This document shows positions 1 to 64,000 of a DNA stretch of 64,000 bases, one piece after another. How positions within the stretch are numbered: position 1 is the stretch's first letter; each line of letters begins with the position of its first letter. Under the pieces are notes generated by a model. The model saw nothing but the letters and a program-made list of their open reading frames with translations. It had not been told where the DNA came from and searched no databases. This DNA comes from Undibacterium umbellatum (GTDB lineage Bacteria; Pseudomonadota; Gammaproteobacteria; Burkholderiales; Burkholderiaceae_D): the NCBI RefSeq assembly GCF_014284125.1, contig NZ_JACOFX010000001.1, positions 434,001 through 498,000 on the forward strand, written 5' to 3'. The translations under genes and the position numbers were made by a program.

Positions 1-678
1 GATTTGCTCATCCACAGCACCGAGGAAAGTTGGCAATGCTTCCAACACTGTCACTTCAGCACCCAGACGACGCCAGACGCTACCCATTTCCAGACCGATG
101 ACGCCAGCGCCAATCACACCGAGTTTTTTCGGTACTTCTGCGATCTTCAATGCACCATCGTTCGACAGGATAGTCGTTTCATCAAATGCAGCACCAGGCA
201 ATGCACGTGCATTCGAGCCCGTTGCCACGATGATGTGTTTGCCAGTGATGGTTTCTTCCATCTTGCCAGCAACCTTGATTTCATAAGCACCTGCATCGCC
301 TTTAACAAACGAACCATGGCCGTGGAAGAAAGTCACTTTATTCTTTTTAAACAGGAACAGGATACCGTCATTGTTTTGCTTGACGATAGTGTTCTTGCGA
401 CCCAGCATTTTGGCAACGTCCAGGCCAAGGCCTTGTACATTGATACCGTGGTCAGCGAAAGCATGGCCAGCATGCTCATAGTGCTCGGAAGACTGCAACA
501 GTGCCTTGGATGGGATGCAACCTACGTTAGTGCAAGTTCCGCCTGGAGCCGGGCCACCTTTTTCATTGGTCCATGCGTCGATACAGGCAGTAGAAAACCC
601 CAGTTGGGCAGCACGGATTGCTGCAATATAGCCACCGGGACCACCACCAATAACGACAACGTCAAATTGTTTGCTCAT
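1..678 (-). CDS. lpdA: Dihydrolipoyl dehydrogenase (E3), 3' end outside window
   Basis: This is the E3 flavoprotein that reoxidises dihydrolipoamide on the 2-oxoglutarate dehydrogenase E2 with NAD+. The visible 226 residues start MSKQFDVVVIGGGPGG, the FAD-binding dinucleotide loop. The redox-active disulfide follows at about Cys49 and Cys54 in CTNVGCIPSK. A second glycine-rich loop (GVIGAGVIGLEMGS) begins the NAD domain just before the window edge. The gene is downstream of odhA, odhB and a small PspC-like gene on the same strand, so it is the E3 of this complex. Only about half of a typical 475-residue protein is present, because the window ends. Confidence 0.97.
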   Translation of the reverse strand, partial: MSKQFDVVVIGGGPGGYIAAIRAAQLGFSTACIDAWTNEKGGPAPGGTCTNVGCIPSKALLQSSEHYEHAGHAFADHGINVQGLGLDVAKMLGRKNTIVKQNNDGILFLFKKNKVTFFHGHGSFVKGDAGAYEIKVAGKMEETITGKHIIVATGSNARALPGAAFDETTILSNDGALKIAEVPKKLGVIGAGVIGLEMGSVWRRLGAEVTVLEALPTFLGAVDEQI

Positions 679-765
679 GAAAATATCCTGATTTTGTGTA
701 TATGAATTTAGCGCTGAATCCAGCCATGACTTTAGCCGTGAAGTTCACTCTTCGCTTTGTGCTTT

Positions 766-1098
766 TCAGCTGTCTTCGGGGATGAATATCCAGGCCAGCA
801 GATAAGCCACTACGCCGGCACCAAAGTAAAGACTGAAGAAGACAAACATCAAACGCCAGATCCAGGAATCCAGTCCGGTAAATTGTCCCAAACCACCACA
901 GATACCACCCAGCCATTGGTCTTTTTTAGACCTGCGGAACTGGTTCAGATGGTTAAATCCCTGGCCTTGTTGATTGCCAGACGCAGAAGTGTCGCCGGTT
1001 GCCAGCAATCTGGCCTTGGCCTGTGCAAATTCTGCATCAGACAGGGCTCCTGCCTGATGCAGTTCATGCAGACGTTTGATTTCGTCAGCGATATTCAC
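766..1098 (-). CDS. Small SHOCT-PspC domain membrane protein
   Basis: This 110-residue protein has two recognisable parts. Residues 1-35 resemble a SHOCT (short C-terminal-type) module: IKRLHELHQAGALSDAEFAQ followed by KARLL. Residues 58-108 form a PspC domain, with the signature WLGGICGGLGQFTGLD and a hydrophobic segment ending in AWIFIPED. PspC domains occur in phage-shock membrane-stress proteins. The start codon is GTG, with only a weak purine stretch upstream. It lies 33 bases after odhB and 87 bases before lpd on the same strand, so it is probably cotranscribed with 2-oxoglutarate dehydrogenase genes. No psp genes are nearby and its role here is unknown. Confidence 0.85.
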   Translation of the reverse strand: MNIADEIKRLHELHQAGALSDAEFAQAKARLLATGDTSASGNQQGQGFNHLNQFRRSKKDQWLGGICGGLGQFTGLDSWIWRLMFVFFSLYFGAGVVAYLLAWIFIPEDS

Positions 1099-1131
1099 GA
1101 AATGATTCTCGCTTTGTAGGTTGAACCAGAA

Positions 1132-2388
1132 TTACAGATCAAGCAACAGGCGTGCTGGATCTTCCAGCGCGTCTTTCATTGCCACCAGACCCAGAACTGC
1201 TTCACGTCCATCAATAATACGATGGTCATATGACATAGCCAGGTAATTCATAGGACGGATCACGATCTGACCATTTTCAACCACAGCACGGTCCTTGGTC
1301 GCATGCACGCCCAAAATTGCGGATTGTGGTGGGTTGATGATAGGTGTAGACAACATGGAACCGAAAGTACCACCATTCGAGATAGAGAAAGTACCACCAG
1401 ACAAATCGTCCAGTGTCAGTTTGCCGTCTTTTGCCTTGGCACCAAATTCGCCGATTTTCTTCTCGATTTCAGCAATTGTCATTTGATCCGCATTGCGCAG
1501 AATAGGTACTACCAGGCCGCGCGGAGAACCAACTGCGATACCGATATCAAAGTAACCGTGATAAACGATATCATTGCCGTCGACAGAAGCGTTGATGATA
1601 GGGTATTTTTTCAATGCAGCAACGGCAGCCTTGACGAAAAAGGACATGAAACCCAGTTTCACGCCATGTTCTTTTTCAAATTTGTCTTTGTACTTGTTAC
1701 GCAAGTCCATGACAGGGGCCATGTTGACTTCATTGAATGTCGTCAGAATTGCATTAGTGGATTGCGATTGCACCAGACGTTCAGCGATACGGGCACGCAA
1801 ACGGCTCATCGGTACGCGTTCTTCAGGACGGTCACCCAGGCTGGCGATAGTCGGAGCAGCCACTTGTTGCAGTGCTGGCTTGCCAGCTGCAGGAGCAGCC
1901 AGAGGAGCAACTACTGGTGCTGCAGCAGGTTTGGCGGCTACGGCTGCCAGTGCATCACCTTTGGTAACACGGCCATCTTTGCCGGAACCGTCAACTTGTG
2001 CAGCAGTCAGATTGTTTTCTGACAGGATTTTCGCTGCTGCAGGCATCGCTACGCCAGCAGAAGATTTTGCATCAGCAGGTGCAGATGTGGCAGCAGCAAC
2101 TGCTACTGGAGCAGCAGATACTTCCATAGGGCTTACTTTTGCAGATGCATCAGTATCGATAATCGCAATGATTTCGCCAGCAACGACAGTGCTGCCGTCG
2201 CCCTTGATGATTTGCGTGATCACACCAGCGTCAGGCGCTGGCAGTTCCAGTACGACTTTGTCGGTTTCCACGTCGATCAGGTTTTCGTCGCGGCTGACTT
2301 CCTGGCCAACTTTTTTATGCCAGGACAACAGGGTTGCTTCTGCGACAGACTCAGATAACTGAGGAACTTTTACTTCGATAATTGCCAT
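1132..2388 (-). CDS. odhB: Dihydrolipoyllysine-residue succinyltransferase (E2 of 2-oxoglutarate dehydrogenase)
   Basis: This is the E2 core of the 2-oxoglutarate dehydrogenase complex. It transfers the succinyl group from lipoamide to CoA. The 418-residue protein has an N-terminal lipoyl domain with lipoyl-lysine at about Lys44 (ETDKVVLE), an Ala/Pro-rich linker, a peripheral subunit-binding domain near residues 112-148 ([10 protein letters not shown]), a second Ala-rich linker and a catalytic domain. The domain ends with the active-site signature [12 protein letters not shown] good ribosome site (GGAGAG) precedes the ATG. The gene follows odhA by about 60 bases, as expected for an odhA-odhB pair. 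The symbol sucB is equally common. Confidence 0.98.
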
Positions 2389-2449
2389 TTTTTACTCTCC
2401 GATTCGGGTAGCCAAATGCGACATCAGCTTCAGATGTCGCATCGCGTCA

Positions 2450-5305
2450 TTATTTGGTCAGGACAAAGCCTTTGAGTTTGGAAAATGCCGTTTCCAGCAA
2501 TGCTTTTTGCTGTGCATAGTGCTTGTCATAGTAACCGACAGCTGGCGATGCACTGGCTGGACGACCTGCATAAGCAAGTTTTTGACCTTCTTCCAGGCTT
2601 TCAAAAATATTGTGCTGGATCTGGAACCATGGTCCCTGATTTTGCGGCTCATCTTGTGCCCAAACCAATTCCGCCATGTTCGGGAATTTTTTCAACTCAG
2701 CGACAAAGCTCTTATGCGGGAACGGATACAACTGTTCAACGCGGATAATCGCTGTATCAGCCTGGCCGCGCTCTTTACGGGCATTAACCAGATCGTAATA
2801 CACCTTGCCTGAACAAGCGATGACGCGTTTGACTTTCTTCGCATCGATCTTCTCGTCAACTTCACCAATCACCGTATGGAAGCTGCCTTTGGCCAGATCA
2901 GACAATGGTGAACCTGCATCCTTGTTACGCAGCAAGGACTTCGGTGTCATGATGACCAGAGGCTTGCGGAACATGCGTATCATCTGACGGCGCAACAGAT
3001 GGAAAATCTGGGACGCAGAAGTAGGCTGAACCACTTGCATATTATTGTCAGCACACAGTTGCAGGAAACGCTCAGGACGCGCGGATGAATGCTCAGGGCC
3101 CTGGCCTTCATAACCATGCGGCAACATCATGACCAGACCTGATGCACGACCCCATTTCACTTCACCAGAGCTGATGAACTGATCGATAACAACCTGGGCG
3201 CCATTGGCAAAATCGCCGAATTGTGCTTCCCAGATAGTCAGCGTATTTGGTTCTGCAGTGGAGTAACCATATTCAAAGCCCAATACCGCTTCTTCAGACA
3301 AGACGGAATCAATGACAGTGAATGGTGCCTGTTTATCAGAAATGTTTTGCAGAGGAATATAAGTGCCTGCATCCCAACGTTCACGGTTTTGATCATGCAA
3401 GACAGCGTGACGGTGAACGAAAGTTCCGCGGCCTGCATCCTGGCCTGTCAGACGAATAGCATAGCCGGAAGATACCAGGGATGCGTATGCCAGATGCTCG
3501 CCCATGCCCCAGTCCAGGTTCATATCGCCACGACCCATGGCTGCACGGTCACCCAGAACTTTTTCTACCAGGCTATGCGGCTTGAATCCTTCAGGCACGG
3601 TAGTAATGCGTTCTGCCAGACGCTTCAATTCAGTTGACGGTACTGCTGTGTCAGCAGCATCTGTCCATTTACGATTGAGGAAAGGAATCCAGTCAACAGC
3701 GTATTTGTTTTTGAAGTTGGAGATGACCGGATCATGGGTATGCTTGCCTGCATCCATTGCATCACGGTAAGCCTTGACCATCTGATCGCCGCCATCCGCT
3801 GGGATAGTGCCTTGCGCAGCCAACTTGTCAGCGTACATACGGCGTGTGCCTGGATGCTGAGCAATCTTCTTGTACATCAAAGGCTGTGTCAATGCAGGCG
3901 TATCTTGCTCGTTGTGACCAAGTTTGCGGTAGCAAATAATGTCAACGACGACATCCTTCTTGAATTCCATACGGTAATCCAGAGCGATCTGGGTAGCCAG
4001 GACAACGGCTTCTGGATCATCTGCATTGACGTGCAATACCGGTGCCTCGATCATTTTGACAACGTCGGAGCAATACAGGGTAGAACGTGAATCGCGTGGA
4101 TCAGAAGTTGTAAAACCGATCTGGTTATTGATGACGATATGCACAGTACCACCTGTGCCGTAGCCGCGTGTTTGCGCCAGATTCAGGGTTTCCATGACCA
4201 CGCCCTGCCCTGCAAACGCGGCATCGCCGTGTACAAGGATAGGCAAAACTTGTGAGCCATCTTTGTCGCCGCGACGATCCATACGCGCTTTGACAGAGCC
4301 TTCAACCACTGGATTAACGATTTCCAGATGGGAAGGATTGAACGCTAGCGACAAGTGCACCGGACCACCTGGCGTAGAAATATCCGACGAGAAGCCTTGG
4401 TGATATTTAACGTCGCCAGCGGGCAAGTCGTCACCATGTTTGCCTTCAAATTCAGCAAACAGATCCTGAGGCATTTTACCCAGGGTATTGACAAGTACGT
4501 TCAGACGACCACGGTGGGCCATACCGATAACGATTTCTTCCACACCGCGCTCACCAGCGCGCTGGATGGTTTCATCCATGGAGGCGATAAAGCTTTCGCC
4601 GCCTTCCAGGGAGAAGCGCTTCTGACCAACATATTTGGTATGCAGATAGCGTTCCAGGCCTTCAGCCGCAGTCAGGCGATCAAGGATGTGCTTTTTCTTT
4701 TCAGGAGAGAAAGATGGTGTGGAGCGTATCGCTTCCAGCTTTTGTTGCAACCAGCGCTTTTCTGTCGGGTCACTGATGTACATGAACTCAGCACCGATGG
4801 AACGGCAGTAAGTATCACGCAGGGCATTCAGCAGGTCGCGCAATGATGCAGTTTCTGGCCCGAAATAGGTATTGCTGATATTGAACTGTATATCCATATC
4901 GGCATCGGTAAAGCCATAGAAACTTGGTTCCAGTTCAGGAATACTTGGACGTTCCTGGCGTTGCAGCGGGTCCAGGTTGGCCCAGTGACTACCAAGAAAA
5001 CGATAAGCGGCGATCAGTTGTTGTGCAGCGACGCGTTTGCGTCCCATTTCAGCGTCTGCAGTCGCATTGACTGTGCGTATCGGGCCTTGTTTGGCACGTT
5101 CAGCAAACGATGCAATAACGGGTGCGTGTGCGACGTCAGGTTTGGCAGAGCCGTCGACGGCAGGCACATTTTGCATGGCGTCGAAATACGCGCGCCAATT
5201 ATCAGGAACAGAACCGGGATTATTGAGGTACGCCTCATACAGTTCTTCTACATACGGCGCATTGCCGCCGAACAAGTAAGAGTTAGCGTTATATTGTTGC
5301 ATCAT
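2450..5305 (-). CDS. odhA: 2-oxoglutarate dehydrogenase E1 component
   Basis: This is the thiamine-diphosphate E1 that decarboxylates 2-oxoglutarate in the TCA cycle. It is about 951 residues long, the usual family length, and runs from MMQQYNANSYLFGGNAPYVE to a C-terminal transketolase-like region. Visible landmarks are the GMAHRGRLNVLVN segment, the GDAAFAGQGVV and NNQIGFTT thiamine-binding region, and EFGYSTAEPNTL-like E1 signatures (here FEYGYSTAEPN). A GTG start nine bases upstream is possible. I prefer ATG at 5305 because AAGG then sits about eight bases away; the GTG start would directly abut that site. The gene is preceded by a highly structured leader, described separately. Synonym: sucA. 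Confidence 0.97.
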   Translation of the reverse strand: MMQQYNANSYLFGGNAPYVEELYEAYLNNPGSVPDNWRAYFDAMQNVPAVDGSAKPDVAHAPVIASFAERAKQGPIRTVNATADAEMGRKRVAAQQLIAAYRFLGSHWANLDPLQRQERPSIPELEPSFYGFTDADMDIQFNISNTYFGPETASLRDLLNALRDTYCRSIGAEFMYISDPTEKRWLQQKLEAIRSTPSFSPEKKKHILDRLTAAEGLERYLHTKYVGQKRFSLEGGESFIASMDETIQRAGERGVEEIVIGMAHRGRLNVLVNTLGKMPQDLFAEFEGKHGDDLPAGDVKYHQGFSSDISTPGGPVHLSLAFNPSHLEIVNPVVEGSVKARMDRRGDKDGSQVLPILVHGDAAFAGQGVVMETLNLAQTRGYGTGGTVHIVINNQIGFTTSDPRDSRSTLYCSDVVKMIEAPVLHVNADDPEAVVLATQIALDYRMEFKKDVVVDIICYRKLGHNEQDTPALTQPLMYKKIAQHPGTRRMYADKLAAQGTIPADGGDQMVKAYRDAMDAGKHTHDPVISNFKNKYAVDWIPFLNRKWTDAADTAVPSTELKRLAERITTVPEGFKPHSLVEKVLGDRAAMGRGDMNLDWGMGEHLAYASLVSSGYAIRLTGQDAGRGTFVHRHAVLHDQNRERWDAGTYIPLQNISDKQAPFTVIDSVLSEEAVLGFEYGYSTAEPNTLTIWEAQFGDFANGAQVVIDQFISSGEVKWGRASGLVMMLPHGYEGQGPEHSSARPERFLQLCADNNMQVVQPTSASQIFHLLRRQMIRMFRKPLVIMTPKSLLRNKDAGSPLSDLAKGSFHTVIGEVDEKIDAKKVKRVIACSGKVYYDLVNARKERGQADTAIIRVEQLYPFPHKSFVAELKKFPNMAELVWAQDEPQNQGPWFQIQHNIFESLEEGQKLAYAGRPASASPAVGYYDKHYAQQKALLETAFSKLKGFVLTK

Positions 5306-5400
5306 CTTGCTCACCTTTCTTCGCGTTTCGCGAGATTAGCGGGTTAATCTAACCTTCCGCGACACGGCCTGACCGGTTAGCGGATTGCACATCAAGTTGT
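5306..5400 (-). promoter_or_regulatory. Structured leader of odhA, candidate sucA-type cis-regulatory RNA
   Basis: Between the gltA terminator and odhA, the leader has several overlapping hairpins next to the ribosome site. CGCG at 5322-5325 pairs with 5329-5332. AGATTA at 5333-5338 pairs with TAATCT at 5345-5350. CTAACC at 5349-5354 pairs with GGTTAG at 5375-5380. A competing stem pairs GGTTA at 5342-5346 with TAACC at 5350-5354. Mutually exclusive stems beside a start codon are typical of regulatory RNAs. A 'sucA' RNA motif upstream of this gene is known in Burkholderiales. That this is a member is an inference from position and order, not an alignment. Confidence 0.5.
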
Positions 5401-5430
5401 GGGGAAGGGCTTAGTTCAAACTATCCTCGA

Positions 5431-5508
5431 GATCAAATCAAAAAACATGTTAATTGGATATGATTTTTGATTGGATCACGAAAGCTATCTGTGAAAATTA
5501 CTTTCGTG
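5431..5508. repeat. Two imperfect inverted repeats in the odhA upstream region
   Basis: GATCAAATCAAAAA (from 5431) is nearly complementary to TTTTTGATTGGATC (ending 5477), giving a long AT-rich hairpin or operator-like palindrome centred near 5454. Directly beside it, CACGAAAG at 5477-5484 pairs exactly with CTTTCGTG at 5501-5508. On the minus strand these lie 125-205 bases upstream of odhA, in the region expected to hold its promoter. They may be protein sites or leader hairpins, and the sequence alone does not decide. Confidence 0.45.
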
Positions 5509-5533
5509 GCGAAGCATAGCATAATTACTGAAG

Positions 5534-5566
5534 AAAAAAAAAGCGAGTCTTGAAGACTCGCTTTTT
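5534..5566 (-). terminator. Rho-independent terminator after gltA
   Basis: A 14-base perfect stem (5538-5551 with 5553-5566), built on AGCGAGTCTT and AAGACTCGCT, ends in a run of at least nine T on the minus strand. It lies 24 bases past the gltA stop codon. It separates the sdh-gltA unit from odhA, which therefore needs its own promoter or readthrough. Confidence 0.9.
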
Positions 5567-5590
5567 ACAACAACATATAATAGCTAAAGA

Positions 5591-6895
5591 TTAACGTTTA
5601 TCTATCGCTGGCACATCACGTTTAGCTGCGCCAACAAACAATTGACGTGGGCGACCGATTTTTTGCTCAGGATCAGAAATCATTTCTTTCCATTGAGCGA
5701 TCCAGCCTACTGTACGCGCCAGAGCAAAAATACCTGTGAACAATGCAGTTGGGATACCCAGCGCGCGTTGTACGATACCAGAGTAGAAATCGACGTTAGG
5801 ATACAGTTTCCGGCTGACGAAGTATTCGTCTTCCAGCGCAATTTTCTCCAGTGCCATTGCCAGCTTAAACAATGGATCATCTTGCAGACCCAATTCTTGC
5901 AACACTTCATAGCAGGTTTCACGCATCAGTTTGGCGCGAGGGTCATAGTTTTTATAAACACGGTGACCAAAGCCCATCAGCTTCACGCCAGAGTTTTTGT
6001 CTTTGACCTGAGCGATAAAGGTAGGAATATTGTCGACACTGCCGATTTCTTCCAGCATGCTCAATGCAGCTTCATTTGCACCACCATGAGCAGGACCCCA
6101 CAAGCATGCGATACCAGCAGCGATACAGGCAAATGGATTGGCACCAGAAGAACCGGCCAAGCGAACTGTCGATGTAGAAGCATTTTGCTCGTGATCTGCA
6201 TGCAGGATCAGGATACGATCCAGAGCACGTACCAGCACTTCATTGGTTTTGTACGGTGCACATGGTGTAGAGAACATCATGTGCATGAAGTTCGCGCTAT
6301 ACGACAAGTCATTTCGCGGATACACGAAAGGCTGACCGATAGAATATTTATAGGCCATTGCTACCAGTGTCGGCATCTTGGCGATCAGGCGGATCGCTGA
6401 TACTTCGCGGTGATGCGGATCATTGATATCCAGCGAATCATGGTAGAAAGATGCCAGAGCACCGACTGTACCGACCAATACTGACATAGGATGCGCATCA
6501 CGGCGGAAGCCACGGAAGAAGAATTGCATCTGCTCGTGCACCATGGTGTGATTGGTGACGGTCGCAACAAATTCAGTTTTCTGCGCAGCATTTGGCAATT
6601 CGCCATTCAGCAACAGATAGCAGGTTTCCAGGAAGTCGCCGCCATTAACAGCCAGTTGCTCAATTGGGTAACCGCGATACAGCAATTCACCCTTGTCGCC
6701 ATCGATATAAGTAATAGAAGAATTGCAGGCTGCCGTGGACATGAAACCTGGATCATAGGTGAACATGCCGGTAGAACCATACAATTTACGGATGTCGATG
6801 ACATCGGGACCAATTGAGCCCTTGTAAATCGGCATTTCCAGGGCTGGTGAGCCATCGGAGAATGATAGGGTGGCTTTTGTTTCAGAATTTGTCAT
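5591..6895 (-). CDS. gltA: Citrate synthase, type II hexameric form
   Basis: This enzyme condenses oxaloacetate with acetyl-CoA, the first step of the TCA cycle. The 434-residue length matches the long Gram-negative type that is typically NADH-sensitive. Visible signatures are [15 protein letters not shown] with an active-site His, [14 protein letters not shown] with the second catalytic His, and NVDFYSGIV with the catalytic Asp. The ATG is preceded by GAAGGAAGAG, a strong ribosome site. The gene follows sdhE by 60 bases and ends at a strong terminator, so it is the last gene of the sdh operon. Confidence 0.98.
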
Positions 6896-6955
6896 GGCTC
6901 TTCCTTCAGATAAGAGGTGAGTCGTTAATCAAAAAAACACAAAAATCAAATTGAC

Positions 6956-7237
6956 TTACGCCGTTTGCAGGCGCAGCAATAATGCATGAACATGAGGCAG
7001 ATCGACTTCGGCTTCGGCTTGTTTCTTGGCCATAATCAGATCCATTAATGTATTGTCTGGCAATTCCATCAGGCGGCTGAAGGCATCCACTTCCTCATCT
7101 GTCAGGGATTCTTCATTGGCATCCAGAAAACGCGTCAAGATCAAATCGTTTTCAAGCAAACCGCGCCTTGCCCGCCATCGCAAACGTGCACGCTTTACCG
7201 GGTCGTTTTGATGGGATATAGCTTGTGACTCAGACAT
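6956..7237 (-). CDS. sdhE: Succinate dehydrogenase assembly factor, FAD-attachment protein
   Basis: This 93-residue protein belongs to the SdhE/Sdh5 (YgfY) family, which promotes covalent flavinylation of SdhA. The defining RGxxE motif is present as RARRGLLEND, followed by LILTRFLD and a DEEVDAFSRLMELPD helix pair. The ATG has GGAAGAG just upstream. It lies between sdhB and gltA on the same strand, as in many betaproteobacteria. A 140-base spacer with two strong hairpins separates it from sdhB. Confidence 0.95.
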   Translation of the reverse strand: MSESQAISHQNDPVKRARLRWRARRGLLENDLILTRFLDANEESLTDEEVDAFSRLMELPDNTLMDLIMAKKQAEAEVDLPHVHALLLRLQTA

Positions 7238-7259
7238 AATTAATTCTCTTCCATACTGA

Positions 7260-7329
7260 CTATTTCATGCGGCTCTCAGCTTACCTGGAAAACCGCATGA
7301 AATAGCAGCGATGCCCTGAGACATCGCTG
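7260..7329 (-). repeat. Twin hairpins between sdhB and sdhE
   Basis: CTATTTCATGCGG at 7260-7272 pairs perfectly over 13 bases with 7293-7305, leaving a 20-base loop. Next to it, CAGCGATG at 7306-7313 pairs with CATCGCTG at 7322-7329. Neither is followed by a T run on the minus strand, and sdhE and gltA continue beyond. A role in message processing or stability is therefore more likely than termination. Confidence 0.6.
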
Positions 7330-7377
7330 ATATGCAAACTGAACTGCAAACCTAGACTGCGAATCTAGATTACAGAA

Positions 7378-8088
7378 TTAGACTGCGCGACGGACCATCA
7401 GTTCTTTAATCTTACCGATAGCACGGGTAGGATTCAGACCTTTAGGACAGACGTCCACACAATTCATGATGGTGTGGCAACGGAACAAACGGTACGGATC
7501 TTCAAGGTTATCAAGACGTTCGCCAGTTGCCTGATCACGTGAATCAGCAATGAAGCGATAAGCCTGCAACAAACCTGCCGGTCCAACGAATTTATCCGGA
7601 TTCCACCAGAAAGATGGGCATGATGTAGAGCAGCATGCGCACAGGATGCACTCATACAAGCCGTCGAGCTCTTCACGTTCCGCAGGAGACTGCAGACGTT
7701 CTTTTTCCGGAGGAATAGAATCATTCATCAGGTAAGGCTTGATGGAATTGTATTGCTTGAAGAATTGCGTCATATCCACGATCAAATCACGGATGACAGG
7801 CAAGCCAGGCAAAGGACGCAAGACAATAGGCTCACTCAATTCATTCAGATTGGTGGTACATGCCAGGCCATTTTTGCCATTGATGTTCATCGCATCAGAA
7901 CCACACACGCCTTCACGGCATGAGCGGCGTAGCGCCAAAGAGTCATCAACGTCAGATTTAATGCGTTGCAATGCATCCAGCAACATCTTGTCAGTGTCTT
8001 GCAGTTCTACGGTCAAGTCTTGCATGTAAGGCTTGGCATCCTTGTCCGGATCGTAGCGGTAGATTTTAAATTTTAATGTACGTGCCAT
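7378..8088 (-). CDS. sdhB: Succinate dehydrogenase iron-sulfur subunit
   Basis: This is the membrane-peripheral iron-sulfur subunit of complex II. It passes electrons from SdhA to ubiquinone at SdhC/SdhD. The 236-residue protein has the [2Fe-2S] ferredoxin motif [20 protein letters not shown] with further Cys in CTTN. Its C-terminal domain carries [13 protein letters not shown] and [17 protein letters not shown] for the [4Fe-4S] and [3Fe-4S] centres. All expected cysteines are present. It follows sdhA by 12 bases. Confidence 0.98.
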
Positions 8089-8100
8089 ATCGATATCTCT

Positions 8101-9876
8101 TTAGAATGTACGTGGTTTCGGCTTGAAGGGTTCTACGGTCAGTGGTTTGGTCACGACCGGCTTGTAGTCGAGGCGATTGCCTTCGGAATACCACAAGGTA
8201 TGCTTCATCCAGTTAACGTCGTCGCGCTCTTCATAATCCCGGTGGGCGTGAGCACCACGGGATTCTTTACGGGCGGCAGCAGATGTAATCGTTGCTTTGG
8301 CTGTTTCGATCAGGTTATCCAGTTCCAGCGCTTCTACGCGCGCTGTATTGAAGACCTTGGATTTATCCTTGAAAGAAACATGCTTGCGACGTTCATCAAG
8401 CTCCATAATTTTCTTGTAGCCAGTTTGCAGCAATTCATCAGTACGGAAGACGCCGCAGTATTGCTGCATGCTGGCACGAATATCATTGGCAACGTCTTGC
8501 ACACGCTCGGAACCAGTGCTGGTTTCCAGCTTGGATAAACGTGACAACGCGAGATCCGCTGCATCAGCAGGCAAATCCTTGTTGCTGCGTTCTTTGAGCT
8601 TGCTGGCAACAACATGGTTGCCTGCTGCACGACCAAACACCAGTAAATCGAGCAGAGAGTTAGTACCCAGACGATTGGCACCGTGTACGGATACGCAGGC
8701 GCACTCGCCGATTGCATACAGGCCATTGACGACTTCACTACCACCATTTTTAGGTGCAACAACCTGACCATGAATATTGGTCGGGATACCACCCATCTGA
8801 TAGTGAATGGTAGGAACGACAGGAATCGGTTCCTTGGTCGCATCCACGTTGGCAAACTTGTGGGCGATTTCGAGGATTGACGGCAAGCGTTTTTGAATGG
8901 TGTCAGCACCGATGTGACGCAAATCCAGCATGACGTGATCTTTATTCGGACCACAGCCACGACCTTCTTTGATTTCCTGATCCATGGAGCGGGAAACAAA
9001 GTCACGTGGAGCCAAATCTTTGTAGGTAGGCGCATAGCGCTCCATGAAACGCTCACCCTGACTATTGATCAGAATACCGCCCTCACCGCGCACACCTTCT
9101 GTAATCAACACACCCGCACCAGCAACACCGGTTGGGTGGAATTGCCAGAATTCCATATCTTCCAGTGGTAAACCAGCACGCGCCGCCATGCCCATGCCAT
9201 CACCGGTATTGATAAAGGCATTGGTGGAGGCAGCCCAGATACGACCTGCACCACCAGTAGCAAATATCGTGGTTTTGGCTTCCAGCATCATGACTTCGCC
9301 AGTTTCCATTTCCAGCGCAACGACACCCAGCACATCACCATCCGCATCACGGATAAGGTCGATTGCCATCCATTCAACAAAGAAATGGGTGCGGGCGCGC
9401 ACATTGCGCTGATAAAGTGTATGCAACAAAGCATGACCAGTACGGTCAGCCGCAGCGCAAGCACGTTGCACAGCCTTCTCACCAAAGTTGGCAGTATGAC
9501 CGCCGAATGGCCGCTGATAAATCGTACCATCAGCATTACGGTCAAATGGCATGCCGAAATGCTCAAGTTCGTATACAACTTTTGGCGCCTCACGACACAT
9601 GAATTCGATCGCATCCTGATCACCCAGGTAATCAGAACCCTTGACCGTGTCAAACATATGCCAGTACCAGTTGTCTTCCGACATATTGCCGAGTGAAGCA
9701 CCGATACCGCCCTGAGCCGCTACAGTATGAGAACGGGTAGGAAACACTTTCGACAGTACAGCAACATTCAGGCCAGCTTCAGCCAGTTGCAGCGAAGCAC
9801 GCATGCCGGAACCACCAGCACCAATGATGACCGCATCAAAACGGCGGCTAGGGATTGTGGATTTAATTGCAGCCAC
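8101..9876 (-). CDS. sdhA: Succinate dehydrogenase flavoprotein subunit
   Basis: This catalytic subunit oxidises succinate to fumarate. The 591-residue protein opens with an FAD fold (VIIGAGGSGMRASLQLAEAG) and has SHTVAAQGG, whose His carries the covalent FAD. It also has the active-site segments HPTG and EGVRGEGG and a C-terminal helical region (RGAHAHRDYEERDD). I chose GTG at 9876, encoding VAAIKSTIPSRRFDAV, because GGAGAG lies seven bases upstream. The longer in-frame extension to 9921 would overlap sdhD and lacks a ribosome site. With this start the gap to sdhD is one base. Confidence 0.97.
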   Translation of the reverse strand: MAAIKSTIPSRRFDAVIIGAGGSGMRASLQLAEAGLNVAVLSKVFPTRSHTVAAQGGIGASLGNMSEDNWYWHMFDTVKGSDYLGDQDAIEFMCREAPKVVYELEHFGMPFDRNADGTIYQRPFGGHTANFGEKAVQRACAAADRTGHALLHTLYQRNVRARTHFFVEWMAIDLIRDADGDVLGVVALEMETGEVMMLEAKTTIFATGGAGRIWAASTNAFINTGDGMGMAARAGLPLEDMEFWQFHPTGVAGAGVLITEGVRGEGGILINSQGERFMERYAPTYKDLAPRDFVSRSMDQEIKEGRGCGPNKDHVMLDLRHIGADTIQKRLPSILEIAHKFANVDATKEPIPVVPTIHYQMGGIPTNIHGQVVAPKNGGSEVVNGLYAIGECACVSVHGANRLGTNSLLDLLVFGRAAGNHVVASKLKERSNKDLPADAADLALSRLSKLETSTGSERVQDVANDIRASMQQYCGVFRTDELLQTGYKKIMELDERRKHVSFKDKSKVFNTARVEALELDNLIETAKATITSAAARKESRGAHAHRDYEERDDVNWMKHTLWYSEGNRLDYKPVVTKPLTVEPFKPKPRTF

Positions 9877-9877
9877 T

Positions 9878-10246
9878 TTATACTCTCCACAAAATCTGTG
9901 CAGCATAGCCAGCACAAGCAATCAGCCACAGAATAGTGGCAACTTGAAATACCAGACGAACAAATACATTGTGCGTCACATAATCCATCCAGACATCGCG
10001 CATACCAACCCAGGCGTGGTACAGCAGGCAAACAACAACAGAGAATGTCGCCAGCTTGAACCATTGCATGGCAAATATGCCTGCCCAGCCAGCCTGATTG
10101 AAATTTTTACCTGTCAAAAACAAGCCCAGCAAAATGATGGTATACAGCGCCATCACGATGGCTGTTACGCGTTGCGCCAGCCAGTCACGCAAACCGTAAC
10201 TCGCTCCCACGACCAGGCGCTTAGGCCCGATATTATTATTTGCCAT
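9878..10246 (-). CDS. sdhD: Succinate dehydrogenase membrane anchor subunit
   Basis: This 122-residue protein has three predicted membrane helices and is the second anchor of complex II. Recognisable features are GLRDWLAQRVTAIVMALYT near residues 19-37 and HAWVGMRDVWMDYV near 76-89, which carries the haem/quinone-site His and Asp pattern of SdhD. It abuts sdhC at its start and sdhA at its stop, a tight operon arrangement. Confidence 0.95.
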   Translation of the reverse strand: MANNNIGPKRLVVGASYGLRDWLAQRVTAIVMALYTIILLGLFLTGKNFNQAGWAGIFAMQWFKLATFSVVVCLLYHAWVGMRDVWMDYVTHNVFVRLVFQVATILWLIACAGYAAQILWRV

Positions 10247-10654
10247 TTAGAATACTCCGAACAATTTCAACGCAACCAATGCTGTCAGCGACAAACTGAT
10301 CACCAAGACACTTACTGCAGATTGACGCGCAGTATCCTTGTTCAGACCATAGTGCAAATCCATGAACAAGTGACGAACACCCGCGCAGAAATGATGCAGA
10401 TAAGCCCATGACAAAGCCAGAATAACCAGCTTGACAAAAACACCAGATGTCAAAGCCTGCAATTCAGCAAATGTCGACTCTGAAGTCAAACTCTTATCTA
10501 GCAGGTACAAGATGAATGGCAACAACAGGAACATCAGCATTCCACTTGCCCGGTGCAAGATGGAAACGAAGCCTGCTAGCGGCAACCGGTAACCGGTCGC
10601 ATCTATCAAGCGCATGACACCAAAGCGTGGCTTGGCTCTTACTACTTCAGACAT
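10247..10654 (-). CDS. sdhC: Succinate dehydrogenase cytochrome b556 subunit
   Basis: This is the first gene of the sdh operon and encodes the haem b anchor subunit, about 135 residues with three membrane helices. Family signatures are SILHRASGMLMFLLLPF near residues 30-46 and YLHHFCAGVRHLFMDLHYG near 85-103, with the haem-ligand His. I chose ATG at 10654 (MSEVVRAKPRFG) because GGGGAG lies upstream. A start at 10669 would lose that site. Confidence 0.95.
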   Translation of the reverse strand: MSEVVRAKPRFGVMRLIDATGYRLPLAGFVSILHRASGMLMFLLLPFILYLLDKSLTSESTFAELQALTSGVFVKLVILALSWAYLHHFCAGVRHLFMDLHYGLNKDTARQSAVSVLVISLSLTALVALKLFGVF

Positions 10655-10708
10655 AAATAATCTCCCCATTAACTAGTCTGTACATAAACCTTGCAATTTT
10701 CGCTCATT

Positions 10709-10725
10709 TTGGTGCATTGCACCAA
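10709..10725. promoter_or_regulatory. Palindrome upstream of sdhC
   Basis: TTGGTGCA and TGCACCAA flank a single T, a perfect 8+1+8 inverted repeat 55 bases upstream of the sdhC start. Flanking AT bases extend the symmetry with one mismatch. Its position fits an operator over the sdh promoter. The half-sites have the opposite orientation to NtrC sites, and the palindrome differs from the one between gntR and mdh, so the binding protein is unknown. Confidence 0.4.
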
Positions 10726-10859
10726 CAAAATTCGGCGCAATTTACAAAATATCGCTATCTTAAACCTAAAGCTCCGCAGGCGCAGAGCACGCAAACACAC
10801 GTCCACAAGGTCAGGACACGTCGAACAAAAAAAACGGTCGGCGTATCTGATTTATTGAT

Positions 10860-11672
10860 TTAGCTCAATTCATTCCTGTAATGGTGATTCAAAGTCAAAT
10901 ACAAACCTCGACGCAACTCTACCGGCTTATCGCCGTAAGTAAAGGAAACACGCTCAACATTAAGCAAAGGCATACCCACACCAACACCCAATAAACTTGC
11001 GACCGCCTCATCTGCACACACCGCGCGGATTTGTTCAGAAGCCCTTATCATGTGCGTACCAAATTCCGTTTCAAACAGACCGTACATAGGGCCCTTGTAT
11101 TCATTCAGGCGTTCGACCGTCAAACCTTTGAAGATGGAGCCAGGCAACCACAGGTCATCAAGAATGGTAGGAACACCAGAAAAGGATTGGACGCGGCGAA
11201 TAAAAACAACGGAATCACCAGATTTGATGTCCAGCAGACGCGCCACTTCTGCTGGCGCGCGCATGCGCTTGACTTCAATGATGCGGTTCTCGGGATAATG
11301 TGGCACACCCTCATCAGGCGCCAGTCGCAAAAAACGGAATTGCGAACGCGCCTCGTGGTGGGTAGCGACAAAAGTCCCCTTCCCTTGCCTGCGCACGACC
11401 AGGTTCTCTGCTGACAACTCATCAATCGCCTTGCGCACCGTACCCTGGCTGACTTTGAAACGACTAGCCAATTCCATCTCACTGGGAATCAACTCACCTG
11501 GCTTCCACTCACCAGATTGCAGACTCTGGGTAATCAGCGCTTTGATCTGTTGATATAACGGACTGAAGGTAGGTGAAGCATTCAAGGATGAGGCTGAAGA
11601 AGCACCAACCCCGGCACCTGAAGCAGTTGGTACAACAGTCGGATTATTCGCGGTTGATATGATAGAGTTCAT
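10860..11672 (-). CDS. GntR-family regulator with UTRA effector domain, upstream of the TCA operon
   Basis: This is a HutC-subfamily transcription factor. An N-terminal Ala/Ser/Pro-rich tail of about 35 residues precedes the winged-helix domain. That domain shows WKPGELIPSEMELASRF, VSQGTVRKAIDELSAENLV and RRQGKGTFV. A UTRA ligand-binding domain follows at about residues 110-265, ending in RRGLYLTLNHHYRNELS. It sits directly upstream of sdhC on the same strand and diverges from mdh, the usual betaproteobacterial context of a TCA-cycle GntR regulator. I take ATG at 11672 (MNSIIS). An upstream GTG start cannot be excluded. The effector is unknown and is probably a TCA metabolite. Confidence 0.9.
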   Translation of the reverse strand: MNSIISTANNPTVVPTASGAGVGASSASSLNASPTFSPLYQQIKALITQSLQSGEWKPGELIPSEMELASRFKVSQGTVRKAIDELSAENLVVRRQGKGTFVATHHEARSQFRFLRLAPDEGVPHYPENRIIEVKRMRAPAEVARLLDIKSGDSVVFIRRVQSFSGVPTILDDLWLPGSIFKGLTVERLNEYKGPMYGLFETEFGTHMIRASEQIRAVCADEAVASLLGVGVGMPLLNVERVSFTYGDKPVELRRGLYLTLNHHYRNELS

Positions 11673-11728
11673 AGACTGCAATTTCACCACAAAACCACCC
11701 ACCACGTCCAGAACAAACTACTAAGTGA

Positions 11729-11748
11729 TATGTCTTATATAAGACATA
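11729..11748. promoter_or_regulatory. Perfect 20-base palindrome between gntR and mdh, likely GntR operator
   Basis: TATGTCTTATATAAGACATA is a perfect palindrome. It has the size and AT-rich centre typical of GntR-family operators. It lies 57 bases upstream of the gntR start and ends nine bases before a TTGACA box reading toward mdh. It could therefore serve autoregulation and control of mdh together. The link to this particular regulator is an inference from adjacency. Confidence 0.6.
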
Positions 11749-11757
11749 AGATATTGA

Positions 11758-11786
11758 TTGACACTTAGCCCTGCACGACCTAAACT
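11758..11786 (+). promoter_or_regulatory. Probable sigma-70 promoter of mdh
   Basis: A consensus TTGACA (11758-11763) is followed after exactly 17 bases by TAAACT (11781-11786), which matches TATAAT at four of six positions. Transcription from here would give mdh a leader of about 230 bases. That leader contains a seven-codon reading frame at 11900. Confidence 0.5.
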
Positions 11787-11899
11787 CCCGTACAAATAGT
11801 TGGCGTCAGCATCAAGCCAGCACCAGCTATCAATCTGTCACGCACAGCTGTCACACCAAGCAATATAGTTCGAACGCTTTCAATGTAAAGGACGAAAAC

Positions 11900-11923
11900 A
11901 TGTTTGCAGCGGATTTTGGCTGA
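11900..11923 (+). CDS. Seven-codon leader reading frame in the mdh 5' region
   Basis: ATG TTT GCA GCG GAT TTT GGC TGA encodes MFAADFG. AAGGA ends seven bases before the ATG, a better ribosome site than the one mdh has. It ends 103 bases before the mdh start. It could be a leader peptide or chance. No attenuator-type terminator hairpin follows it. Confidence 0.25.
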   Translation: MFAADFG

Positions 11924-12026
11924 CTGACAGGGCTTTCAACGGTATCATTAAGTTTTTTCATAGCGTCGGCTTAGCAGTCGCTGCAATTGTTTGAACATCG
12001 TTTTCACACCACTTCGGAGATGCATC

Positions 12027-13016
12027 ATGGCGAAATCCCCTATGCGCGTAGCTGTAACCGGCGCCGCAGGCCAAATCGGCTATTCCCTTCTGTTCCGTAT
12101 CGCCAATGGCGACATGCTGGGCAAAGACCAGCCAGTGATTCTGCAATTATTGGAAATTCCTGACGAAAAAGCCCAAAAAGCGCTGAAAGGCGTAATGATG
12201 GAAATCGACGACTGCGCATTCCCGTTGCTGGCAGGCATGTCTGCTCACAGCGATCCAATGACAGCGTTCAAAGATATCGATGTCGCCTTACTGGTTGGCG
12301 CACGTCCACGCGGCCCAGGCATGGAACGCAAAGACCTGCTGGAAGCCAATGCACAGATTTTCACTGTACAAGGCAAGGCACTGGATGCAGTTGCATCACG
12401 CAATGTTAAAGTTCTTGTGGTTGGCAATCCAGCCAACACCAATGCTTACATCGCCATGAAGTCGGCACCTTCCCTGCCAGCGAAAAACTTCACAGCCATG
12501 CTGCGCCTGGATCATAACCGCGCCTTGTCTCAAGTCGCTGCCAAAGTTGGCAAGCCAGTTGCTGCAGTTGAAAAACTGTGCGTCTGGGGCAATCATTCCC
12601 CAACCATGTACGCTGACTATCGCTTTGCGACAGTTGACGGCGCATCTGTCAAAGACCTGATCAACGATCAAGTCTGGAACAAGGATGTATTCCTGCCTAC
12701 AGTTGGCAAACGCGGCGCAGCGATTATCGAAGCACGTGGCCTGTCATCTGCGGCTTCTGCAGCGAACGCAGCAATCGACCACGTACGTGACTGGTTGCTG
12801 GGCACAAACGGTAAATGGACTACCATGGGCATCCCTTCCGATGGCTCTTATGGCATTCCTGAAGGCACCATGTTTGGCTTCCCTGTAACGACAGAGAATG
12901 GCGAGTACAAAATCGTTGAAGGTCTGGAAATCGACGAATTCTCCCGCGAACGCATCAACATCACCCTCAAAGAACTGCAAGAAGAGCGTGATGGCGTCAA
13001 ACACCTGGTAGGTTAA
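12027..13016 (+). CDS. mdh: Malate dehydrogenase (NAD-dependent)
   Basis: This enzyme oxidises malate to oxaloacetate in the TCA cycle. The 329-residue protein belongs to the group of long bacterial/cytosolic-type malate dehydrogenases. It shows [20 protein letters not shown] for NAD binding, [14 protein letters not shown] with substrate-binding arginines, [11 protein letters not shown], and [11 protein letters not shown] with the catalytic His. I chose ATG at 12027 ([12 protein letters not shown]), preceded by CGGAGA. It diverges from gntR and is followed by a strong hairpin. Confidence 0.97.
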
Positions 13017-13027
13017 TCAGGTCAGGG

Positions 13028-13057
13028 GGCGGATTCCGGCACTCGCTGGAATCCGCC
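13028..13057 (+). terminator. Hairpin after mdh
   Basis: GGCGGATTCC (13028-13037) pairs perfectly with GGAATCCGCC (13048-13057) across a 10-base loop, 12 bases after the mdh stop. The T run is poor, so this may only attenuate or protect the mdh message, with some readthrough into the CitE-like gene 26 bases on. Confidence 0.55.
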
Positions 13058-13082
13058 TTGGTTCACGATGATATTTTAAGTA

Positions 13083-14054
13083 ATGCACCCATCTACAGTA
13101 CTTTTTCAAGATCAAATTCAACCGGTTATATTGCCGGTTTGCGACCATTACGCAGGATCTGAGAAATTGATGTGCAAATCGATTGCGCTACAACAGGAAC
13201 TAGGTGGAATTTTTGATATCACTCTCGATTGCGAAGACGGCGCAGCCGCTGGCAATGAGATAGCCCATGCAAAGCTGGTCGCAGCTTTGGTCGCCAGCTC
13301 TGACAATCATTACCAGCGTCTGGGCGCGCGGGTACACGACGTACATCATGCGGCATTTGAACAAGACCTGGAACTGATACTGCCGACATGCGCAGACACG
13401 CTTGCCTACCTGGTTTTACCAAAAATCAATAACACTGCCGAGTTGCAAGCCGCACTGCAACGCATTAATCACTTTGGCAAAAAAAGTAACGGCCAATTGA
13501 TACCGGTTCACGTCTTGATAGAAACCCATGGCGCACTTGCAGAAGTGCAGCAAATTGCTGCCCTGCCACAGGTTGAATGCCTGTCATTTGGTTTGATGGA
13601 TTTTGTGTCCTCCCATTTTGGCGCCATACCTGCGAGCGCGATGCGCTCTCCTGGCCAGTTCAATCACCCACTGGTTTTGCGCGCCAAGCTGGAAATCGCC
13701 GCCGCCTGCCACCGATATGGCAAAGTCGCTTCACATAATGTCTCCACAGAGATCATAGATGTGAACGTAGTAGCAAATGATGCGCGCCGCGCAGCCAGCG
13801 AATGCGGCTACACCCGCATGTGGAGCATACATCCGGATCAAATACGCCCCGTCATTGAGGCATTTTCACCCAGTGAAAATGAAATCCTTGACGCTGTCGC
13901 CATCCTGACCCAGGCAAAAAACCAGGCCTGGGGACCAACACAGTGGCAAGGACAGTTACATGACAGAGCCAGTTACCGCTATTATTGGACAATTTTAAAA
14001 CGGGCCCAGTCAGGGCCATTTGTATTACCAGCAGCAGCACAAGAATTACTTTAG
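13083..14054 (+). CDS. HpcH/HpaI aldolase / citrate lyase beta-like CoA-ester lyase
   Basis: This 323-residue protein has the CitE-like TIM-barrel fold. Landmarks are TLDCEDGAA near residue 48, VHVLIETHGALAEV near 144, a Mg-binding LSFGLMDFVSSHFG segment near 167, and TRMWSIHPDQI near 244. Relatives cleave citryl-, malyl- or methylmalyl-CoA or hydrolyse malyl-CoA. The alpha and gamma citrate lyase subunits are absent, so it is not a classical citrate lyase. Its place between mdh and acnA suggests a TCA-linked malyl- or citryl-CoA role, but the substrate is not determined. The ribosome site is weak. Confidence 0.85.
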   Translation: MHPSTVLFQDQIQPVILPVCDHYAGSEKLMCKSIALQQELGGIFDITLDCEDGAAAGNEIAHAKLVAALVASSDNHYQRLGARVHDVHHAAFEQDLELILPTCADTLAYLVLPKINNTAELQAALQRINHFGKKSNGQLIPVHVLIETHGALAEVQQIAALPQVECLSFGLMDFVSSHFGAIPASAMRSPGQFNHPLVLRAKLEIAAACHRYGKVASHNVSTEIIDVNVVANDARRAASECGYTRMWSIHPDQIRPVIEAFSPSENEILDAVAILTQAKNQAWGPTQWQGQLHDRASYRYYWTILKRAQSGPFVLPAAAQELL

Positions 14055-14064
14055 GGAGACTTTT

Positions 14065-14547
14065 ATGAAACTATTTTCTTTTATCAGCCTGGCATTTGCT
14101 GCATGTGCCCTGCTTTCCACTAGTATAAACGCTGCTGAAACCCAGAAGGGTAAGAGCAAGATTTCTGCGAAAACCGCAAAATCAGCAACACAAGTCGATG
14201 CCCCAAAAGAAGATGATGAACCAGAACCGGACGTACAACAGCAAAAGAACTTTGAATACAAGTGCGAACTTGGCAATTCATTGACAATGTACACCAACCC
14301 TGATGACGATCAGCATATGGCAATGCGCTGGAAAAAACGCCTGTATCGACTGACACGCGTTGAGACCACAACTGGTGCACACCGCTTTGAAAACCGTAAA
14401 GCAGGCTTCGTCTGGATAGGTATACCTACAAAAGCACTATTACTGGATTCACGCAGGGGTCTGCAACTTGCCAATGAGTGCAAACCAGTTGAGCCTATCA
14501 TTGCCGAAGTTGAAAATATACCAGGAACAGCAATCCCAGCTAAGTAA
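14065..14547 (+). CDS. Small secreted protein of unknown function
   Basis: This 160-residue product starts at ATG 14065 with AGGGAG upstream. It has a clear signal peptide (MKLFSFISLAFAACALLSTS then INAAE). A Lys/Ser-rich and acidic segment follows to about residue 65 (PKEDDEPEPD), then a region with Cys residues (YKCELGNSL) and MRWKKRLYRLTRVE. I do not recognise the family. It lies 10 bases after the CitE-like gene and before acnA. Periplasmic or outer-membrane-facing location is inferred from the signal peptide. Confidence 0.8.
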   Translation: MKLFSFISLAFAACALLSTSINAAETQKGKSKISAKTAKSATQVDAPKEDDEPEPDVQQQKNFEYKCELGNSLTMYTNPDDDQHMAMRWKKRLYRLTRVETTTGAHRFENRKAGFVWIGIPTKALLLDSRRGLQLANECKPVEPIIAEVENIPGTAIPAK

Positions 14548-14554
14548 GCATTTT

Positions 14555-14600
14555 CAACAAACCTCGTACTTGAGAGTTTGTTGCAGTAAGAATTTTTTTT
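14555..14600 (+). terminator. Hairpin with delayed T run before acnA
   Basis: CAACAAAC with CTC pairs with GAG and GTTTGTTG (14555-14583). After nine further bases there is a run of eight T (14593-14600). The gap makes it an imperfect terminator. Because the acnA start lies only 33 bases beyond, it may act as an attenuator in the acnA leader. Confidence 0.4.
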
Positions 14601-14633
14601 GACCGTTGATTTTTGTAAATAAGAGGAAGAGCC

Positions 14634-17369
14634 ATGAGCCAAAATGCGTACAAAGATGCATTCAAAACCCTGAAGGATTTTAAAATTTCAGACACCAAGA
14701 AAGGCAAGTTCTTTTCTCTGCCTGCACTGGAAAAAAATCTCGGCGTAAATATCTCACGCCTGCCAGTCTCCATTCGCATCGTGCTGGAATCAGTGCTGCG
14801 TAACTGTGATGGTAAAAAAGTTACAGAAGAGCATGTCAAGCAATTAGCTAACTGGAGTGCTACAGCTGCCCGCACTGACGAAATCCCTTTCGTTGTTTCT
14901 CGCGTAGTACTGCAAGACTTTACCGGCGTACCTTTGCTGGCCGACCTGGCTGCCATGCGCAATGTGGCAGCCACACAAGGTAAAAATCCGAAAAATATTG
15001 AGCCTTTGGTACCGGTTGACCTGGTCGTTGATCACTCAGTACAAATCGATCATTTCCGCGAAAAGAAAGCGCTGGACCTGAACATGAAACTGGAATTCCA
15101 ACGCAATAACGAGCGTTACCAGTTCATGAAATGGGGCATGCAGGCATTTGACACTTTTGGCGTGGTTCCCCCAGGGTTTGGCATTGTTCACCAGGTTAAC
15201 CTGGAATACTTGGCACGTGGCGTCCACAAAGTCAAAGATGCCAAGAAAAATGAAATTTTCTATCCAGATACACTGGTAGGCACTGATTCCCATACCACCA
15301 TGATCAATGGTATCGGCGTCGTTGGCTGGGGCGTTGGTGGTATCGAGGCAGAAGCTGGCATGCTGGGCCAGCCAGTTTACTTCCTGACACCAGATGTAGT
15401 CGGCGTCAACCTGACAGGCGCACTGCGCGAAGGTTGTACTGCAACGGATCTGGTACTGACAATCACGGAATTGCTGCGCAAGGCCAAAGTAGTTGGCAAG
15501 TTTGTTGAATTCTTTGGCGAAGGCACACGCTCCCTGTCCCTGACAGACCGCGCAACCATCGCCAACATGGCGCCTGAATACGGCGCGACCATGGGCTTCT
15601 TCCCTGTTGATGAAGCAACGATTGATTACTTCAAAGGCACAGGCCGCACCAAGGCAGAAATCGACGCATTCGAAGGCTATTTCAAAGCCCAGAAAATGTT
15701 CGGTATCCCTGCTGCTGGTGACATCGACTACACCACAGAAATTTCGCTGGATCTGTCCACAGTTGCTCCCTCCCTGGCTGGTCCCAAGCGCCCACAAGAC
15801 CGTATCGAAATCGGCAATGTCAAATCCACTTTTGCAGACCTGTTCTCGAAACCAACTTCCGAAAATGGTTTCAACAAAAAAGCAGAAGACCTGGATGCTG
15901 TCTACACCAATACTGATGGTGTCAAAGTCAAGAACGGCGATGTACTGATCGCTGCAATTACTTCCTGCACCAACACATCCAATCCTAGCGTTTTGCTGGC
16001 AGCCGGCTTGCTGGCCAAGAAAGCAGTTGAAGCTGGTTTGAAAGTGGCCCCACACATCAAGACATCGCTGGCCCCTGGCTCGCGCGTCGTCACTAAATAC
16101 CTGGAAGCAGCTGGCCTCTTGCCTTACCTGGAAAAACTGGGTTTCGGCGTCACTGCCTATGGTTGCACTACCTGTATCGGTAATGCCGGTGACCTGACAC
16201 CTGCGATGAACGAAGCAATTGCCTCCAACGATATCGTGGCATCTGCCATCTTGTCTGGCAACCGCAACTTTGAAGCACGCATACACCCGAATATCCGCTC
16301 CAACTTCCTGGCCTCCCCTCCTTTGGTTGTTGCTTATGCTATCGCTGGCAACATGACCAGAGACCTGATGACAGAGCCAGTGGGTCGCGTCAAAGGCAAG
16401 GACATTTTCCTGGGCGACATCTGGCCTACCAGCGCAGAAATCAACAAACTGATGAAGTATGCGATGAATTCCAAGACTTTCAAGGAAAACTACGCAGACG
16501 TTAAAGGCGCACCAGGCAAGCTGTGGGAAAACATCAAGGGTGTCGCTGAAGGTCAAGTATATAACTGGCCTGCATCCACCTACATTGCTGAGCCACCATT
16601 CTTTGCTGACTTTACGATGGAACCAAAAGCGGCCGCGACTGGCATCACTGGTGCGCGCGCATTGGGTGTGTTCGGCGACTCCATCACGACTGACCATATC
16701 TCCCCAGCCGGCTCCATCAAGGAATCCAGCCCTGCAGGTAAATGGCTCAAAGAAAACGGCGTTCTGAAAGCCGATTTCAATTCCTACGGTTCACGTCGTG
16801 GTAACCATGAAATCATGATGCGCGGCACATTTGCCAACGTGCGCATCAAAAATCTGATGATCCCGGCCAAGGAAGATGGTTCCCGCGTTGAAGGCGGCGA
16901 AACTTTGTTCCAGCCAACCGGCGAACCTATGGCCATCTATGACGCAGCAATGAAATATGTTGCTGACGGCGTACCAACCATGATTTTCGGTGGTGAAGAA
17001 TACGGCACAGGCTCTTCCCGTGACTGGGCAGCAAAAGGTACACAATTGCTGGGCGTCAAAGCGGTAATCGCACGTTCTTTTGAACGTATCCACCGCTCCA
17101 ACCTGGTTGGCATGGGCGTATTGCCATTGCAATTTATCGGCACTGACAGCGTCGATACTTTGGGCATCACAGGGAATGAATCTTTCGACCTGAAAGGCAT
17201 AGAAGATGAAATCAAGCCTCAGCAAGAAGTGACCCTGGTCATCAACCGTGCCAACGGTGAAAAACAAGATGTCAAAGTCTTGTTGCGCATAGATACACCT
17301 ATCGAAGTTGATTACTATAAACACGGTGGCATCTTGCCGTTCGTATTGCGTCAATTGCTGGCGGCCTAA
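14634..17369 (+). CDS. acnA: Aconitate hydratase A
   Basis: This enzyme isomerises citrate to isocitrate with a [4Fe-4S] cluster. The 911-residue length is typical of AcnA/IRP-type aconitases. The cluster ligands lie in [15 protein letters not shown] and [48 protein letters not shown] and [16 protein letters not shown] are further family segments. A ribosome site (AAGAGGAAGAG) precedes the ATG. It completes a citrate-to-isocitrate step next to mdh, gltA and sdh. It ends at a double hairpin. Confidence 0.98.
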
Positions 17370-17385
17370 GCTATAGAAGCAAACC

Positions 17386-17445
17386 CGTCCCTGCTAGCAG
17401 GGACGAATTGAAAAAGGTGAATTTCTCAGGGAATTCACCTTTTTT
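17386..17445 (+). terminator. Double-hairpin terminator after acnA
   Basis: CGTCCCTGCT pairs with AGCAGGGACG (17386-17405). Next, AAAAAGGTGAATT pairs with AATTCACCTTTTT (17411-17445), ending in six T. The second hairpin is a strong rho-independent terminator. Confidence 0.9.
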
Positions 17446-17541
17446 CTTTGGTTTTTCCTTCAATGCATGAGCATGCAAGAATGATGTAAGCAAGTTCATC
17501 TAAGCTTAGTTCATCTTAAAAATTTAACTCTGGAGACAATT

Positions 17542-17781
17542 ATGTGGAAAATTCTCGTCGGCTTTATTATTTTTGCAGCTGCTGGCCTGTTCCTGATTTT
17601 TAAAGGAGGCGATAAAGTCGATATGCAAGGTGAAGCTGCAGGCCATAACCCGACCGAAGTCCATTCAGCTTCTGCCAGTGCATCAGCACCTGCCCCGGCT
17701 AGTTTGCCAGCTGCAGCATCCGAAGCAAGTACGACAGCTACACCAGCGTCTGACGCGGCGGCAAGTAGTGCCAGCAAATAA
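17542..17781 (+). CDS. Small single-pass membrane protein with Ala/Ser/Pro tail
   Basis: This 79-residue product begins MWKILVGFIIFAAAGLFLIF, one membrane helix. A short charged stretch (KGGDKVDM) and a low-complexity Ala/Ser/Pro/Thr tail fill the rest. TGGAGA lies upstream of the ATG. It is isolated between two terminators. The tail suggests a periplasmic or cytoplasmic spacer and no function can be assigned. Confidence 0.75.
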   Translation: MWKILVGFIIFAAAGLFLIFKGGDKVDMQGEAAGHNPTEVHSASASASAPAPASLPAAASEASTTATPASDAAASSASK

Positions 17782-17792
17782 GCCGACACGAC

Positions 17793-17816
17793 AAAGGCTG
17801 CAGGCTTGCAGCCTTT
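17793..17816. terminator. Bidirectional terminator
   Basis: AAAGGCTGCA pairs perfectly with TGCAGCCTTT across a four-base loop, flanked by T-rich sequence on the plus strand. It separates the convergent small membrane protein gene and metC-like gene. Confidence 0.8.
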
Positions 17817-17819
17817 TCT

Positions 17820-19001
17820 CTAGTTCAGCATAGTCAAAGCCTGCTGTATATCAGCTATCAGGTCTTGTGTGTCTTCCAGACCTATATTGAAACGCACCAA
17901 AATCCCGGATTCAGGCCAGTTGGTACGCATATGCTGTATGCGATAGGGTATGCATAGGCTATGCGCCCCACCCCAGCTATAACCCAGCTTGAACAATTTC
18001 AGACTATCGACAAAGCGGTCAGTTTGCTCTTCACTAAACTTCGCATCAAACAACACAGAAAATAAGCCTCCCGCACCAGTAAAGTCACGTTGCCAGATGT
18101 CATGCCCAGGGCAATCTGGCAAGGTTGGATGCAAAACCTTGCTGATTTCTGGGCGACTTGCCAGCCAGGAAGCAATTTTGCGCGCACTTTGATCGTGCGC
18201 ATTGAAACGTAGTTGCAGTGTCGGCAAATTGCGCAGGACCAGATAGACATCATCCATACCCACGCCAAAACCCAGCCGCATGTGCGCCATTTGCAGCCGG
18301 GCATTGAGTGCCTCGTCACGGGTAATGACTGCCCCCATCAATACATCTGAACCACCACTTTGATATTTAGTCAGCGCCTGCATGATGATATCCACACCGT
18401 GCTCAAAAGCTGCAAATGCAATGCCTGCCGACCAGGTATTATCCAGAGCCACCAGCACACCACGCGCATGGGCAACTGCGCATATCGCAGGCACGTCCGG
18501 CACCTCCATCGAGACCGAGCCAGGTGCCTCCACCCACATCAGGCAGGTGCGTTCTTCTATCAAAGCGGCGATGCCAGCACCTATTAAAGGATCGTAGAAG
18601 CTCACACTGATACCAAAACTACGCGACAGCCATTCAGCCTGATCGCGACTGGGGCCATACACATTATCCGGTATCAATACATGATCACCGCTTTGCAGGA
18701 AAGCCATATTCACCAGTGTGATCGCTGCCAGACCACTGGGCGTCAACAGGCAATGCTCGCCCTTCTCTATTTCTGCCAGCCTGGCTTCCAAGGTAAAACT
18801 AGTGGGCGTGCCATGCAAGCCATAGGTATAAGACGATTTGTCCAGCCAGCTACGCTCGCGCATGGTGGCAACATTGTCAAACAAGACTGTGGATGCATGA
18901 TGGATGCCGACTGAAAAAGCAGCAAAGCCTTCCGGTGCTTCATACTCGCTATGAACAATACGGGTATTGAACCCTGGCTCTGGTTTAGTGTTTTCTGACA
19001 T
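17820..19001 (-). CDS. metC: Cystathionine beta-lyase-type PLP enzyme
   Basis: This 393-residue enzyme belongs to the Cys/Met metabolism PLP family. The PLP lysine is at about Lys212 in MQALTKYQSGGSDVLMG. WVEAPGSVSMEVPD and LVALDNTWSAGIAF hold the phosphate and Asp contacts, and YGLHGTPTSFTLEARLAE is the N-terminal family signature. The C-terminal SLKLFKLGYSWGGAHSL matches MetC-type beta-lyases better than gamma-synthases. It likely cleaves cystathionine to homocysteine, pyruvate and ammonia. ATG at 19001 has AGGA six bases upstream. No other methionine genes are adjacent. Confidence 0.88.
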   Translation of the reverse strand: MSENTKPEPGFNTRIVHSEYEAPEGFAAFSVGIHHASTVLFDNVATMRERSWLDKSSYTYGLHGTPTSFTLEARLAEIEKGEHCLLTPSGLAAITLVNMAFLQSGDHVLIPDNVYGPSRDQAEWLSRSFGISVSFYDPLIGAGIAALIEERTCLMWVEAPGSVSMEVPDVPAICAVAHARGVLVALDNTWSAGIAFAAFEHGVDIIMQALTKYQSGGSDVLMGAVITRDEALNARLQMAHMRLGFGVGMDDVYLVLRNLPTLQLRFNAHDQSARKIASWLASRPEISKVLHPTLPDCPGHDIWQRDFTGAGGLFSVLFDAKFSEEQTDRFVDSLKLFKLGYSWGGAHSLCIPYRIQHMRTNWPESGILVRFNIGLEDTQDLIADIQQALTMLN

Positions 19002-19096
19002 GCTGATTCCTGATTCCCGATTCGCAAGCAACTCAAAATGAGTTCATTGTATCTGGAGCATGTTAGCGCAGATGTAGCACATCACTCCATGATGGC

Positions 19097-19122
19097 AAAA
19101 AAGACGCTTGCCGCGTCTTTTT
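19097..19122 (-). terminator. Terminator after the secreted hydrolase gene
   Basis: AAAAAGACGC (19098-19107) pairs with GCGTCTTTTT (19113-19122), with a T run on either strand. Read on the minus strand it lies about 50 bases past the hydrolase stop and before the metC promoter. Confidence 0.85.
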
Positions 19123-19173
19123 GGGGTATCACTGACTTCAAAGGAACAAGCCTATGACAGCAAATGAGTTGAT

Positions 19174-20118
19174 CTATTTTTTTGAGAGCTCGTTAATCAT
19201 TTCACTTTCCGTCAATTTGATATTGCTGACAACACCATCATCAAGCAAAATTTTTCTGGCAATAAGATCATTACCTGGAGCCAAAATCGTAAAATGTGAC
19301 GCTCCTTTTACCGACAGAAATTGGATATTGGGATTGCTGGATTTGCTACGTAGTGATTCCAAAGAATCGATATTGCCATCTACCCCTTCGATAATGAATA
19401 AAGGGCTTTGGACAGATGGTAGCCAGTAATAGGGCGCACGTGACACCTGCTCTGCATAGCTGATCTTGTCGAAATTAACAGGTATCATGTTTCCGTAGTC
19501 ACGCAAATTGGCGACCGGACCAAATGAAAAAACTGCCCTGAATCGTTTACTGGCTTCTGCAGTCATCAATACCAGAGTACCGCCAGTACTATGGCCTCCA
19601 AGATAGATTCGGGCCGGATCAACCCAGGGTTGTTGCGCCAAATAATCGGCCGCTGCCAGCACATCATCGATCTCACCAAAGTGCGCTTCATGTTTGCCCG
19701 GATTGTCATTACCGCCACGCAAAGTTGGGAACATCATCACAATACCTGCTTTGCGATAGGCTGCCGCAGATTGATCATTTGCTCTCGGCTTGACCTTTGA
19801 CAAGGATGTTCCATCAATTGAATTACTATCGCCACCAGTAATCCAGATTACGGCTGGGTGTTTTTTTCCGTCTTTAGGATCTGAAGTCAACATAGCGGCA
19901 AGCTGCCCCACTGCTGACTGATAGCGTACGGCCTTAAACACATTGTCTGGTGAGTTGCCTACCGGGCTACGATAGTCGCCGTCATAACTTACCTGAGTCT
20001 TGAACTGCTTGCGAAATGTAGCAAAGGATGCAGGATTTGGCGCGCTATCAGCAAGTGCAAATTGAGAAACTGAAGCAGATAGTAAAGCAAGTGCACAGAA
20101 TTTTCGTATGGTAAGCAT
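19174..20118 (-). CDS. Secreted alpha/beta-hydrolase
   Basis: This 314-residue protein has a signal peptide (MLTIRKFCALALLSASVSQF, then ALADS). The alpha/beta-hydrolase core resembles prolyl-oligopeptidase/dienelactone hydrolase families. The nucleophile is the Ser in YLGGHSTGGTLVLM, the acid is probably in EGVDGNIDS, and the His is in VKGASHFTIL. An oxyanion-type AVIWITGGDSNS segment is also visible. It is probably periplasmic. The substrate is unknown. It is monocistronic, bounded by hairpins on both sides. Confidence 0.85.
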   Translation of the reverse strand: MLTIRKFCALALLSASVSQFALADSAPNPASFATFRKQFKTQVSYDGDYRSPVGNSPDNVFKAVRYQSAVGQLAAMLTSDPKDGKKHPAVIWITGGDSNSIDGTSLSKVKPRANDQSAAAYRKAGIVMMFPTLRGGNDNPGKHEAHFGEIDDVLAAADYLAQQPWVDPARIYLGGHSTGGTLVLMTAEASKRFRAVFSFGPVANLRDYGNMIPVNFDKISYAEQVSRAPYYWLPSVQSPLFIIEGVDGNIDSLESLRSKSSNPNIQFLSVKGASHFTILAPGNDLIARKILLDDGVVSNIKLTESEMINELSKK

Positions 20119-20160
20119 TTTTATGGGTCAGGAAAAAATCACATAGAGATAGGTCGGACA

Positions 20161-20185
20161 TTGCAGACGTACTACACGTCTGCAA
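20161..20185. repeat. Perfect inverted repeat between two secreted-protein genes
   Basis: TTGCAGACGT and ACGTCTGCAA flank five bases. It lies 43 bases upstream of the hydrolase start and 53 bases past the next gene's stop, both on the minus strand. There is no T run, so it may be a weak terminator for the upstream gene or an operator for the hydrolase. Confidence 0.4.
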
Positions 20186-20237
20186 TCATTCGATGAATTC
20201 GATGACAGTGCATGACTAGAGCACCAAACCTAAAACT

Positions 20238-20714
20238 TTATTTAGCAGAGGAAGCTTTGACTTTCCTTGTTTTGGAAGGTGGCAACAATTCCAACACAAA
20301 TTCCTTGCTGACTTTGCCATCGTCTGATTGCCAGACGCCGCGTATCACATTATCCTTGAGCTCGCCATCCCATTGACCAGAGACATCTACGCCGTCCTCT
20401 GACTCTTCCATACTGAGTTTGTTTTTACTGACTTCGCCTGCCAGCAAAATCTTCTTCCCATTATTGCGTTTGCCACCTGCAACAACATAAGAGCCTTCGA
20501 CACTGTCGCGGTCTTCGGGTTTGGGCTGTATGTGCATACGGATTTTGTCACTCCCCATGGTGCCACGCAATTCAATTGCACCGGCAAAAAAAGGATTGGA
20601 CATGGGCGCAAAGCCTGATTTCACAGCAGGAACAGGTTCGGACTTATCTTCAGCCTGAGCTGCAAACCCTGACAGCAGAGTCAGTGGCAATAAAACTAAA
20701 CGTAAAAATCTCAT
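20238..20714 (-). CDS. Secreted protein of unknown function, coupled to rimO
   Basis: This 158-residue protein has a signal peptide ([20 protein letters not shown], then AEDKS). The mature part is beta-rich and hydrophilic: GAIELRGTMGSDKIRMH, then VEGSYVVAGGKRNNGKKI and SGQWDGELKDNVIRGVWQS. It ends in a Lys-rich tail (TRKVKASSAK). The repeated 'GSY..G', 'SGQWDG' and 'GVW' pattern suggests a small beta-barrel, but I do not recognise a family. Its ATG shares one base with the rimO stop (TGATG), so translation is probably coupled. Confidence 0.8.
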   Translation of the reverse strand: MRFLRLVLLPLTLLSGFAAQAEDKSEPVPAVKSGFAPMSNPFFAGAIELRGTMGSDKIRMHIQPKPEDRDSVEGSYVVAGGKRNNGKKILLAGEVSKNKLSMEESEDGVDVSGQWDGELKDNVIRGVWQSDDGKVSKEFVLELLPPSKTRKVKASSAK

Positions 20715-22096
20715 CAGACTGCTTCGCCCCACAGATCATGGGCATCAGCCGCAGTAATTTTTACTTCAACGAATTCACCAACCTTGAGTTTACGGTGTGG
20801 TTCGAAAGGTGGCTTCACATAGACGACGCCATCAATCTCAGGCGCATCAGCAGAACTGCGGCCTACGCCACCGCTGCGATCCAGTGAATCGATCAGCACG
20901 CGCATAGTTTTGCCGATTTTTGCTTGGAGGCGTTTTTTGGATATACCCTCCTGCAATTCCATAACGCGACGGCGGCGATCTTCGCGAACCTCATCTGGCA
21001 ATTGATTGGCGATTTCATTGGCGGTTGCGCCTTCGACTGGCGAATAGGCAAAGCAACCCAGACGGTCAATTTCAGCTTCTTTCAGGAAATCGAGCAGATA
21101 CTCAAACTCTTCCTCTGTCTCACCTGGAAAGCCGGCGATGAAGGTAGAGCGTATCGTGATCTCAGGGCACATTTCACGCCATGCCTTGATACGTTCTATA
21201 TTTTTTTCGCCACTGGCTGGACGCTTCATGCGCTTCAACACGTCAGGGTGAGCATGCTGCAAAGGAACGTCCAGGTAAGGCAGGACATGTCCATTGTTCA
21301 TGAAAGGAATGATCTGGTCTACGTGCGGATACGGATAGACATAATGCAGGCGCACCCAGGCATCATACTGCTTGGCCAATTCACCCAAGGCCTCTACCAA
21401 TTGCGTCATATGTGTTTTGACCGGCTTGCCGTTCCAGAATCCCATGCGGAACTTCACATCAACGCCATAGGCACTGGTGTCCTGGGAAATCACCAGCAAT
21501 TCCTTGACACCGGCCTTGAACAGGTTTTCTGCTTCCATCATCACATCGGCAATCGGGCGAGATACCAAGTCACCACGCATGGAGGGGATAATGCAGAAGC
21601 TGCAACGATGGTTGCAGCCTTCGGATATTTTCAGGTAAGCGAAATGCTTGGGCGTCAGTTTGACGCCTTGTGGAGGCACTAAATCCATAAAGGGTTCATG
21701 CGGCTTTGGCAAATGCTTATGCACTGCCGCCATGACTTCGCCGACTGCGTGCGGGCCAGTCACCTCAAGTACTTTGGGGTGTATGGACTGTATCATGTCC
21801 TTGCCATCAGCACCTTTTTTAGCGCCCAGACAACCGGTCACAATCACCCTGCCATTTTCAGCCAAAGCCTCGCCTATTGCATCCAGGGATTCCTGTACGG
21901 CGGCATCAATGAAGCCGCAGGTGTTGACGATGACCAGGTCAGCACCATCATAGGATTTGGCAGTGTCATAACCCTCAGCACGCAATTGGGTCAGGATTTG
22001 TTCGGAATCGACGAGAGCCTTCGGACAACCCAGGGAAACAAATCCCACCTTGTGGGTAGCAGGCATTTCTTGACGACGAATTTCTGAGATAGACAT
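20714..22096 (-). CDS. rimO: Ribosomal protein S12 methylthiotransferase
   Basis: This radical-SAM enzyme adds a methylthio group to an Asp of ribosomal protein S12. The 460-residue protein has the N-terminal UPF0004 domain ([20 protein letters not shown]) with auxiliary-cluster Cys ([19 protein letters not shown]). The radical-SAM motif is CNHRCSFC in [20 protein letters not shown], and the C-terminus is a TRAM domain. The start is uncertain. ATG at 22096 lacks a ribosome site and lies 16 bases from a strong hairpin. ATG at 22066 (MPATHKVGF) is a plausible alternative. Confidence 0.96.
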
Positions 22097-22111
22097 ATGG
22101 GATAATTAATA

Positions 22112-22155
22112 GCAAAAAGGGTACAAAAGCGAATCCGCTATTGTACCCTTTTTGC
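22112..22155 (-). terminator. Strong hairpin between phaR and rimO
   Basis: GCAAAAAGGGTACAA (22112-22126) pairs perfectly over 15 bases with TTGTACCCTTTTTGC (22141-22155). It is T-rich on both exits. On the minus strand it ends the phaR transcript but lies only 16 bases before the annotated rimO start. It is therefore either a terminator with a very short rimO leader or an element inside the rimO leader. Confidence 0.75.
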
Positions 22156-22252
22156 CAGCCCAACTTGCCGCATCTGCGATTAATTTCCTGAAGAATCAGG
22201 GGCTTAAGTCAGAATACTAACCTGTTCAAGCTGTATTTTATTTATTGTTTAT

Positions 22253-22810
22253 TTACTTTTTATTCACATCTTCAGGATTGAACGGGAAGACATTGAACAT
22301 GTTTTTTGTCTGGCTTTGCATTTGTTCTTGCATTTGCACAAACAAATTCTTGCTCTGTTCTATGTAGTTGCCCATCATGCCCTGCATCATCGGGCCCTGA
22401 ACATTCATGAACTGGGTCCACATTTCAGGGCTGAAAGGCTTGCCTTCATAAATGCCCTTGGAATTCTCGGCCAGCTTGTTCTGGATGTCGATAAAGGCCT
22501 GGACGTTTTTTTCCAGATAATTACCCATCATGCCTTGCATGGCATGACCATAATAGCGAATGATTTGCGACAATACGACGCTGGAAAACATCGGTGAACC
22601 GCCCGCCTCTTCTTCCAGAATGATTTGCAACAGTATGCTGCGCGTCAAATCTTCGCCAGTTTTTGCATCGACTACCGCGAAATCATCGTTTTCCAATACA
22701 AACTGTTTGACGTCGACCAACGTGATATAGCTACTGGTTTGCGTGTCGTACAGACGACGGTTAGGATATTTCTTGATCAGATGCTGTGTTGATTTTTTTG
22801 CGCTATTCAT
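22253..22810 (-). CDS. phaR: Polyhydroxyalkanoate synthesis repressor
   Basis: PhaR represses phasin and PHA-synthesis genes and is released when it binds nascent PHA granules. The 185-residue protein has the conserved N-terminal DNA-binding domain (IKKYPNRRLYDTQTSSYITL, then VDVKQFV). Two PHB/PHA accumulation regulatory segments follow, with repeated GMMGNYLEKNVQAF and GMMGNYIEQSKNLF helices, ending QMQEQMQSQTKNMF. It lies downstream of phaC-phaB on the same strand, the classical context. Confidence 0.96.
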   Translation of the reverse strand: MNSAKKSTQHLIKKYPNRRLYDTQTSSYITLVDVKQFVLENDDFAVVDAKTGEDLTRSILLQIILEEEAGGSPMFSSVVLSQIIRYYGHAMQGMMGNYLEKNVQAFIDIQNKLAENSKGIYEGKPFSPEMWTQFMNVQGPMMQGMMGNYIEQSKNLFVQMQEQMQSQTKNMFNVFPFNPEDVNKK

Positions 22811-22976
22811 TGAGATCTCAGTTAAACACTTCGATATCCTGCCACTTGCTGAGGATCACTCGTCAAAGCAGCACAGACTATTCACGCAAACATGATTTCT
22901 TGTTCTGGCACGACCAAAACAGCTTTCATGTTTGTCCCCTTTTTATTTGCATCTTATATTCTGCAGCCTGCAAAAG

Positions 22977-23014
22977 ATATGCCCATCGAAATCTTGCGAC
23001 TCGGATGGGCATAT
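22977..23014 (-). terminator. Hairpin between phaB and phaR
   Basis: ATATGCCCATC (22977-22987) pairs perfectly with GATGGGCATAT (23004-23014). The minus-strand exit (CTTTTGC) is only moderately T-rich. It probably terminates the phaC-phaB transcript after it crosses the palindromic element. The rest of 22811-23099 holds no convincing gene. It should contain the phaR promoter. Confidence 0.5.
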
Positions 23015-23099
23015 TTTACCGCACTGCAGAAGAAAGACAGCAATCAGGGAGGCTAAAAAGCCAATTTAAAAAATTTATTCTAATTCCCGGCAGTTTCTA

Positions 23100-23242
23100 A
23101 GAACCTGTTTAGGATCTGTAGCGAGCGAGCGTCAGCGAGGTGAAGAGTAACGCAAAAAGCGGAATGTACACTAGTACATGAGCATTTTGAGCAACACATG
23201 AGCCTCGACCACGCACGCGCAGTAAGATCGGAAACAGGTTCT
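23100..23242. repeat. 143-base imperfect palindromic element with inverted ends (MITE- or REP-like)
   Basis: AGAACCTGTTT at the left end is the exact reverse complement of AAACAGGTTCT at the right end. The two arms stay mostly complementary toward a central TGTAC-ACTA-GTACA hairpin. The left arm reads GGATCTGTAGCGAGCGAGCG; the right arm, reversed, reads CGATCTTACTGCGCGTGCG. The whole element can fold as one long cruciform. It begins 15 bases after the phaB stop. No transposase is present. I found only one copy in this window, so genome-wide repetition is an inference from its form. Confidence 0.65.
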
Positions 23243-23257
23243 GAAGGATGGCGGTGA

Positions 23258-23998
23258 TTAGCCCATATGCAAACCACCATTGATGGAGAAGTCTGAGCCA
23301 GTAGCATAACCACCTTCATCAGATGCAATCCAGGCAACAATAGAAGCAATTTCTTCAGGCTCAGCCAGACGCTTGACGGGGATACCAGCAACAATTTTTT
23401 CCAATACATCAGGACGTATAGCCTTGACCATGTCAGTACCAACATAGCCTGGGGAAACCGTATTGACAGTCACACCCTTGGTCGCCACTTCCTGCGCCAG
23501 AGCCATGGAGAATCCATGAATGCCAGCTTTAGCAGTAGAGTAATTAGTTTGCCCAAACTGACCTTTTTGACCATTAACGGAGGAAATATTGATGATACGA
23601 CCCCAACCGCGGTCTACCATACCATCGATGACTTGCTTGGTGACGTTGAACAGAGAATTCAGATTGGTATCCATGACTGCATCCCAATCTGCCTTGCTCA
23701 TCTTGCGGAACTGGCCGTCACGGGTGATACCAGCATTATTCACCAACACATCGACTTCACCAATTTCTGCCCTGACTTTTTCAAAAGCTGCTCTGGTTGA
23801 CTCCCAATCCGACACATTTCCTTCAGAAGCGTGAATATCCAGGCCTTCAGCACGCATATCTGCCAGCCATTTATCTTTACGGGCTGAATTAGGGCCACAA
23901 CCAGCAACTACTGTATAACCATCTCTGCACAAACGTCTGCAAATTGGAGTTCCAATACCACCCATACCACCAGTTACATAAGCAACACGTTTTGACAT
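23258..23998 (-). CDS. phaB: Acetoacetyl-CoA reductase
   Basis: This NADPH-dependent short-chain dehydrogenase makes (R)-3-hydroxybutyryl-CoA for polyhydroxybutyrate. The 246-residue protein has the cofactor loop VTGGMGGIGTPICRRL and VNNAGITRDGQF. The catalytic triad lies in INISSVNGQKGQFGQTNYST with the following AKAG Lys. The TVSPGYVGTDMVKAIRPDVL segment is characteristic of PhaB. It follows phaC by 44 bases. The thiolase phaA is not in the window. Confidence 0.96.
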   Translation of the reverse strand: MSKRVAYVTGGMGGIGTPICRRLCRDGYTVVAGCGPNSARKDKWLADMRAEGLDIHASEGNVSDWESTRAAFEKVRAEIGEVDVLVNNAGITRDGQFRKMSKADWDAVMDTNLNSLFNVTKQVIDGMVDRGWGRIINISSVNGQKGQFGQTNYSTAKAGIHGFSMALAQEVATKGVTVNTVSPGYVGTDMVKAIRPDVLEKIVAGIPVKRLAEPEEIASIVAWIASDEGGYATGSDFSINGGLHMG

Positions 23999-24042
23999 AT
24001 TTGTTCTCCTAATTGAAATTTTTATTACTTAACAACAAACCT

Positions 24043-25761
24043 TCAATCTGCTCTTACCTTCACGTAACGCCCTGGTGCAGCTTCAATCGCCGGGAAATCT
24101 GCATTACCAGGGATCGTTGGTATTTTTACCATTTTACCACCATGTTCCGCCAAAAAGGCCGACCATTCTGGCCACCAGCTACCTGGGTGTTCGGTAGCGC
24201 TTGCCAGCCAACTTTCTGAATCCAGGCCAGTTTGCTCATTGGTCCAGTAACTTCTTTTTTTCTTGGCCGGAGGATTGACCACACCAGCGATATGGCCAGA
24301 AGCACCCAGTACAAAACGGTTCCTGTTTTTATGACGGGGATTTAGCAAAGCCGTGGAAGCGTAAGCTGCCTGCCAAGGGACAATATGATCTTCACGGGAA
24401 CCATAGACAAAGCAAGGCGCGTCTATTTTGCCAAGATCAACCTTGCTGCCTGCCACTGTCAACGCACCTGGCTGCTTGAGCTTGTTTTCCAGATAGGTAT
24501 TGCGCAGATACCAGCAAAACATGGGGCCAGGCAAGTTGGTGCTATCCGCATTCCAATACAAGAGATCAAATGGTGGCGGTGCTTCACCCTTGAGGTAATT
24601 TGACTGAACATAATTCCAGACCAAGTCATTCGCTCGCAGGCTGGAGAACGTACTAGCCAGGTCTTTACCAGGCAAAATCCCGCGGCTACCTATTGTTTGC
24701 TCACGCATCTTGACTTGCATTTCGTCGACGAACACATCCAGCACACCAGTCTGTGTAAAGTCGAGCAAAGTGGTCAATAATGTCAAGCTACTGGCCGGAT
24801 GTTCGCCACGTGCCGCCAATACTGACAAGGCTGTAGAAACAATCGTGCCGCCTACGCAAAAGCCGAATGTATTGATCTTGTCTTGCTTGCTGATCTTTTG
24901 CACGACCTTGATAGCCTGTATGGCACCATCTTCGATATAGTCATTCCAGCTGACTTCAGCCATGCTTTCGTCCGGATTTGCCCATGACACCAGGAAAACT
25001 GTATGCCCCTGATCAACTGCATAACGCACAACCGAGTTCTCAGGTTGCAAATCCAGGATATAGAATTTATTGATGCAAGGTGGCACCATCAGCAACGGGC
25101 GCTGATGAACAGTCTTGGTGGTTGGCTGATATTGAATCAATTGGAACAAACGGTTTTCATACACCACCGTGCCAGCTGAGGTAGCGACATTCTTACCGAC
25201 TTCAAAGGCAGATTCATCTGTCTGGGAAATACGACCTTTTTGCATGTCGGCCAGCATTTGGGTAATGCCCTTGGCCAGGCTCTCGCCTTTACTCTCTATC
25301 AGTTTGCTTTGCGCTTCTGGATTGGTGACAAGAAAATTAGCCGGCGACATGGCATCAATCATTTGCTGCACTGCAAAACCGATTTTCTGTTTTGTCTTGA
25401 TTGGCGCCTGAACAGACTCAGCCATGGCCATCAAAAATCGCGCATTCAAAAGATAAGAAGCCGCACTATAAGAGTGCATGGCATGGTTATGCCAGTCCGG
25501 GGCAGAAAAACGCCTGTCATTCAAATCAGGAATTTTGGATATGGCAAAGTCTTGCCATAGCTTGCCAAACTCTTGCATATACTCCGTTTGCAAGCGCGTC
25601 ATTGTGGCTTGGTCTATCTGCGCCCCCAAATCCTTCAGCATGTCTGCCGCCGGCATAGGGTTCATCGTTGCGGCAGGTTTCATCCACTCCTGCCATTTAT
25701 CTTGATTCACTAGCTGTGACATCCACTCGGAGTACATAGCTTGAGGATCGAAAGTCTTCAT
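24043..25761 (-). CDS. phaC: Class I polyhydroxyalkanoate synthase
   Basis: PhaC polymerises hydroxyacyl-CoA into PHA on granules. The 572-residue length fits class I synthases that work without a partner subunit. The catalytic Cys is at about residue 302 in the lipase-like box TFGFCVGGTI. The Asp is in VYGSREDHIVPW and the His is in LGASGHIAGVVNPPAKKKRS. The N-terminal domain (MYSEWMSQLV) is typical of class I enzymes. An AGGAGG ribosome site lies seven bases upstream. It heads a phaC-phaB unit. Confidence 0.97.
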   Translation of the reverse strand: MKTFDPQAMYSEWMSQLVNQDKWQEWMKPAATMNPMPAADMLKDLGAQIDQATMTRLQTEYMQEFGKLWQDFAISKIPDLNDRRFSAPDWHNHAMHSYSAASYLLNARFLMAMAESVQAPIKTKQKIGFAVQQMIDAMSPANFLVTNPEAQSKLIESKGESLAKGITQMLADMQKGRISQTDESAFEVGKNVATSAGTVVYENRLFQLIQYQPTTKTVHQRPLLMVPPCINKFYILDLQPENSVVRYAVDQGHTVFLVSWANPDESMAEVSWNDYIEDGAIQAIKVVQKISKQDKINTFGFCVGGTIVSTALSVLAARGEHPASSLTLLTTLLDFTQTGVLDVFVDEMQVKMREQTIGSRGILPGKDLASTFSSLRANDLVWNYVQSNYLKGEAPPPFDLLYWNADSTNLPGPMFCWYLRNTYLENKLKQPGALTVAGSKVDLGKIDAPCFVYGSREDHIVPWQAAYASTALLNPRHKNRNRFVLGASGHIAGVVNPPAKKKRSYWTNEQTGLDSESWLASATEHPGSWWPEWSAFLAEHGGKMVKIPTIPGNADFPAIEAAPGRYVKVRAD

Positions 25762-25894
25762 GCGTGCCTCCTGATTTTCGCGTATCGTTTCGAAATAATT
25801 TTAAGCTTTCTTTCCCTGATTAATGAGGCCGCAATACAATTCCCGTTATTGCAAATGCCCACCCAATACTCACAATAATAATTAAGGTCTTTTT

Positions 25895-26140
25895 ATGTAT
25901 ATCGTCGCAATCGCCTGGATTTATGTCGTACTGATGATGTCAATCACAGAGCACTCTGTTATTGCAGGCATCATGACTTTCCTCTTGTATTGCGTTTTTC
26001 CTTTAACAATAGTTTTATACCTGATGCGTACACCACAGCGCAAGCGTGAACAACGGGAAAAACAAGCTGCACTGCAAAAACAATCTGGAACTCCAACAGT
26101 TTCAGGTGACCATCAACAAGCAGAAACAAAAGCAGATTAA
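25895..26140 (+). CDS. Small two-helix membrane protein of unknown function
   Basis: This 81-residue product has two membrane segments (about residues 3-17 and 23-44) and a charged, Gln/Lys-rich tail (RTPQRKREQREKQAALQKQ). It lies alone between phaC (divergent) and pgeF (convergent, 13 bases apart). Many proteobacteria have similar short membrane proteins with coiled-coil-like tails, but I cannot assign a family. Confidence 0.7.
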   Translation: MYIVAIAWIYVVLMMSITEHSVIAGIMTFLLYCVFPLTIVLYLMRTPQRKREQREKQAALQKQSGTPTVSGDHQQAETKAD

Positions 26141-26153
26141 TCCAAACATTTTG

Positions 26154-26957
26154 TTAATTTGGTGCTATCCAGATCAGGCTGGCCATTCTTCCGGTAACTC
26201 TGTCACGGCGATAAGAATAAAATTCCGCAACTTCGGTCACCGTACAGCGGTCACCACCAGCAACCTGACTAAGGCCTATGTCATTGAGCAATTTTCTTGC
26301 CAGCCCATACAGATCAGCCAGATATTTTTCCGAACCATCCTGGCTGGCTTTCGCTTCAAAATAAGCCTGCACATCAGGAACCTGCGCAGCAAAAACATCC
26401 AATACATCGCGCCCAACCTCAAATTCTTGCGGCCCTATCGCCGGACCAAGCCAGGCGATAATTTCTTGCGCACCCTTGGCACGCATGGCTGTCACAGTAT
26501 TTTGCAACACTCCTGATGCCAAACCACGCCAGCCCGCATGCGCTGCTGCAACCACCTTGCCAGAAACGTCAGTGAATAAGACGGGTAAACAATCCGCAGT
26601 TAACACTGCGCAGACCTGGCCAACTTGCGTACTGAGCACGGCATCGCCGATATTGCCAGCAGCGAGATCAGCCGCATCAAGTATTATATTGCCATGCACT
26701 TGTGATAAGAATATGACATCTGAAGGCAATAGCAGATTTAATTTATCCCGATTATGTTTTACTGCGACCGGGTTGTCGTTGACATGGTCACCGAGATTGA
26801 GGCCAGCGCTGCCGGCCGCTTCTCCATAGGGACCATTGCTGAACCCGCCGTGACGGGTAGTGGTGAACGCCCGCACGGCGGCGGGCGCATGCTGCCAGTT
26901 GGGCAGCACTACCGGGAAAGGAGCAAGTGCAGTTAGGACCTTGCTGTCCGATTTCAT
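26154..26957 (-). CDS. pgeF: Peptidoglycan editing factor, YfiH/laccase-domain family
   Basis: This 267-residue protein belongs to the family once called polyphenol oxidase/laccase. Its E. coli member removes wrongly incorporated L-Ser from peptidoglycan precursors. The metal-binding pocket is visible in LSQVHGN, LTADCLPVLF and AAHAGWRGLASG, which carry the conserved His, Cys and His. It overlaps rluD by four bases (ATGA), a frequent bacterial pairing. Confidence 0.93.
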   Translation of the reverse strand: MKSDSKVLTALAPFPVVLPNWQHAPAAVRAFTTTRHGGFSNGPYGEAAGSAGLNLGDHVNDNPVAVKHNRDKLNLLLPSDVIFLSQVHGNIILDAADLAAGNIGDAVLSTQVGQVCAVLTADCLPVLFTDVSGKVVAAAHAGWRGLASGVLQNTVTAMRAKGAQEIIAWLGPAIGPQEFEVGRDVLDVFAAQVPDVQAYFEAKASQDGSEKYLADLYGLARKLLNDIGLSQVAGGDRCTVTEVAEFYSYRRDRVTGRMASLIWIAPN

Positions 26958-27994
26958 ACTGTCTGTATGCCAGCCTGCAGCAGCAATGCTGCGAAGTCAT
27001 CAGCCAATGGGATTTCCCACTCCACATGCTCACCTGTGGTCGGGTGCGTCAAACCCAGCTTGCGCGCTTGCAATGCCTGGCGATTAAAGAAACGCGCCAG
27101 ATGCTGCTTGCCATACAAAGGATCGCCAACCAAAGGAAAACCTAATGACAACATATGCACACGTATCTGATGAGTGCGACCAGTTTCGAGTTGGCAGGCC
27201 ACCAGACTGACAGGAAATTTTTCCAGCATACCAGCTGCTACACGCTGGAAATGCGTGACTGCTGGTTTGGCGAGCATGCTTTGTGAAACTGCCATCTTGA
27301 TGCGATCACGCGGATGTCTGGCCATAGGCGCATCTACTGTACCTGACAAATTAGGTGTACCCCATACCAGCGCATTATATTCACGTTTGACTGTCCTGTC
27401 CTGCAACTGGCGCACCAGTTCAGTATGGGCAATCAGGGTTTTTGCGACGACCATCAGGCCCGAGGTATCTTTATCCAGCCTATGGACGATGCCGGCACGC
27501 GGCACGCCCAGCAAAGCAGGCCAGCGATACAGTAAGCCATTCAGCAAAGTACCTGACCAGTTACCAGCTGCCGGGTGCACTACCATATCAGCCGGTTTAT
27601 TGATGACCAGAATGTCATCATCTTCATACACCACGTTCAAAGCGATGTCTTCAGGCGCATAAGCACCTTCGTCAGGCGCTGCTTGCGGCTCAATAATGAT
27701 TTTTTCATCACCCAACATGGTCATTTTGCCACGACCTGGTTTGCCATCAACACTGACAAAGCCTGCCTCTATCCATTGCTGGATGCGACTTCTGGAATAT
27801 TGGGGAACCAGTTTGGACAAAGTCTTGTCCAAACGCTCACCACAGGCTTCTGATGTGAGCTTTAATTCTATGTTTTCGACTACCGGCGAAAAAACTTCGT
27901 CCGCTTCGGCGCTATCATTCAGCTCTTCAAATTCAGTCTCCAGGTCGGAATCTGACAAAATCACTGTAGTAGTTTGTTTCACATTTTTTGCCAT
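26954..27994 (-). CDS. rluD: 23S rRNA pseudouridine synthase D
   Basis: RluD makes the pseudouridines of helix 69 in 23S rRNA. The 346-residue protein has an acidic N-terminal extension of about 35 residues, an S4 RNA-binding domain (RLDKTLSKLVPQYSRSRIQQ, then WIEAGFVSVDG) and the RluA-type catalytic core with Asp in HRLDKDTSGLMVVAKT. The extension (SDLETEFEELNDSAEADEVF) is longer than in E. coli. It diverges from bamD by 25 bases, the conserved rluD/bamD arrangement. Confidence 0.96.
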   Translation of the reverse strand: MAKNVKQTTTVILSDSDLETEFEELNDSAEADEVFSPVVENIELKLTSEACGERLDKTLSKLVPQYSRSRIQQWIEAGFVSVDGKPGRGKMTMLGDEKIIIEPQAAPDEGAYAPEDIALNVVYEDDDILVINKPADMVVHPAAGNWSGTLLNGLLYRWPALLGVPRAGIVHRLDKDTSGLMVVAKTLIAHTELVRQLQDRTVKREYNALVWGTPNLSGTVDAPMARHPRDRIKMAVSQSMLAKPAVTHFQRVAAGMLEKFPVSLVACQLETGRTHQIRVHMLSLGFPLVGDPLYGKQHLARFFNRQALQARKLGLTHPTTGEHVEWEIPLADDFAALLLQAGIQTV

Positions 27995-28004
27995 CGGCTA
28001 TAAT
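27977..28004 (+). promoter_or_regulatory. Promoter of bamD
   Basis: TATAAT at 27999-28004 is a perfect -10 box. TTTCAC at 27977-27982 is 16 bases upstream and TTGTTT is 19. The predicted start near 28011 gives a leader of about 27 bases to the ATG at 28038, which favours that start over the ATG at 28020. Confidence 0.6.
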
Positions 28005-28037
28005 CCGTAAATTGTTTTCATGCTCACGCACAAATTT

Positions 28038-28841
28038 ATGCACATTAAATCTTTGAAATTGCTGGTTCTGGCTGTTGCCGCGTCCTTAAGTTTAAGCGGC
28101 TGCGGGGTGTTTGGCGAAAAAGGCGATGAGACCAGAACCTGGTCAGCATCAAAATTATACGCTGAAGCAAAAGACGAAATGTCTAGTGGGAGCTATGAAA
28201 GAGCAGTTCAGTACTTTGAAAAGCTGGAATCTCGCTTTCCTTTTGGTACGTATGCACAACAAGCTCAAATGGAAACTGCCTACGCTTATTACAAGCAAGG
28301 CGATCAAGCCCAGGCATTGGCGGCAGTTGAACGTTTCATCAAGTTGCACCCAAATCATAGCCACGTAGACTATATGTACTATTTGCGCGGCGTCATCAAT
28401 TTCAATGACCAGGTCGGTTTATTGAATTTCTTGGCCAATCAGGATATTACTGAACGCGACCCAAAAGCCTCCCGCGACTCTTTTGACGCCTTCAAACAAC
28501 TGGCAACCCAGTTCCCAGACAGTAAGTATACGCCAGACGCGATCTTGCGCATGAAATATCTGGTGAATGCCCTGGCACAATACGACGTGCACGTGGCACG
28601 CTATTATTTGCGCCGCGGTGCCTACCTGGCAGCGGCCAACCGCGCCCAGGCAGCAATCAAGGAATATCCAGATGCACCTTCCATTGAAGAAGCGATGTTT
28701 ATCCTGATACGCTCTTACGATGCCATGGGTATGACAGAGTTGCGCGATGACGCCAACAGAGTATTCCTGCAAAACTTCCCGAAAAGTGACTACCTGACAG
28801 GCAAAGGTAAGGCAAACACCGCATGGTGGAAATTCTGGTAG
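28038..28841 (+). CDS. bamD: Outer membrane assembly lipoprotein BamD
   Basis: BamD is the essential lipoprotein of the BAM complex that inserts outer-membrane beta-barrels. The protein is about 267 residues. A signal peptide ends in the lipobox LSLSGCGVFG. Tetratricopeptide-type helices follow (SKLYAEAKDEMSSGSYERAV, FPFGTYAQQAQMETAYAYYK). LNFLANQDITERDPKASRDS and the C-terminal FPKSDYLTG region fit the YfiO family. I chose ATG 28038 (MHIKSLKLL) for signal-peptide length and promoter spacing. Confidence 0.95.
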   Translation: MHIKSLKLLVLAVAASLSLSGCGVFGEKGDETRTWSASKLYAEAKDEMSSGSYERAVQYFEKLESRFPFGTYAQQAQMETAYAYYKQGDQAQALAAVERFIKLHPNHSHVDYMYYLRGVINFNDQVGLLNFLANQDITERDPKASRDSFDAFKQLATQFPDSKYTPDAILRMKYLVNALAQYDVHVARYYLRRGAYLAAANRAQAAIKEYPDAPSIEEAMFILIRSYDAMGMTELRDDANRVFLQNFPKSDYLTGKGKANTAWWKFW

Positions 28842-28860
28842 ATCCGCAAATTTCTGCATC

Positions 28861-28885
28861 CACCAGCTCGACTGACGGTCTGGTG
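28861..28885. terminator. Weak hairpin between convergent bamD and yaaA
   Basis: CACCAG (28861-28866) pairs with CTGGTG (28880-28885) in the 61-base gap between the converging genes. The stem is only six base pairs and there is no long T run. Confidence 0.3.
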
Positions 28886-28902
28886 AATGTTGATTTTGCA
28901 TC

Positions 28903-29679
28903 TTAATCTTCAATTTTTCGGCGAAATACCCAGCTGAGCTTGGTCGATTCTTCTTCGCAATAGGTATACCCCTCCTCGGAAAAGGCTTTCAAGTCTTCGA
29001 CCTTGCGTATCGCATGCTGCGCACTATACTTGGCCATTAAGCCCCTGGCGCGTTTTGCATAGAAAGAAATGATTTTGTATTGACCATTCTTCCAATCCTT
29101 GAAAACTGGAGAGATCACTGGTGCGCCCAATAAAGCTGGCTTGACAGCTTTAAAGTACTCATCCGAAGCCAGATTCACCAAATTCTTGGATTTTTGTTGC
29201 TGAATAACATCACTCAATAACAAACTTATTTTATCTCCCCAAAAGGCATATAAATTTTTACCGTGAACGTTATTGAGTCTTGTTCCCATTTCCAGGCGGT
29301 ATGCTTGCAAGGCATCAAACGGCCTCAACAAACCGTACAAACCAGACAAAATGCGCACATGATTTTGTAAGTACTTTAACTGTGACGCAGTCAGGCTGGC
29401 AGCATTCAGCCCCTCGTAAACGTCGCCATTAAACGCGAAAACTGCCTGCTTGCTATTTAATGGCGTCGCTTGCACCTGCCAATCGGCAAAACGTTGGACA
29501 TTAAGTTGCGCCAGGGCCGGCGAAATGCCCATCAAGTCCGCCAATTGTTCGGGCTTATAGGTCCTCGTAATGGCTATCAGCTCGTTGGCTTCGTCCAAAA
29601 AATGGGGAGTGGTCACCGTTCTGGACTTTACAACTGTGTCAAAGTCCAGGCTCTTGGCTGGAGATAATACAATGAGCAT
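28903..29679 (-). CDS. yaaA: Peroxide stress protein YaaA (DUF328)
   Basis: This 258-residue protein matches YaaA, which lowers free intracellular iron and protects DNA during hydrogen peroxide stress. Family segments are MLIVLSPAKSLDFD at the start, YGLLRPFDALQAYRLEMGTR near the middle and ISFYAKRARGLMAKY near the C-terminus. I chose ATG at 29679 because it gives the canonical N-terminus. Upstream in-frame sequence runs into the divergent PIN gene and has no homology that I recognise. Confidence 0.95.
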   Translation of the reverse strand: MLIVLSPAKSLDFDTVVKSRTVTTPHFLDEANELIAITRTYKPEQLADLMGISPALAQLNVQRFADWQVQATPLNSKQAVFAFNGDVYEGLNAASLTASQLKYLQNHVRILSGLYGLLRPFDALQAYRLEMGTRLNNVHGKNLYAFWGDKISLLLSDVIQQQKSKNLVNLASDEYFKAVKPALLGAPVISPVFKDWKNGQYKIISFYAKRARGLMAKYSAQHAIRKVEDLKAFSEEGYTYCEEESTKLSWVFRRKIED

Positions 29680-29692
29680 AAATTGAATATAA

Positions 29693-30166
29693 ATGACAAA
29701 AATGACCGACATCATACCTAAGCGCGTAGTGATTGACACCAATGTATGCCTGGATTTATTTGTATTCAAAGATTCCAGATGGTCTGTTTTGCTCCAGGGC
29801 CTCGGCAGTGGGCAGTTGCAGGCAATAACACGCGCAGACTGTCGCGATGAATGGATAGCTGTACTCAATTACCCCCACCTAGCGGCCAGACACGAAAACG
29901 CAACAGCGGTCACTGCAGTGTTTGATGCAAACATCAATTGTCTCTCGCCCGCTGACACCGGATGTAAACTCCCAGTCTGTAGTGACAAAGATGACCAGAA
30001 GTTCCTGGAAATTGCGCGCGACGCACAAGCAGAGGTATTGATCACCAAAGATAAGGCTTTACTCAAGCTCGCCAGAAAAATGAAGCAAGCGGGCATGTTC
30101 AGGATAGAGACTCCAGAACAATTTTTGCGAACTTACGTAAAAGAATGTGACAAAACTGCATCGTGA
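29693..30166 (+). CDS. PIN-domain protein (putative toxin-type ribonuclease, COG1569-like)
   Basis: This 157-residue protein has a PIN fold. The acidic metal-site residues lie in VVIDTNVCLDLFV, CSDKDDQKFLEIA and VLITKDKALLKLA. This subfamily is often labelled a putative toxin. There is no small antitoxin gene on either side, since yaaA diverges 13 bases away and cheZ lies 270 bases downstream. A solitary RNA-processing nuclease is therefore as likely as a toxin. ATG at 29702 is an alternative start. Confidence 0.85.
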   Translation: MTKMTDIIPKRVVIDTNVCLDLFVFKDSRWSVLLQGLGSGQLQAITRADCRDEWIAVLNYPHLAARHENATAVTAVFDANINCLSPADTGCKLPVCSDKDDQKFLEIARDAQAEVLITKDKALLKLARKMKQAGMFRIETPEQFLRTYVKECDKTAS

Positions 30167-30436
30167 CCAACAAAAGAATGACAAATTTTATTACTCTGAG
30201 TTATTCTTCGGTAATGTCCTGCTACTATGAACGAGAGCAAAAAGCAGTCTTGTTCATGCATTAAACTAAACCCGAATTTATTGAAATTAAATTGGGAAAA
30301 TGACCGGAGTCCATGCGGAATCTTAGTATCTGAATGGCAGCTACATCAGATAATTTCTGCATACTCTCGCTGACACACCATGACATTCGTGAATGTTTTA
30401 CACAATGATCAATGCGATTATGGAGAACAAAGGACT

Positions 30437-31198
30437 ATGACCGATTCAGCAGATGATCTGGACGCATTGTTTGAGGAAATGGCCAATCAGCGCCTGGAAA
30501 CCAATGTAGCCCCCGCCACTTCCGAAGAGACTCCGCCCGCCACGAGCAGCGCTTCACCATTGCAGGAAGCCCCTCCTGTCAAATTCAATCTTCATGGTGG
30601 CGATGCTGATTCAAGCCTACCAATGTTTGATCGTTTGGGTGGGCTAGTGAGAATGTTGCACGACTCCATGCGCGAGTTGGGCTATGACCGCTCCTTGTCC
30701 GATGTTGCAGAACAAATTGCAGATGCTCAGGGCAGACTCGAATATGTCGCCACCCTCACTGAGCAGGCAGCCAACAAAGTCTTGAATGCAACAGACCTTG
30801 GCATGCCAGAACAAGATGAACTGGCAAAAAAAGCCAAATCTATGGATGCGCGCTGGACAGAATTATTCGATGGCAAACTCAACGTTGAAGAATTCAAGTC
30901 TCTCGCAGCCGACTCCAAAGCCTTTGCCAACGTTGTACTGACTGCTACAGATGCTGAAAAGGCGCGCCTGTTGGACATCATGATGGCGCAGGACTTTCAG
31001 GATCTGACTGGCCAGCTAATTAAAAAAGTGGTCGCCATCAATAAACGTGTGGAACACGAGCTTGCACAGATACTCCTGGATAATGCACCATCTGATCTGA
31101 AAGAAAAAGCAGTAGAATTGATGGAAGGCCCTTCCGTCCCGAACGCAGCTTTGGAACAGGATGATGTAGATAACCTACTTGATAGTCTGGGCTTCTAA
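30437..31198 (+). CDS. cheZ: Chemotaxis phosphatase CheZ
   Basis: CheZ dephosphorylates CheY-P and so ends chemotactic signals. The protein is about 253 residues. A long four-helix region ends with the catalytic segment MAQDFQDLTGQLIKKVV, with Asp at about 189 and Gln at about 193. The extreme C-terminus, DDVDNLLDSLGF, is the classical CheY-binding peptide. AAAGGA precedes the ATG at 30437. Its stop overlaps the start of a cheA gene by one base (TAATG), so the two are translationally coupled. The main che cluster is 14 kb away, an unusual separation. Confidence 0.95.
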   Translation: MTDSADDLDALFEEMANQRLETNVAPATSEETPPATSSASPLQEAPPVKFNLHGGDADSSLPMFDRLGGLVRMLHDSMRELGYDRSLSDVAEQIADAQGRLEYVATLTEQAANKVLNATDLGMPEQDELAKKAKSMDARWTELFDGKLNVEEFKSLAADSKAFANVVLTATDAEKARLLDIMMAQDFQDLTGQLIKKVVAINKRVEHELAQILLDNAPSDLKEKAVELMEGPSVPNAALEQDDVDNLLDSLGF

Positions 31199-33048
31199 TG
31201 GATGACATGCTCAAAGAATTTGTCGTCGAAGCGCTCGATCTGGCGACCAATGTAGAAGAACATCTACTGTCACTCGAGCGCAATCCCGGCGACATGAATA
31301 CGCTCAATGCCGTATTCCGGTCGTTCCATACAATCAAGGGTGGCGCAGGCTTCATGAATTTGAGCGCCATGGTGTCGGCATGCCACTTGACCGAAAATCT
31401 CTTCGACGCTTTGCGCACAGGCCAAGTACCTGTCACGCCAGAAGCCATAGAAGCAGCGCTTGAAGCCAGTGGCTTTGTAGCTGACCAACTGACTGCGCTA
31501 AATAATGGTACTGAGCCGGACAAATTGTCTACCATGCCCAAGTCACTGGAAAAAATGTTGACTGATGCCATAGAAATGAAGGGTGTCAGCAAGAAACCAG
31601 CAGCAGCCAAAGCAAAAACGCCAGAAGCACCCAAAGCCGAAGTAAAAGCTGCAGCTCCGGAGGCTAAAAAAGCTGCAACCGGTGAAGTCGACTGGAATGC
31701 TTACTACCGTGCTGTGACGCCACCTGGCACCCTGCCCGAAGATGTAGTCGAGGCAGAAGCTGAGGAAGCACAGGCAGAAGACGTACATGCGCCAACACCA
31801 AGAGAAGAAACAGAAGCTGTCAAATCTTCACTCTCTGGAGGAGAAGTCAAGCAAAACGCGCCTGCCAAAGAAGAAAGCATACGTATTGATGCGGTCAAGT
31901 TGAATGTCTTGCTCGAAGTTGCAGGCGAATCTGTGCAAGCCGCCAATCAGGCCGCTGTACTTCTGGAAAAACTCTCGCAATTCAAATTTGATGGGCAAGC
32001 TGCGCCCTTGATGTCAGCTTTAACAGAGACACTGACCCGAGCATCCCGCTATTCAACCGAGTTGCAACGTGCCACACTTGCAACCCGCATGCAACCAGTG
32101 GGACGTTTGTTCCAGAAGTTCCCCAGATTGATCAGGGAACTGGCACGTGACCTCGGTAAAGAAGTAGACCTGAACATTGCTGGTGCCGAGACTGAAGTGG
32201 ATCGTGTTGTCGTTGACAGCTTGTACGACCCGCTGGTGCATATGCTGCGCAATGCGCTTGATCATGGCATAGAAACCGCTGAAGAGCGCATCAATGCCAA
32301 CAAGTCACCCCGCGCTACGATTTCATTGAAAGCCTGGCAGGAAGCCAGCAGCGTCATGATAGAAGTGACTGATGACGGCAAAGGCATGGATGCGCAAAGA
32401 CTGCGTGATAAAGCCGTCTCCAAAGGCTTAATCAATATGCATGATGCCCGTACGGATGACGAAGCTTTCCAACTGGTGTTCTTGCCAGGCTTCTCTACCA
32501 AGGAAGTCGCATCCAGCGTATCTGGCCGCGGCGTTGGTATGGACGTGGTAAAAACCGCCGTTGAGCGCCACCGTGGCGCGATACGAATTGCCTCTCAATT
32601 GGGATCAGGTACAACCTTTCTGATCCGTCTGCCGATTGAGCTGTCTATCGTACCGACCATGCTAGTTCGCACCGATGGTGCTTCACTGGCATTGCCAATG
32701 GCGACTGTACAACGCGTCGTTGAATTGCCTGAAACCTTTGAAAGTGTGGGTGGTCAACCTGTATTGCGCGATCTCGGCCGGCCTTTACCCGTCAAGTCAC
32801 TAGGCAAGATACTGGGCTATACGCCAGCATCTGAAAGAGTTGGCATTGTCATTGCCGCCCCCAGCCCATACATCCTGTCTGTAGATGCGGTAGATGGCAC
32901 AGCAGATCTGGTGATCAAGCCACTAACCTGCATCAGCACACCGGGCATTACCGGCACTGCCCGTTCTGCTGAAGGTGAGCTGGTCCTGGTAATCAGCCTG
33001 TCCTTCCTGATTGATGGTTGCAAGACAAGGGAACGCATTACCGCCTGA
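31198..33048 (+). CDS. cheA: Chemotaxis histidine kinase CheA, second copy without a recognisable P2 domain
   Basis: This is a 616-residue CheA-type kinase. The P1 domain has phospho-His at about His44 (FRSFHTIKGGAGFM). Residues about 125-225 are a low-complexity Ala/Pro/Glu linker where a CheY/CheB-binding P2 would normally lie. The dimerisation and ATPase domains follow, with N box HMLRNALDHGIE, G1 DDGKGMDAQ, LPGFSTKEVASSVSGRGVGM for F and G2, and a CheW-like regulatory domain. It has no response-regulator tail. It is coupled to cheZ, with no cheW, cheY or receptor gene adjacent. Confidence 0.93.
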   Translation: MDDMLKEFVVEALDLATNVEEHLLSLERNPGDMNTLNAVFRSFHTIKGGAGFMNLSAMVSACHLTENLFDALRTGQVPVTPEAIEAALEASGFVADQLTALNNGTEPDKLSTMPKSLEKMLTDAIEMKGVSKKPAAAKAKTPEAPKAEVKAAAPEAKKAATGEVDWNAYYRAVTPPGTLPEDVVEAEAEEAQAEDVHAPTPREETEAVKSSLSGGEVKQNAPAKEESIRIDAVKLNVLLEVAGESVQAANQAAVLLEKLSQFKFDGQAAPLMSALTETLTRASRYSTELQRATLATRMQPVGRLFQKFPRLIRELARDLGKEVDLNIAGAETEVDRVVVDSLYDPLVHMLRNALDHGIETAEERINANKSPRATISLKAWQEASSVMIEVTDDGKGMDAQRLRDKAVSKGLINMHDARTDDEAFQLVFLPGFSTKEVASSVSGRGVGMDVVKTAVERHRGAIRIASQLGSGTTFLIRLPIELSIVPTMLVRTDGASLALPMATVQRVVELPETFESVGGQPVLRDLGRPLPVKSLGKILGYTPASERVGIVIAAPSPYILSVDAVDGTADLVIKPLTCISTPGITGTARSAEGELVLVISLSFLIDGCKTRERITA

Positions 33049-33081
33049 GTTGCAGTATAAATTTAAGTAGCAAAGCACCTG

Positions 33082-33127
33082 ATAAACGCATTTTGGCCAA
33101 ATCTGTCAAAATGCGTTTATTCTTTTT
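33082..33127 (+). terminator. Terminator after the cheZ-cheA pair
   Basis: ATAAACGCATTTTG (33082-33095) pairs perfectly over 14 bases with CAAAATGCGTTTAT (33107-33120), followed by TCTTTTT. It closes the two-gene unit before selO. Confidence 0.88.
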
Positions 33128-33145
33128 ATAGCCATACGGCGCCTC

Positions 33146-34624
33146 ATGACCACTCCCCCACTCTCTCTGCAGGATTTCGTGCTGGAGAATCAGTTTGCCG
33201 ATCTTCCTCCGCATTTCCATACCCATCTTTCCGCCAGCCCTATAGACAAGCCTTATCTGGTGGCAGCCAGCGCTGAAGTTGCTGCGCAATTAAACCTGGA
33301 TCGGGCCAGCCTGAATTCACCTGAATTTCTTGACTATTTTTCCGGCAACCAGATCCTGCCTGGCAGCGAACCCTTGGCAGCCGTGTACTCGGGGCATCAG
33401 TTTGGTGTCTGGGCTGGTCAACTCGGTGACGGCCGCGCCTTGCTACTAGGCGGCAGGTCCCATGCTGATCAGTATCTCGAGATCCAGCTGAAAGGCGCAG
33501 GCATGACCCCCTATTCACGCATGGGTGACGGGCGTGCAGTATTGCGCTCTTCCATACGCGAATTTTTATGTTCGGAAGCAATGGCGGCGTTGAGCATCCC
33601 CACTTCACGCGCACTGTGCGTTATCGGTTCAGACCAAATGGTTTTTCGCGAAACGCCAGAAAGCAGCGCCGTCGTCGCCCGTGTAGCACCCAGCTTTGTA
33701 CGCTTTGGCTCTTTTGAACATTGGTATTACAACGACAGGATGGACGACCTGCGCTTGCTTGCCGATTATGTCATTGCACAGTCTTACCCTGAACTGCTGG
33801 CAGAAAATAATCCCTACCAGGCGTTGCTTTCCACCGTCACCACACGCACGGCTGAATTGATGGCTCACTGGCAGGCTGTTGGCTTTATGCACGGGGTCAT
33901 GAATACCGACAATATGTCCATCTTGGGTCAGACTTTGGACTATGGTCCTTTCGGCTTCATGGAAGCTTACGATGAAAAACACATTTGTAACCATACCGAC
34001 CAGCAAGGGCGCTATTCCTACCGCATGCAACCAGCCATAGGCAACTGGAATTGCCAGGCTTTGGCGCAAGCTCTGTCCCCGCTCATAGGCAGCGTCGACG
34101 ACACCAACGCTGCACTGAGCCATTATCCAGCCGTTTATCGACAGAAAGGGACAGAACTCATGCATCAAAAGTTTGGCTTAAAGACAGATCACGAAGGTGA
34201 TCTGGACTTATTCGCCAACTTTTTCACTTTGTTACAAAGTAATCATGCCGACTTTACCCTGAGTTTCCGTCATTTAAGTAAGCTTTCAAATCAGAAATCG
34301 ACCAAGGATGAGCTAGTACGTGATTTGTTTTTGGATAGGGATGGCCTTGACCTGTGGCTGATTAATTACCGCGCTCGCCTGGCTATGGAACAAAGTGATG
34401 AACAGACTCGTCAAACCAGCATGTTGTCAGTCAATCCGAAATATATTTTAAGAAATTATCTTGCCCAAGTAGCGATAGAAAAAGCGCAAAAAAAGGATTT
34501 TTCAGAAGTCAGGAAATTATTGAATATTCTGGAAAACCCGTATGACGAACAAGTGGAACATGACGGCTATGCAGAATTGCCACCCGACTGGGCCAAACAT
34601 CTGGAAGTCAGCTGTTCATCCTGA
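33146..34624 (+). CDS. selO: Protein adenylyltransferase SelO (YdiU/UPF0061)
   Basis: SelO is a pseudokinase that transfers AMP from ATP to Ser, Thr or Tyr of proteins and is linked to redox homeostasis. The 492-residue protein shows the family core AVYSGHQFGVWAGQLGDGRA, LKGAGMTPYSRMGDGRAVLR, SIREFLCSEAM, and the metal-site segment MHGVMNTDNMSILGQTLDYG. The start has no strong ribosome site. It is followed by msrB 26 bases on, a sensible pairing because both are redox or protein-repair genes. Confidence 0.96.
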   Translation: MTTPPLSLQDFVLENQFADLPPHFHTHLSASPIDKPYLVAASAEVAAQLNLDRASLNSPEFLDYFSGNQILPGSEPLAAVYSGHQFGVWAGQLGDGRALLLGGRSHADQYLEIQLKGAGMTPYSRMGDGRAVLRSSIREFLCSEAMAALSIPTSRALCVIGSDQMVFRETPESSAVVARVAPSFVRFGSFEHWYYNDRMDDLRLLADYVIAQSYPELLAENNPYQALLSTVTTRTAELMAHWQAVGFMHGVMNTDNMSILGQTLDYGPFGFMEAYDEKHICNHTDQQGRYSYRMQPAIGNWNCQALAQALSPLIGSVDDTNAALSHYPAVYRQKGTELMHQKFGLKTDHEGDLDLFANFFTLLQSNHADFTLSFRHLSKLSNQKSTKDELVRDLFLDRDGLDLWLINYRARLAMEQSDEQTRQTSMLSVNPKYILRNYLAQVAIEKAQKKDFSEVRKLLNILENPYDEQVEHDGYAELPPDWAKHLEVSCSS

Positions 34625-34650
34625 TATGAAAAAGAAATGCAGAGAAAATT

Positions 34651-35046
34651 ATGAGTAAAATCGTCAAATCGGATGCCGAATGGAAAGCGCAGCTCAGCTC
34701 CATGGAGTATGAAGTCACCCGGCATGCAGCTACCGAACGTGCTTTCAGTGGGAAATTTTGGGACCACCATGAGGTCGGAACCTACACCTGCGTCTGTTGC
34801 AGCACCCCCTTATTCACCTCAGATGCCAAGTTTGATTCTGGCTGCGGATGGCCAAGTTACTTCAAAGCAATTAATCCAGCCTATGTGCGTGAGAAAATTG
34901 ATACATCTCATGGCATGACGCGCACTGAGATATTGTGTAATATCTGCGACGCCCATCTGGGACATGTATTCCCGGATGGACCACCACCTACGAGATTGCG
35001 GTATTGCATCAATTCCGCCTCCTTGAAATTTGACCCTGCAACCTAA
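34651..35046 (+). CDS. msrB: Peptide-methionine (R)-S-oxide reductase
   Basis: MsrB repairs methionine R-sulfoxide in proteins. The 131-residue protein has the two zinc-binding CxxC pairs (TCVCC and LCNIC), [11 protein letters not shown], and [20 protein letters not shown] with the catalytic Cys in RYCINSASL. The ATG is preceded by AGAGAAAA. It sits in a run of plus-strand genes from selO to bolA with short gaps. Confidence 0.97.
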
Positions 35047-35056
35047 TTGTCTGTAA

Positions 35057-35680
35057 ATGAAATTTCTCTTTGACATGTTTCCGGTAGTTTTATTTTTTGT
35101 CACCTTTAAATGGGGTGAGAGAAATCCTGCTACTGCACAATCCCTGGTATCCGATTATTTTTCCAGCGTAGTATCAGGAGGCGTAACAAGCGCCGAACTG
35201 GCCCCTATATTGTTGGCAACAGCGCTTACTCTGGTCGCATCCATATGCCAGATTGGCTACCTGGTCGTGCGTCGTAAAAAAGTCGATGCCATGTTGTGGA
35301 TCTCCTTCATCATCATCATGGTGTTTGGTGGCGCGACCCTGTATTTCCAGAGCGAAGCCTTCATTAAATGGAAGCCCACCGTGCTGTACTGGTGTTACTT
35401 TGGTGCTTTTGCCCTGGCTCAGCTTGTTTTCAAGAAAAACCTGATTCAAATGGCAATGGGCGAGCAAATCAAACTGCCTGAGCAAATCTGGACACGCCTC
35501 AGCTATGCCTGGATGCTTTTCTTCTTGCTCATGGGATTCGTCAATCTGTATGTAGCGTTTAATTTCTCTACGGACACCTGGGCGAACTTCAAACTACTTG
35601 CTGTTGTTGCCATCATGCCAGCATTTATCATCATCCAAAGCCTGTTTTTAGCTAAATACATGGAAGAACCAGCACAATGA
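35057..35680 (+). CDS. yciB: Inner membrane protein YciB (septation protein A family)
   Basis: This 207-residue protein has five to six predicted membrane helices. Family markers are MKFLFDMFPVVLFFVTFKWG at the start and LYFQSEAFIKWKPTVLYW in the middle. A C-terminal region follows (LSYAWMLFFLLMGFVNLYVA). YciB members influence cell-envelope synthesis and division. It begins 10 bases after msrB and overlaps bolA by four bases. Confidence 0.95.
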   Translation: MKFLFDMFPVVLFFVTFKWGERNPATAQSLVSDYFSSVVSGGVTSAELAPILLATALTLVASICQIGYLVVRRKKVDAMLWISFIIIMVFGGATLYFQSEAFIKWKPTVLYWCYFGAFALAQLVFKKNLIQMAMGEQIKLPEQIWTRLSYAWMLFFLLMGFVNLYVAFNFSTDTWANFKLLAVVAIMPAFIIIQSLFLAKYMEEPAQ

Positions 35681-35949
35681 CACGTCAGGAGAAAATATTA
35701 GCGCGCCTGACGGAAACCTTGCAGCCTGCGCAATGTCAACTAACAGATGACTCCGAAGCACATCGCGGCCATGCTGGTGCTGCAGGTGGCGCAGGTCATT
35801 ACAGTGTAAGAATAGTTTGTCAGCAATTTGACGGATTAAACCGTATTTCCCGCCATCGACTAGTGTATGATGCCGTTGGCGATATGATGCAAACGGAAAT
35901 TCATGCCCTCAATATTGTGGCATTAAGTCCGTCAGAGATAGCGACCTAA
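35677..35949 (+). CDS. bolA: BolA-family protein
   Basis: This 90-residue protein has the BolA fold. The most conserved part is HYSVRIVCQQFDGLNRISRH followed by RLVYDAVGD. A His in SRHRLVYD is the usual glutaredoxin/iron-sulfur ligand. BolA proteins act with monothiol glutaredoxins in iron regulation. An insertion rich in Gly and Ala (GHAGAAGGAGHY) is visible between the first strand and the helix. It overlaps yciB by ATGA. This yciB-bolA-PpiC order is common in betaproteobacteria. Confidence 0.93.
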   Translation: MTRQEKILARLTETLQPAQCQLTDDSEAHRGHAGAAGGAGHYSVRIVCQQFDGLNRISRHRLVYDAVGDMMQTEIHALNIVALSPSEIAT

Positions 35950-35999
35950 GCAGTTTATTTATAATCCGTTTTTTTTATTTTGTTATTTAGGAACAGACA

Positions 36000-36776
36000 A
36001 TGACTTTTAAACCTGCTCATTTGCTGGTAGTACTTCTTGCAACTGCCCTCCCTGCAATGGCTCAAAATCTGGCTACGGTCAATGGCAAAGCAATCCCCGC
36101 CAGCCGCCTTGAAATATTAGTCAAACAAGTAACTGCTCAAGGACAACAGCAAGACAGCCCGCAATTGCGCGCCATGTTGAAGCAGGAACTGATTAACCGC
36201 GAAGTATTGATACAAGAAGCGGAAAAATCAGGATTAGCAAATAACGCTGAAGTAAAGCAAGCCATCGAAGCAAGCCGTCAATCCATACTGGTGCGCGCGC
36301 TGATGATAGAGCAATTGAAAAAGAGCCCTGTTAGCGATGCAGAAGTACAAGCCGAGTATGACAAGTTGAAAGCACAGGCTGGCGATAAAGAATATCACCT
36401 GTACCATATCTTGCTGGAGAAAGAAGATGACGCCAAAGCCGTTATCTCCAAACTGAAAGCCGGTGCCAAGTTCGAAGAACTTGCCAAGCAATCAAAAGAT
36501 GCTGGCTCTGCTTCCAAAGGCGGCGACTTGGAATGGTCGACTCCTAATAACTGGGATCCAACTTTTGCAACAGCTGTAAAAGCCCTGCAAAAAGGTCAAT
36601 TCACTGAAACACCTGTGAAATCCCAAGCTGGCTTCCATATCATCAAACTGGATGATACCCGTACTGCAAAGTTTCCTACCGTAGAAGAAGTCAAACCTCA
36701 GTTTGTAGAAGGTTTGCAGCAGCAGCGCGTCCAGGCATATCAGCAAGCACTGATCAAAAAAGCCAAGATACAGTAA
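36000..36776 (+). CDS. Periplasmic peptidyl-prolyl isomerase, parvulin type
   Basis: This 258-residue chaperone has a signal peptide (MTFKPAHLLVVLLATALPAM, then AQ). A SurA-like N-terminal helical region follows, then a parvulin PpiC domain at about residues 130-225 (YHLYHILLEKEDDAKAVISK, GGDLEWSTPNNWDPTFA, TPVKSQAGFHIIKLDD). It probably assists folding of exported proteins. It follows bolA by 50 bases and ends at a strong terminator. Confidence 0.93.
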   Translation: MTFKPAHLLVVLLATALPAMAQNLATVNGKAIPASRLEILVKQVTAQGQQQDSPQLRAMLKQELINREVLIQEAEKSGLANNAEVKQAIEASRQSILVRALMIEQLKKSPVSDAEVQAEYDKLKAQAGDKEYHLYHILLEKEDDAKAVISKLKAGAKFEELAKQSKDAGSASKGGDLEWSTPNNWDPTFATAVKALQKGQFTETPVKSQAGFHIIKLDDTRTAKFPTVEEVKPQFVEGLQQQRVQAYQQALIKKAKIQ

Positions 36777-36797
36777 TTCCATCTAGCTCTGCTTGAT

Positions 36798-36827
36798 AAA
36801 AAAGAGGTGCACATGCACCTCTTTTTT
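36798..36827 (+). terminator. Terminator after the parvulin gene
   Basis: AAAAAAGAGGTGCA (36798-36811) pairs perfectly with TGCACCTCTTTTTT (36814-36827). The symmetric T and A runs make it work in both directions for the convergent genes. Confidence 0.92.
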
Positions 36828-36842
36828 GCCTTCCACACCATG

Positions 36843-37583
36843 CTATTGGTATTTGCCAATAATGCTGATCAACTTGCCATTACGCTGCAACTCAGCCAGC
36901 CCCTTATCTAATTGCTCGATGATTTGTGTCGCCTGTGGATGCTCTTTGCTGACGCCGAAATGCAAAGGGTACTTTTCTGTCTGCGGCAGACTGAGTATTT
37001 TATAAGTACTCATATCCAGAGGCAAAAGGCTCAGGCGCGCAAATCCCCACAATACTTCCTGCATATCCACCACGATGTCGCAATGGCCGCGCTCTATCTT
37101 GCGCATCAGACTAGTATAACTGGTCGCCCCACTCTCAATCGCCGATGCGGGCAGTTTAGTGTAAAAAGTGGATGAGCCGTGCAACGAACATACTTTGTAT
37201 TTTTCCAGATCACTGAGCGCTTGCAGGGGTGGCTGCGGGAAGCGCCTGGCAGAATACAGGTAGGACGGTGTGAGGCTGTGATAACTACGAGAAAAGAGGT
37301 AAATCTTCTCGCGTTCGGGATTCTTGAATATCGACATTACGATATCAAAACCCTCACGTGCCTGCACTTCAAACAGGCAACGCGCCCAGGGTCTGAGCTC
37401 TATCTTGGGATCGGCAAAGATACTTCGCATCACATCGGCGGACAGCCCCTCAACAGCCGCCCCAGCCACCTTGACATAAGACATGGGTGGCCAGTTACCG
37501 TCACCACCGCAGGCACGCAAACGCTCTGCTGCTGCAGTAGCATGCAAGGCAAACAACAACGTAAAGAATAACAAATATTGCAT
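36843..37583 (-). CDS. Periplasmic solute-binding protein, family 3 type
   Basis: This 246-residue protein has a signal peptide (MQYLLFFTLLFALHATAAAE) and the bilobal fold of extracellular solute-binding family 3. It shows CGGDGNWPPMSYVKVAGAAV with the usual ligand-pocket aromatic region, EGLSADVMRSIFAD, LHFGVSKEHPQATQIIEQLD and a C-terminal NGKLISIIGKYQ. No ABC permease is adjacent. Such orphan proteins often act as sensors or have uncertain ligands. It probably binds an amino acid or small organic ligand. Confidence 0.85.
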   Translation of the reverse strand: MQYLLFFTLLFALHATAAAERLRACGGDGNWPPMSYVKVAGAAVEGLSADVMRSIFADPKIELRPWARCLFEVQAREGFDIVMSIFKNPEREKIYLFSRSYHSLTPSYLYSARRFPQPPLQALSDLEKYKVCSLHGSSTFYTKLPASAIESGATSYTSLMRKIERGHCDIVVDMQEVLWGFARLSLLPLDMSTYKILSLPQTEKYPLHFGVSKEHPQATQIIEQLDKGLAELQRNGKLISIIGKYQ

Positions 37584-37694
37584 TTATCTAGAGAAGTTTC
37601 CCTGACGATTCATTATAGGGAAAGCTGCGCCTCCCAACGCATTCATATTAATCCAAATGTAAAGCAACTTCACAAGACATGGATTAAATAAAAC

Positions 37695-37722
37695 GGGCGA
37701 AATCATTTCCATGATTTCGCCC
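37695..37722 (-). terminator. Terminator after purL
   Basis: GGGCGAAATCAT (37695-37706) pairs perfectly with ATGATTTCGCCC (37711-37722). On the minus strand it exits into GTTTTATTTAA. It lies 23 bases past the purL stop. Confidence 0.8.
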
Positions 37723-37744
37723 TGTAGTCTGCGCCTTCAAAAAC

Positions 37745-40700
37745 CTAACTAACAAATACCCGTGCATTACGGAACATGCGCATCCACGGAGAATCTTCGC
37801 CCCAACCATCTGGATGCCATGAATGCAACACGGAGCGGAACACACGTTCTGCATGCGGCATCAACACGGTAAAGCGACCGTCTTCATTGGTGACCGATGT
37901 AATGCCCTGCGGCGAACCATTTGGATTGTAAGGATAAGCTTCCGTTGCCAGGCCAGCATTATTAATAAAGCGCATGGCAACCTGTGCCCTGGCAATATCA
38001 CCCGTCGTTGAGAAGTCAGCAAAACCTTCGCCATGGGCAATCGCGATAGGTGTTTGAGTGCCAGCCATACCTTGGAAGAAGATGGAAGCAGACTCAGCCA
38101 CCTCCACCATGGCAAAACGGCCCTCGAATTGTTCAGACTTATTCTTGGTGAATTTGGGCCAAGCATGCGCACCAGGGATGATGGATTTCAGATTACTCAT
38201 CATCTGGCAACCATTACAGATACCCAAGCCAAAAGTATCGTCGCGATGGAAAAATTGCGAGAACTGATCAGACATCATGGCATTGAACAGAATAGTTTTT
38301 GCCCAGCCTTCACCTGCCCCAAGTACGTCACCATAAGAGAAGCCACCAACTGCGATCAGGCCCTTGAAGTCAGCCAGTTTTGCGCGACCAGCAATCAGGT
38401 CACTCATGTGTACATCTACGGCTTCAAAGCCTGACTTGTGCATGACATAGGCAGTTTCAATGTGCGAGTTCACACCCTGCTCACGCAAGATGGCGACCTT
38501 GGGACGCACGCCAGTGGCAATGAACGGCGCGGCCACGTCTTGCTGAGGATCGAAACTCAATTTAGGCTGCATGCCTCGGTCATTTGCATCAACGATGCGC
38601 GCATATTCAGCATCTGCACCAGCAGGATTATCGCGCAGGCGAGCGATTTGCCAACTGGTTTTACTCCACAACTGGTGCAAGGCAGTTCTTGGTTGAGTAT
38701 AGATTTGCTTGGCATCGCGGGTAAATTCGATGACACCGCTATTGTTTGGCTTGCCGATGATATGGCTGCAGGCACCAAGATTAAAGCTGCGCAAGACGTC
38801 CATGACTTCTGAACGTTGTTCAGTGCGCACTTGTATCACGGCACCCAGCTCTTCATTGAACAAGGCCCGCAATGTCATGTCATTACGACGTTCAGATACC
38901 TGGCTGGCCCAGTTCTTGGCATCACCCTGGTCTGCCGCATGCTCGCTATCCATGGTCAGGATATCGAGATTGACGGACAAGCCAGCGCGACCAGCAAAAG
39001 CCATTTCACACAGACTGGCGTACAGGCCACCGTCAGAGCGGTCATGGTAAGCCAGCAATTTGTCTTCGCTATTCAACTGCTGGATAGCAGCAAAGAAAGC
39101 TTTGAGGTCTTCTGCACTATCAACATCAGGTGCTTCATTCCCAAGTTGCTGCATGACTTGCGCGAAGCAGGAAGCGCCCAAGCGATTCTTGCCACGTCCC
39201 AGGTCAATCAGAATCAGGCTGGTATCGCCCTGGTCCAGCCGTATTTGCGGCGTCAATGACTTGCGCACGTCATAGACTGGCGAGAAAGCAGAAATAATCA
39301 GCGATACTGGCGAAGTCACCGCCTTACTTTCTCCTTCATCCTTCCAGGTAGTACGCATGGACAGAGAATCTTTACCGACCGGGATACTGATGCCCAGTGC
39401 CGGACATAATTCCATGCCGACTGCTTTTACAGTATCAAACAAGGCAGCATCCTGGCCAGGCTGGCCGCAGGCCGCCATCCAGTTGGCCGACAATTTGATG
39501 TCCGAAATATCCTTGATTGGTGCAGCGGCGATATTGGTGATTGCTTCACCGACTGCCATACGGCCCGATGCCGCAGCATCAATCACGGCCAGCGGTGTAC
39601 GCTCACCCATGGACATTGCTTCACCCAGATAGCCTTCCAGGCTCATGGTCGTCACGGCACAATCTGCTACTGGCACTTGCCATGGCCCCACCATCTGGTC
39701 ACGCACTGAAGTCGCACCAACTGTGCGGTCACCAATGGTGATCAGGAAGGACTTGTCCGCAACTGTGGGCAGGCTCAGCACGCGTTCAGCAGCAACTTGC
39801 AGATCGATGCCTGTCAAATCAATTTTAGGGAAGTCATTGCTGACATGGGTAACATCCCTATGCATCTTGGGTGGTTTGCCCAGCAAGACATTCATAGGCA
39901 TATCCACCGGTGAGGTGTCGTTTAGCGGATCGATGACGCGCAACTGGCGTTCTTCAGTCGCGGTACCAACCACGGCAAACGGGCAACGCTCACGTTCGCA
40001 GAAATGGCGGAACAGCTCCAGGCTTTCCGGTGCAATACCCAGGACATATCGCTCCTGCGATTCATTGCTCCAGATTTCTTTCGGGGCCATGCCGCTTTCT
40101 TCCAGCGGCACTTTGCGCAAATCAAACAAGGCGCCACGTTTGGCATCATTAGTGATTTCCGGGAAGGCATTCGACAGGCCGCCGGCACCTACGTCATGAA
40201 TGGACAAGACAGGATTATCATCGCCCAACTGCCAGCAGGAATTGATGACCTCCTGAGCACGACGCTCCATCTCAGGATTACCACGTTGCACAGAATCAAA
40301 ATCCAGATCCGCCGTGTTAGTACCTGTCGCCATTGAAGAAGCCGCACTACCGCCCATGCCTATGCGCATGCCGGGGCCACCCAGTTGTATCAACAGACTG
40401 CCTACTGGCAAATCATTCTTTTTGGTGTGCCTGTCCGAAATATTGCCGATACCACCAGCAATCATGATGGGCTTATGATAGCCATACACCGTGCCACCGA
40501 CGTTTTGCTCGAAGGTCCGGAAATAACCACCAAGAACAGGACGACCAAATTCATTATTGAAAGCCGCGCCACCCAAAGGGCCCTCTATCATGATTTGTAG
40601 CGGTGAAGCAATGCGGTCTGGCTTGCCGTAGGCATTCGCATCGACTTTTGCAGTCAAGCTGTCACCAGCATTTTCCCAGGCCTGGCGTGCGCCTGGCAAC

Positions 40701-41740
40701 ATCAGGTTGGATACAGTAAAGCCGGTCAGGCCCGCTTTTGGACGGGCACCACGACCGGTCGCACCCTCATCGCGAATTTCACCACCAGCGCCAGTAGAAG
40801 CGCCTGGGAATGGAGAAATGGCGGTTGGGTGATTATGCGTTTCCACCTTCATCAGGGTATGCGTCAGTTCTTCTGTGACCTGATAGACCTGACCCTTACC
40901 AGAAGGGAAGAAACGATTGACCACCGCACCTTCCATGATGGAAGAATTATCGCTATAGGCAACGATGGTGCCCTTAGGTTGAAGCTCGTGGGTATTCTTG
41001 ATCATCTGGAACAGGGATTTATCCTGTTTCTGACCATCGATAGTCCAGTCTGCATTGAAAATCTTGTGACGGCAATGTTCGCTGTTTGCTTGGGCAAACA
41101 TCATCAGTTCAACGTCAGTAGGATTACGTTTCGCTATGGTGAAGGCATCAACCAGATAATCGATCTCATCATCAGATAAGGCCAGACCCAGTTCAGTATT
41201 GGCTTGCAACAGGGCAGCCTTGCCACCTTGCAATACATCAACATGCTCCAGATCTTTAGCAACCAGTTCAGAGAACAGCGCCTGTGCTTGCTGCGCATCG
41301 GACAGCACCATTTCTGTCATGCGATCATGCAAAAGTGCGGCTACTTGCTCACGACTGCCATCAGCGAGTTTCTTGGCACCACCGAGCAATCCAGTCTTTA
41401 CCTGCACATAGTAGATAATGCCGCGTTCGAGACGATGGATATGCGTCATACCGCAATTGTGGACGATATCTGTGGCCTTGCTGGCCCATGGAGAGATCGT
41501 GCCAAAGCGCGGAATGACAACAAACACATCCCCTTCACTACTAGCGGCAAATGCATCGCCATACACCAGCAAAGCATTCAGGCGATCAGCGTCTTCCTTG
41601 ACCAGTTCAGATGTAGTATCGACAAAATGAACATAGCGACCACTGACGCCAACAATATTGGCATCGACAGCTTGTAAGCGAGAAAGAAGACCGGAGGTAC
41701 GAAAAGCAGACAGGGCGTTGGAGCCTGGCAATATCAACAT
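37745..41740 (-). CDS. purL: Phosphoribosylformylglycinamidine synthase
   Basis: This is the large, single-chain FGAM synthase of purine synthesis. The protein is about 1331 residues, typical of the proteobacterial form. It starts [20 protein letters not shown]. The synthetase domain holds [37 protein letters not shown] and [10 protein letters not shown]. The C-terminal glutaminase has the nucleophile Cys in [17 protein letters not shown] and the His in [14 protein letters not shown] chose ATG at 41740 as the family N-terminus. The 48 bases upstream in frame are leader. Confidence 0.97.
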
Positions 41741-41812
41741 GGTGAGCGAGGTAGTTGAGGCAATGTACACAAAACCTGCCGTGCACAAGTGCTGGTTGGA
41801 TCAGAAAGCGTG

Positions 41813-41841
41813 ATTATACCTTGATGACCTACCCGACTCCA
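41813..41841 (-). promoter_or_regulatory. Probable purL promoter
   Basis: On the minus strand a perfect TATAAT lies at 41813-41818, 72 bases from the purL start. A -35 candidate (TGGAGT) lies 17 bases upstream with only three matches. The 89-base gap between purL and the glycosyltransferase must hold this promoter. Confidence 0.45.
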
Positions 41842-41877
41842 GACGCCAGCAGGAAGAAATTGTCTTGTCAGCCAAAC

Positions 41878-43563
41878 TCAATTCATAAACAGGGTGCTAC
41901 GACCAATTTTTTTACTGTTTTTGAATTTTGATACATATTTTTTATCAATAAAACTAGGCATATCCTCGTCTAGCACAATCAGGCTAACCAATTGTTGGTC
42001 TGTAATCTTGTCGAAAATCATGTCTGAAATAACAATATTATTTTTGTGCAATTTATTACCCCAGAACAAATCACTACTTCGACTTTCAACTACCCTCACT
42101 GGCTGCCTCAAATAAAATGGCAGAGAAGACTGATGTTCAAAGACTCTAAACAAAAACACTTCGCGCTTGATTTTCATTGCAGACAATTCCGCTACCAGGG
42201 GTTGGGTCGATGTCCATTGCGCTGCCGCCTGCAGGACACCAATCAATCCAACCAGAATCAGCGCAGGCAATGCCGCAAAAGGGAAAATCCCTAAGCGTGG
42301 CAAACGCCACACGATAAGCGCGACGCATAGACTTACTATGCACGCAGAAATCATAAATGCCTGAAAAAATTGCATGCTTTGCATACCGAAGACAAGCAAA
42401 GAAGAAAATTGAGACGTACCTTGCTTGCTTGCCAGCCAGGCGAGCGCCCCAAACAATAGCGCCATGACCAAGCCAACCAGCCCCCTGCCCCATGCTCGCC
42501 CAAATTGCCTGTCTTCCAGGGCTATTGCAAGTTGCAGGGCGACGAGAGGCATGACTACGACGAGGTAGTAGTTCGCTTTGGCACTGGATACAGAAAAGAA
42601 CAGCACTGGCATGATCCATGCACATGCCAGGAAAATATGCAGCATTCTTTGACATGGATTCCTGGTTTTGACAAACAAAAGCACCGGCAAAAAGAAAGAC
42701 CAGGGAAAAAGATAAATCACCATCCGAGGCAAGTAATACCACCAGGCACCAGCATAATAATCATGCGGCTCACGCTTACCCAAAAAACGCAGCACATGTT
42801 CATTGATAAAATAAAACCAGGCAAATATAGGCTCAGCTAGTATCGCAGCAATATGCCAGGGCAAGGCTATCAGCAAGAAAATACCTAGTGCCTTAGGATT
42901 AAACCAGGCAATAATTCTTTTTAGAAAATCTGACACCGAACTGGAAAACAGCGCGGTGTAGGTGAAGGTGACGGCAACAAATAAAATAATCGCCACAAAA
43001 CCCTTGGCCAACAACGCAAAAGCTAGCAAGCCCAAAGACCAATTGAGTTTTTCCCTGGCCCCCGATCGACTAAATAAATAGCCATTCATCACAGCGCCCG
43101 TAAAAAACACTGTCAAGAGCATATCGAACATCAGGGTGCGCGACATGGCCATGACGCCAAAGCCAGTAATAAACATTAATGCAGCTAGTCTGGCAGCAGT
43201 AACCCGCTCAATCTGCCGACCAAACCATAGAATCATAGCCACACATGAGAGTGCTGAAAATGCTGGTACTAGTCGGGCAGACCATTCATTTTCACCAAAA
43301 ATAGCAAAGGAAATCGCTGTCAACCAATATAACAGGGGTGGCTTCTCCATATACGCCAAGCCATTAAGATGAGGGATGATCCAATGGCGCCAATCCCCTG
43401 AAGCCAGCATTTCCCTTGGAATTTCCGCGTAAAGACCTTCATTATTATCCAGTATAGGGTAACAGCCCAGACCATAAGCCAAAAAGAAGAACGTCACTGA
43501 CCACACCAGCCAGACCGGTATGCTTGTTTGATGCACTTCAATTTCAGCTTGTACAGCACTCAT
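41878..43563 (-). CDS. GT39-family membrane glycosyltransferase (ArnT/PMT-like)
   Basis: This 561-residue polytopic protein has about 12 hydrophobic helices. The first periplasmic loop has NNEGLYAEIPREMLASGDWR, a GT-C signature of ArnT-like enzymes, followed by LNGLAYMEKPPLLYWLTAIS. Such enzymes transfer sugars from polyprenyl-phosphate carriers to lipid A or proteins. The C-terminal 100 residues are more AT-rich and less conserved, ending KNSKKIGRSTLFMN. No arn operon is next to it, so 4-amino-arabinose transfer cannot be claimed. Confidence 0.85.
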   Translation of the reverse strand: MSAVQAEIEVHQTSIPVWLVWSVTFFFLAYGLGCYPILDNNEGLYAEIPREMLASGDWRHWIIPHLNGLAYMEKPPLLYWLTAISFAIFGENEWSARLVPAFSALSCVAMILWFGRQIERVTAARLAALMFITGFGVMAMSRTLMFDMLLTVFFTGAVMNGYLFSRSGAREKLNWSLGLLAFALLAKGFVAIILFVAVTFTYTALFSSSVSDFLKRIIAWFNPKALGIFLLIALPWHIAAILAEPIFAWFYFINEHVLRFLGKREPHDYYAGAWWYYLPRMVIYLFPWSFFLPVLLFVKTRNPCQRMLHIFLACAWIMPVLFFSVSSAKANYYLVVVMPLVALQLAIALEDRQFGRAWGRGLVGLVMALLFGALAWLASKQGTSQFSSLLVFGMQSMQFFQAFMISACIVSLCVALIVWRLPRLGIFPFAALPALILVGLIGVLQAAAQWTSTQPLVAELSAMKIKREVFLFRVFEHQSSLPFYLRQPVRVVESRSSDLFWGNKLHKNNIVISDMIFDKITDQQLVSLIVLDEDMPSFIDKKYVSKFKNSKKIGRSTLFMN

Positions 43564-43660
43564 GTTGGTAAAGAATGATTCCCTAAGGACAATTCAAAGA
43601 GAGAATTGGCGAATTTTTTTCAAGTAGCGAACTGTATCCATTCTTGATGAATAAAGCAAA

Positions 43661-43689
43661 AAAAAGACAAGCAATATGCTTGTCTTTTT
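43661..43689 (-). terminator. Terminator after the HDOD gene
   Basis: AAAAAGACAAGCA (43661-43673) pairs with TGCTTGTCTTTTT (43677-43689) across ATA, and the minus-strand exit has a long T run. It lies 18 bases past the HDOD stop and marks the end of the motility block. Confidence 0.9.
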
Positions 43690-43706
43690 GGAGGTGTACA
43701 GTTTAT

Positions 43707-44924
43707 TCAGGCTACGGATGCAACATTTTTTGCCCACACCAAGGCCGCCATGTGTGCCGCATTCAGGTCCGGTGGAGTAATCTTCAAAGATTCAGCCAAA
43801 GAACCAACCAACATGCTATTCAATTCACATGCCTCAGCCAGCGCCAGGAATGGGCCGTAAGTGCCGCCGCGAGATATTAGCGCCTCGGTAACAACCTCAG
43901 GCAATTGTATGGATGACAGCACTTCTTCCATAGGAATGCCCAAGAGCCTGTCCAACAAAGAGAACATGCCCGCCACAAACAGATTTTCCGCTTCACTCTT
44001 GGACATTTTGCTTTGCCCCAGAATCTCGGCAAGACGACCACGAACGATGGCAGTCTCCAACAATACCGGGGAATAACCACTGGTACTGGCAGTAGCCAAC
44101 AACAGTGTCAGCCATCGATACAAGGGACTATAGCCCAGCATCTGGACCGCATGCTTCAAGGATTGCACTTCAGAACGCAAACCAAAACCAGCAGAATTAA
44201 TGTAGCGCAAAAGCTTATACGCCAGAGTCGCATCGCGCTTGACTACTGCTTCTAGCTGCTGGATGTCCGCATTTTTTCTAACCATTTCCATTAATTGCAA
44301 AATAGTCGTTTGCGAGGTATTTAAAGTTTTGGGTGCAGTGCTTGGCCTTGGTGTCAAATGCAGTTTACCGACAAAGCTATCCAGTCCCAATGCTGAGCAA
44401 GCGTCAAAATCCTGCCAGGCAGTGATATCGCGCGCCACCATACGGACAGTTGACTGCTTCAAAGCTGCATACACCTTGGCCTGAGATGCAAAATTGGACG
44501 CGTTCAATTTAACTTCGAGATGGGTAATTTGTGCAAAATAAGCGCGCTCCAGCGTAGTTACTTCAGCGCCGCGCAAACATATGCCATAACCAAGTTGGCG
44601 CAATTCTGTCACTGCCGCCAGTGTTTCAGGATCAGCAAAATATTTTTTATGAAGTATCAATACGGTATTCTTGGCAGGAAGAAGTTTCAAGCCCTCTGCA
44701 TGCAATAACTCAGGTACCGCTTCCAGGAACAGCAGGCTATCACCGAGCAAGAAACCTTTGTCGTCATCATGCAATTGCACAGCAACAAACTCAAGCAAAG
44801 CACTCAGGCTTTCCGTGCTTGCTTCTGCATTCTGATCTGGCTGCTGCCAGGAAATTTGAAAACCAATAACTCTCTGCTTAGGATCGAGTAAGGGTTCTCT
44901 TACGATGAAGCTTTCTTCTATCAT
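43707..44924 (-). CDS. Degenerate EAL plus HDOD signalling protein (YuxH type)
   Basis: This 405-residue protein has the two-part YuxH architecture. Residues about 1-200 resemble an EAL domain but lack catalytic residues. The position of the glutamate of the EAL signature reads VIGFQISW, and LGLDSFVGKLHLTPRP stands for the distal loop. It should therefore not hydrolyse cyclic di-GMP, though it might bind a ligand. Residues about 205-395 form an HDOD domain (VVKRDATLAYKLLRYINSAG, SLKHAVQMLGYSPLYRWLTL). HDOD proteins link signalling to motility or stress. It follows cheY across a 438-base gap. Confidence 0.85.
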   Translation of the reverse strand: MIEESFIVREPLLDPKQRVIGFQISWQQPDQNAEASTESLSALLEFVAVQLHDDDKGFLLGDSLLFLEAVPELLHAEGLKLLPAKNTVLILHKKYFADPETLAAVTELRQLGYGICLRGAEVTTLERAYFAQITHLEVKLNASNFASQAKVYAALKQSTVRMVARDITAWQDFDACSALGLDSFVGKLHLTPRPSTAPKTLNTSQTTILQLMEMVRKNADIQQLEAVVKRDATLAYKLLRYINSAGFGLRSEVQSLKHAVQMLGYSPLYRWLTLLLATASTSGYSPVLLETAIVRGRLAEILGQSKMSKSEAENLFVAGMFSLLDRLLGIPMEEVLSSIQLPEVVTEALISRGGTYGPFLALAEACELNSMLVGSLAESLKITPPDLNAAHMAALVWAKNVASVA

Positions 44925-45362
44925 CTTAGTATTATTTATGTTGGATTAATATGATTGAAAAATTCAGCCTCCAAGGCTACCACGCAAATCATCAAGTTAA
45001 TTCTGATTTAAAGCAGCCCGGAATTGCGTTGTCGATTAATGTGCGTGCCATTCAAGACGGCTCCTGCAATCTACTCAATTTACTGTCAGTTGCCATCATC
45101 AAGCACCCAATAAACCGTGCATTGAATTGCTAACAACATGATGGATGCCTGCACGGTTATTTCCATTATTTTGGCAGCAGAACCAAGGCGACAATATACA
45201 TCCGGCGCTTCTCCGGCGAAATGTTTTGCCCATTTGCAAAATGGCAAAATTATTACGCAACAACCTGACGATACACCCTGTTCTGTCTGGGAGATTTTTT
45301 GCTTGAGTATCTGGATTGATACACTGACTCATTTTCCTCTCCAGGCAAAACTGATTGTCCTG
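44925..45362. other. Gap between cheY and the HDOD gene
   Basis: No convincing gene is present in these 438 bases. Short reading frames exist on both strands (for example 44951-45133 plus), but they lack ribosome sites and family features. A near-palindrome TTTTGCCCATTT/AAAATGGCAAAA sits near 45225-45248 and may end the cheY message. The HDOD promoter should also lie here. Confidence 0.5.
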
Positions 45363-45752
45363 CTATTTACCAAGTTTTTCGAAAATTTTGGTCAGTTTTT
45401 CATCCAGAGTGGCTGCAGTGAATGGCTTCACCACATAACCATTGGCACCCGCCTGGGCAGCAGCAATGATATTTTCTTTTTTGGCTTCAGCAGTCACCAT
45501 CAATACCGGCATTTTTGATAAAGCTGGATCTGCACGGATATGCTGCAACATCGTCAGTCCATCCATGTTAGGCATATTCCAGTCTGAAATGACGAAATCG
45601 AAATCACCATTCTTGAGTTTTGCCAGTCCCATTGCACCGTCTTCGGCTTCATCGACATTGGAATATCCCAATTCTTTCAGCAAATTCCGCACTATGCGAC
45701 GCATAGTAGAAAAGTCGTCGACTACTAAAAATTTGAGATTTTGATCGGCCAT
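45363..45752 (-). CDS. cheY: Chemotaxis response regulator CheY
   Basis: This 129-residue single-domain receiver is canonical CheY. The phospho-acceptor is Asp57 ([16 protein letters not shown]), the acidic pair is VDD at residues 11-13, and Thr87 (VTAEAKKEN) and Lys109 (YVVKPF) are in place. Phosphorylated CheY binds the flagellar switch. The ATG follows GTGGAG. It is the last che gene of the block, about 100 bases downstream of cheB. Confidence 0.96.
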
Positions 45753-45790
45753 GAATTACTCCACTATTTCTTTAAGGACAGTTATTAGCA

Positions 45791-45818
45791 TTATCGGACA
45801 AATTGAGATAAAACGGTG
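45791..45818 (-). promoter_or_regulatory. Possible FliA-type promoter of cheY
   Basis: On the minus strand TCCGATAA (45791-45798) matches seven of eight positions of the flagellar sigma-28 -10 element GCCGATAA. The -35 region upstream is weak, with only a partial GTTT. It lies about 40 bases upstream of cheY. If active, it would give cheY a late-class promoter separate from cheB. Confidence 0.3.
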
Positions 45819-45855
45819 CTGAAATTACTGTAACACATTAAATTCTATCAAAACG

Positions 45856-46932
45856 TCACACCCTCAAGGCTCTACTGCCATGCGTTGCAAGATAATGCAG
45901 CACCTTTGCGGGCAATTCATTCAAAGGGCCAACCTCATGTGTCGCGCCAATTGCAATTGCTTCTCGCGGCATACCAAATACTACACAACTTGCCTCATCT
46001 TGGGCAAAATTGTATGCGCCGGCGTTTTTCATTTCCAGCATTCCAGCCGCACCGTCTTTACCCATACCAGTCAAAATCACCCCAACAGCATTCTTACCTG
46101 CATAAGTTGCAGCAGATCTGAACAAGACATCTACCGAAGGCCTGTGGCGATTTACCGGCTCTCCCTGGTCGAGTTGTGTCACATAGTTGGCTCCACTACG
46201 CCCCAACAACAAATGAGAATGACCTGGAGCGATGTAGGCATGACCAGGCAAGACACGCTCACCACCTGCTGCCTCAGACACTGAAATCTTGCACAAACCA
46301 TCCAGACGCTTTGCAAATGAGCGCGTAAAGCCTTCCGGCATATGCTGAGTGATCAGTATTCCCGGGCAGTCAGAAGGCATCTGCACCAGGAAATTTTTTA
46401 TCGCCTCAGTTCCTCCTGTAGACGCGCCAATAATAATGAGTTTCTCACTACTGGTCAGTGGATTGCGCACCTGTGGCAATACACCAACAGTTGCCTGCGA
46501 AGAACCTGCTAATGGTACACTTCTTGGCCTAATTCTGGCCTTGGAGGCGATTCTAACCTTGTCGGCAATAAGCTCAGTATATTCCCGCATGCCACTTTGT
46601 ATGGACAGTTTGGGTTTGGTGACAAAGTCAACCGCCCCCAATTCCAGCGCGCGCATAGTGATCTCCGAGCCTCGCTCAGTCAAAGAAGACACCATGATGA
46701 CAGGCATGGGCCGCAAGCGCATCAAACGTTCAAGGAAATCCAAACCGTCCATTTTTGGCATTTCCACATCCAAAGTCAGCACATCTGGATTAGTCTGCTT
46801 GATCAATTCGCGCGCAACCAATGGATCAGGTGCCACGCCGACCACTTCCATGTCTGGCTGACTACTGATAATCTCGCTCATGACACTTCGTATCAACGCA
46901 GAGTCATCGACAATTAATACTTTTATTTTCAT
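45856..46932 (-). CDS. cheB: Chemotaxis methylesterase/glutaminase CheB
   Basis: CheB demethylates and deamidates receptors during adaptation. The 358-residue protein has a receiver domain (phospho-Asp at about 55 in [16 protein letters not shown]) and a C-terminal esterase with Ser171 in [12 protein letters not shown]. The His is in [17 protein letters not shown] and the Asp in [11 protein letters not shown]. It follows cheD by 50 bases, with GGAG upstream. Confidence 0.97.
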
Positions 46933-46982
46933 TCAAAATTACTCCGTGTGCTGTCCAGATACAGACACCACACCTTAATTAA

Positions 46983-47591
46983 CTAGAACAAATCCACTTC
47001 ACCACCAACTGAAGTCGTTTTGAGCCTGCTGGCATAATCCTGCTCACGCCTTCTGAGGGTATCGTTATGTTCCACTTTGAGTTTCTTGACCAAAACCTTG
47101 CCAGTCCGAGGAAAAAAATAAACTTTGCGCGGATAAATATCATTCAAATCTTCAGCAATGACGCGCATTCTCTCTGCACGCAAATAGTCGAGCACGAATT
47201 TCGCATTGCGCTCACCGACATTGATCGCTGTAAAGCCGCGCAAGACATTGCCACCACCAAATACCTTCGCCTCCATATTTTCTCGCTTGGCACCAGCCTT
47301 TAGCAATTCATTGATCAGTACTTCCATGGCATAGGTTCCATAACGCATGGATGCTGACACTGGGTTATCTGCATCACCACCAGAATCGGGCAACATGAAG
47401 TGATTCATTCCACCCACACCAGACACACGATCGCGTATGCATGCAGAAACACAAGATCCCAAAACCGTCACGATCAGCATGTCCTTGTTGGTGAAATAAA
47501 ATTCACCAGGCAATATTTTCGCAGCATCACAATCGAAAGTTCGGTCGTAATAGACGTTCGTTGCAAAATGCTCTTCACTTAGCTGGCTCAT
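46983..47591 (-). CDS. cheD: Chemoreceptor glutamine deamidase CheD
   Basis: CheD deamidates glutamines in methyl-accepting proteins. The 202-residue protein has the catalytic Cys in TVLGSCVSACIRD and the His in GGMNHFMLPDSGG. AKVFGGGNVLRGF and INVGERNAKFVLDYL are further family segments. Its start overlaps the cheR stop by four bases, so translation is probably coupled. Confidence 0.96.
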   Translation of the reverse strand: MSQLSEEHFATNVYYDRTFDCDAAKILPGEFYFTNKDMLIVTVLGSCVSACIRDRVSGVGGMNHFMLPDSGGDADNPVSASMRYGTYAMEVLINELLKAGAKRENMEAKVFGGGNVLRGFTAINVGERNAKFVLDYLRAERMRVIAEDLNDIYPRKVYFFPRTGKVLVKKLKVEHNDTLRRREQDYASRLKTTSVGGEVDLF

Positions 47592-48487
47592 GGATTACCC
47601 TTTTGCAAATGGCGCAATGTCGGTCTGGTGCCTGAAGAATGGGATTTAGCCAGTTCATAGACCGTCTTGCCTCTCAACTTGAAATCATCCGAGACATACA
47701 GAAAATTCTCTGAATGACCCGCGAACAAGAGGCCATCCGGCTTCATCAAGGGAACAAATTTCTTCAAAATTTTGCCTTGCGTTGGCTTGTCAAAATATAT
47801 CATGACATTTCGACAAAAAATTGCATCAAATTCACCGTTCAAAGGCCAATTATCTTCCAATAAGTTCAATTGCTTAAATGTGATCAAATCCCTCAATTCG
47901 GGCCGCACCCTAACCAAGCCATCTTGCGCACCTTTGCCTTTAAGAAAAAATTTGCGTGTTCTCTCTGCAGACAATTTCTCTATGCGATCCAAGTTATAGA
48001 CCCCTCGCGAGGCTGTTTCGAGCACATTGGTATCTATATCCGTTGCAATGATATGGGCAGGGGGACGCAGCGTTCCAAATGCCTCACAAAGCGTCATGGC
48101 AATAGAGTAAGGCTCCTCCCCTGTCGAACTGGCTGAGCACCAGATATTTACTGTTTCATGCTTTTTTGCAATATGTTCAGCAAGGATAGGGAAATGATGC
48201 TCTTCCCTGAAAAACGAAGTCAGATTGGTTGTCAACGCATTCGTAAACGCCTCCCATTCAGACTCAATTTGATGACTTTCCAAACCATCAAGATATTCAG
48301 AAAACGAACTGATGCCCGTCGCCCGCAAACGACGCGCCAAGCGGCTATACACCATTTCCTGCTTACTATCAGCCAATGAAATGCCGGCTCTTTTATAAAT
48401 CAAGTCTCTGACACGGTCAAAATCTCTTGAGTTAAATGAAAACTCTTTTGAAGTATCCGACCTGGTTTTATCGATGGATTTTGTCAT
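47588..48487 (-). CDS. cheR: Chemotaxis protein methyltransferase CheR
   Basis: CheR methylates receptor glutamates using S-adenosylmethionine. The 299-residue protein has an N-terminal helical domain and a SAM-binding domain with VNIWCSASSTGEEPYSIAMT, IIATDIDTNVLETA, and FDAIFCRNVMIYFDKPTQGK. AGHSENFLYVSDDFKLRGKT marks the C-terminal end of the domain. A 227-base gap without another gene separates it from the receptor gene upstream. Confidence 0.97.
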   Translation of the reverse strand: MTKSIDKTRSDTSKEFSFNSRDFDRVRDLIYKRAGISLADSKQEMVYSRLARRLRATGISSFSEYLDGLESHQIESEWEAFTNALTTNLTSFFREEHHFPILAEHIAKKHETVNIWCSASSTGEEPYSIAMTLCEAFGTLRPPAHIIATDIDTNVLETASRGVYNLDRIEKLSAERTRKFFLKGKGAQDGLVRVRPELRDLITFKQLNLLEDNWPLNGEFDAIFCRNVMIYFDKPTQGKILKKFVPLMKPDGLLFAGHSENFLYVSDDFKLRGKTVYELAKSHSSGTRPTLRHLQKGNP

Positions 48488-48714
48488 TCAATGCTTTCCT
48501 AAACTTTCCCCATCCTGTTTCAGAGACGAAAGCTGATTTCAAATAAAAATCCAGACAACCAATATCTACACAGGCATTTTGCCAGACTAAAAAATATTTG
48601 CTGTTAATTAAGTTAAACTAAATCCGTGATTCACAACACTTTAATAAGCTGATGCAAGTCTTAGCAATATGAGTCAAACACCAATTTTGCATAATTACCA
48701 TCATCCTGCAGCTG

Positions 48715-50448
48715 TCAAAACTCTTCCCAGTCGTCTTGCTTTCCTGCATCGACTGCGGGCTTACTAGCTCTGGCACCAGCACCAGAAGTACCTGCTGGCG
48801 CTGCTCTTGGCAATGCTTTTAGCTCAGATCTGGCAGGTGCAGCAGGTTTGCTCACTGCTTTGCTGACCACTGGTTTTGACTGGTGTGAGACATGCCCTCC
48901 AGCAATGTTCAGCTTGAACACGCTTACTGCCTGGGCCAGTGCGACAGCCTGTTCTTCCATGCTTTCTGCCGCAGCCGCTGCCTGTTCAACCAGGGCTGCA
49001 TTCTGTTGCGTCATTTCATCCATTTGCGTAATCGCCAGATTCACTTGTTCTATACCTGAACTTTGTTCCTGGCTGGCTGCTGTGATCTCGCTCATGATGT
49101 CGGCCACATGCTGGACACTGGTGACAATTTCATCCATGGTCTTGCCAGCCTCATCTACCAGCTTACTACCCTGATCGACTTTGTCTACTGAATCACTGAT
49201 GAGCGATTTGATTTCTTTCGCAGCACTGGCACTACGCTGCGCCAGGTTGCGCACTTCTGCCGCCACCACGGCAAAGCCGCGACCCTGTTCACCTGCCCTG
49301 GCGGCCTCCACTGCCGCATTCAAGGCCAGGATATTGGTCTGGAAGGCGATACCGTCAATCACGCCAATGATGTCAACAATCTTGCGAGAACTTTCCTTGA
49401 TCGAACCCATGGTACTCACAACTTGACCAACCACTGCACCACCTTTGACAGCAACACCGGATGCAGAGACTACCAGCTGATTAGCCTGGCGTGCATTGTC
49501 GGCATTTTGCCTGACTGTACTGGTCAGCTCTTCCATCGAACTGGCGGTTTCTTCCAGCGAACTGGCCTGCGATTCCGTGCGACTGGACAGATCAGCATTA
49601 CCAGAAGCAATCTCTTGGGATGCTACCGTGATTGTCTCTGTACCGGTCCTTACCTGCCCAACCGTGGCAGCCAAATTGTCGTTCATATTCTTCAAAGCCT
49701 GGAACAATGAAGCCACTTCATCATTACCTGTTACTGCGACCTGACTACGTAAATCTCCTTCTGCCACAGTTTCAGCCAGACTCAGGGCTTCTTGCAAGGG
49801 CTGTGTAATACTACGAGTGATGGTCCAGGCAAACAGTGCGCCTAATGCCAGAGCAGACAACAAAATGACATAAAGCCAATTAGTCAGTTTCGCGCCTGCA
49901 GCTGCAAAGGTTTCAAAAACCTGCTTCGAAGCCACATCCTGCACATCGACCAACTTATTCATTTCCTGGATTGATTTGGTGCTCAAGGGATCAATCACTG
50001 TCGCAATAATCTTTGCAGCACCTTCCGCATTAAATGCCAACGCCTGGCCAACAGCATCCTTTAATGGCTTATCTATTTCCTTATCAATTTTGGCAATATC
50101 ACCAAGAATTTTCTTTTCTTCTTCACTCAAACCCAAAGAAGCAATTTTATCCTTGGCTTCTTCATATTTTTTCTTTTGCAGCTTGACCTTGGCCTCTTCT
50201 TTTTGCATTTCACCGACATCTGACTGTATGCCGATATTGCGCATGGCTATTCCGCCTTCAAACAAGGCACTTTTCATATTATTTGCCAATACCTGCTTTT
50301 GTGCGGACAGGTTCAAACCATCCGCCATTGCCTTGCGATTGTTGCCGCTAAGCGCATTAACAAATAGAATAACTGCAATCAGGCCCACCAAAATAAGTGC
50401 AAAGCCTAATCCCAGGCGGGTGCCGATTTTAAAATTTCTCAGATTCAT
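48715..50448 (-). CDS. Methyl-accepting chemotaxis protein with CheR/CheB tether
   Basis: This 577-residue receptor has an N-terminal membrane helix ([19 protein letters not shown]), a four-helix-bundle-type periplasmic domain, a second helix near 190-210 and a HAMP domain. The signalling domain contains [20 protein letters not shown] and [19 protein letters not shown]. The last five residues are DWEEF, close to the NWETF pentapeptide that docks CheR and CheB in high-abundance enteric receptors. An Ala/Pro-rich linker precedes it. The ligand is not predictable. Confidence 0.94.
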
Positions 50449-50524
50449 AGCGTCTCCATTTTATTTTTTGCTAGCTACTACACCGACTCTATTTTCTTGC
50501 CAATCAATCCAGGAAAAACAGGCT

Positions 50525-51034
50525 CTATGCCGCGGTATCAACCAAGCCCATTTCTGGACTCGACATCAATTTATCAATGTCTACAAGTATCAACATGCGA
50601 TCATCCAGCGTACCGAGACCAATCAGGAAGTCTGTGCTAAACGTTGTTCCCATTTCTGGTGCTGGCCTGACCTGCTCTGGCAACAAGGTAGTAACATCGG
50701 AAACGCTATCCACGACCATACCAACTATGCGACCCTCGATATTCAAAATAATAACGACCGTGAATTGATCGTAGGTAGGCGTACCCAAATTAAACTTAAT
50801 GCGCATATCAACGACGGGAACAATAATGCCGCGCAAGTTGATAACACCCTTCAAGAAATCTGGGGCATTGGCGATGCGAGTTACTGCTTCGTAACCTCGT
50901 ATTTCCTGCACCTTGAGAATGTCAATACCGTACTCTTCATTTCCCAAAGTGAAAGCAAGGAATTCATGCCCAGCAATATCGGACTTAGTTCCATCATTGG
51001 AACCATGATCACCAGCCTGTGAAATTTGCGTCAT
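50525..51034 (-). CDS. cheW: Chemotaxis adaptor CheW
   Basis: CheW couples receptors to CheA. The 169-residue protein is one CheW beta-barrel domain ([49 protein letters not shown]). An extra polar N-terminal tail of about 20 residues is present. It lies between cheA and the receptor gene on the same strand, in the classical order. Confidence 0.96.
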
Positions 51035-51069
51035 TTCTTTTTCCTCGTCTTAAATTTCTAATTCAATCT

Positions 51070-53103
51070 TCATCGCGCGGTGCGCAAAACAGCAGCGACA
51101 TCCAAAATAAGTGCAACACCACCGTCGCCCAGAATCGTTGCACCTGAGATTCCGGGGACTTTCTTGTAATTTGATTCTATGTTTTTCACCACAACTTGCT
51201 GCTGACCTACCAGATCATCAACAAACAGCGCCGCTTTTTTTCCATCCACCTCAACAATGACAACAATGCCATCGGATGGATCAGTATATTTGGGCTGAAT
51301 GTCAAAATATTCGTACAACGGCACGAGTGGCAGATACTCGTCACGGACCTTGACCACCCTGCCCTTGCCGCTGATTTCTTTAATGTCCGCCTTGGTCGGT
51401 TGCAACGATTCCATAACGAAGCCCAAAGGCAAGATATAAATCTCGTTACCAAATTTAATCGACATGCCATCAAGTATTGCCAGTGTCAAAGGCAGGGAAA
51501 TCGTGATAGTTGTTCCATATCCTTTCGCCGAGCGTATATCGACTACCCCACCCATGGCAGTTATATTACGTTTGACGACATCCATGCCAACACCGCGACC
51601 TGAAACATCAGTGACAGTCTCAGCAGTAGAAAAGCCGGGAGCAAAAATCAGGAGCCAGACCTCACTATCAGTCATAGAGTCAGATACAGTCAAACCATTC
51701 TGCTTTGCCTTGGCGAGAATTTTTTCCCTGTGCAAACCACCACCGTCATCACTGACTTCAATAACAATATTGCCGCCCTGATGCACAGCAGAAAGGGATA
51801 ATTTACCGGTTTCATTTTTACCAGATTGCGCCCTGGTTGCCGGCATCTCTATACCATGATCGATACTATTTCTAACCAGATGGGTAAGTGGATCAACGAT
51901 GCGTTCAATCAAGCCTTTATCCAGCTCCGTCGAAGCGCCATAAGTGACAAATTCAACTTTCTTGCCAAGTTTGGTCGCCAGATCTCTGACCATGCGCGGG
52001 AAACGTGAAAACACATAATCCATAGGCATCATTCGTATGGACATGACGGCCTCTTGCAGATCACGGGTATTGCGCGTCAAATGTGCAACGCTGCTTAACA
52101 AGCGCTCATTGGCGATAGGGTCAAGATCCTGAGTACGCTGTTCCAGCATGGCCTGGGTAATCACCAGCTCACCGATCAGATTAATCAACTGATCCACTTT
52201 CTCTATACCAACCCGTATGGTTGAGGATTCTTGAGAGGCCGCAGGTTTTTCAATTTTTTTCTCGGCTTGCTGAACTTGCTTTTCAGCGGCAACAACATCC
52301 ACCATTTTTTCAGCTACAGGAGCGGCTTTATTTTCTTCTGGTGGAAACATGGATTCCAGAGGTTCAAAGAATCCATATCCAAGCTCATCTTCGGTAGGCT
52401 CTGCCTTGCCAGCAGGTAAGCTGGCAATCTGTTCTTCGCTTATTTTCAGAGTATCAGGATTAAGTATGAAAGAACAAATCGAAATGATGTCATCTTTGCT
52501 TTCATTGGTGCGTAATGCCAGAACTACGTTTTTACCATTATTATCGAGCCTGGAAATCGCACCCAGCAACCCTAACTCAGACATGATGGCGACAGCATCA
52601 GCTTCAGATACTTCAGGCATTTCAATTTTAAATGCCGTTTTAAAGACGACATCGGAATGATCAAGCTCTGGGATTCGGCTATTAAAACTGGCGATAGGTG
52701 CCGATGCGGGCACCGGATCCTGTGACAGCGATTGCAGCAACATCCTGACATCAGCAACAGCATCCTGATCAACAGGGGTACCGAGCCTATGGCCATCAAG
52801 CTGCATTTTCAAAATATCTTTGGCGATGAGAAAAGCGTCGACGTGCTCCCCAGTAAGCGCCATCTCTCCCTTGCGTATTTTATCGAGCAGCGACTCCAGA
52901 ATATGAGTCACTTCTGTCATGTCCGTCAGGCCAAAAGTCGAAGCTCCACCCTTGATGGAATGAGCTGCCCGGAAAATGGCATTCAAATCCTCAGGATCTG
53001 GCGAAGAGATATCGACGGCAAGTAACAATTTTTCCTTCTCGGCAAGAAGCTCTTCCGCCTCGTCGAAAAACACTTGGAAAAACTGACTCATGTCAATCGT
53101 CAT
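51070..53103 (-). CDS. cheA: Chemotaxis histidine kinase CheA, main cluster
   Basis: This 677-residue kinase phosphorylates CheY and CheB. P1 has the phospho-His at about His48 (NAIFRAAHSIKGGAS). A region near residues 155-245 has alternating strands and helices (FKTAFKIEMPEVSEADAVAI), consistent with a P2 domain. Dimerisation, ATPase (HLVRNSIDHGIE, DDGGGLHREK, APGFSTAETVTDVSGRGVGM) and CheW-like domains follow. It sits between cheY and cheW. GGAG precedes the ATG. Confidence 0.97.
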   Translation of the reverse strand: MTIDMSQFFQVFFDEAEELLAEKEKLLLAVDISSPDPEDLNAIFRAAHSIKGGASTFGLTDMTEVTHILESLLDKIRKGEMALTGEHVDAFLIAKDILKMQLDGHRLGTPVDQDAVADVRMLLQSLSQDPVPASAPIASFNSRIPELDHSDVVFKTAFKIEMPEVSEADAVAIMSELGLLGAISRLDNNGKNVVLALRTNESKDDIISICSFILNPDTLKISEEQIASLPAGKAEPTEDELGYGFFEPLESMFPPEENKAAPVAEKMVDVVAAEKQVQQAEKKIEKPAASQESSTIRVGIEKVDQLINLIGELVITQAMLEQRTQDLDPIANERLLSSVAHLTRNTRDLQEAVMSIRMMPMDYVFSRFPRMVRDLATKLGKKVEFVTYGASTELDKGLIERIVDPLTHLVRNSIDHGIEMPATRAQSGKNETGKLSLSAVHQGGNIVIEVSDDGGGLHREKILAKAKQNGLTVSDSMTDSEVWLLIFAPGFSTAETVTDVSGRGVGMDVVKRNITAMGGVVDIRSAKGYGTTITISLPLTLAILDGMSIKFGNEIYILPLGFVMESLQPTKADIKEISGKGRVVKVRDEYLPLVPLYEYFDIQPKYTDPSDGIVVIVEVDGKKAALFVDDLVGQQQVVVKNIESNYKKVPGISGATILGDGGVALILDVAAVLRTAR

Positions 53104-53153
53104 TATTAAACTCCGTGATTTACATTTGTTTGCCCAAACTGCGGGCCATGAAT

Positions 53154-53519
53154 TCAGCCAATCACTTTTTTAACCACTTCAGTCAGTTTCTGCGGATCAA
53201 ATGGTTTTACCAGCCAGCCATTGGCACCAGCAGCACGACCTTTAGCCTTCATATCGTCGCTTGACTCAGTTGTCAGCATCAGGATGGGCACGCGCGCATA
53301 AGATGGCAAACCACGCAAAGACTTGATGAGAGTAAGACCATCCATTCTTGGCATGTTTTGGTCCGTCAGCACCAAATCGACTACTTGATTACGTGCTTTT
53401 TCCAGACCATCCTGACCATCAACTGCTTCAATTACCTGATATCCCGCTGCTTTTAAACTGAAAGCTACCATCTGCCTCAAGGAGCCAGAATCATCCACAG
53501 CTAAAATTGTCTTGGCCAT
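53154..53519 (-). CDS. Chemotaxis response regulator, CheY-like
   Basis: This 121-residue receiver has phospho-Asp at about 53 (LVLTDQNMPRMDGL), the acidic AVDD pair, Thr in MLTTESSDD and Lys in GWLVKPFD. It differs from the canonical CheY at 45363, so the operon codes for two single-domain receivers. It is flanked by cheA and the CheZ-like gene. It may act as a phosphate sink or a second motor or kinase output. Confidence 0.94.
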   Translation of the reverse strand: MAKTILAVDDSGSLRQMVAFSLKAAGYQVIEAVDGQDGLEKARNQVVDLVLTDQNMPRMDGLTLIKSLRGLPSYARVPILMLTTESSDDMKAKGRAAGANGWLVKPFDPQKLTEVVKKVIG

Positions 53520-53570
53520 ATTTACTCCGTTATACGAATTATAGGCAGCTTCCGCTCACTGCCACTTGAT

Positions 53571-54119
53571 TTAAAATAACTCTATGTCACCACTATCCAG
53601 ATGCTTTTGATGCACTGCTTTACGTAACAAATTCTTCAGATCCGCACTTTGCTTTTCCAGGCGTAAGTTAGTTTCGCGCAGCAACGCCGTCAATTCATCA
53701 GATTCACCATCATGTTCAATATCATTACCCAACACACCTAAAGTCCCCAGCACTTCGCGCAAGCCTTCACATCTTTGCAAGGTTCGTGAAATCAATTGAC
53801 TGGTCAAATCCTGAAATTGCAAGCTGGTTACTGCTGAGCTGATATGCTTGGAAATATCTTCCTGTATGACCTTGAGCCGCAACACACTTTCATCTGAAAC
53901 ACCGCCAGAGCTGACGATCAAATTGATTTCCTCCTGCTCACTCGATATTGCTGCATGCAGCGCCATGAAGCTGACACCCAGCTTTTCTATCGCCTCACCC
54001 AGGAGTATCGTTGTTTGCGCAAGGTCGGTCTCAACCTCCAGCAAATGTGCATTTCCATGATCAGACACACCTGATAAAAGTTGCTTAACCTGAGAACCCA
54101 ACAGTTTCTTTTTGGACAT
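53571..54119 (-). CDS. Compact CheZ-like chemotaxis protein
   Basis: This 182-residue, mainly helical protein carries the CheZ catalytic signature SLQFQDLTSQLISRTL, with Asp and Gln at about 104 and 108. The C-terminus is DSGDIELF, a short acidic, hydrophobic end that recalls but does not match the CheY-binding tail of CheZ. It is about 70 residues shorter than the canonical CheZ at 30437. I chose ATG 54119 because AGGA lies eight bases upstream. It sits between motB and the CheY-like gene, so phosphatase activity on that receiver is a reasonable inference. Confidence 0.75.
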   Translation of the reverse strand: MSKKKLLGSQVKQLLSGVSDHGNAHLLEVETDLAQTTILLGEAIEKLGVSFMALHAAISSEQEEINLIVSSGGVSDESVLRLKVIQEDISKHISSAVTSLQFQDLTSQLISRTLQRCEGLREVLGTLGVLGNDIEHDGESDELTALLRETNLRLEKQSADLKNLLRKAVHQKHLDSGDIELF

Positions 54120-54205
54120 CTTAAGCATCCTATCTATGCATTTTGACTTAATGATGCTGCAGTCTTACTTGTAGCTTGCTACTGCCTTGCCTGTCATTAC
54201 TTCTT

Positions 54206-55129
54206 TCAAGGCTTGACTGAAATTTCTGCACTTGAGTCAGGTTGACTTTCGACTTCAATGGTGCCTCCGTCCTGCGATGCAGACTGCTCTGCTTTCTTAT
54301 TCATGACGATAATGCTGATTCTACGATTGATAGGATTCAAAGGATCTTGCTTGTCAAAGAGTACCGAAGAAGAAAGGCCAACGACTCTTAACATCTTGGT
54401 CTCATCCATCCCCCCATAAATCAACTCACGTCTTGATGCATTGGCACGGTCAGCAGAGAGCTCCCAATTGCTGTAGCCGCGTTCGCCACTACCATACGGC
54501 GCTGCATCAGTGTGGCCAGACAAACTGATGCGATTAGGCACATCATTAAGTGCTTTGCCTATCTCATGCAAAATTTCTCTGGTATAGGGCTGTAAATCTG
54601 CCTTGGCAGAGGCAAACATAGGGCGATTTTGTTCATCGACCATTTGAATACGCAAACCATCGGTTGTAATATCCAACAACAATTGTTTCTTGTATTGCTT
54701 CAAGGTAGGATTAGACTCAATCGCCGCTTCAATTTTTGTTTTCAAGCCCTTTAACCTCTCAGCTTCAACTTTGGCCAAAGCAGCCTCTGCAGCCTGGAGA
54801 TTATAAGTTTTCTTCTGTGCGTCAATATCACCTTTGCGATTTTGCCCTTCTCGTGCGCTGAGATCCTTACCACCGCCCTTGATAACACTAGAACTATCGC
54901 CACTGCCATCACCACCAGCCATTGCCACCTTCAGGGGAGTCTGGAAATACTCGGCAATGCCGTTCAAATTACCCTTGGCTGTAGACCCCAGCAACCACAT
55001 CAATAAGAAGAAAGCCATCATCGCAGTGACAAAGTCAGCGTACGCAATCTTCCACGCACCACCATGATGACCACCGGCCACCTTCTTGATGCGTTTGACT
55101 ATAATTGGTCGAAGTTCTTCGCTTGCCAT
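54206..55129 (-). CDS. motB: Flagellar motor stator protein MotB
   Basis: MotB anchors the stator to peptidoglycan and carries the proton-accepting Asp. The protein is about 307 residues. A single helix with the Asp (YADFVTAMMAFFLLMWLLGS) is near residues 30-50. A long helical linker follows, then an OmpA-like domain (ISLSGHTDAAPYGSGERGYS, NWELSADRANASRRELI). I chose ATG 55129, seven bases after AGG. It follows motA closely. Confidence 0.96.
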   Translation of the reverse strand: MASEELRPIIVKRIKKVAGGHHGGAWKIAYADFVTAMMAFFLLMWLLGSTAKGNLNGIAEYFQTPLKVAMAGGDGSGDSSSVIKGGGKDLSAREGQNRKGDIDAQKKTYNLQAAEAALAKVEAERLKGLKTKIEAAIESNPTLKQYKKQLLLDITTDGLRIQMVDEQNRPMFASAKADLQPYTREILHEIGKALNDVPNRISLSGHTDAAPYGSGERGYSNWELSADRANASRRELIYGGMDETKMLRVVGLSSSVLFDKQDPLNPINRRISIIVMNKKAEQSASQDGGTIEVESQPDSSAEISVKP

Positions 55130-55146
55130 CATCAAACCTGTTTTTA

Positions 55147-56007
55147 TTATTTAGATTTTGATTGCTTAATATGATCTTCCAACTCCGAAAAGGTGGGCCT
55201 CTCAGTTGAATATAGCACTTTCCGCCCAAATTCCACTGCCAAAGCTGGGGCATAACCATTCAGACTGGCCAACAAAGTGACCTTGATGCATTGAAAAGTC
55301 TTGGATGACTCATCCAACTGTTGCTCCATCAAACTAGACAAAGGACCGACAAATCCATATGCCAGCAAGATACCCAGAAAGGTACCGACCAAGGCCTTCG
55401 CGATCAGAATCCCCAATTCAGCAGGCGGAATACCAACCGATTCCATCGTGTGCACAACGCCCATCACCGCAGCCACAATCCCAAAAGCAGGCAAGCCATC
55501 ACCAAGCTTGGCGATGAAATGTGCAGGAACTGCACCTTCGTGATGATGCGTTTCCAACTCATTATCCATCAAGTTTTCGATCTGAAAAGCATCCATGTTC
55601 CCTGAGACCATCAGCCGCAAATAATCCGATATGAACTCCATCATATGATGATCATGAACAATTGAAGGATATTTACTGAACAGCGGGCTTTCTTCCGGAC
55701 GTTCGATGTCACCTTCGATGGACATCAGGCCTTCCTTACGCACTTTGGTTAGCACATCAAACAACATGGTCATCAACTCCATGTACAAAGCTTTATTGTA
55801 TTTTGAGCCTTTCAAAACGCCAGGAAGTGCTTTCAATGAAGCCTTCAGAGTTTTTGCATTATTACCCACCAGTGAAGCACCTACCGCGGCGCCACCTATC
55901 ATTAACAATTCCAGTGGCTGAAACAATACAGCAACGTGTCCGCCGGACATGACGAAGCCGCCAAAGACCGAGCCAACCACAATGATATAGCCAACGATAA
56001 CTAACAC
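55147..56007 (-). CDS. motA: Flagellar motor stator protein MotA
   Basis: MotA forms the proton channel with MotB. The 286-residue protein has four membrane helices (about residues 2-20, 30-48, 168-190 and 200-222) and a cytoplasmic loop with the charged residues that touch FliG. GDGLPAFGIVAAVMGVVHTM and ALVGTFLGILLAYGFVGPLS are family segments. The start is GTG at 56007, nine bases after AAGGAG. It is 17 bases upstream of motB. Confidence 0.97.
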   Translation of the reverse strand: MLVIVGYIIVVGSVFGGFVMSGGHVAVLFQPLELLMIGGAAVGASLVGNNAKTLKASLKALPGVLKGSKYNKALYMELMTMLFDVLTKVRKEGLMSIEGDIERPEESPLFSKYPSIVHDHHMMEFISDYLRLMVSGNMDAFQIENLMDNELETHHHEGAVPAHFIAKLGDGLPAFGIVAAVMGVVHTMESVGIPPAELGILIAKALVGTFLGILLAYGFVGPLSSLMEQQLDESSKTFQCIKVTLLASLNGYAPALAVEFGRKVLYSTERPTFSELEDHIKQSKSK

Positions 56008-56125
56008 AGGCTTTTACTCCTTAGAGAGGATTTTTTATAATATCGACTACACTACCTCAGACCTGAAACATTCACCAGAAATGGAAGGTTAAATATTGCT
56101 TCAGGAATACATTTCACTATGATCA

Positions 56126-56932
56126 TTATATGCGCCAGATATAGAGAGCGGGGTCATTCGCATTGCTTTTTATAGTTACATCCGCATCAATACCAGGCAC
56201 TTTAAACTCATAACTCATGAACAAGGTATCCGACCGCATCTCAGACCTCACTTTCACCCACAACTCTGGCATGGCCGCTGGCGACAAATACGCGAACACC
56301 ACATCAAATTCAGCGAAATCAAGTCGAAGATAGTCTTTCAAGTAAAAACCAAGTCTGGGCCCCGCCAGTTTCGCCCTGAACCAACTTACTAGCCAGGGAA
56401 AAGGCGCGATTTCGACGCCATAAAATGATTGCTGTGGCCGCAGTTTTGCGAGACTGACGGATACACCACCAAAGCCACTACCTATATCAATGAAACGCAA
56501 ATCATCGCGCGCAGGTAGTTGCTCAAGAATACACGGCAATAAACTGGATTTGGAAGGAAAATATGGAACTTGCGTACGGTAAGTTGACCAAAACAACAAT
56601 ACCATCAGCAAAAAGATGCACAAACTAAGTGCTGGATGCAACTGAAAAACAAGAGAAGCAATAACTGCAAGCGGGAAAATAAATTGTATTAACCACCACC
56701 ACCAACTCATGCCCAACATAATGCTGAGGCCAGCGGCTAAACTAGCGTGAATAGTGAGAAGAAAATAAGGAGACAGTATGCCGCCAAACCACCACTGATC
56801 AGTGACATACAACAAATAAGACAAGCCAAAAGCGAGTAACTGCAATAACAGCGCCAGAAAGACGGGCGAAGAAAAGACTCCATCACCCAATAGGAGTTTG
56901 CCTTTGCGAGTTTTCGATGATACTACCTCCAA
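56126..56932 (-). CDS. Membrane-anchored SAM-dependent methyltransferase between flhDC and motAB
   Basis: This 268-residue protein has three or four membrane helices within residues 20-115, with WWWW at 77-80. A class I SAM-binding domain follows: RFIDIGSGFGGVSVSLA at about 146-162 and FYGVEIAPFPWLVSWFRAK. The segment DVVFAYLSPAAMPELWVKVR resembles FAM173/ATPSCKMT-type lysine methyltransferases. TTG at 56932 is the likely start, with AGGAGGAG just upstream and no better ATG. It lies 15 bases after flhC. A protein-lysine methyltransferase acting on a motor or flagellar component is an inference from context. Confidence 0.75.
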   Translation of the reverse strand: MEVVSSKTRKGKLLLGDGVFSSPVFLALLLQLLAFGLSYLLYVTDQWWFGGILSPYFLLTIHASLAAGLSIMLGMSWWWWLIQFIFPLAVIASLVFQLHPALSLCIFLLMVLLFWSTYRTQVPYFPSKSSLLPCILEQLPARDDLRFIDIGSGFGGVSVSLAKLRPQQSFYGVEIAPFPWLVSWFRAKLAGPRLGFYLKDYLRLDFAEFDVVFAYLSPAAMPELWVKVRSEMRSDTLFMSYEFKVPGIDADVTIKSNANDPALYIWRI

Positions 56933-56947
56933 GGCTCCTCCTGAATT

Positions 56948-57502
56948 TTAAGCCACCATTTCCAGCGAGACCTCAGCATCTTTTGCTTTTTTTGTTTTAC
57001 CTGCCCTTGACGGGACGTGGCACAAACCACATGCATAATCATCATGCAAATCCAGACTATGTGCAACAAAATGCCCACCACATTTGCAACATTTTGCAAA
57101 ACTCAGCATTTTTCCTTCAAAGAAGCGAACCAGAGTCCAGGCACGTGTCAGAGACAATACTGGCTCCTCACCCGCTGGCACTGGAAATTGCTCCAAGTAT
57201 AGGCGATATGCCTTGATGACGGCCTCGATGCCAGTCACTCCCGCATGTTCGCGCAAATATTTATGAATATTCATAAACAGGGAAGAATGAATATTTGGCT
57301 GCCAGGTAACAAACCAGTCAGCAGAAAAAGGCAACATGCCTTTTGGTGGAGATACCCCCTTCAATTCCTTGTATATCTTCAGCAGACGCTCACGCGACAA
57401 GGAAGTCTCAGATTCCAGCAATTGCAATCTGGCACCCAGATTGACCAATTCAATTGCCAGTTGAATTTCGTGAGCTTCGTTTACTACGCTTTTGCTTGCC
57501 AT
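56948..57502 (-). CDS. flhC: Flagellar master regulator subunit FlhC
   Basis: FlhC is the zinc-binding subunit of FlhD4C2, which activates class II flagellar promoters. The protein is about 184 residues. The C-terminal zinc-binding cysteines lie in AKCCKCGGHFVAH and DDYACGLCHVPSRAG. The N-terminal half has EIQLAIELVNLGARLQLLES. I chose ATG 57502 (MASKSVVNE), with GGAG upstream. The gene follows flhD by 38 bases. Confidence 0.96.
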   Translation of the reverse strand: MASKSVVNEAHEIQLAIELVNLGARLQLLESETSLSRERLLKIYKELKGVSPPKGMLPFSADWFVTWQPNIHSSLFMNIHKYLREHAGVTGIEAVIKAYRLYLEQFPVPAGEEPVLSLTRAWTLVRFFEGKMLSFAKCCKCGGHFVAHSLDLHDDYACGLCHVPSRAGKTKKAKDAEVSLEMVA

Positions 57503-57540
57503 GATTTTTCTCCGTCCGCTTCGATTCAATGCCCGACAAA

Positions 57541-57858
57541 TTAATGGATTTCTTCAACTGGCTGACCAGCCATCAAAATCGCAGCATGGGAATGCGCAAG
57601 AGCACGTTCCTTGTTGTAATTTGTCAACATACACAAAATCGAGCTATCTTCAAAGCGGAAGCGCGCCAACATCATATTGGAGCCAGCCAATTTCAAAATC
57701 TGGGCGTTATTCAAACCTTCGATCAGGTCTGCAATTTCCTTACCGATACCCAAACGGAAAATAGCGGTCGCTTTATCAGCGCGAATCATTTGTTGTGCCA
57801 ACATCAAATAACTCAAATTGGCATCCCGAATCTCGGCCATCATATCGTTCTGCGTCAT
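57541..57858 (-). CDS. flhD: Flagellar master regulator subunit FlhD
   Basis: FlhD is the DNA-binding partner of FlhC. The 105-residue protein matches the family over its whole length (IRDANLSYLMLAQQMIRADK, AIFRLGIGKEIADLIEGLNN). ATG at 57858 (MTQNDMM) has an excellent GGAGGGTGAG site. The in-frame extension to 58020 is leader. It is the first gene of the leftward motility block, with a long structured upstream region. Confidence 0.96.
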   Translation of the reverse strand: MTQNDMMAEIRDANLSYLMLAQQMIRADKATAIFRLGIGKEIADLIEGLNNAQILKLAGSNMMLARFRFEDSSILCMLTNYNKERALAHSHAAILMAGQPVEEIH

Positions 57859-58263
57859 TTTCTCACCCTCCAGTTTGTAATCAGCGGCATGTTTGCGTTG
57901 CCAGTGAGATACATTGTGCAGGCTGTGGAAAAGCGGCTGTATAAGCGAGAATCCGTATTTAAACCAAGAATAAAACGAAGGCATGCCGTAGGAAAATATC
58001 CTACAGGCACATTTAGACATCTACAAAACTAAATTTCGTAGAAAACTGATTTTTATTTTTCGGATCAGCAAAATTGGCCAATTCAAAAAACATCAATGAA
58101 AACAATTACTTACGTAAAAAACGAGGTTTTACTTCATCGCCTTACAATCATTAACGGCAGCACTTTAGAAAACTTTAGGGAAAATTTAAAAATATTTTCG
58201 ATTTATTTTCATACCCTCGTAACGGCAACAAATTGTGAAAACTTTAGGGTTGGGATCAAAAAA
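57859..58263. promoter_or_regulatory. flhDC upstream region
   Basis: This 405-base AT-rich region between flhD and the dnaQ terminator has no gene. It carries two copies of a duplicated element (58152-58180 and 58220-58249) and a partial third GAAAACT at 58041-58047. Master-regulator promoters usually integrate many inputs. These repeats are candidate binding sites. Confidence 0.5.
58152..58249. repeat. Duplicated element in the flhDC promoter region
   Basis: TAACGGCA followed after 8-9 bases by GAAAACTTTAGGG occurs at 58152-58180 and again at 58220-58249, 68-69 bases apart. The 13-base core is identical in both copies, and a 7-base part recurs nearer to flhD. Spacing close to six and a half helical turns suggests binding sites on roughly opposite faces of the DNA or separate dimers. 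Confidence 0.55.
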
Positions 58264-58309
58264 AACTCAAAAAAAAATCACCTGTTTGCAACAAGTGATC
58301 TTTTTTGAG
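58264..58309 (-). terminator. Terminator after dnaQ
   Basis: ATCAC-TGTT pairs with AACA-GTGAT around TGC (58276-58298), flanked by an A run and a T run that extend the pairing (ACTC...GAGT). On the minus strand it ends the dnaQ message and protects the flhDC promoter from readthrough. Confidence 0.8.
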
Positions 58310-58394
58310 TCATTTAGATGGCTATTAAAGCTAGCAATTCTTATATTTATTGCTCTTTATGCATTTCTTTAAAAGCAATATTTACCATTATTTC

Positions 58395-59099
58395 CTACAC
58401 AGTCGTGCGCCAGATGCATTTATCCTTGATTTGCTTATCCAGACCTGACAACAGGGCTTCATGTTCCCCCATCTCTTCATCCGTTGCCATCAAGACTGCA
58501 ATCTCTCCCACTGGCATATCAAAGGTGACGACCTCCTGCTTTGGGGCGTCATCTTCCTCAATATCGATCTCAAAACTATTTTGCCCGCGCGACATTGCCA
58601 GAAAAACATCTGCCAACAATTCAGCATCCAGCAAAGCGCCATGCAATTTGCGGTGCGAGTTTGAAATTTCATAGCGGGTACAGAGTGCATCTAGAGAATT
58701 GCGCTTTCCAGGATGCAATTCCTTAGCCTGCACCAGGGTATCTACAATGCTGGGGCAATATTCAGTCAGCACTGGCAAATTCAGGCGCGTGAGCTCTGCA
58801 TTCAAGAAGCCGACGTCAAAGGGTGCATTATGGATAATGATTTCCGCACCCTTGATATAGCTACAGAACTCTTCAACCACTTCGGCAAACTTGGGCTTAT
58901 CGCTTAAAAACTCTGTCGTTAAGCCGTGAACTGCCAGCGCGCCTTCTTCAGAATCACGCTCAGGATTGATATAGCGATGGAAATTATTACCAGTCAGCTT
59001 ACGATTAATTAATTCTACACAGCCAATTTCTATGATTCGGTCGCCATTGCGTGCATTTAAACCTGTGGTTTCGGTATCGAGGACTAGTTGCCTACGCAT
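58395..59099 (-). CDS. dnaQ: DNA polymerase III epsilon subunit (proofreading exonuclease)
   Basis: DnaQ is the 3'-5' proofreading exonuclease of the replicative polymerase. The 234-residue protein has the DEDDh residues: Asp8 and Glu10 in LVLDTETTGL, HNAPFDVGFLNAEL, and HGALLDAELLADVF. The C-terminus (KQIKDKCIWRTTV) matches proteobacterial epsilon subunits with the tail that binds the alpha subunit. It is monocistronic, downstream of tilS on the same strand. Confidence 0.95.
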   Translation of the reverse strand: MRRQLVLDTETTGLNARNGDRIIEIGCVELINRKLTGNNFHRYINPERDSEEGALAVHGLTTEFLSDKPKFAEVVEEFCSYIKGAEIIIHNAPFDVGFLNAELTRLNLPVLTEYCPSIVDTLVQAKELHPGKRNSLDALCTRYEISNSHRKLHGALLDAELLADVFLAMSRGQNSFEIDIEEDDAPKQEVVTFDMPVGEIAVLMATDEEMGEHEALLSGLDKQIKDKCIWRTTV

Positions 59100-59132
59100 A
59101 TTGAATATTCCTATAAGACGACAATACTTAAT

Positions 59133-60524
59133 TTAATCAAAAACCCAGCGCAGGGAAATACATGCGCCTGGTGCAGCCTGGCAAAACCGGCTTTGCATGC
59201 CTACGCCGGCAGCAAACAGTAAATCCTGGCCTATCGAGACATAGGGTAAGCGTTCCCGCTGCCAGAATGGTATGCGCAAAGACTGAAAATGACTCTTCAT
59301 GTCGCGGGTCGAACGGTTTTCTGCCAACTTTAATCGCTCTCCTCCCCTGCGTAAATGCAGGGAAAGCGCCTGCGACTGCAACCAGGATGCTTCCAGACCA
59401 TGAACACTCTGGTCAAAATAAAGGCTACCAGCAAACTCAGGGAAATGAATATACGCCTGCCCCTGCCAGACAAACTCCTGCAAACGACCTTCCTCTGCCA
59501 CTTCAGCTTGTTGATCTGATAAATAGACAGTGTCTTTATAGCGGTGTATGGCGATAGTATCGTGATGCACTGTAATACGTGCATCTTCACGCCCATCAAA
59601 CAGCTGGCTTTGCATTTCTTGCAAGCGCGAGGTCGTTGGCATGCGCACACCAGCCCTGGAAAACCAGTAGCGGAACAAATTGTCCCTGCGTGCAGGACTC
59701 AGTGCTCGCATGGCAGCAATTGCGAGGCCAGTCTCATACGTGCAATTGACAAAATCCTGCTGAGCAACTTCCAGCAGCAAATCTTGTGCCGCCTGAAAAT
59801 GGGTAGCAGAACGCGCGATGCGCTCCGAATAACCGGGTGATAAAGCTTCAAGCACCGGCATTACACTGTGGCGTATGGCATTGCGCAGATAGCGCTGGTC
59901 AGTATTGGATTCATCTTCGATGTAGTTTAAACCCTGCTGACTCGCATAAGCTTCCAGTGTGCTTCGTTTTTCGGTCAGCAGAGGCCGCCCCAGCATGACT
60001 TCATCATGGCCAAACAAATTGGGTGCACGATGACAAACATCCATACCCGACATGCCAGCTACGCCGCTGCCGCGTAACAACTGCAATAACAGAGTTTCAG
60101 CCTGGTCATCCTGATGATGAGCAGCCAGGATTAATGGAGTACCTGTATTTTTTGACATTCGCCCCAACGCCAGGTAGCGCCCCTTACGCGCAGACGCCTC
60201 CACACCATCGCCGCTATCGCGGCTAACCTGTATGCATTCAGATTGAAAGCTGATGCCAGCGGCAACACAGCTGGCCCGGCAGTGCTCGAGCCAGGCGTCG
60301 GCATTGGAACTCAGGCCGTGGTGCACATGAAAGGCAAACAGGGGGATATCGCTGCGGCGGCAGTAATTCATCGCCAGGGATAGCAAAACCGTGGAATCCA
60401 GTCCGCCGCTATAAGCTACAGCGACGCCATTTTGCAGCTTTCCTTCACAGAAATCAGCAATAATGGCATCGAGTTTTTTTGAGAATGTTTGCTCAAGACC
60501 TGAGCAATGTTGATCTGACCTCAT
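59133..60524 (-). CDS. tilS: tRNA(Ile)-lysidine synthetase
   Basis: TilS adds lysine to C34 of tRNA-Ile(CAU), changing decoding to AUA. The 463-residue protein has the P-loop-like [32 protein letters not shown], and [20 protein letters not shown]. TilS substrate-binding and C-terminal domains follow. It overlaps accA by four bases (ATGA), a frequent pairing in betaproteobacteria. Confidence 0.96.
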
Positions 60525-61495
60525 TCAGCAAGTTTCGTTTCCTTAAACTTGCCATAGCTCAGTAATTTTTCATGGCGGGCAGTCAGTAAATCCTTGGTTT
60601 TCACGCCCTGGAATTGACGCAAAGTGTCAGCCAGTGCGCGTTTTACCAAGGCACACATCTGTTTTGGATCCCTGTGGGCGCCGCCCAAAGGTTCATTGAT
60701 GATCTTGTCAATCAGGCCCATAGCTTTCAATCTGTGCGCGGTCAGACCCAGCGCTTCAGCAGCATCAGATGCGCGATCAGACGTCTTCCACAGGATAGAA
60801 GCACAACCTTCCGGAGAAATCACGGAATAAGTTGCATATTGCAACATCAATACGGCATCACCTACTGCCAGCGCCAGCGCACCACCAGAACCACCTTCAC
60901 CAATAATAGTGGTGATCAGCGGCACCTTCAGCTCTGCCATAACATACAGGTTATGACCAATAGCCTCGGACTGGCCGCGCTCTTCGGCATCTATGCCTGG
61001 CCATGCGCCAGTGGTATCAACAAAAGTAAATACAGGTATATCGAATTTTTCAGCCAGCTTCATCAGGCGCATGGCCTTGCGATAGCCCTCTGGCTTGGGC
61101 ATACCGAAATTGCGCATGGCACGTTCTTTGGTATCACGACCTTTTTGGTGCCCCATGACCATACATGCCTGACCATTGAACCTTGCCAGACCGCCCACGA
61201 TGGATTGATCATCTGAAAAACTGCGGTCGCCATGCAACTCATGGAAATCAGTGAACATCTGATTGATGTAGTCCATCGTATATGGACGCTGAGGGTGGCG
61301 GGAGATTTGCGACACTTGCCACGGGGTCAACTTGGCGTAAATATCCTTTGTCAACATCTGGCTTTTCTTCGACAGCCTGTCTATTTCTTCAGAAATATCG
61401 ACTGCGGAATCATCTTGAACAAAACGCAGTTCTTCTATTTTTGTTTCCAGTTCTGCAATTGATTGTTCAAAATTTAAAAATGTCGTTTTAGTCAT
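60521..61495 (-). CDS. accA: Acetyl-CoA carboxylase carboxyltransferase alpha subunit
   Basis: AccA forms the carboxyltransferase with AccD, making malonyl-CoA for fatty acid synthesis. The 324-residue protein has [19 protein letters not shown] at the N-terminus, the core [40 protein letters not shown], and [20 protein letters not shown] with the oxyanion glycines. An AGGAGG ribosome site precedes the ATG. It is cotranscribed with tilS. Confidence 0.97.
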
Positions 61496-61977
61496 CGTGC
61501 CTCCTTAACATCACACGAGTTGATAAAAAAATCCAATTTCATTCTGGCGCTGGCGCTGTGTTTAATTGAATCAAGTGTCGCTATGCTAAGCGTACAAAAC
61601 AAGAATTTAGATGCCTGTTTTGCAAAATTCGTATGTTTTTATAATGGACAATTAGTCCTGACGGACCAGATTAGATATCAAAACCTGCCCTGCTGTCCAG
61701 TATTCCCCGCTTTTGGCTTGCGCCAGAGCAGTAAAAATCAGCATCCAGATACCTGTTTCCATGACACAAATCCCTATAGCCCACAACTTGCATACAAGTC
61801 ACGTGACGTCACAGATTCAGTTAAAACTGAAAAATAAAGTGAAGGGAAAATGCTGTTTGTTTGTCAAACACCCATAGTCGGCAACTTATTTGATAAGATG
61901 GCGCTTTGCTTGCAAGCCAGTATAACATTGCTGCTTATATGTTCTGCCTAACCCCTATAAATCCAAGACCGAACACC
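61496..61977. other. Intergenic region upstream of accA and the TPR gene
   Basis: These 482 bases separate divergent genes and hold no convincing gene. A plus-strand frame at 61520 has only a TTG start and no ribosome site. Candidate promoter elements include TATAAT near 61640 on the plus strand and TTGTCA at 61860 upstream of the TPR gene. None is strong. Confidence 0.4.
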
Positions 61978-62997
61978 ATGCGCCACATTTTAAAGAATGT
62001 ACTTACCGTATCCAGTCTGTCCTTGTTATTGATGTCTGCCTATGCGCGCGCTGATGAGGCCGCAGATGTTGGCAAATTACTCAGGGCTGGCCAAGTAGGT
62101 GAAGCCTTGCAGAAAGTGGATGCGGCATTAGCACAGCGCCCCAAGGATGCGCAGATGCGCTTTCTCAAGGGTTTAATACTGACAGAGCAAAACAAGTCTG
62201 CGGAAGCCATCAGCATTTTCACTAAACTGACCGACGATTATCCGGAATTGCCTGAACCTTATAATAATCTGGCAGTGCTATATGCTTCATCAGGGCAATA
62301 TGACAAGGCACGTGCCGCTTTGGAAATGGCCATCAGGACCAATCCAACTTATGGCACGGCCCATGAAAACCTGGGCGATGTGTATGCCAAACTGGCAAGC
62401 CAGGCTTATGACAAGGCCTTACAGCTCGATTCTGGAAACAATACCGCCAAGCTGAAACTCACCCTGGTTAAAAATCTGGTTGGCAATACCACTGGCGGCA
62501 CCAATCCTAAAGCAGCCATGGCAGCAACAGCAGCGCCAACACCTGCTGCGCCAGTCAAGACTAATTCCGCTGCTGTTGCGGCGGCAAAACCTGAAGTTGA
62601 AACCGCCAAGCCAGAACCCAAAACCAAGCCCGCGCCTGTTGCTGCCACCACTGACAAATCAGAAGAAGATGTCATGAAAGCGGTAGAAAATTGGGCCAAG
62701 GCCTGGAGCAATAAAGATACCAATGCCTATCTGGGCCATTACGCAAAAGACTTTCAACCTCCAAAGGGTGAAAGCTTCAAAGCATGGGCAGAAGAACGCC
62801 GCAACAGGATAGAAGGCAAAGGCCGCATCAACGTCAAAATTGAATCATCCAAAGTCGATGTGGATGGTAATACCGCAACCGTCAAATTCCGCCAGATTTA
62901 TACATCTGATCAGTTGACTGCCAATAGCCGTAAAACCCTGCAAATGGTAAAGCAGGACGGCAAATGGCAGATCAAACAGGAGCGTGCGGGTAGCTAA
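61978..62997 (+). CDS. Periplasmic TPR protein with C-terminal NTF2-like domain
   Basis: This 339-residue protein has a signal peptide (MRHILKNVLTVSSLSLLLMS, then AYARAD), two to three tetratricopeptide repeats near residues 35-150 (DAQMRFLKGLILTEQNKSAE, LPEPYNNLAVLYASSGQYDK), and a Pro/Ala/Lys-rich linker. A C-terminal NTF2/SnoaL-like domain follows (VMKAVENWAKAWSNKDTNAY, KFRQIYTSDQLTANSRKTLQ). It is translationally coupled to an L,D-transpeptidase (one-base overlap), so a role near peptidoglycan crosslinking is inferred. Confidence 0.88.
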   Translation: MRHILKNVLTVSSLSLLLMSAYARADEAADVGKLLRAGQVGEALQKVDAALAQRPKDAQMRFLKGLILTEQNKSAEAISIFTKLTDDYPELPEPYNNLAVLYASSGQYDKARAALEMAIRTNPTYGTAHENLGDVYAKLASQAYDKALQLDSGNNTAKLKLTLVKNLVGNTTGGTNPKAAMAATAAPTPAAPVKTNSAAVAAAKPEVETAKPEPKTKPAPVAATTDKSEEDVMKAVENWAKAWSNKDTNAYLGHYAKDFQPPKGESFKAWAEERRNRIEGKGRINVKIESSKVDVDGNTATVKFRQIYTSDQLTANSRKTLQMVKQDGKWQIKQERAGS

Positions 62998-64000
62998 TGT
63001 TTTTCGCTGTCAATCCTGATATTCCGGCTGCTGGCAAAGTCGGAAAATTGCGTATTTTTGCTATTATTGTACTGACATGCCTGGCATATGCACTATCGCC
63101 AGCATTGGTCATGGCCAAGTCACGACCAAACAAGGTCGCGCCTGCTGAAATCAATCCAAATGCACCTGACCCGGATACCTTGCTCATTGAAGTCTATAAA
63201 AGCCTGGCTGCCAATAACTTGCAAAAGGCTCAAAGCAAGATAGATGCTTTGGTTGAAGCTTATCCACATTTTCAACTAGCCCATCTGATACAAGGCGATT
63301 TGTTGTTAATGCATACTCGCCCGGTACGCAATTTTGGCGTTGGCGCTTTGACCCAACCGGACAAATTGAAAGACCTCAGAGATGAAGCGGCAGCTCGACT
63401 ACGTTCTTACCGTGAACGCCCAGACCCCGAGCTTATCCCTAGAGTCATCCTGCAATTGCGCGACGACCAGAAACAGGCCATTGTCGTTGATGCCAAAAAA
63501 TCGCGTTTATATGTTTATGAAAATACCGGGGGCCAGCCACGTCTGGTCAACGACTTCTACATCAGCCAGGGAAAATTTGGCATCAATAAACTCAAAGAAG
63601 GTGATCAAAAAACACCCATAGGCGTGTATTACATCACCAGCCGTCTGGCTGGCGCTAAGCTGCCTAGCTTTTATGGCCCTGGCGCCCTGCCCCTGAATTA
63701 CCCCAATGAATGGGACAAATTCAATGGCCGCAATGGCTCTGGCATCTGGCTGCATGGCATGCCGCCTGAGAGTTTCAGCCGCCCACCCTTAGCATCTGAT
63801 GGCTGCGTGGTATTGACGAATCCGGATTTTTTGAAAATTTCGTCCATGGTGGACATAGGAAAAACCCCAGTCATCATTAGTGAGCAACTGGAATTTGTCA
63901 GCCGCAATAAATGGATACTTGATAGGCATCTGGCAGAAAAGCTGGTCGATGACTGGCGCATGGACATGCAAAGCCAGAATGCCAATCGCATTTTGACTAA
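62997..64000 (+). CDS. L,D-transpeptidase (YkuD family), 3' end outside window
   Basis: The reading frame starts at ATG 62997, sharing one base with the upstream stop, and stays open to the window end (334 codons visible). It begins with a membrane or signal segment (LRIFAIIVLTCLAYALS). A helical TPR-like stretch and the YkuD domain follow at about residues 160-285. The catalytic motif is IWLHGMPPESFSRPP then LASDGCVVL, with His at about 253 and Cys at about 270. Such enzymes make 3-3 peptidoglycan crosslinks or attach proteins. Confidence 0.92.
   Translation, partial: MFFAVNPDIPAAGKVGKLRIFAIIVLTCLAYALSPALVMAKSRPNKVAPAEINPNAPDPDTLLIEVYKSLAANNLQKAQSKIDALVEAYPHFQLAHLIQGDLLLMHTRPVRNFGVGALTQPDKLKDLRDEAAARLRSYRERPDPELIPRVILQLRDDQKQAIVVDAKKSRLYVYENTGGQPRLVNDFYISQGKFGINKLKEGDQKTPIGVYYITSRLAGAKLPSFYGPGALPLNYPNEWDKFNGRNGSGIWLHGMPPESFSRPPLASDGCVVLTNPDFLKISSMVDIGKTPVIISEQLEFVSRNKWILDRHLAEKLVDDWRMDMQSQNANRILT

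Follow-up and report, generated by a model that had tools for sequence, protein, structure and literature searches.

A membrane methyltransferase of the aKMT/FAM173 clade linked to flagellar motor genes in Undibacterium umbellatum

Locus layout between flhDC and motAB

The window analyzed here is a 64,000-nucleotide stretch of the Undibacterium umbellatum genome, within which flhD, flhC, a methyltransferase gene, motA, and motB all lie on the minus strand (Table 1). The methyltransferase gene begins 15 bp after the end of flhC, and 118 bp separate its own end from motA. A preliminary description of this DNA had placed the gene between flhDC and motAB and had given it a TTG start and its own AGGAGGAG site; the sequence and the Pfam matches of the neighboring genes confirm this layout. 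The ribosome-binding-like site lies 2 bases 5' of the TTG. Among 12 listed relatives, whose starts were set by alignment or ORF calling, 11 also begin with TTG, and AGGAGG precedes the start in five (L001 to L005, the closest ones).

Table 1. Features of the flhDC-motAB region, in window coordinates. Conservation figures refer to 180 aligned rows, among them the row of the window itself and a small number of duplicate loci.
Feature	Coordinates	Strand	Basis
flhD	57541..58020	-	Pfam FlhD, E 3.1e-43, over cut-off
flhC	56948..57529	-	Pfam FlhC, E 4.3e-88, over cut-off
AGGAGGAG, ribosome-binding-like site	56935..56942	-	Sequence
Methyltransferase gene, TTG start; 268-aa product with four predicted membrane helices and an aKMT/FAM173-type domain	56126..56932	-	
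Four predicted membrane helices, residues 23-120	56573..56866	-	AlphaFold2; coinciding hydropathy peaks
VPYFP, residues 122-126, aligned to VPYVP of aKMT	56555..56569	-	P123 at least 97% conserved
Motif I, DIGSGFGG, residues 149-156, SAM binding	56465..56488	-	D149, G151, G153 at least 97% conserved
Post-I segment, VEIAPFPW, residues 173-180	56393..56416	-	E174 at least 97% conserved
YLSP, residues 215-218	56279..56290	-	L216, S217, P218 at least 97% conserved
motA	55147..56007	-	Pfam MotA_N, E 3.2e-34, and MotA_ExbB, E 1.7e-11, over cut-off
Codon of MotA Lys112 (SKYP), candidate methylation site	55672..55674	-	Conservation pattern
motB	54206..55135	-	Pfam MotB_plug, E 2e-19, and OmpA, E 1.1e-11, over cut-off

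We searched genome contigs and identified 16 relatives at 38-85% aa identity; the nearest named relative is the protein of Undibacterium pigrum, with 85% identity over the protein. Because these relatives exist and D149, E174, and L216-S217-P218 are conserved, the ORF is not a product of chance. The gene has a single match in the whole genome, and a search of plasmid records returned a single weak match, in Agrobacterium. Scans of the sequence identified three promoter-like sites (5.5 expected) and six terminator-like sites (2.9 expected), with no terminator-like site in the gap between flhC and the methyltransferase gene or in the gap between that gene and motA. A long terminator-like hairpin (58270-58306) precedes flhD by about 250 bp. 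A 185-aa minus-strand ORF (53571-54128) separates motB from a cheY-like gene; it has no Pfam match at 1e-5, and we label it, tentatively, "cheZ?" as a putative cheZ. A relative of this ORF occupies the same place in all 15 named loci that cover that side.

Protein anatomy and family placement

Based on a 16-sequence alignment, AlphaFold2 (pLDDT 79, pTM 0.62) predicted membrane helices at residues 23-49, 55-72, 77-95, and 100-120 and a class I methyltransferase domain at residues 131-267, which agrees with the membrane helices and SAM-binding domain proposed from the sequence earlier. The segments VEIAPFPWLV and AYLSPAAMPELW, which had been singled out at the same time, are both present in the translated protein; in FAM173 proteins, PWLV likewise follows the post-I acid. 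Since the N terminus contains K7, R9, K10, and K12 and the number of helices is even, the positive-inside rule predicts that both the N and the C terminus are in the cytoplasm. Residue Y215 is invariant in the 17 rows of alignment A1 and is frequently F in the wider set; set A2 is without L013, which has a masked stretch. The 180 aligned rows preserve motif I, the post-I acid, and L216-S217-P218, and the methyltransferase is therefore probably enzymatically active.

Pfam returned only generic matches to the protein, all below cut-off (Methyltransf_25, E 1.2e-4), and the NCBIfam model for archaeal protein-lysine methyltransferase (NF041081) scored 12.1 bits (E 0.15) against a cut-off of 200 bits. 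We then placed the domain by profile and by fold. When the profile of 17 relatives (A1) was searched against PDB sequences, the first matches were aKMT (5fa8, E 1.4e-13; 5jwj, 3.6e-12) and 5bxy (1.8e-9), and the next family followed at 7.8e-6, a gap of nearly four orders of magnitude. Foldseek listed 5bxy (1.3e-10) and aKMT (5fad, 2.2e-10), with the next family at 1.1e-7. Thus aKMT (aKMT4) of Sulfolobus islandicus (PDB 5FA8/5FAD/5JWJ), and not an unrelated methyltransferase family, is the best profile match and is among the best folds; the match covers the VPYxP segment, motif I, the post-I acid, and the S-x-E-F region. The pre-MTase segment ahead of motif I (VPYxP in aKMT) is present and aligned, with P123 conserved, and the motif I aspartate of the clade is D149, which we take, by motif and numbering, to be the putative counterpart of D94 in FAM173B. 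PMC5828452 reports no significant activity for the D94 motif I mutant of FAM173B.

These results place the domain in the aKMT/FAM173 clade of seven-beta-strand methyltransferases. Its kinship to metazoan FAM173 would run through aKMT and through statements in PMC9006661 and PMC5828452, as opposed to direct sequence comparison: the former describes FAM173B as a distant homologue of archaeal aKMT and assigns aKMT alphaproteobacterial homologues and a broad specificity. Because aKMT is the archaeal relative of FAM173B, the original guess of a FAM173-type lysine methyltransferase holds at the level of the clade, by profile and fold, whereas the metazoan layout with one transmembrane segment is not found here. 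FAM173B (ATPSc-KMT) and FAM173A (ANT-KMT) also combine a membrane segment, a pre-MTase segment, and an MTase domain, and their substrates are membrane proteins, namely, the ATP synthase c subunit (Lys43) and ANT (Lys52), according to PMC9006661 and PMC5828452; however, they are mitochondrial and have one putative transmembrane segment, whereas the protein described here is bacterial and has four predicted helices. The aKMT chain is about 161 residues long and, judging from the PDB chain, lacks a membrane part, in contrast to the four predicted helices here and to the position of the present gene within a cluster of motor genes.

The flagellin lysine methylase FliB also methylates lysines of a flagellar protein (PMC8598068, PMC7181671), but it requires an iron-sulfur cluster and acts on flagellin, whereas the present protein is a class I SAM enzyme tied to stator genes. 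Loss of FliB leaves swimming unaffected. The cysteine-rich iron-sulfur motif given for FliB in PMC8598068 is absent from the 268-aa protein, which has two cysteines, 30 residues apart.

Elsewhere in the phylum, other families encode twelve shorter bacterial relatives (L384-L394, L398; 173-214 aa). Their alignment to A1 covers residues 105-268 with a probability of 99.9%, and aKMT is their first match (E 4.4e-19). By eye, they have one N-terminal hydrophobic helix, as described for FAM173. Neither motA nor flhC has a match within about 5 kb of them, and over this distance only L388 and L393 have a MotB-like match, in each case a weak one of about 31%. In a separate locus, L379, the left neighbor resembles, by eye, a PilZ protein. 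Family f49 has a diverged version whose N terminus is long and hydrophobic (L395-L397); the DNA fetched around it gave no match to motA, motB, or flhC.

The same searches bear on the alternative that the enzyme acts on a substrate within the membrane that is either a lipid or a small molecule. The four predicted membrane helices are consistent with such a function, phosphoethanolamine N-methyltransferases rank directly behind aKMT and 5BXY in both the profile and the fold search, cyclopropane fatty acid synthase appears farther down both lists, and three of the 17 family members match the cyclopropane fatty acid synthase model (best E 8.2e-9). We nevertheless consider a lipid or small-molecule substrate quite improbable, as aKMT, a protein-lysine enzyme, stands at the top in both searches and comes first for the shorter relatives.

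Linkage to motor genes and co-occurrence with flagella

The order flhD-flhC-gene-motA-motB occurs in 15 of 16 named loci, and the sixteenth stops at the gene, so that all 15 loci with a downstream side share it. The best matches in the family, which include the window's own, are likewise linked to motor genes at all 30 loci. In a 399-genome sample of the order, we counted neighborhoods for the best 150 matches (down to E 4e-48, the window's own included) and not for all 196 gene-bearing genomes, with flanks of 1.5 kb for 30 loci and about 4 kb for 120. Of these 150 matches, 117 adjoin flhC or motB: 27 are located between flhC and motA (in L109, motA is 2.5 kb on), two follow flhC with no motA seen next, and 88 follow motB (L182 via an overlong ORF call). 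The other 33 have no flhC or motAB neighbor in the fetched flank, and some of these are at contig ends. Among 20 loci from a search of the class, nine follow motB (one of them, L076, belongs to the order) and 11 do not. The gene is thus genuinely linked to flagellar motor genes, and the conserved co-location in relatives on which the preliminary description depended is found. The linkage is not obligatory, however, since the fetched flank has no motAB or flhC neighbor at 33 of the 150 loci from the order and at 11 of the 20 from the class.

Two arrangements occur, flhC-gene-motA and motB-gene. The placement between flhDC and motAB emphasized at the outset recurs in relatives; elsewhere the gene follows motB without flhDC or is unlinked, as in families f20, f24, and f37, in which all fetched copies are away from motAB. 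Family f210 has motB and the gene on one strand but not adjacent, the gene coming 1.1-1.3 kb after motB in the four genomes fetched (G691 and three more) of five matched; the loci are L083 (genome G691, one of the 11 class loci that do not directly follow motB), L374, and L380-L383. The genes that follow in L083 and L374 resemble, by eye, rsgA and orn. On a tree of the 180 rows, 11 changes are needed among the flhC-side, motB-side, and unlinked states. Five unlinked loci had no common neighbor theme, their neighbors being a histidine kinase, a formyltransferase, a citrate transporter, DJ-1, an endonuclease/phosphatase, and an aminotransferase.

The gene co-occurs with flagella. We scored it as present at E < 1e-25 in the order and E < 1e-50 in the family, limits of our own choice. 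FliG is present in 189 of 196 order genomes with the gene vs 80 of 203 without it (n = 399), and in 99 of 102 vs 25 of 43 in the family sample; both comparisons ignore relatedness. In genus g7, three genomes have the gene and FliG, and four have neither (one of the four by exclusion). In the class, a MotA match passing 1e-50 was found in 16 of 19 gene-bearing genomes vs 13 of 70 others, which are not a random set (62 with weak methyltransferase matches and eight without). Seven gene-bearing genomes of the order are without FliG (G226, G304, G302, G336, G249, G194, and G501): motAB adjoins the gene in G226 and G304, MotA is elsewhere in G302 and G336, and G249 has no MotA match. The motB of G226 is in pieces, split over three ORFs beside the gene (L151, 4770-5752).

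These distributions could also arise if the gene were a passenger inherited by synteny, with a function not tied to the motor. Common descent must account for much of the adjacency, and 80 of 269 FliG-bearing order genomes manage without the gene, which implies that motility does not depend on it everywhere. However, the co-occurrence with FliG persists within one family and within genus g7, and the catalytic motifs are kept in the 180 aligned rows; we therefore regard a passenger gene as very unlikely.

MotA as candidate substrate

Within the order, we compared MotA columns of genomes that carry the gene with those of FliG-bearing genomes that lack it. The MotA sets exclude the window itself (L017 and L018) and L231 (genome G004, with a divergent copy and G112), and paralogues with <45% identity were dropped (three in the order comparison and six in the class comparison). 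Four genomes with divergent copies of the gene (G311, G343, G401, and G510; E 8e-17 to 2e-18) were counted as gene-less, and a 51-genome set was drawn from families in which the gene lies apart from motAB or could not be placed.

Position 112 is lysine in all 151 MotA rows beside the gene (143 distinct sequences) and in all 49 rows with the gene elsewhere or its place unknown; for this column, which was picked post hoc, the order totals are 200 of 200 gene-bearing vs 35 of 58 gene-less rows. Counted over distinct sequences, the KY dipeptide occurs in 143 of 143 beside the gene and 49 of 49 elsewhere vs 29 of 57 gene-less. When the four genomes with divergent copies and two second copies are removed, lysine remains in 29 of 52 gene-less rows. 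When rows were binned by identity, gene-bearing MotA had lysine throughout (200 rows), whereas no bin of gene-less MotA was uniform (58 rows). On a tree limited to the order, K112 tops the losses on gene-less branches among 50 MotA columns invariant in 201 gene-bearing rows, with five losses on gene-less branches, one where the gene changes, and none with the gene; Y113 is next, also with five losses on gene-less branches. With 31% of all losses on gene-less branches, five of five for K112 gives p 0.003, uncorrected for 50 columns. A phylogenetic pairs test of the gene vs K112 was not significant (6 pairs, b differing in 0-2, none opposite).

Among six genomes with a divergent gene copy and a MotA row, the four named above have K112, whereas G272 (Q112; copy E 4.2e-18) and G004 do not. 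No MotB lysine has a K112-like pattern (113 gene-bearing rows, including the window's, and 27 gene-less rows). K112 lies between the two Pfam domains of MotA. In solved MotA chains, the K112 stretch is absent in four of the five alignments listed, which are of low identity; 6ysl keeps most of the stretch, with a gap at 112 in a low-identity alignment. PMC7564593 reports that Arg90 and Glu98 of Salmonella MotA interact with FliG, and, if equal numbering is assumed, the K112 loop also holds these residues. Lys112 is the best single candidate site on MotA, a proposal that we make with much lower confidence than the rest.

We rejected K112 as a universal site: outside the order, lysine is found in six of 16 MotA rows with the gene vs six of 12 without, and the genomes lacking K112 include families with the gene beside motB (f166 and f208). 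That K112 is not kept outside the order is consistent with the alternative that a protein methyltransferase of the same clade acts on another membrane or envelope protein, its gene being in the flagellar cluster for the motile state. The gene also accompanies flagella even away from motAB (f20, f24, and f37), and the five unlinked loci have varied neighbors. The repeated placement beside motAB, in more than one arrangement, instead favors a connection to the stator, and we consider a non-motor protein substrate unlikely.

The reading we prefer, and hold with about even confidence, is that the gene product is a protein methyltransferase anchored in the membrane and that it modifies a portion of the motor exposed to the cytoplasm, most likely MotA; the preliminary description had proposed a membrane or motor protein, perhaps MotA or a switch protein. 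The four helices would hold the enzyme in the inner membrane, with the SAM domain on the cytoplasmic side, where it would most likely methylate a lysine. The enzyme is probably made together with FlhDC and MotAB, and new stator units might be modified as they enter the membrane, with a possible effect on stator assembly or torque; the analogy is with FAM173B modifying the c subunit of ATP synthase. Among the titles and abstract openings listed in a literature search that mostly leaves out subscription journals, none described the methyltransferase or stator methylation.

The stator sets torque and stator exchange. The membrane methyltransferase encoded at this locus is real, conserved, and linked to the motor, and it belongs to the aKMT/FAM173 clade; we infer its lysine chemistry and its substrate. 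The placement of the gene suggests a hypothetical, undescribed chemical tuning of the motor. The clade of this enzyme modifies mitochondrial ion-driven machines, and MotA Lys112 is a named residue to look at first. If the proposal is true, a widespread motor-linked enzyme would add a new layer of motor control.
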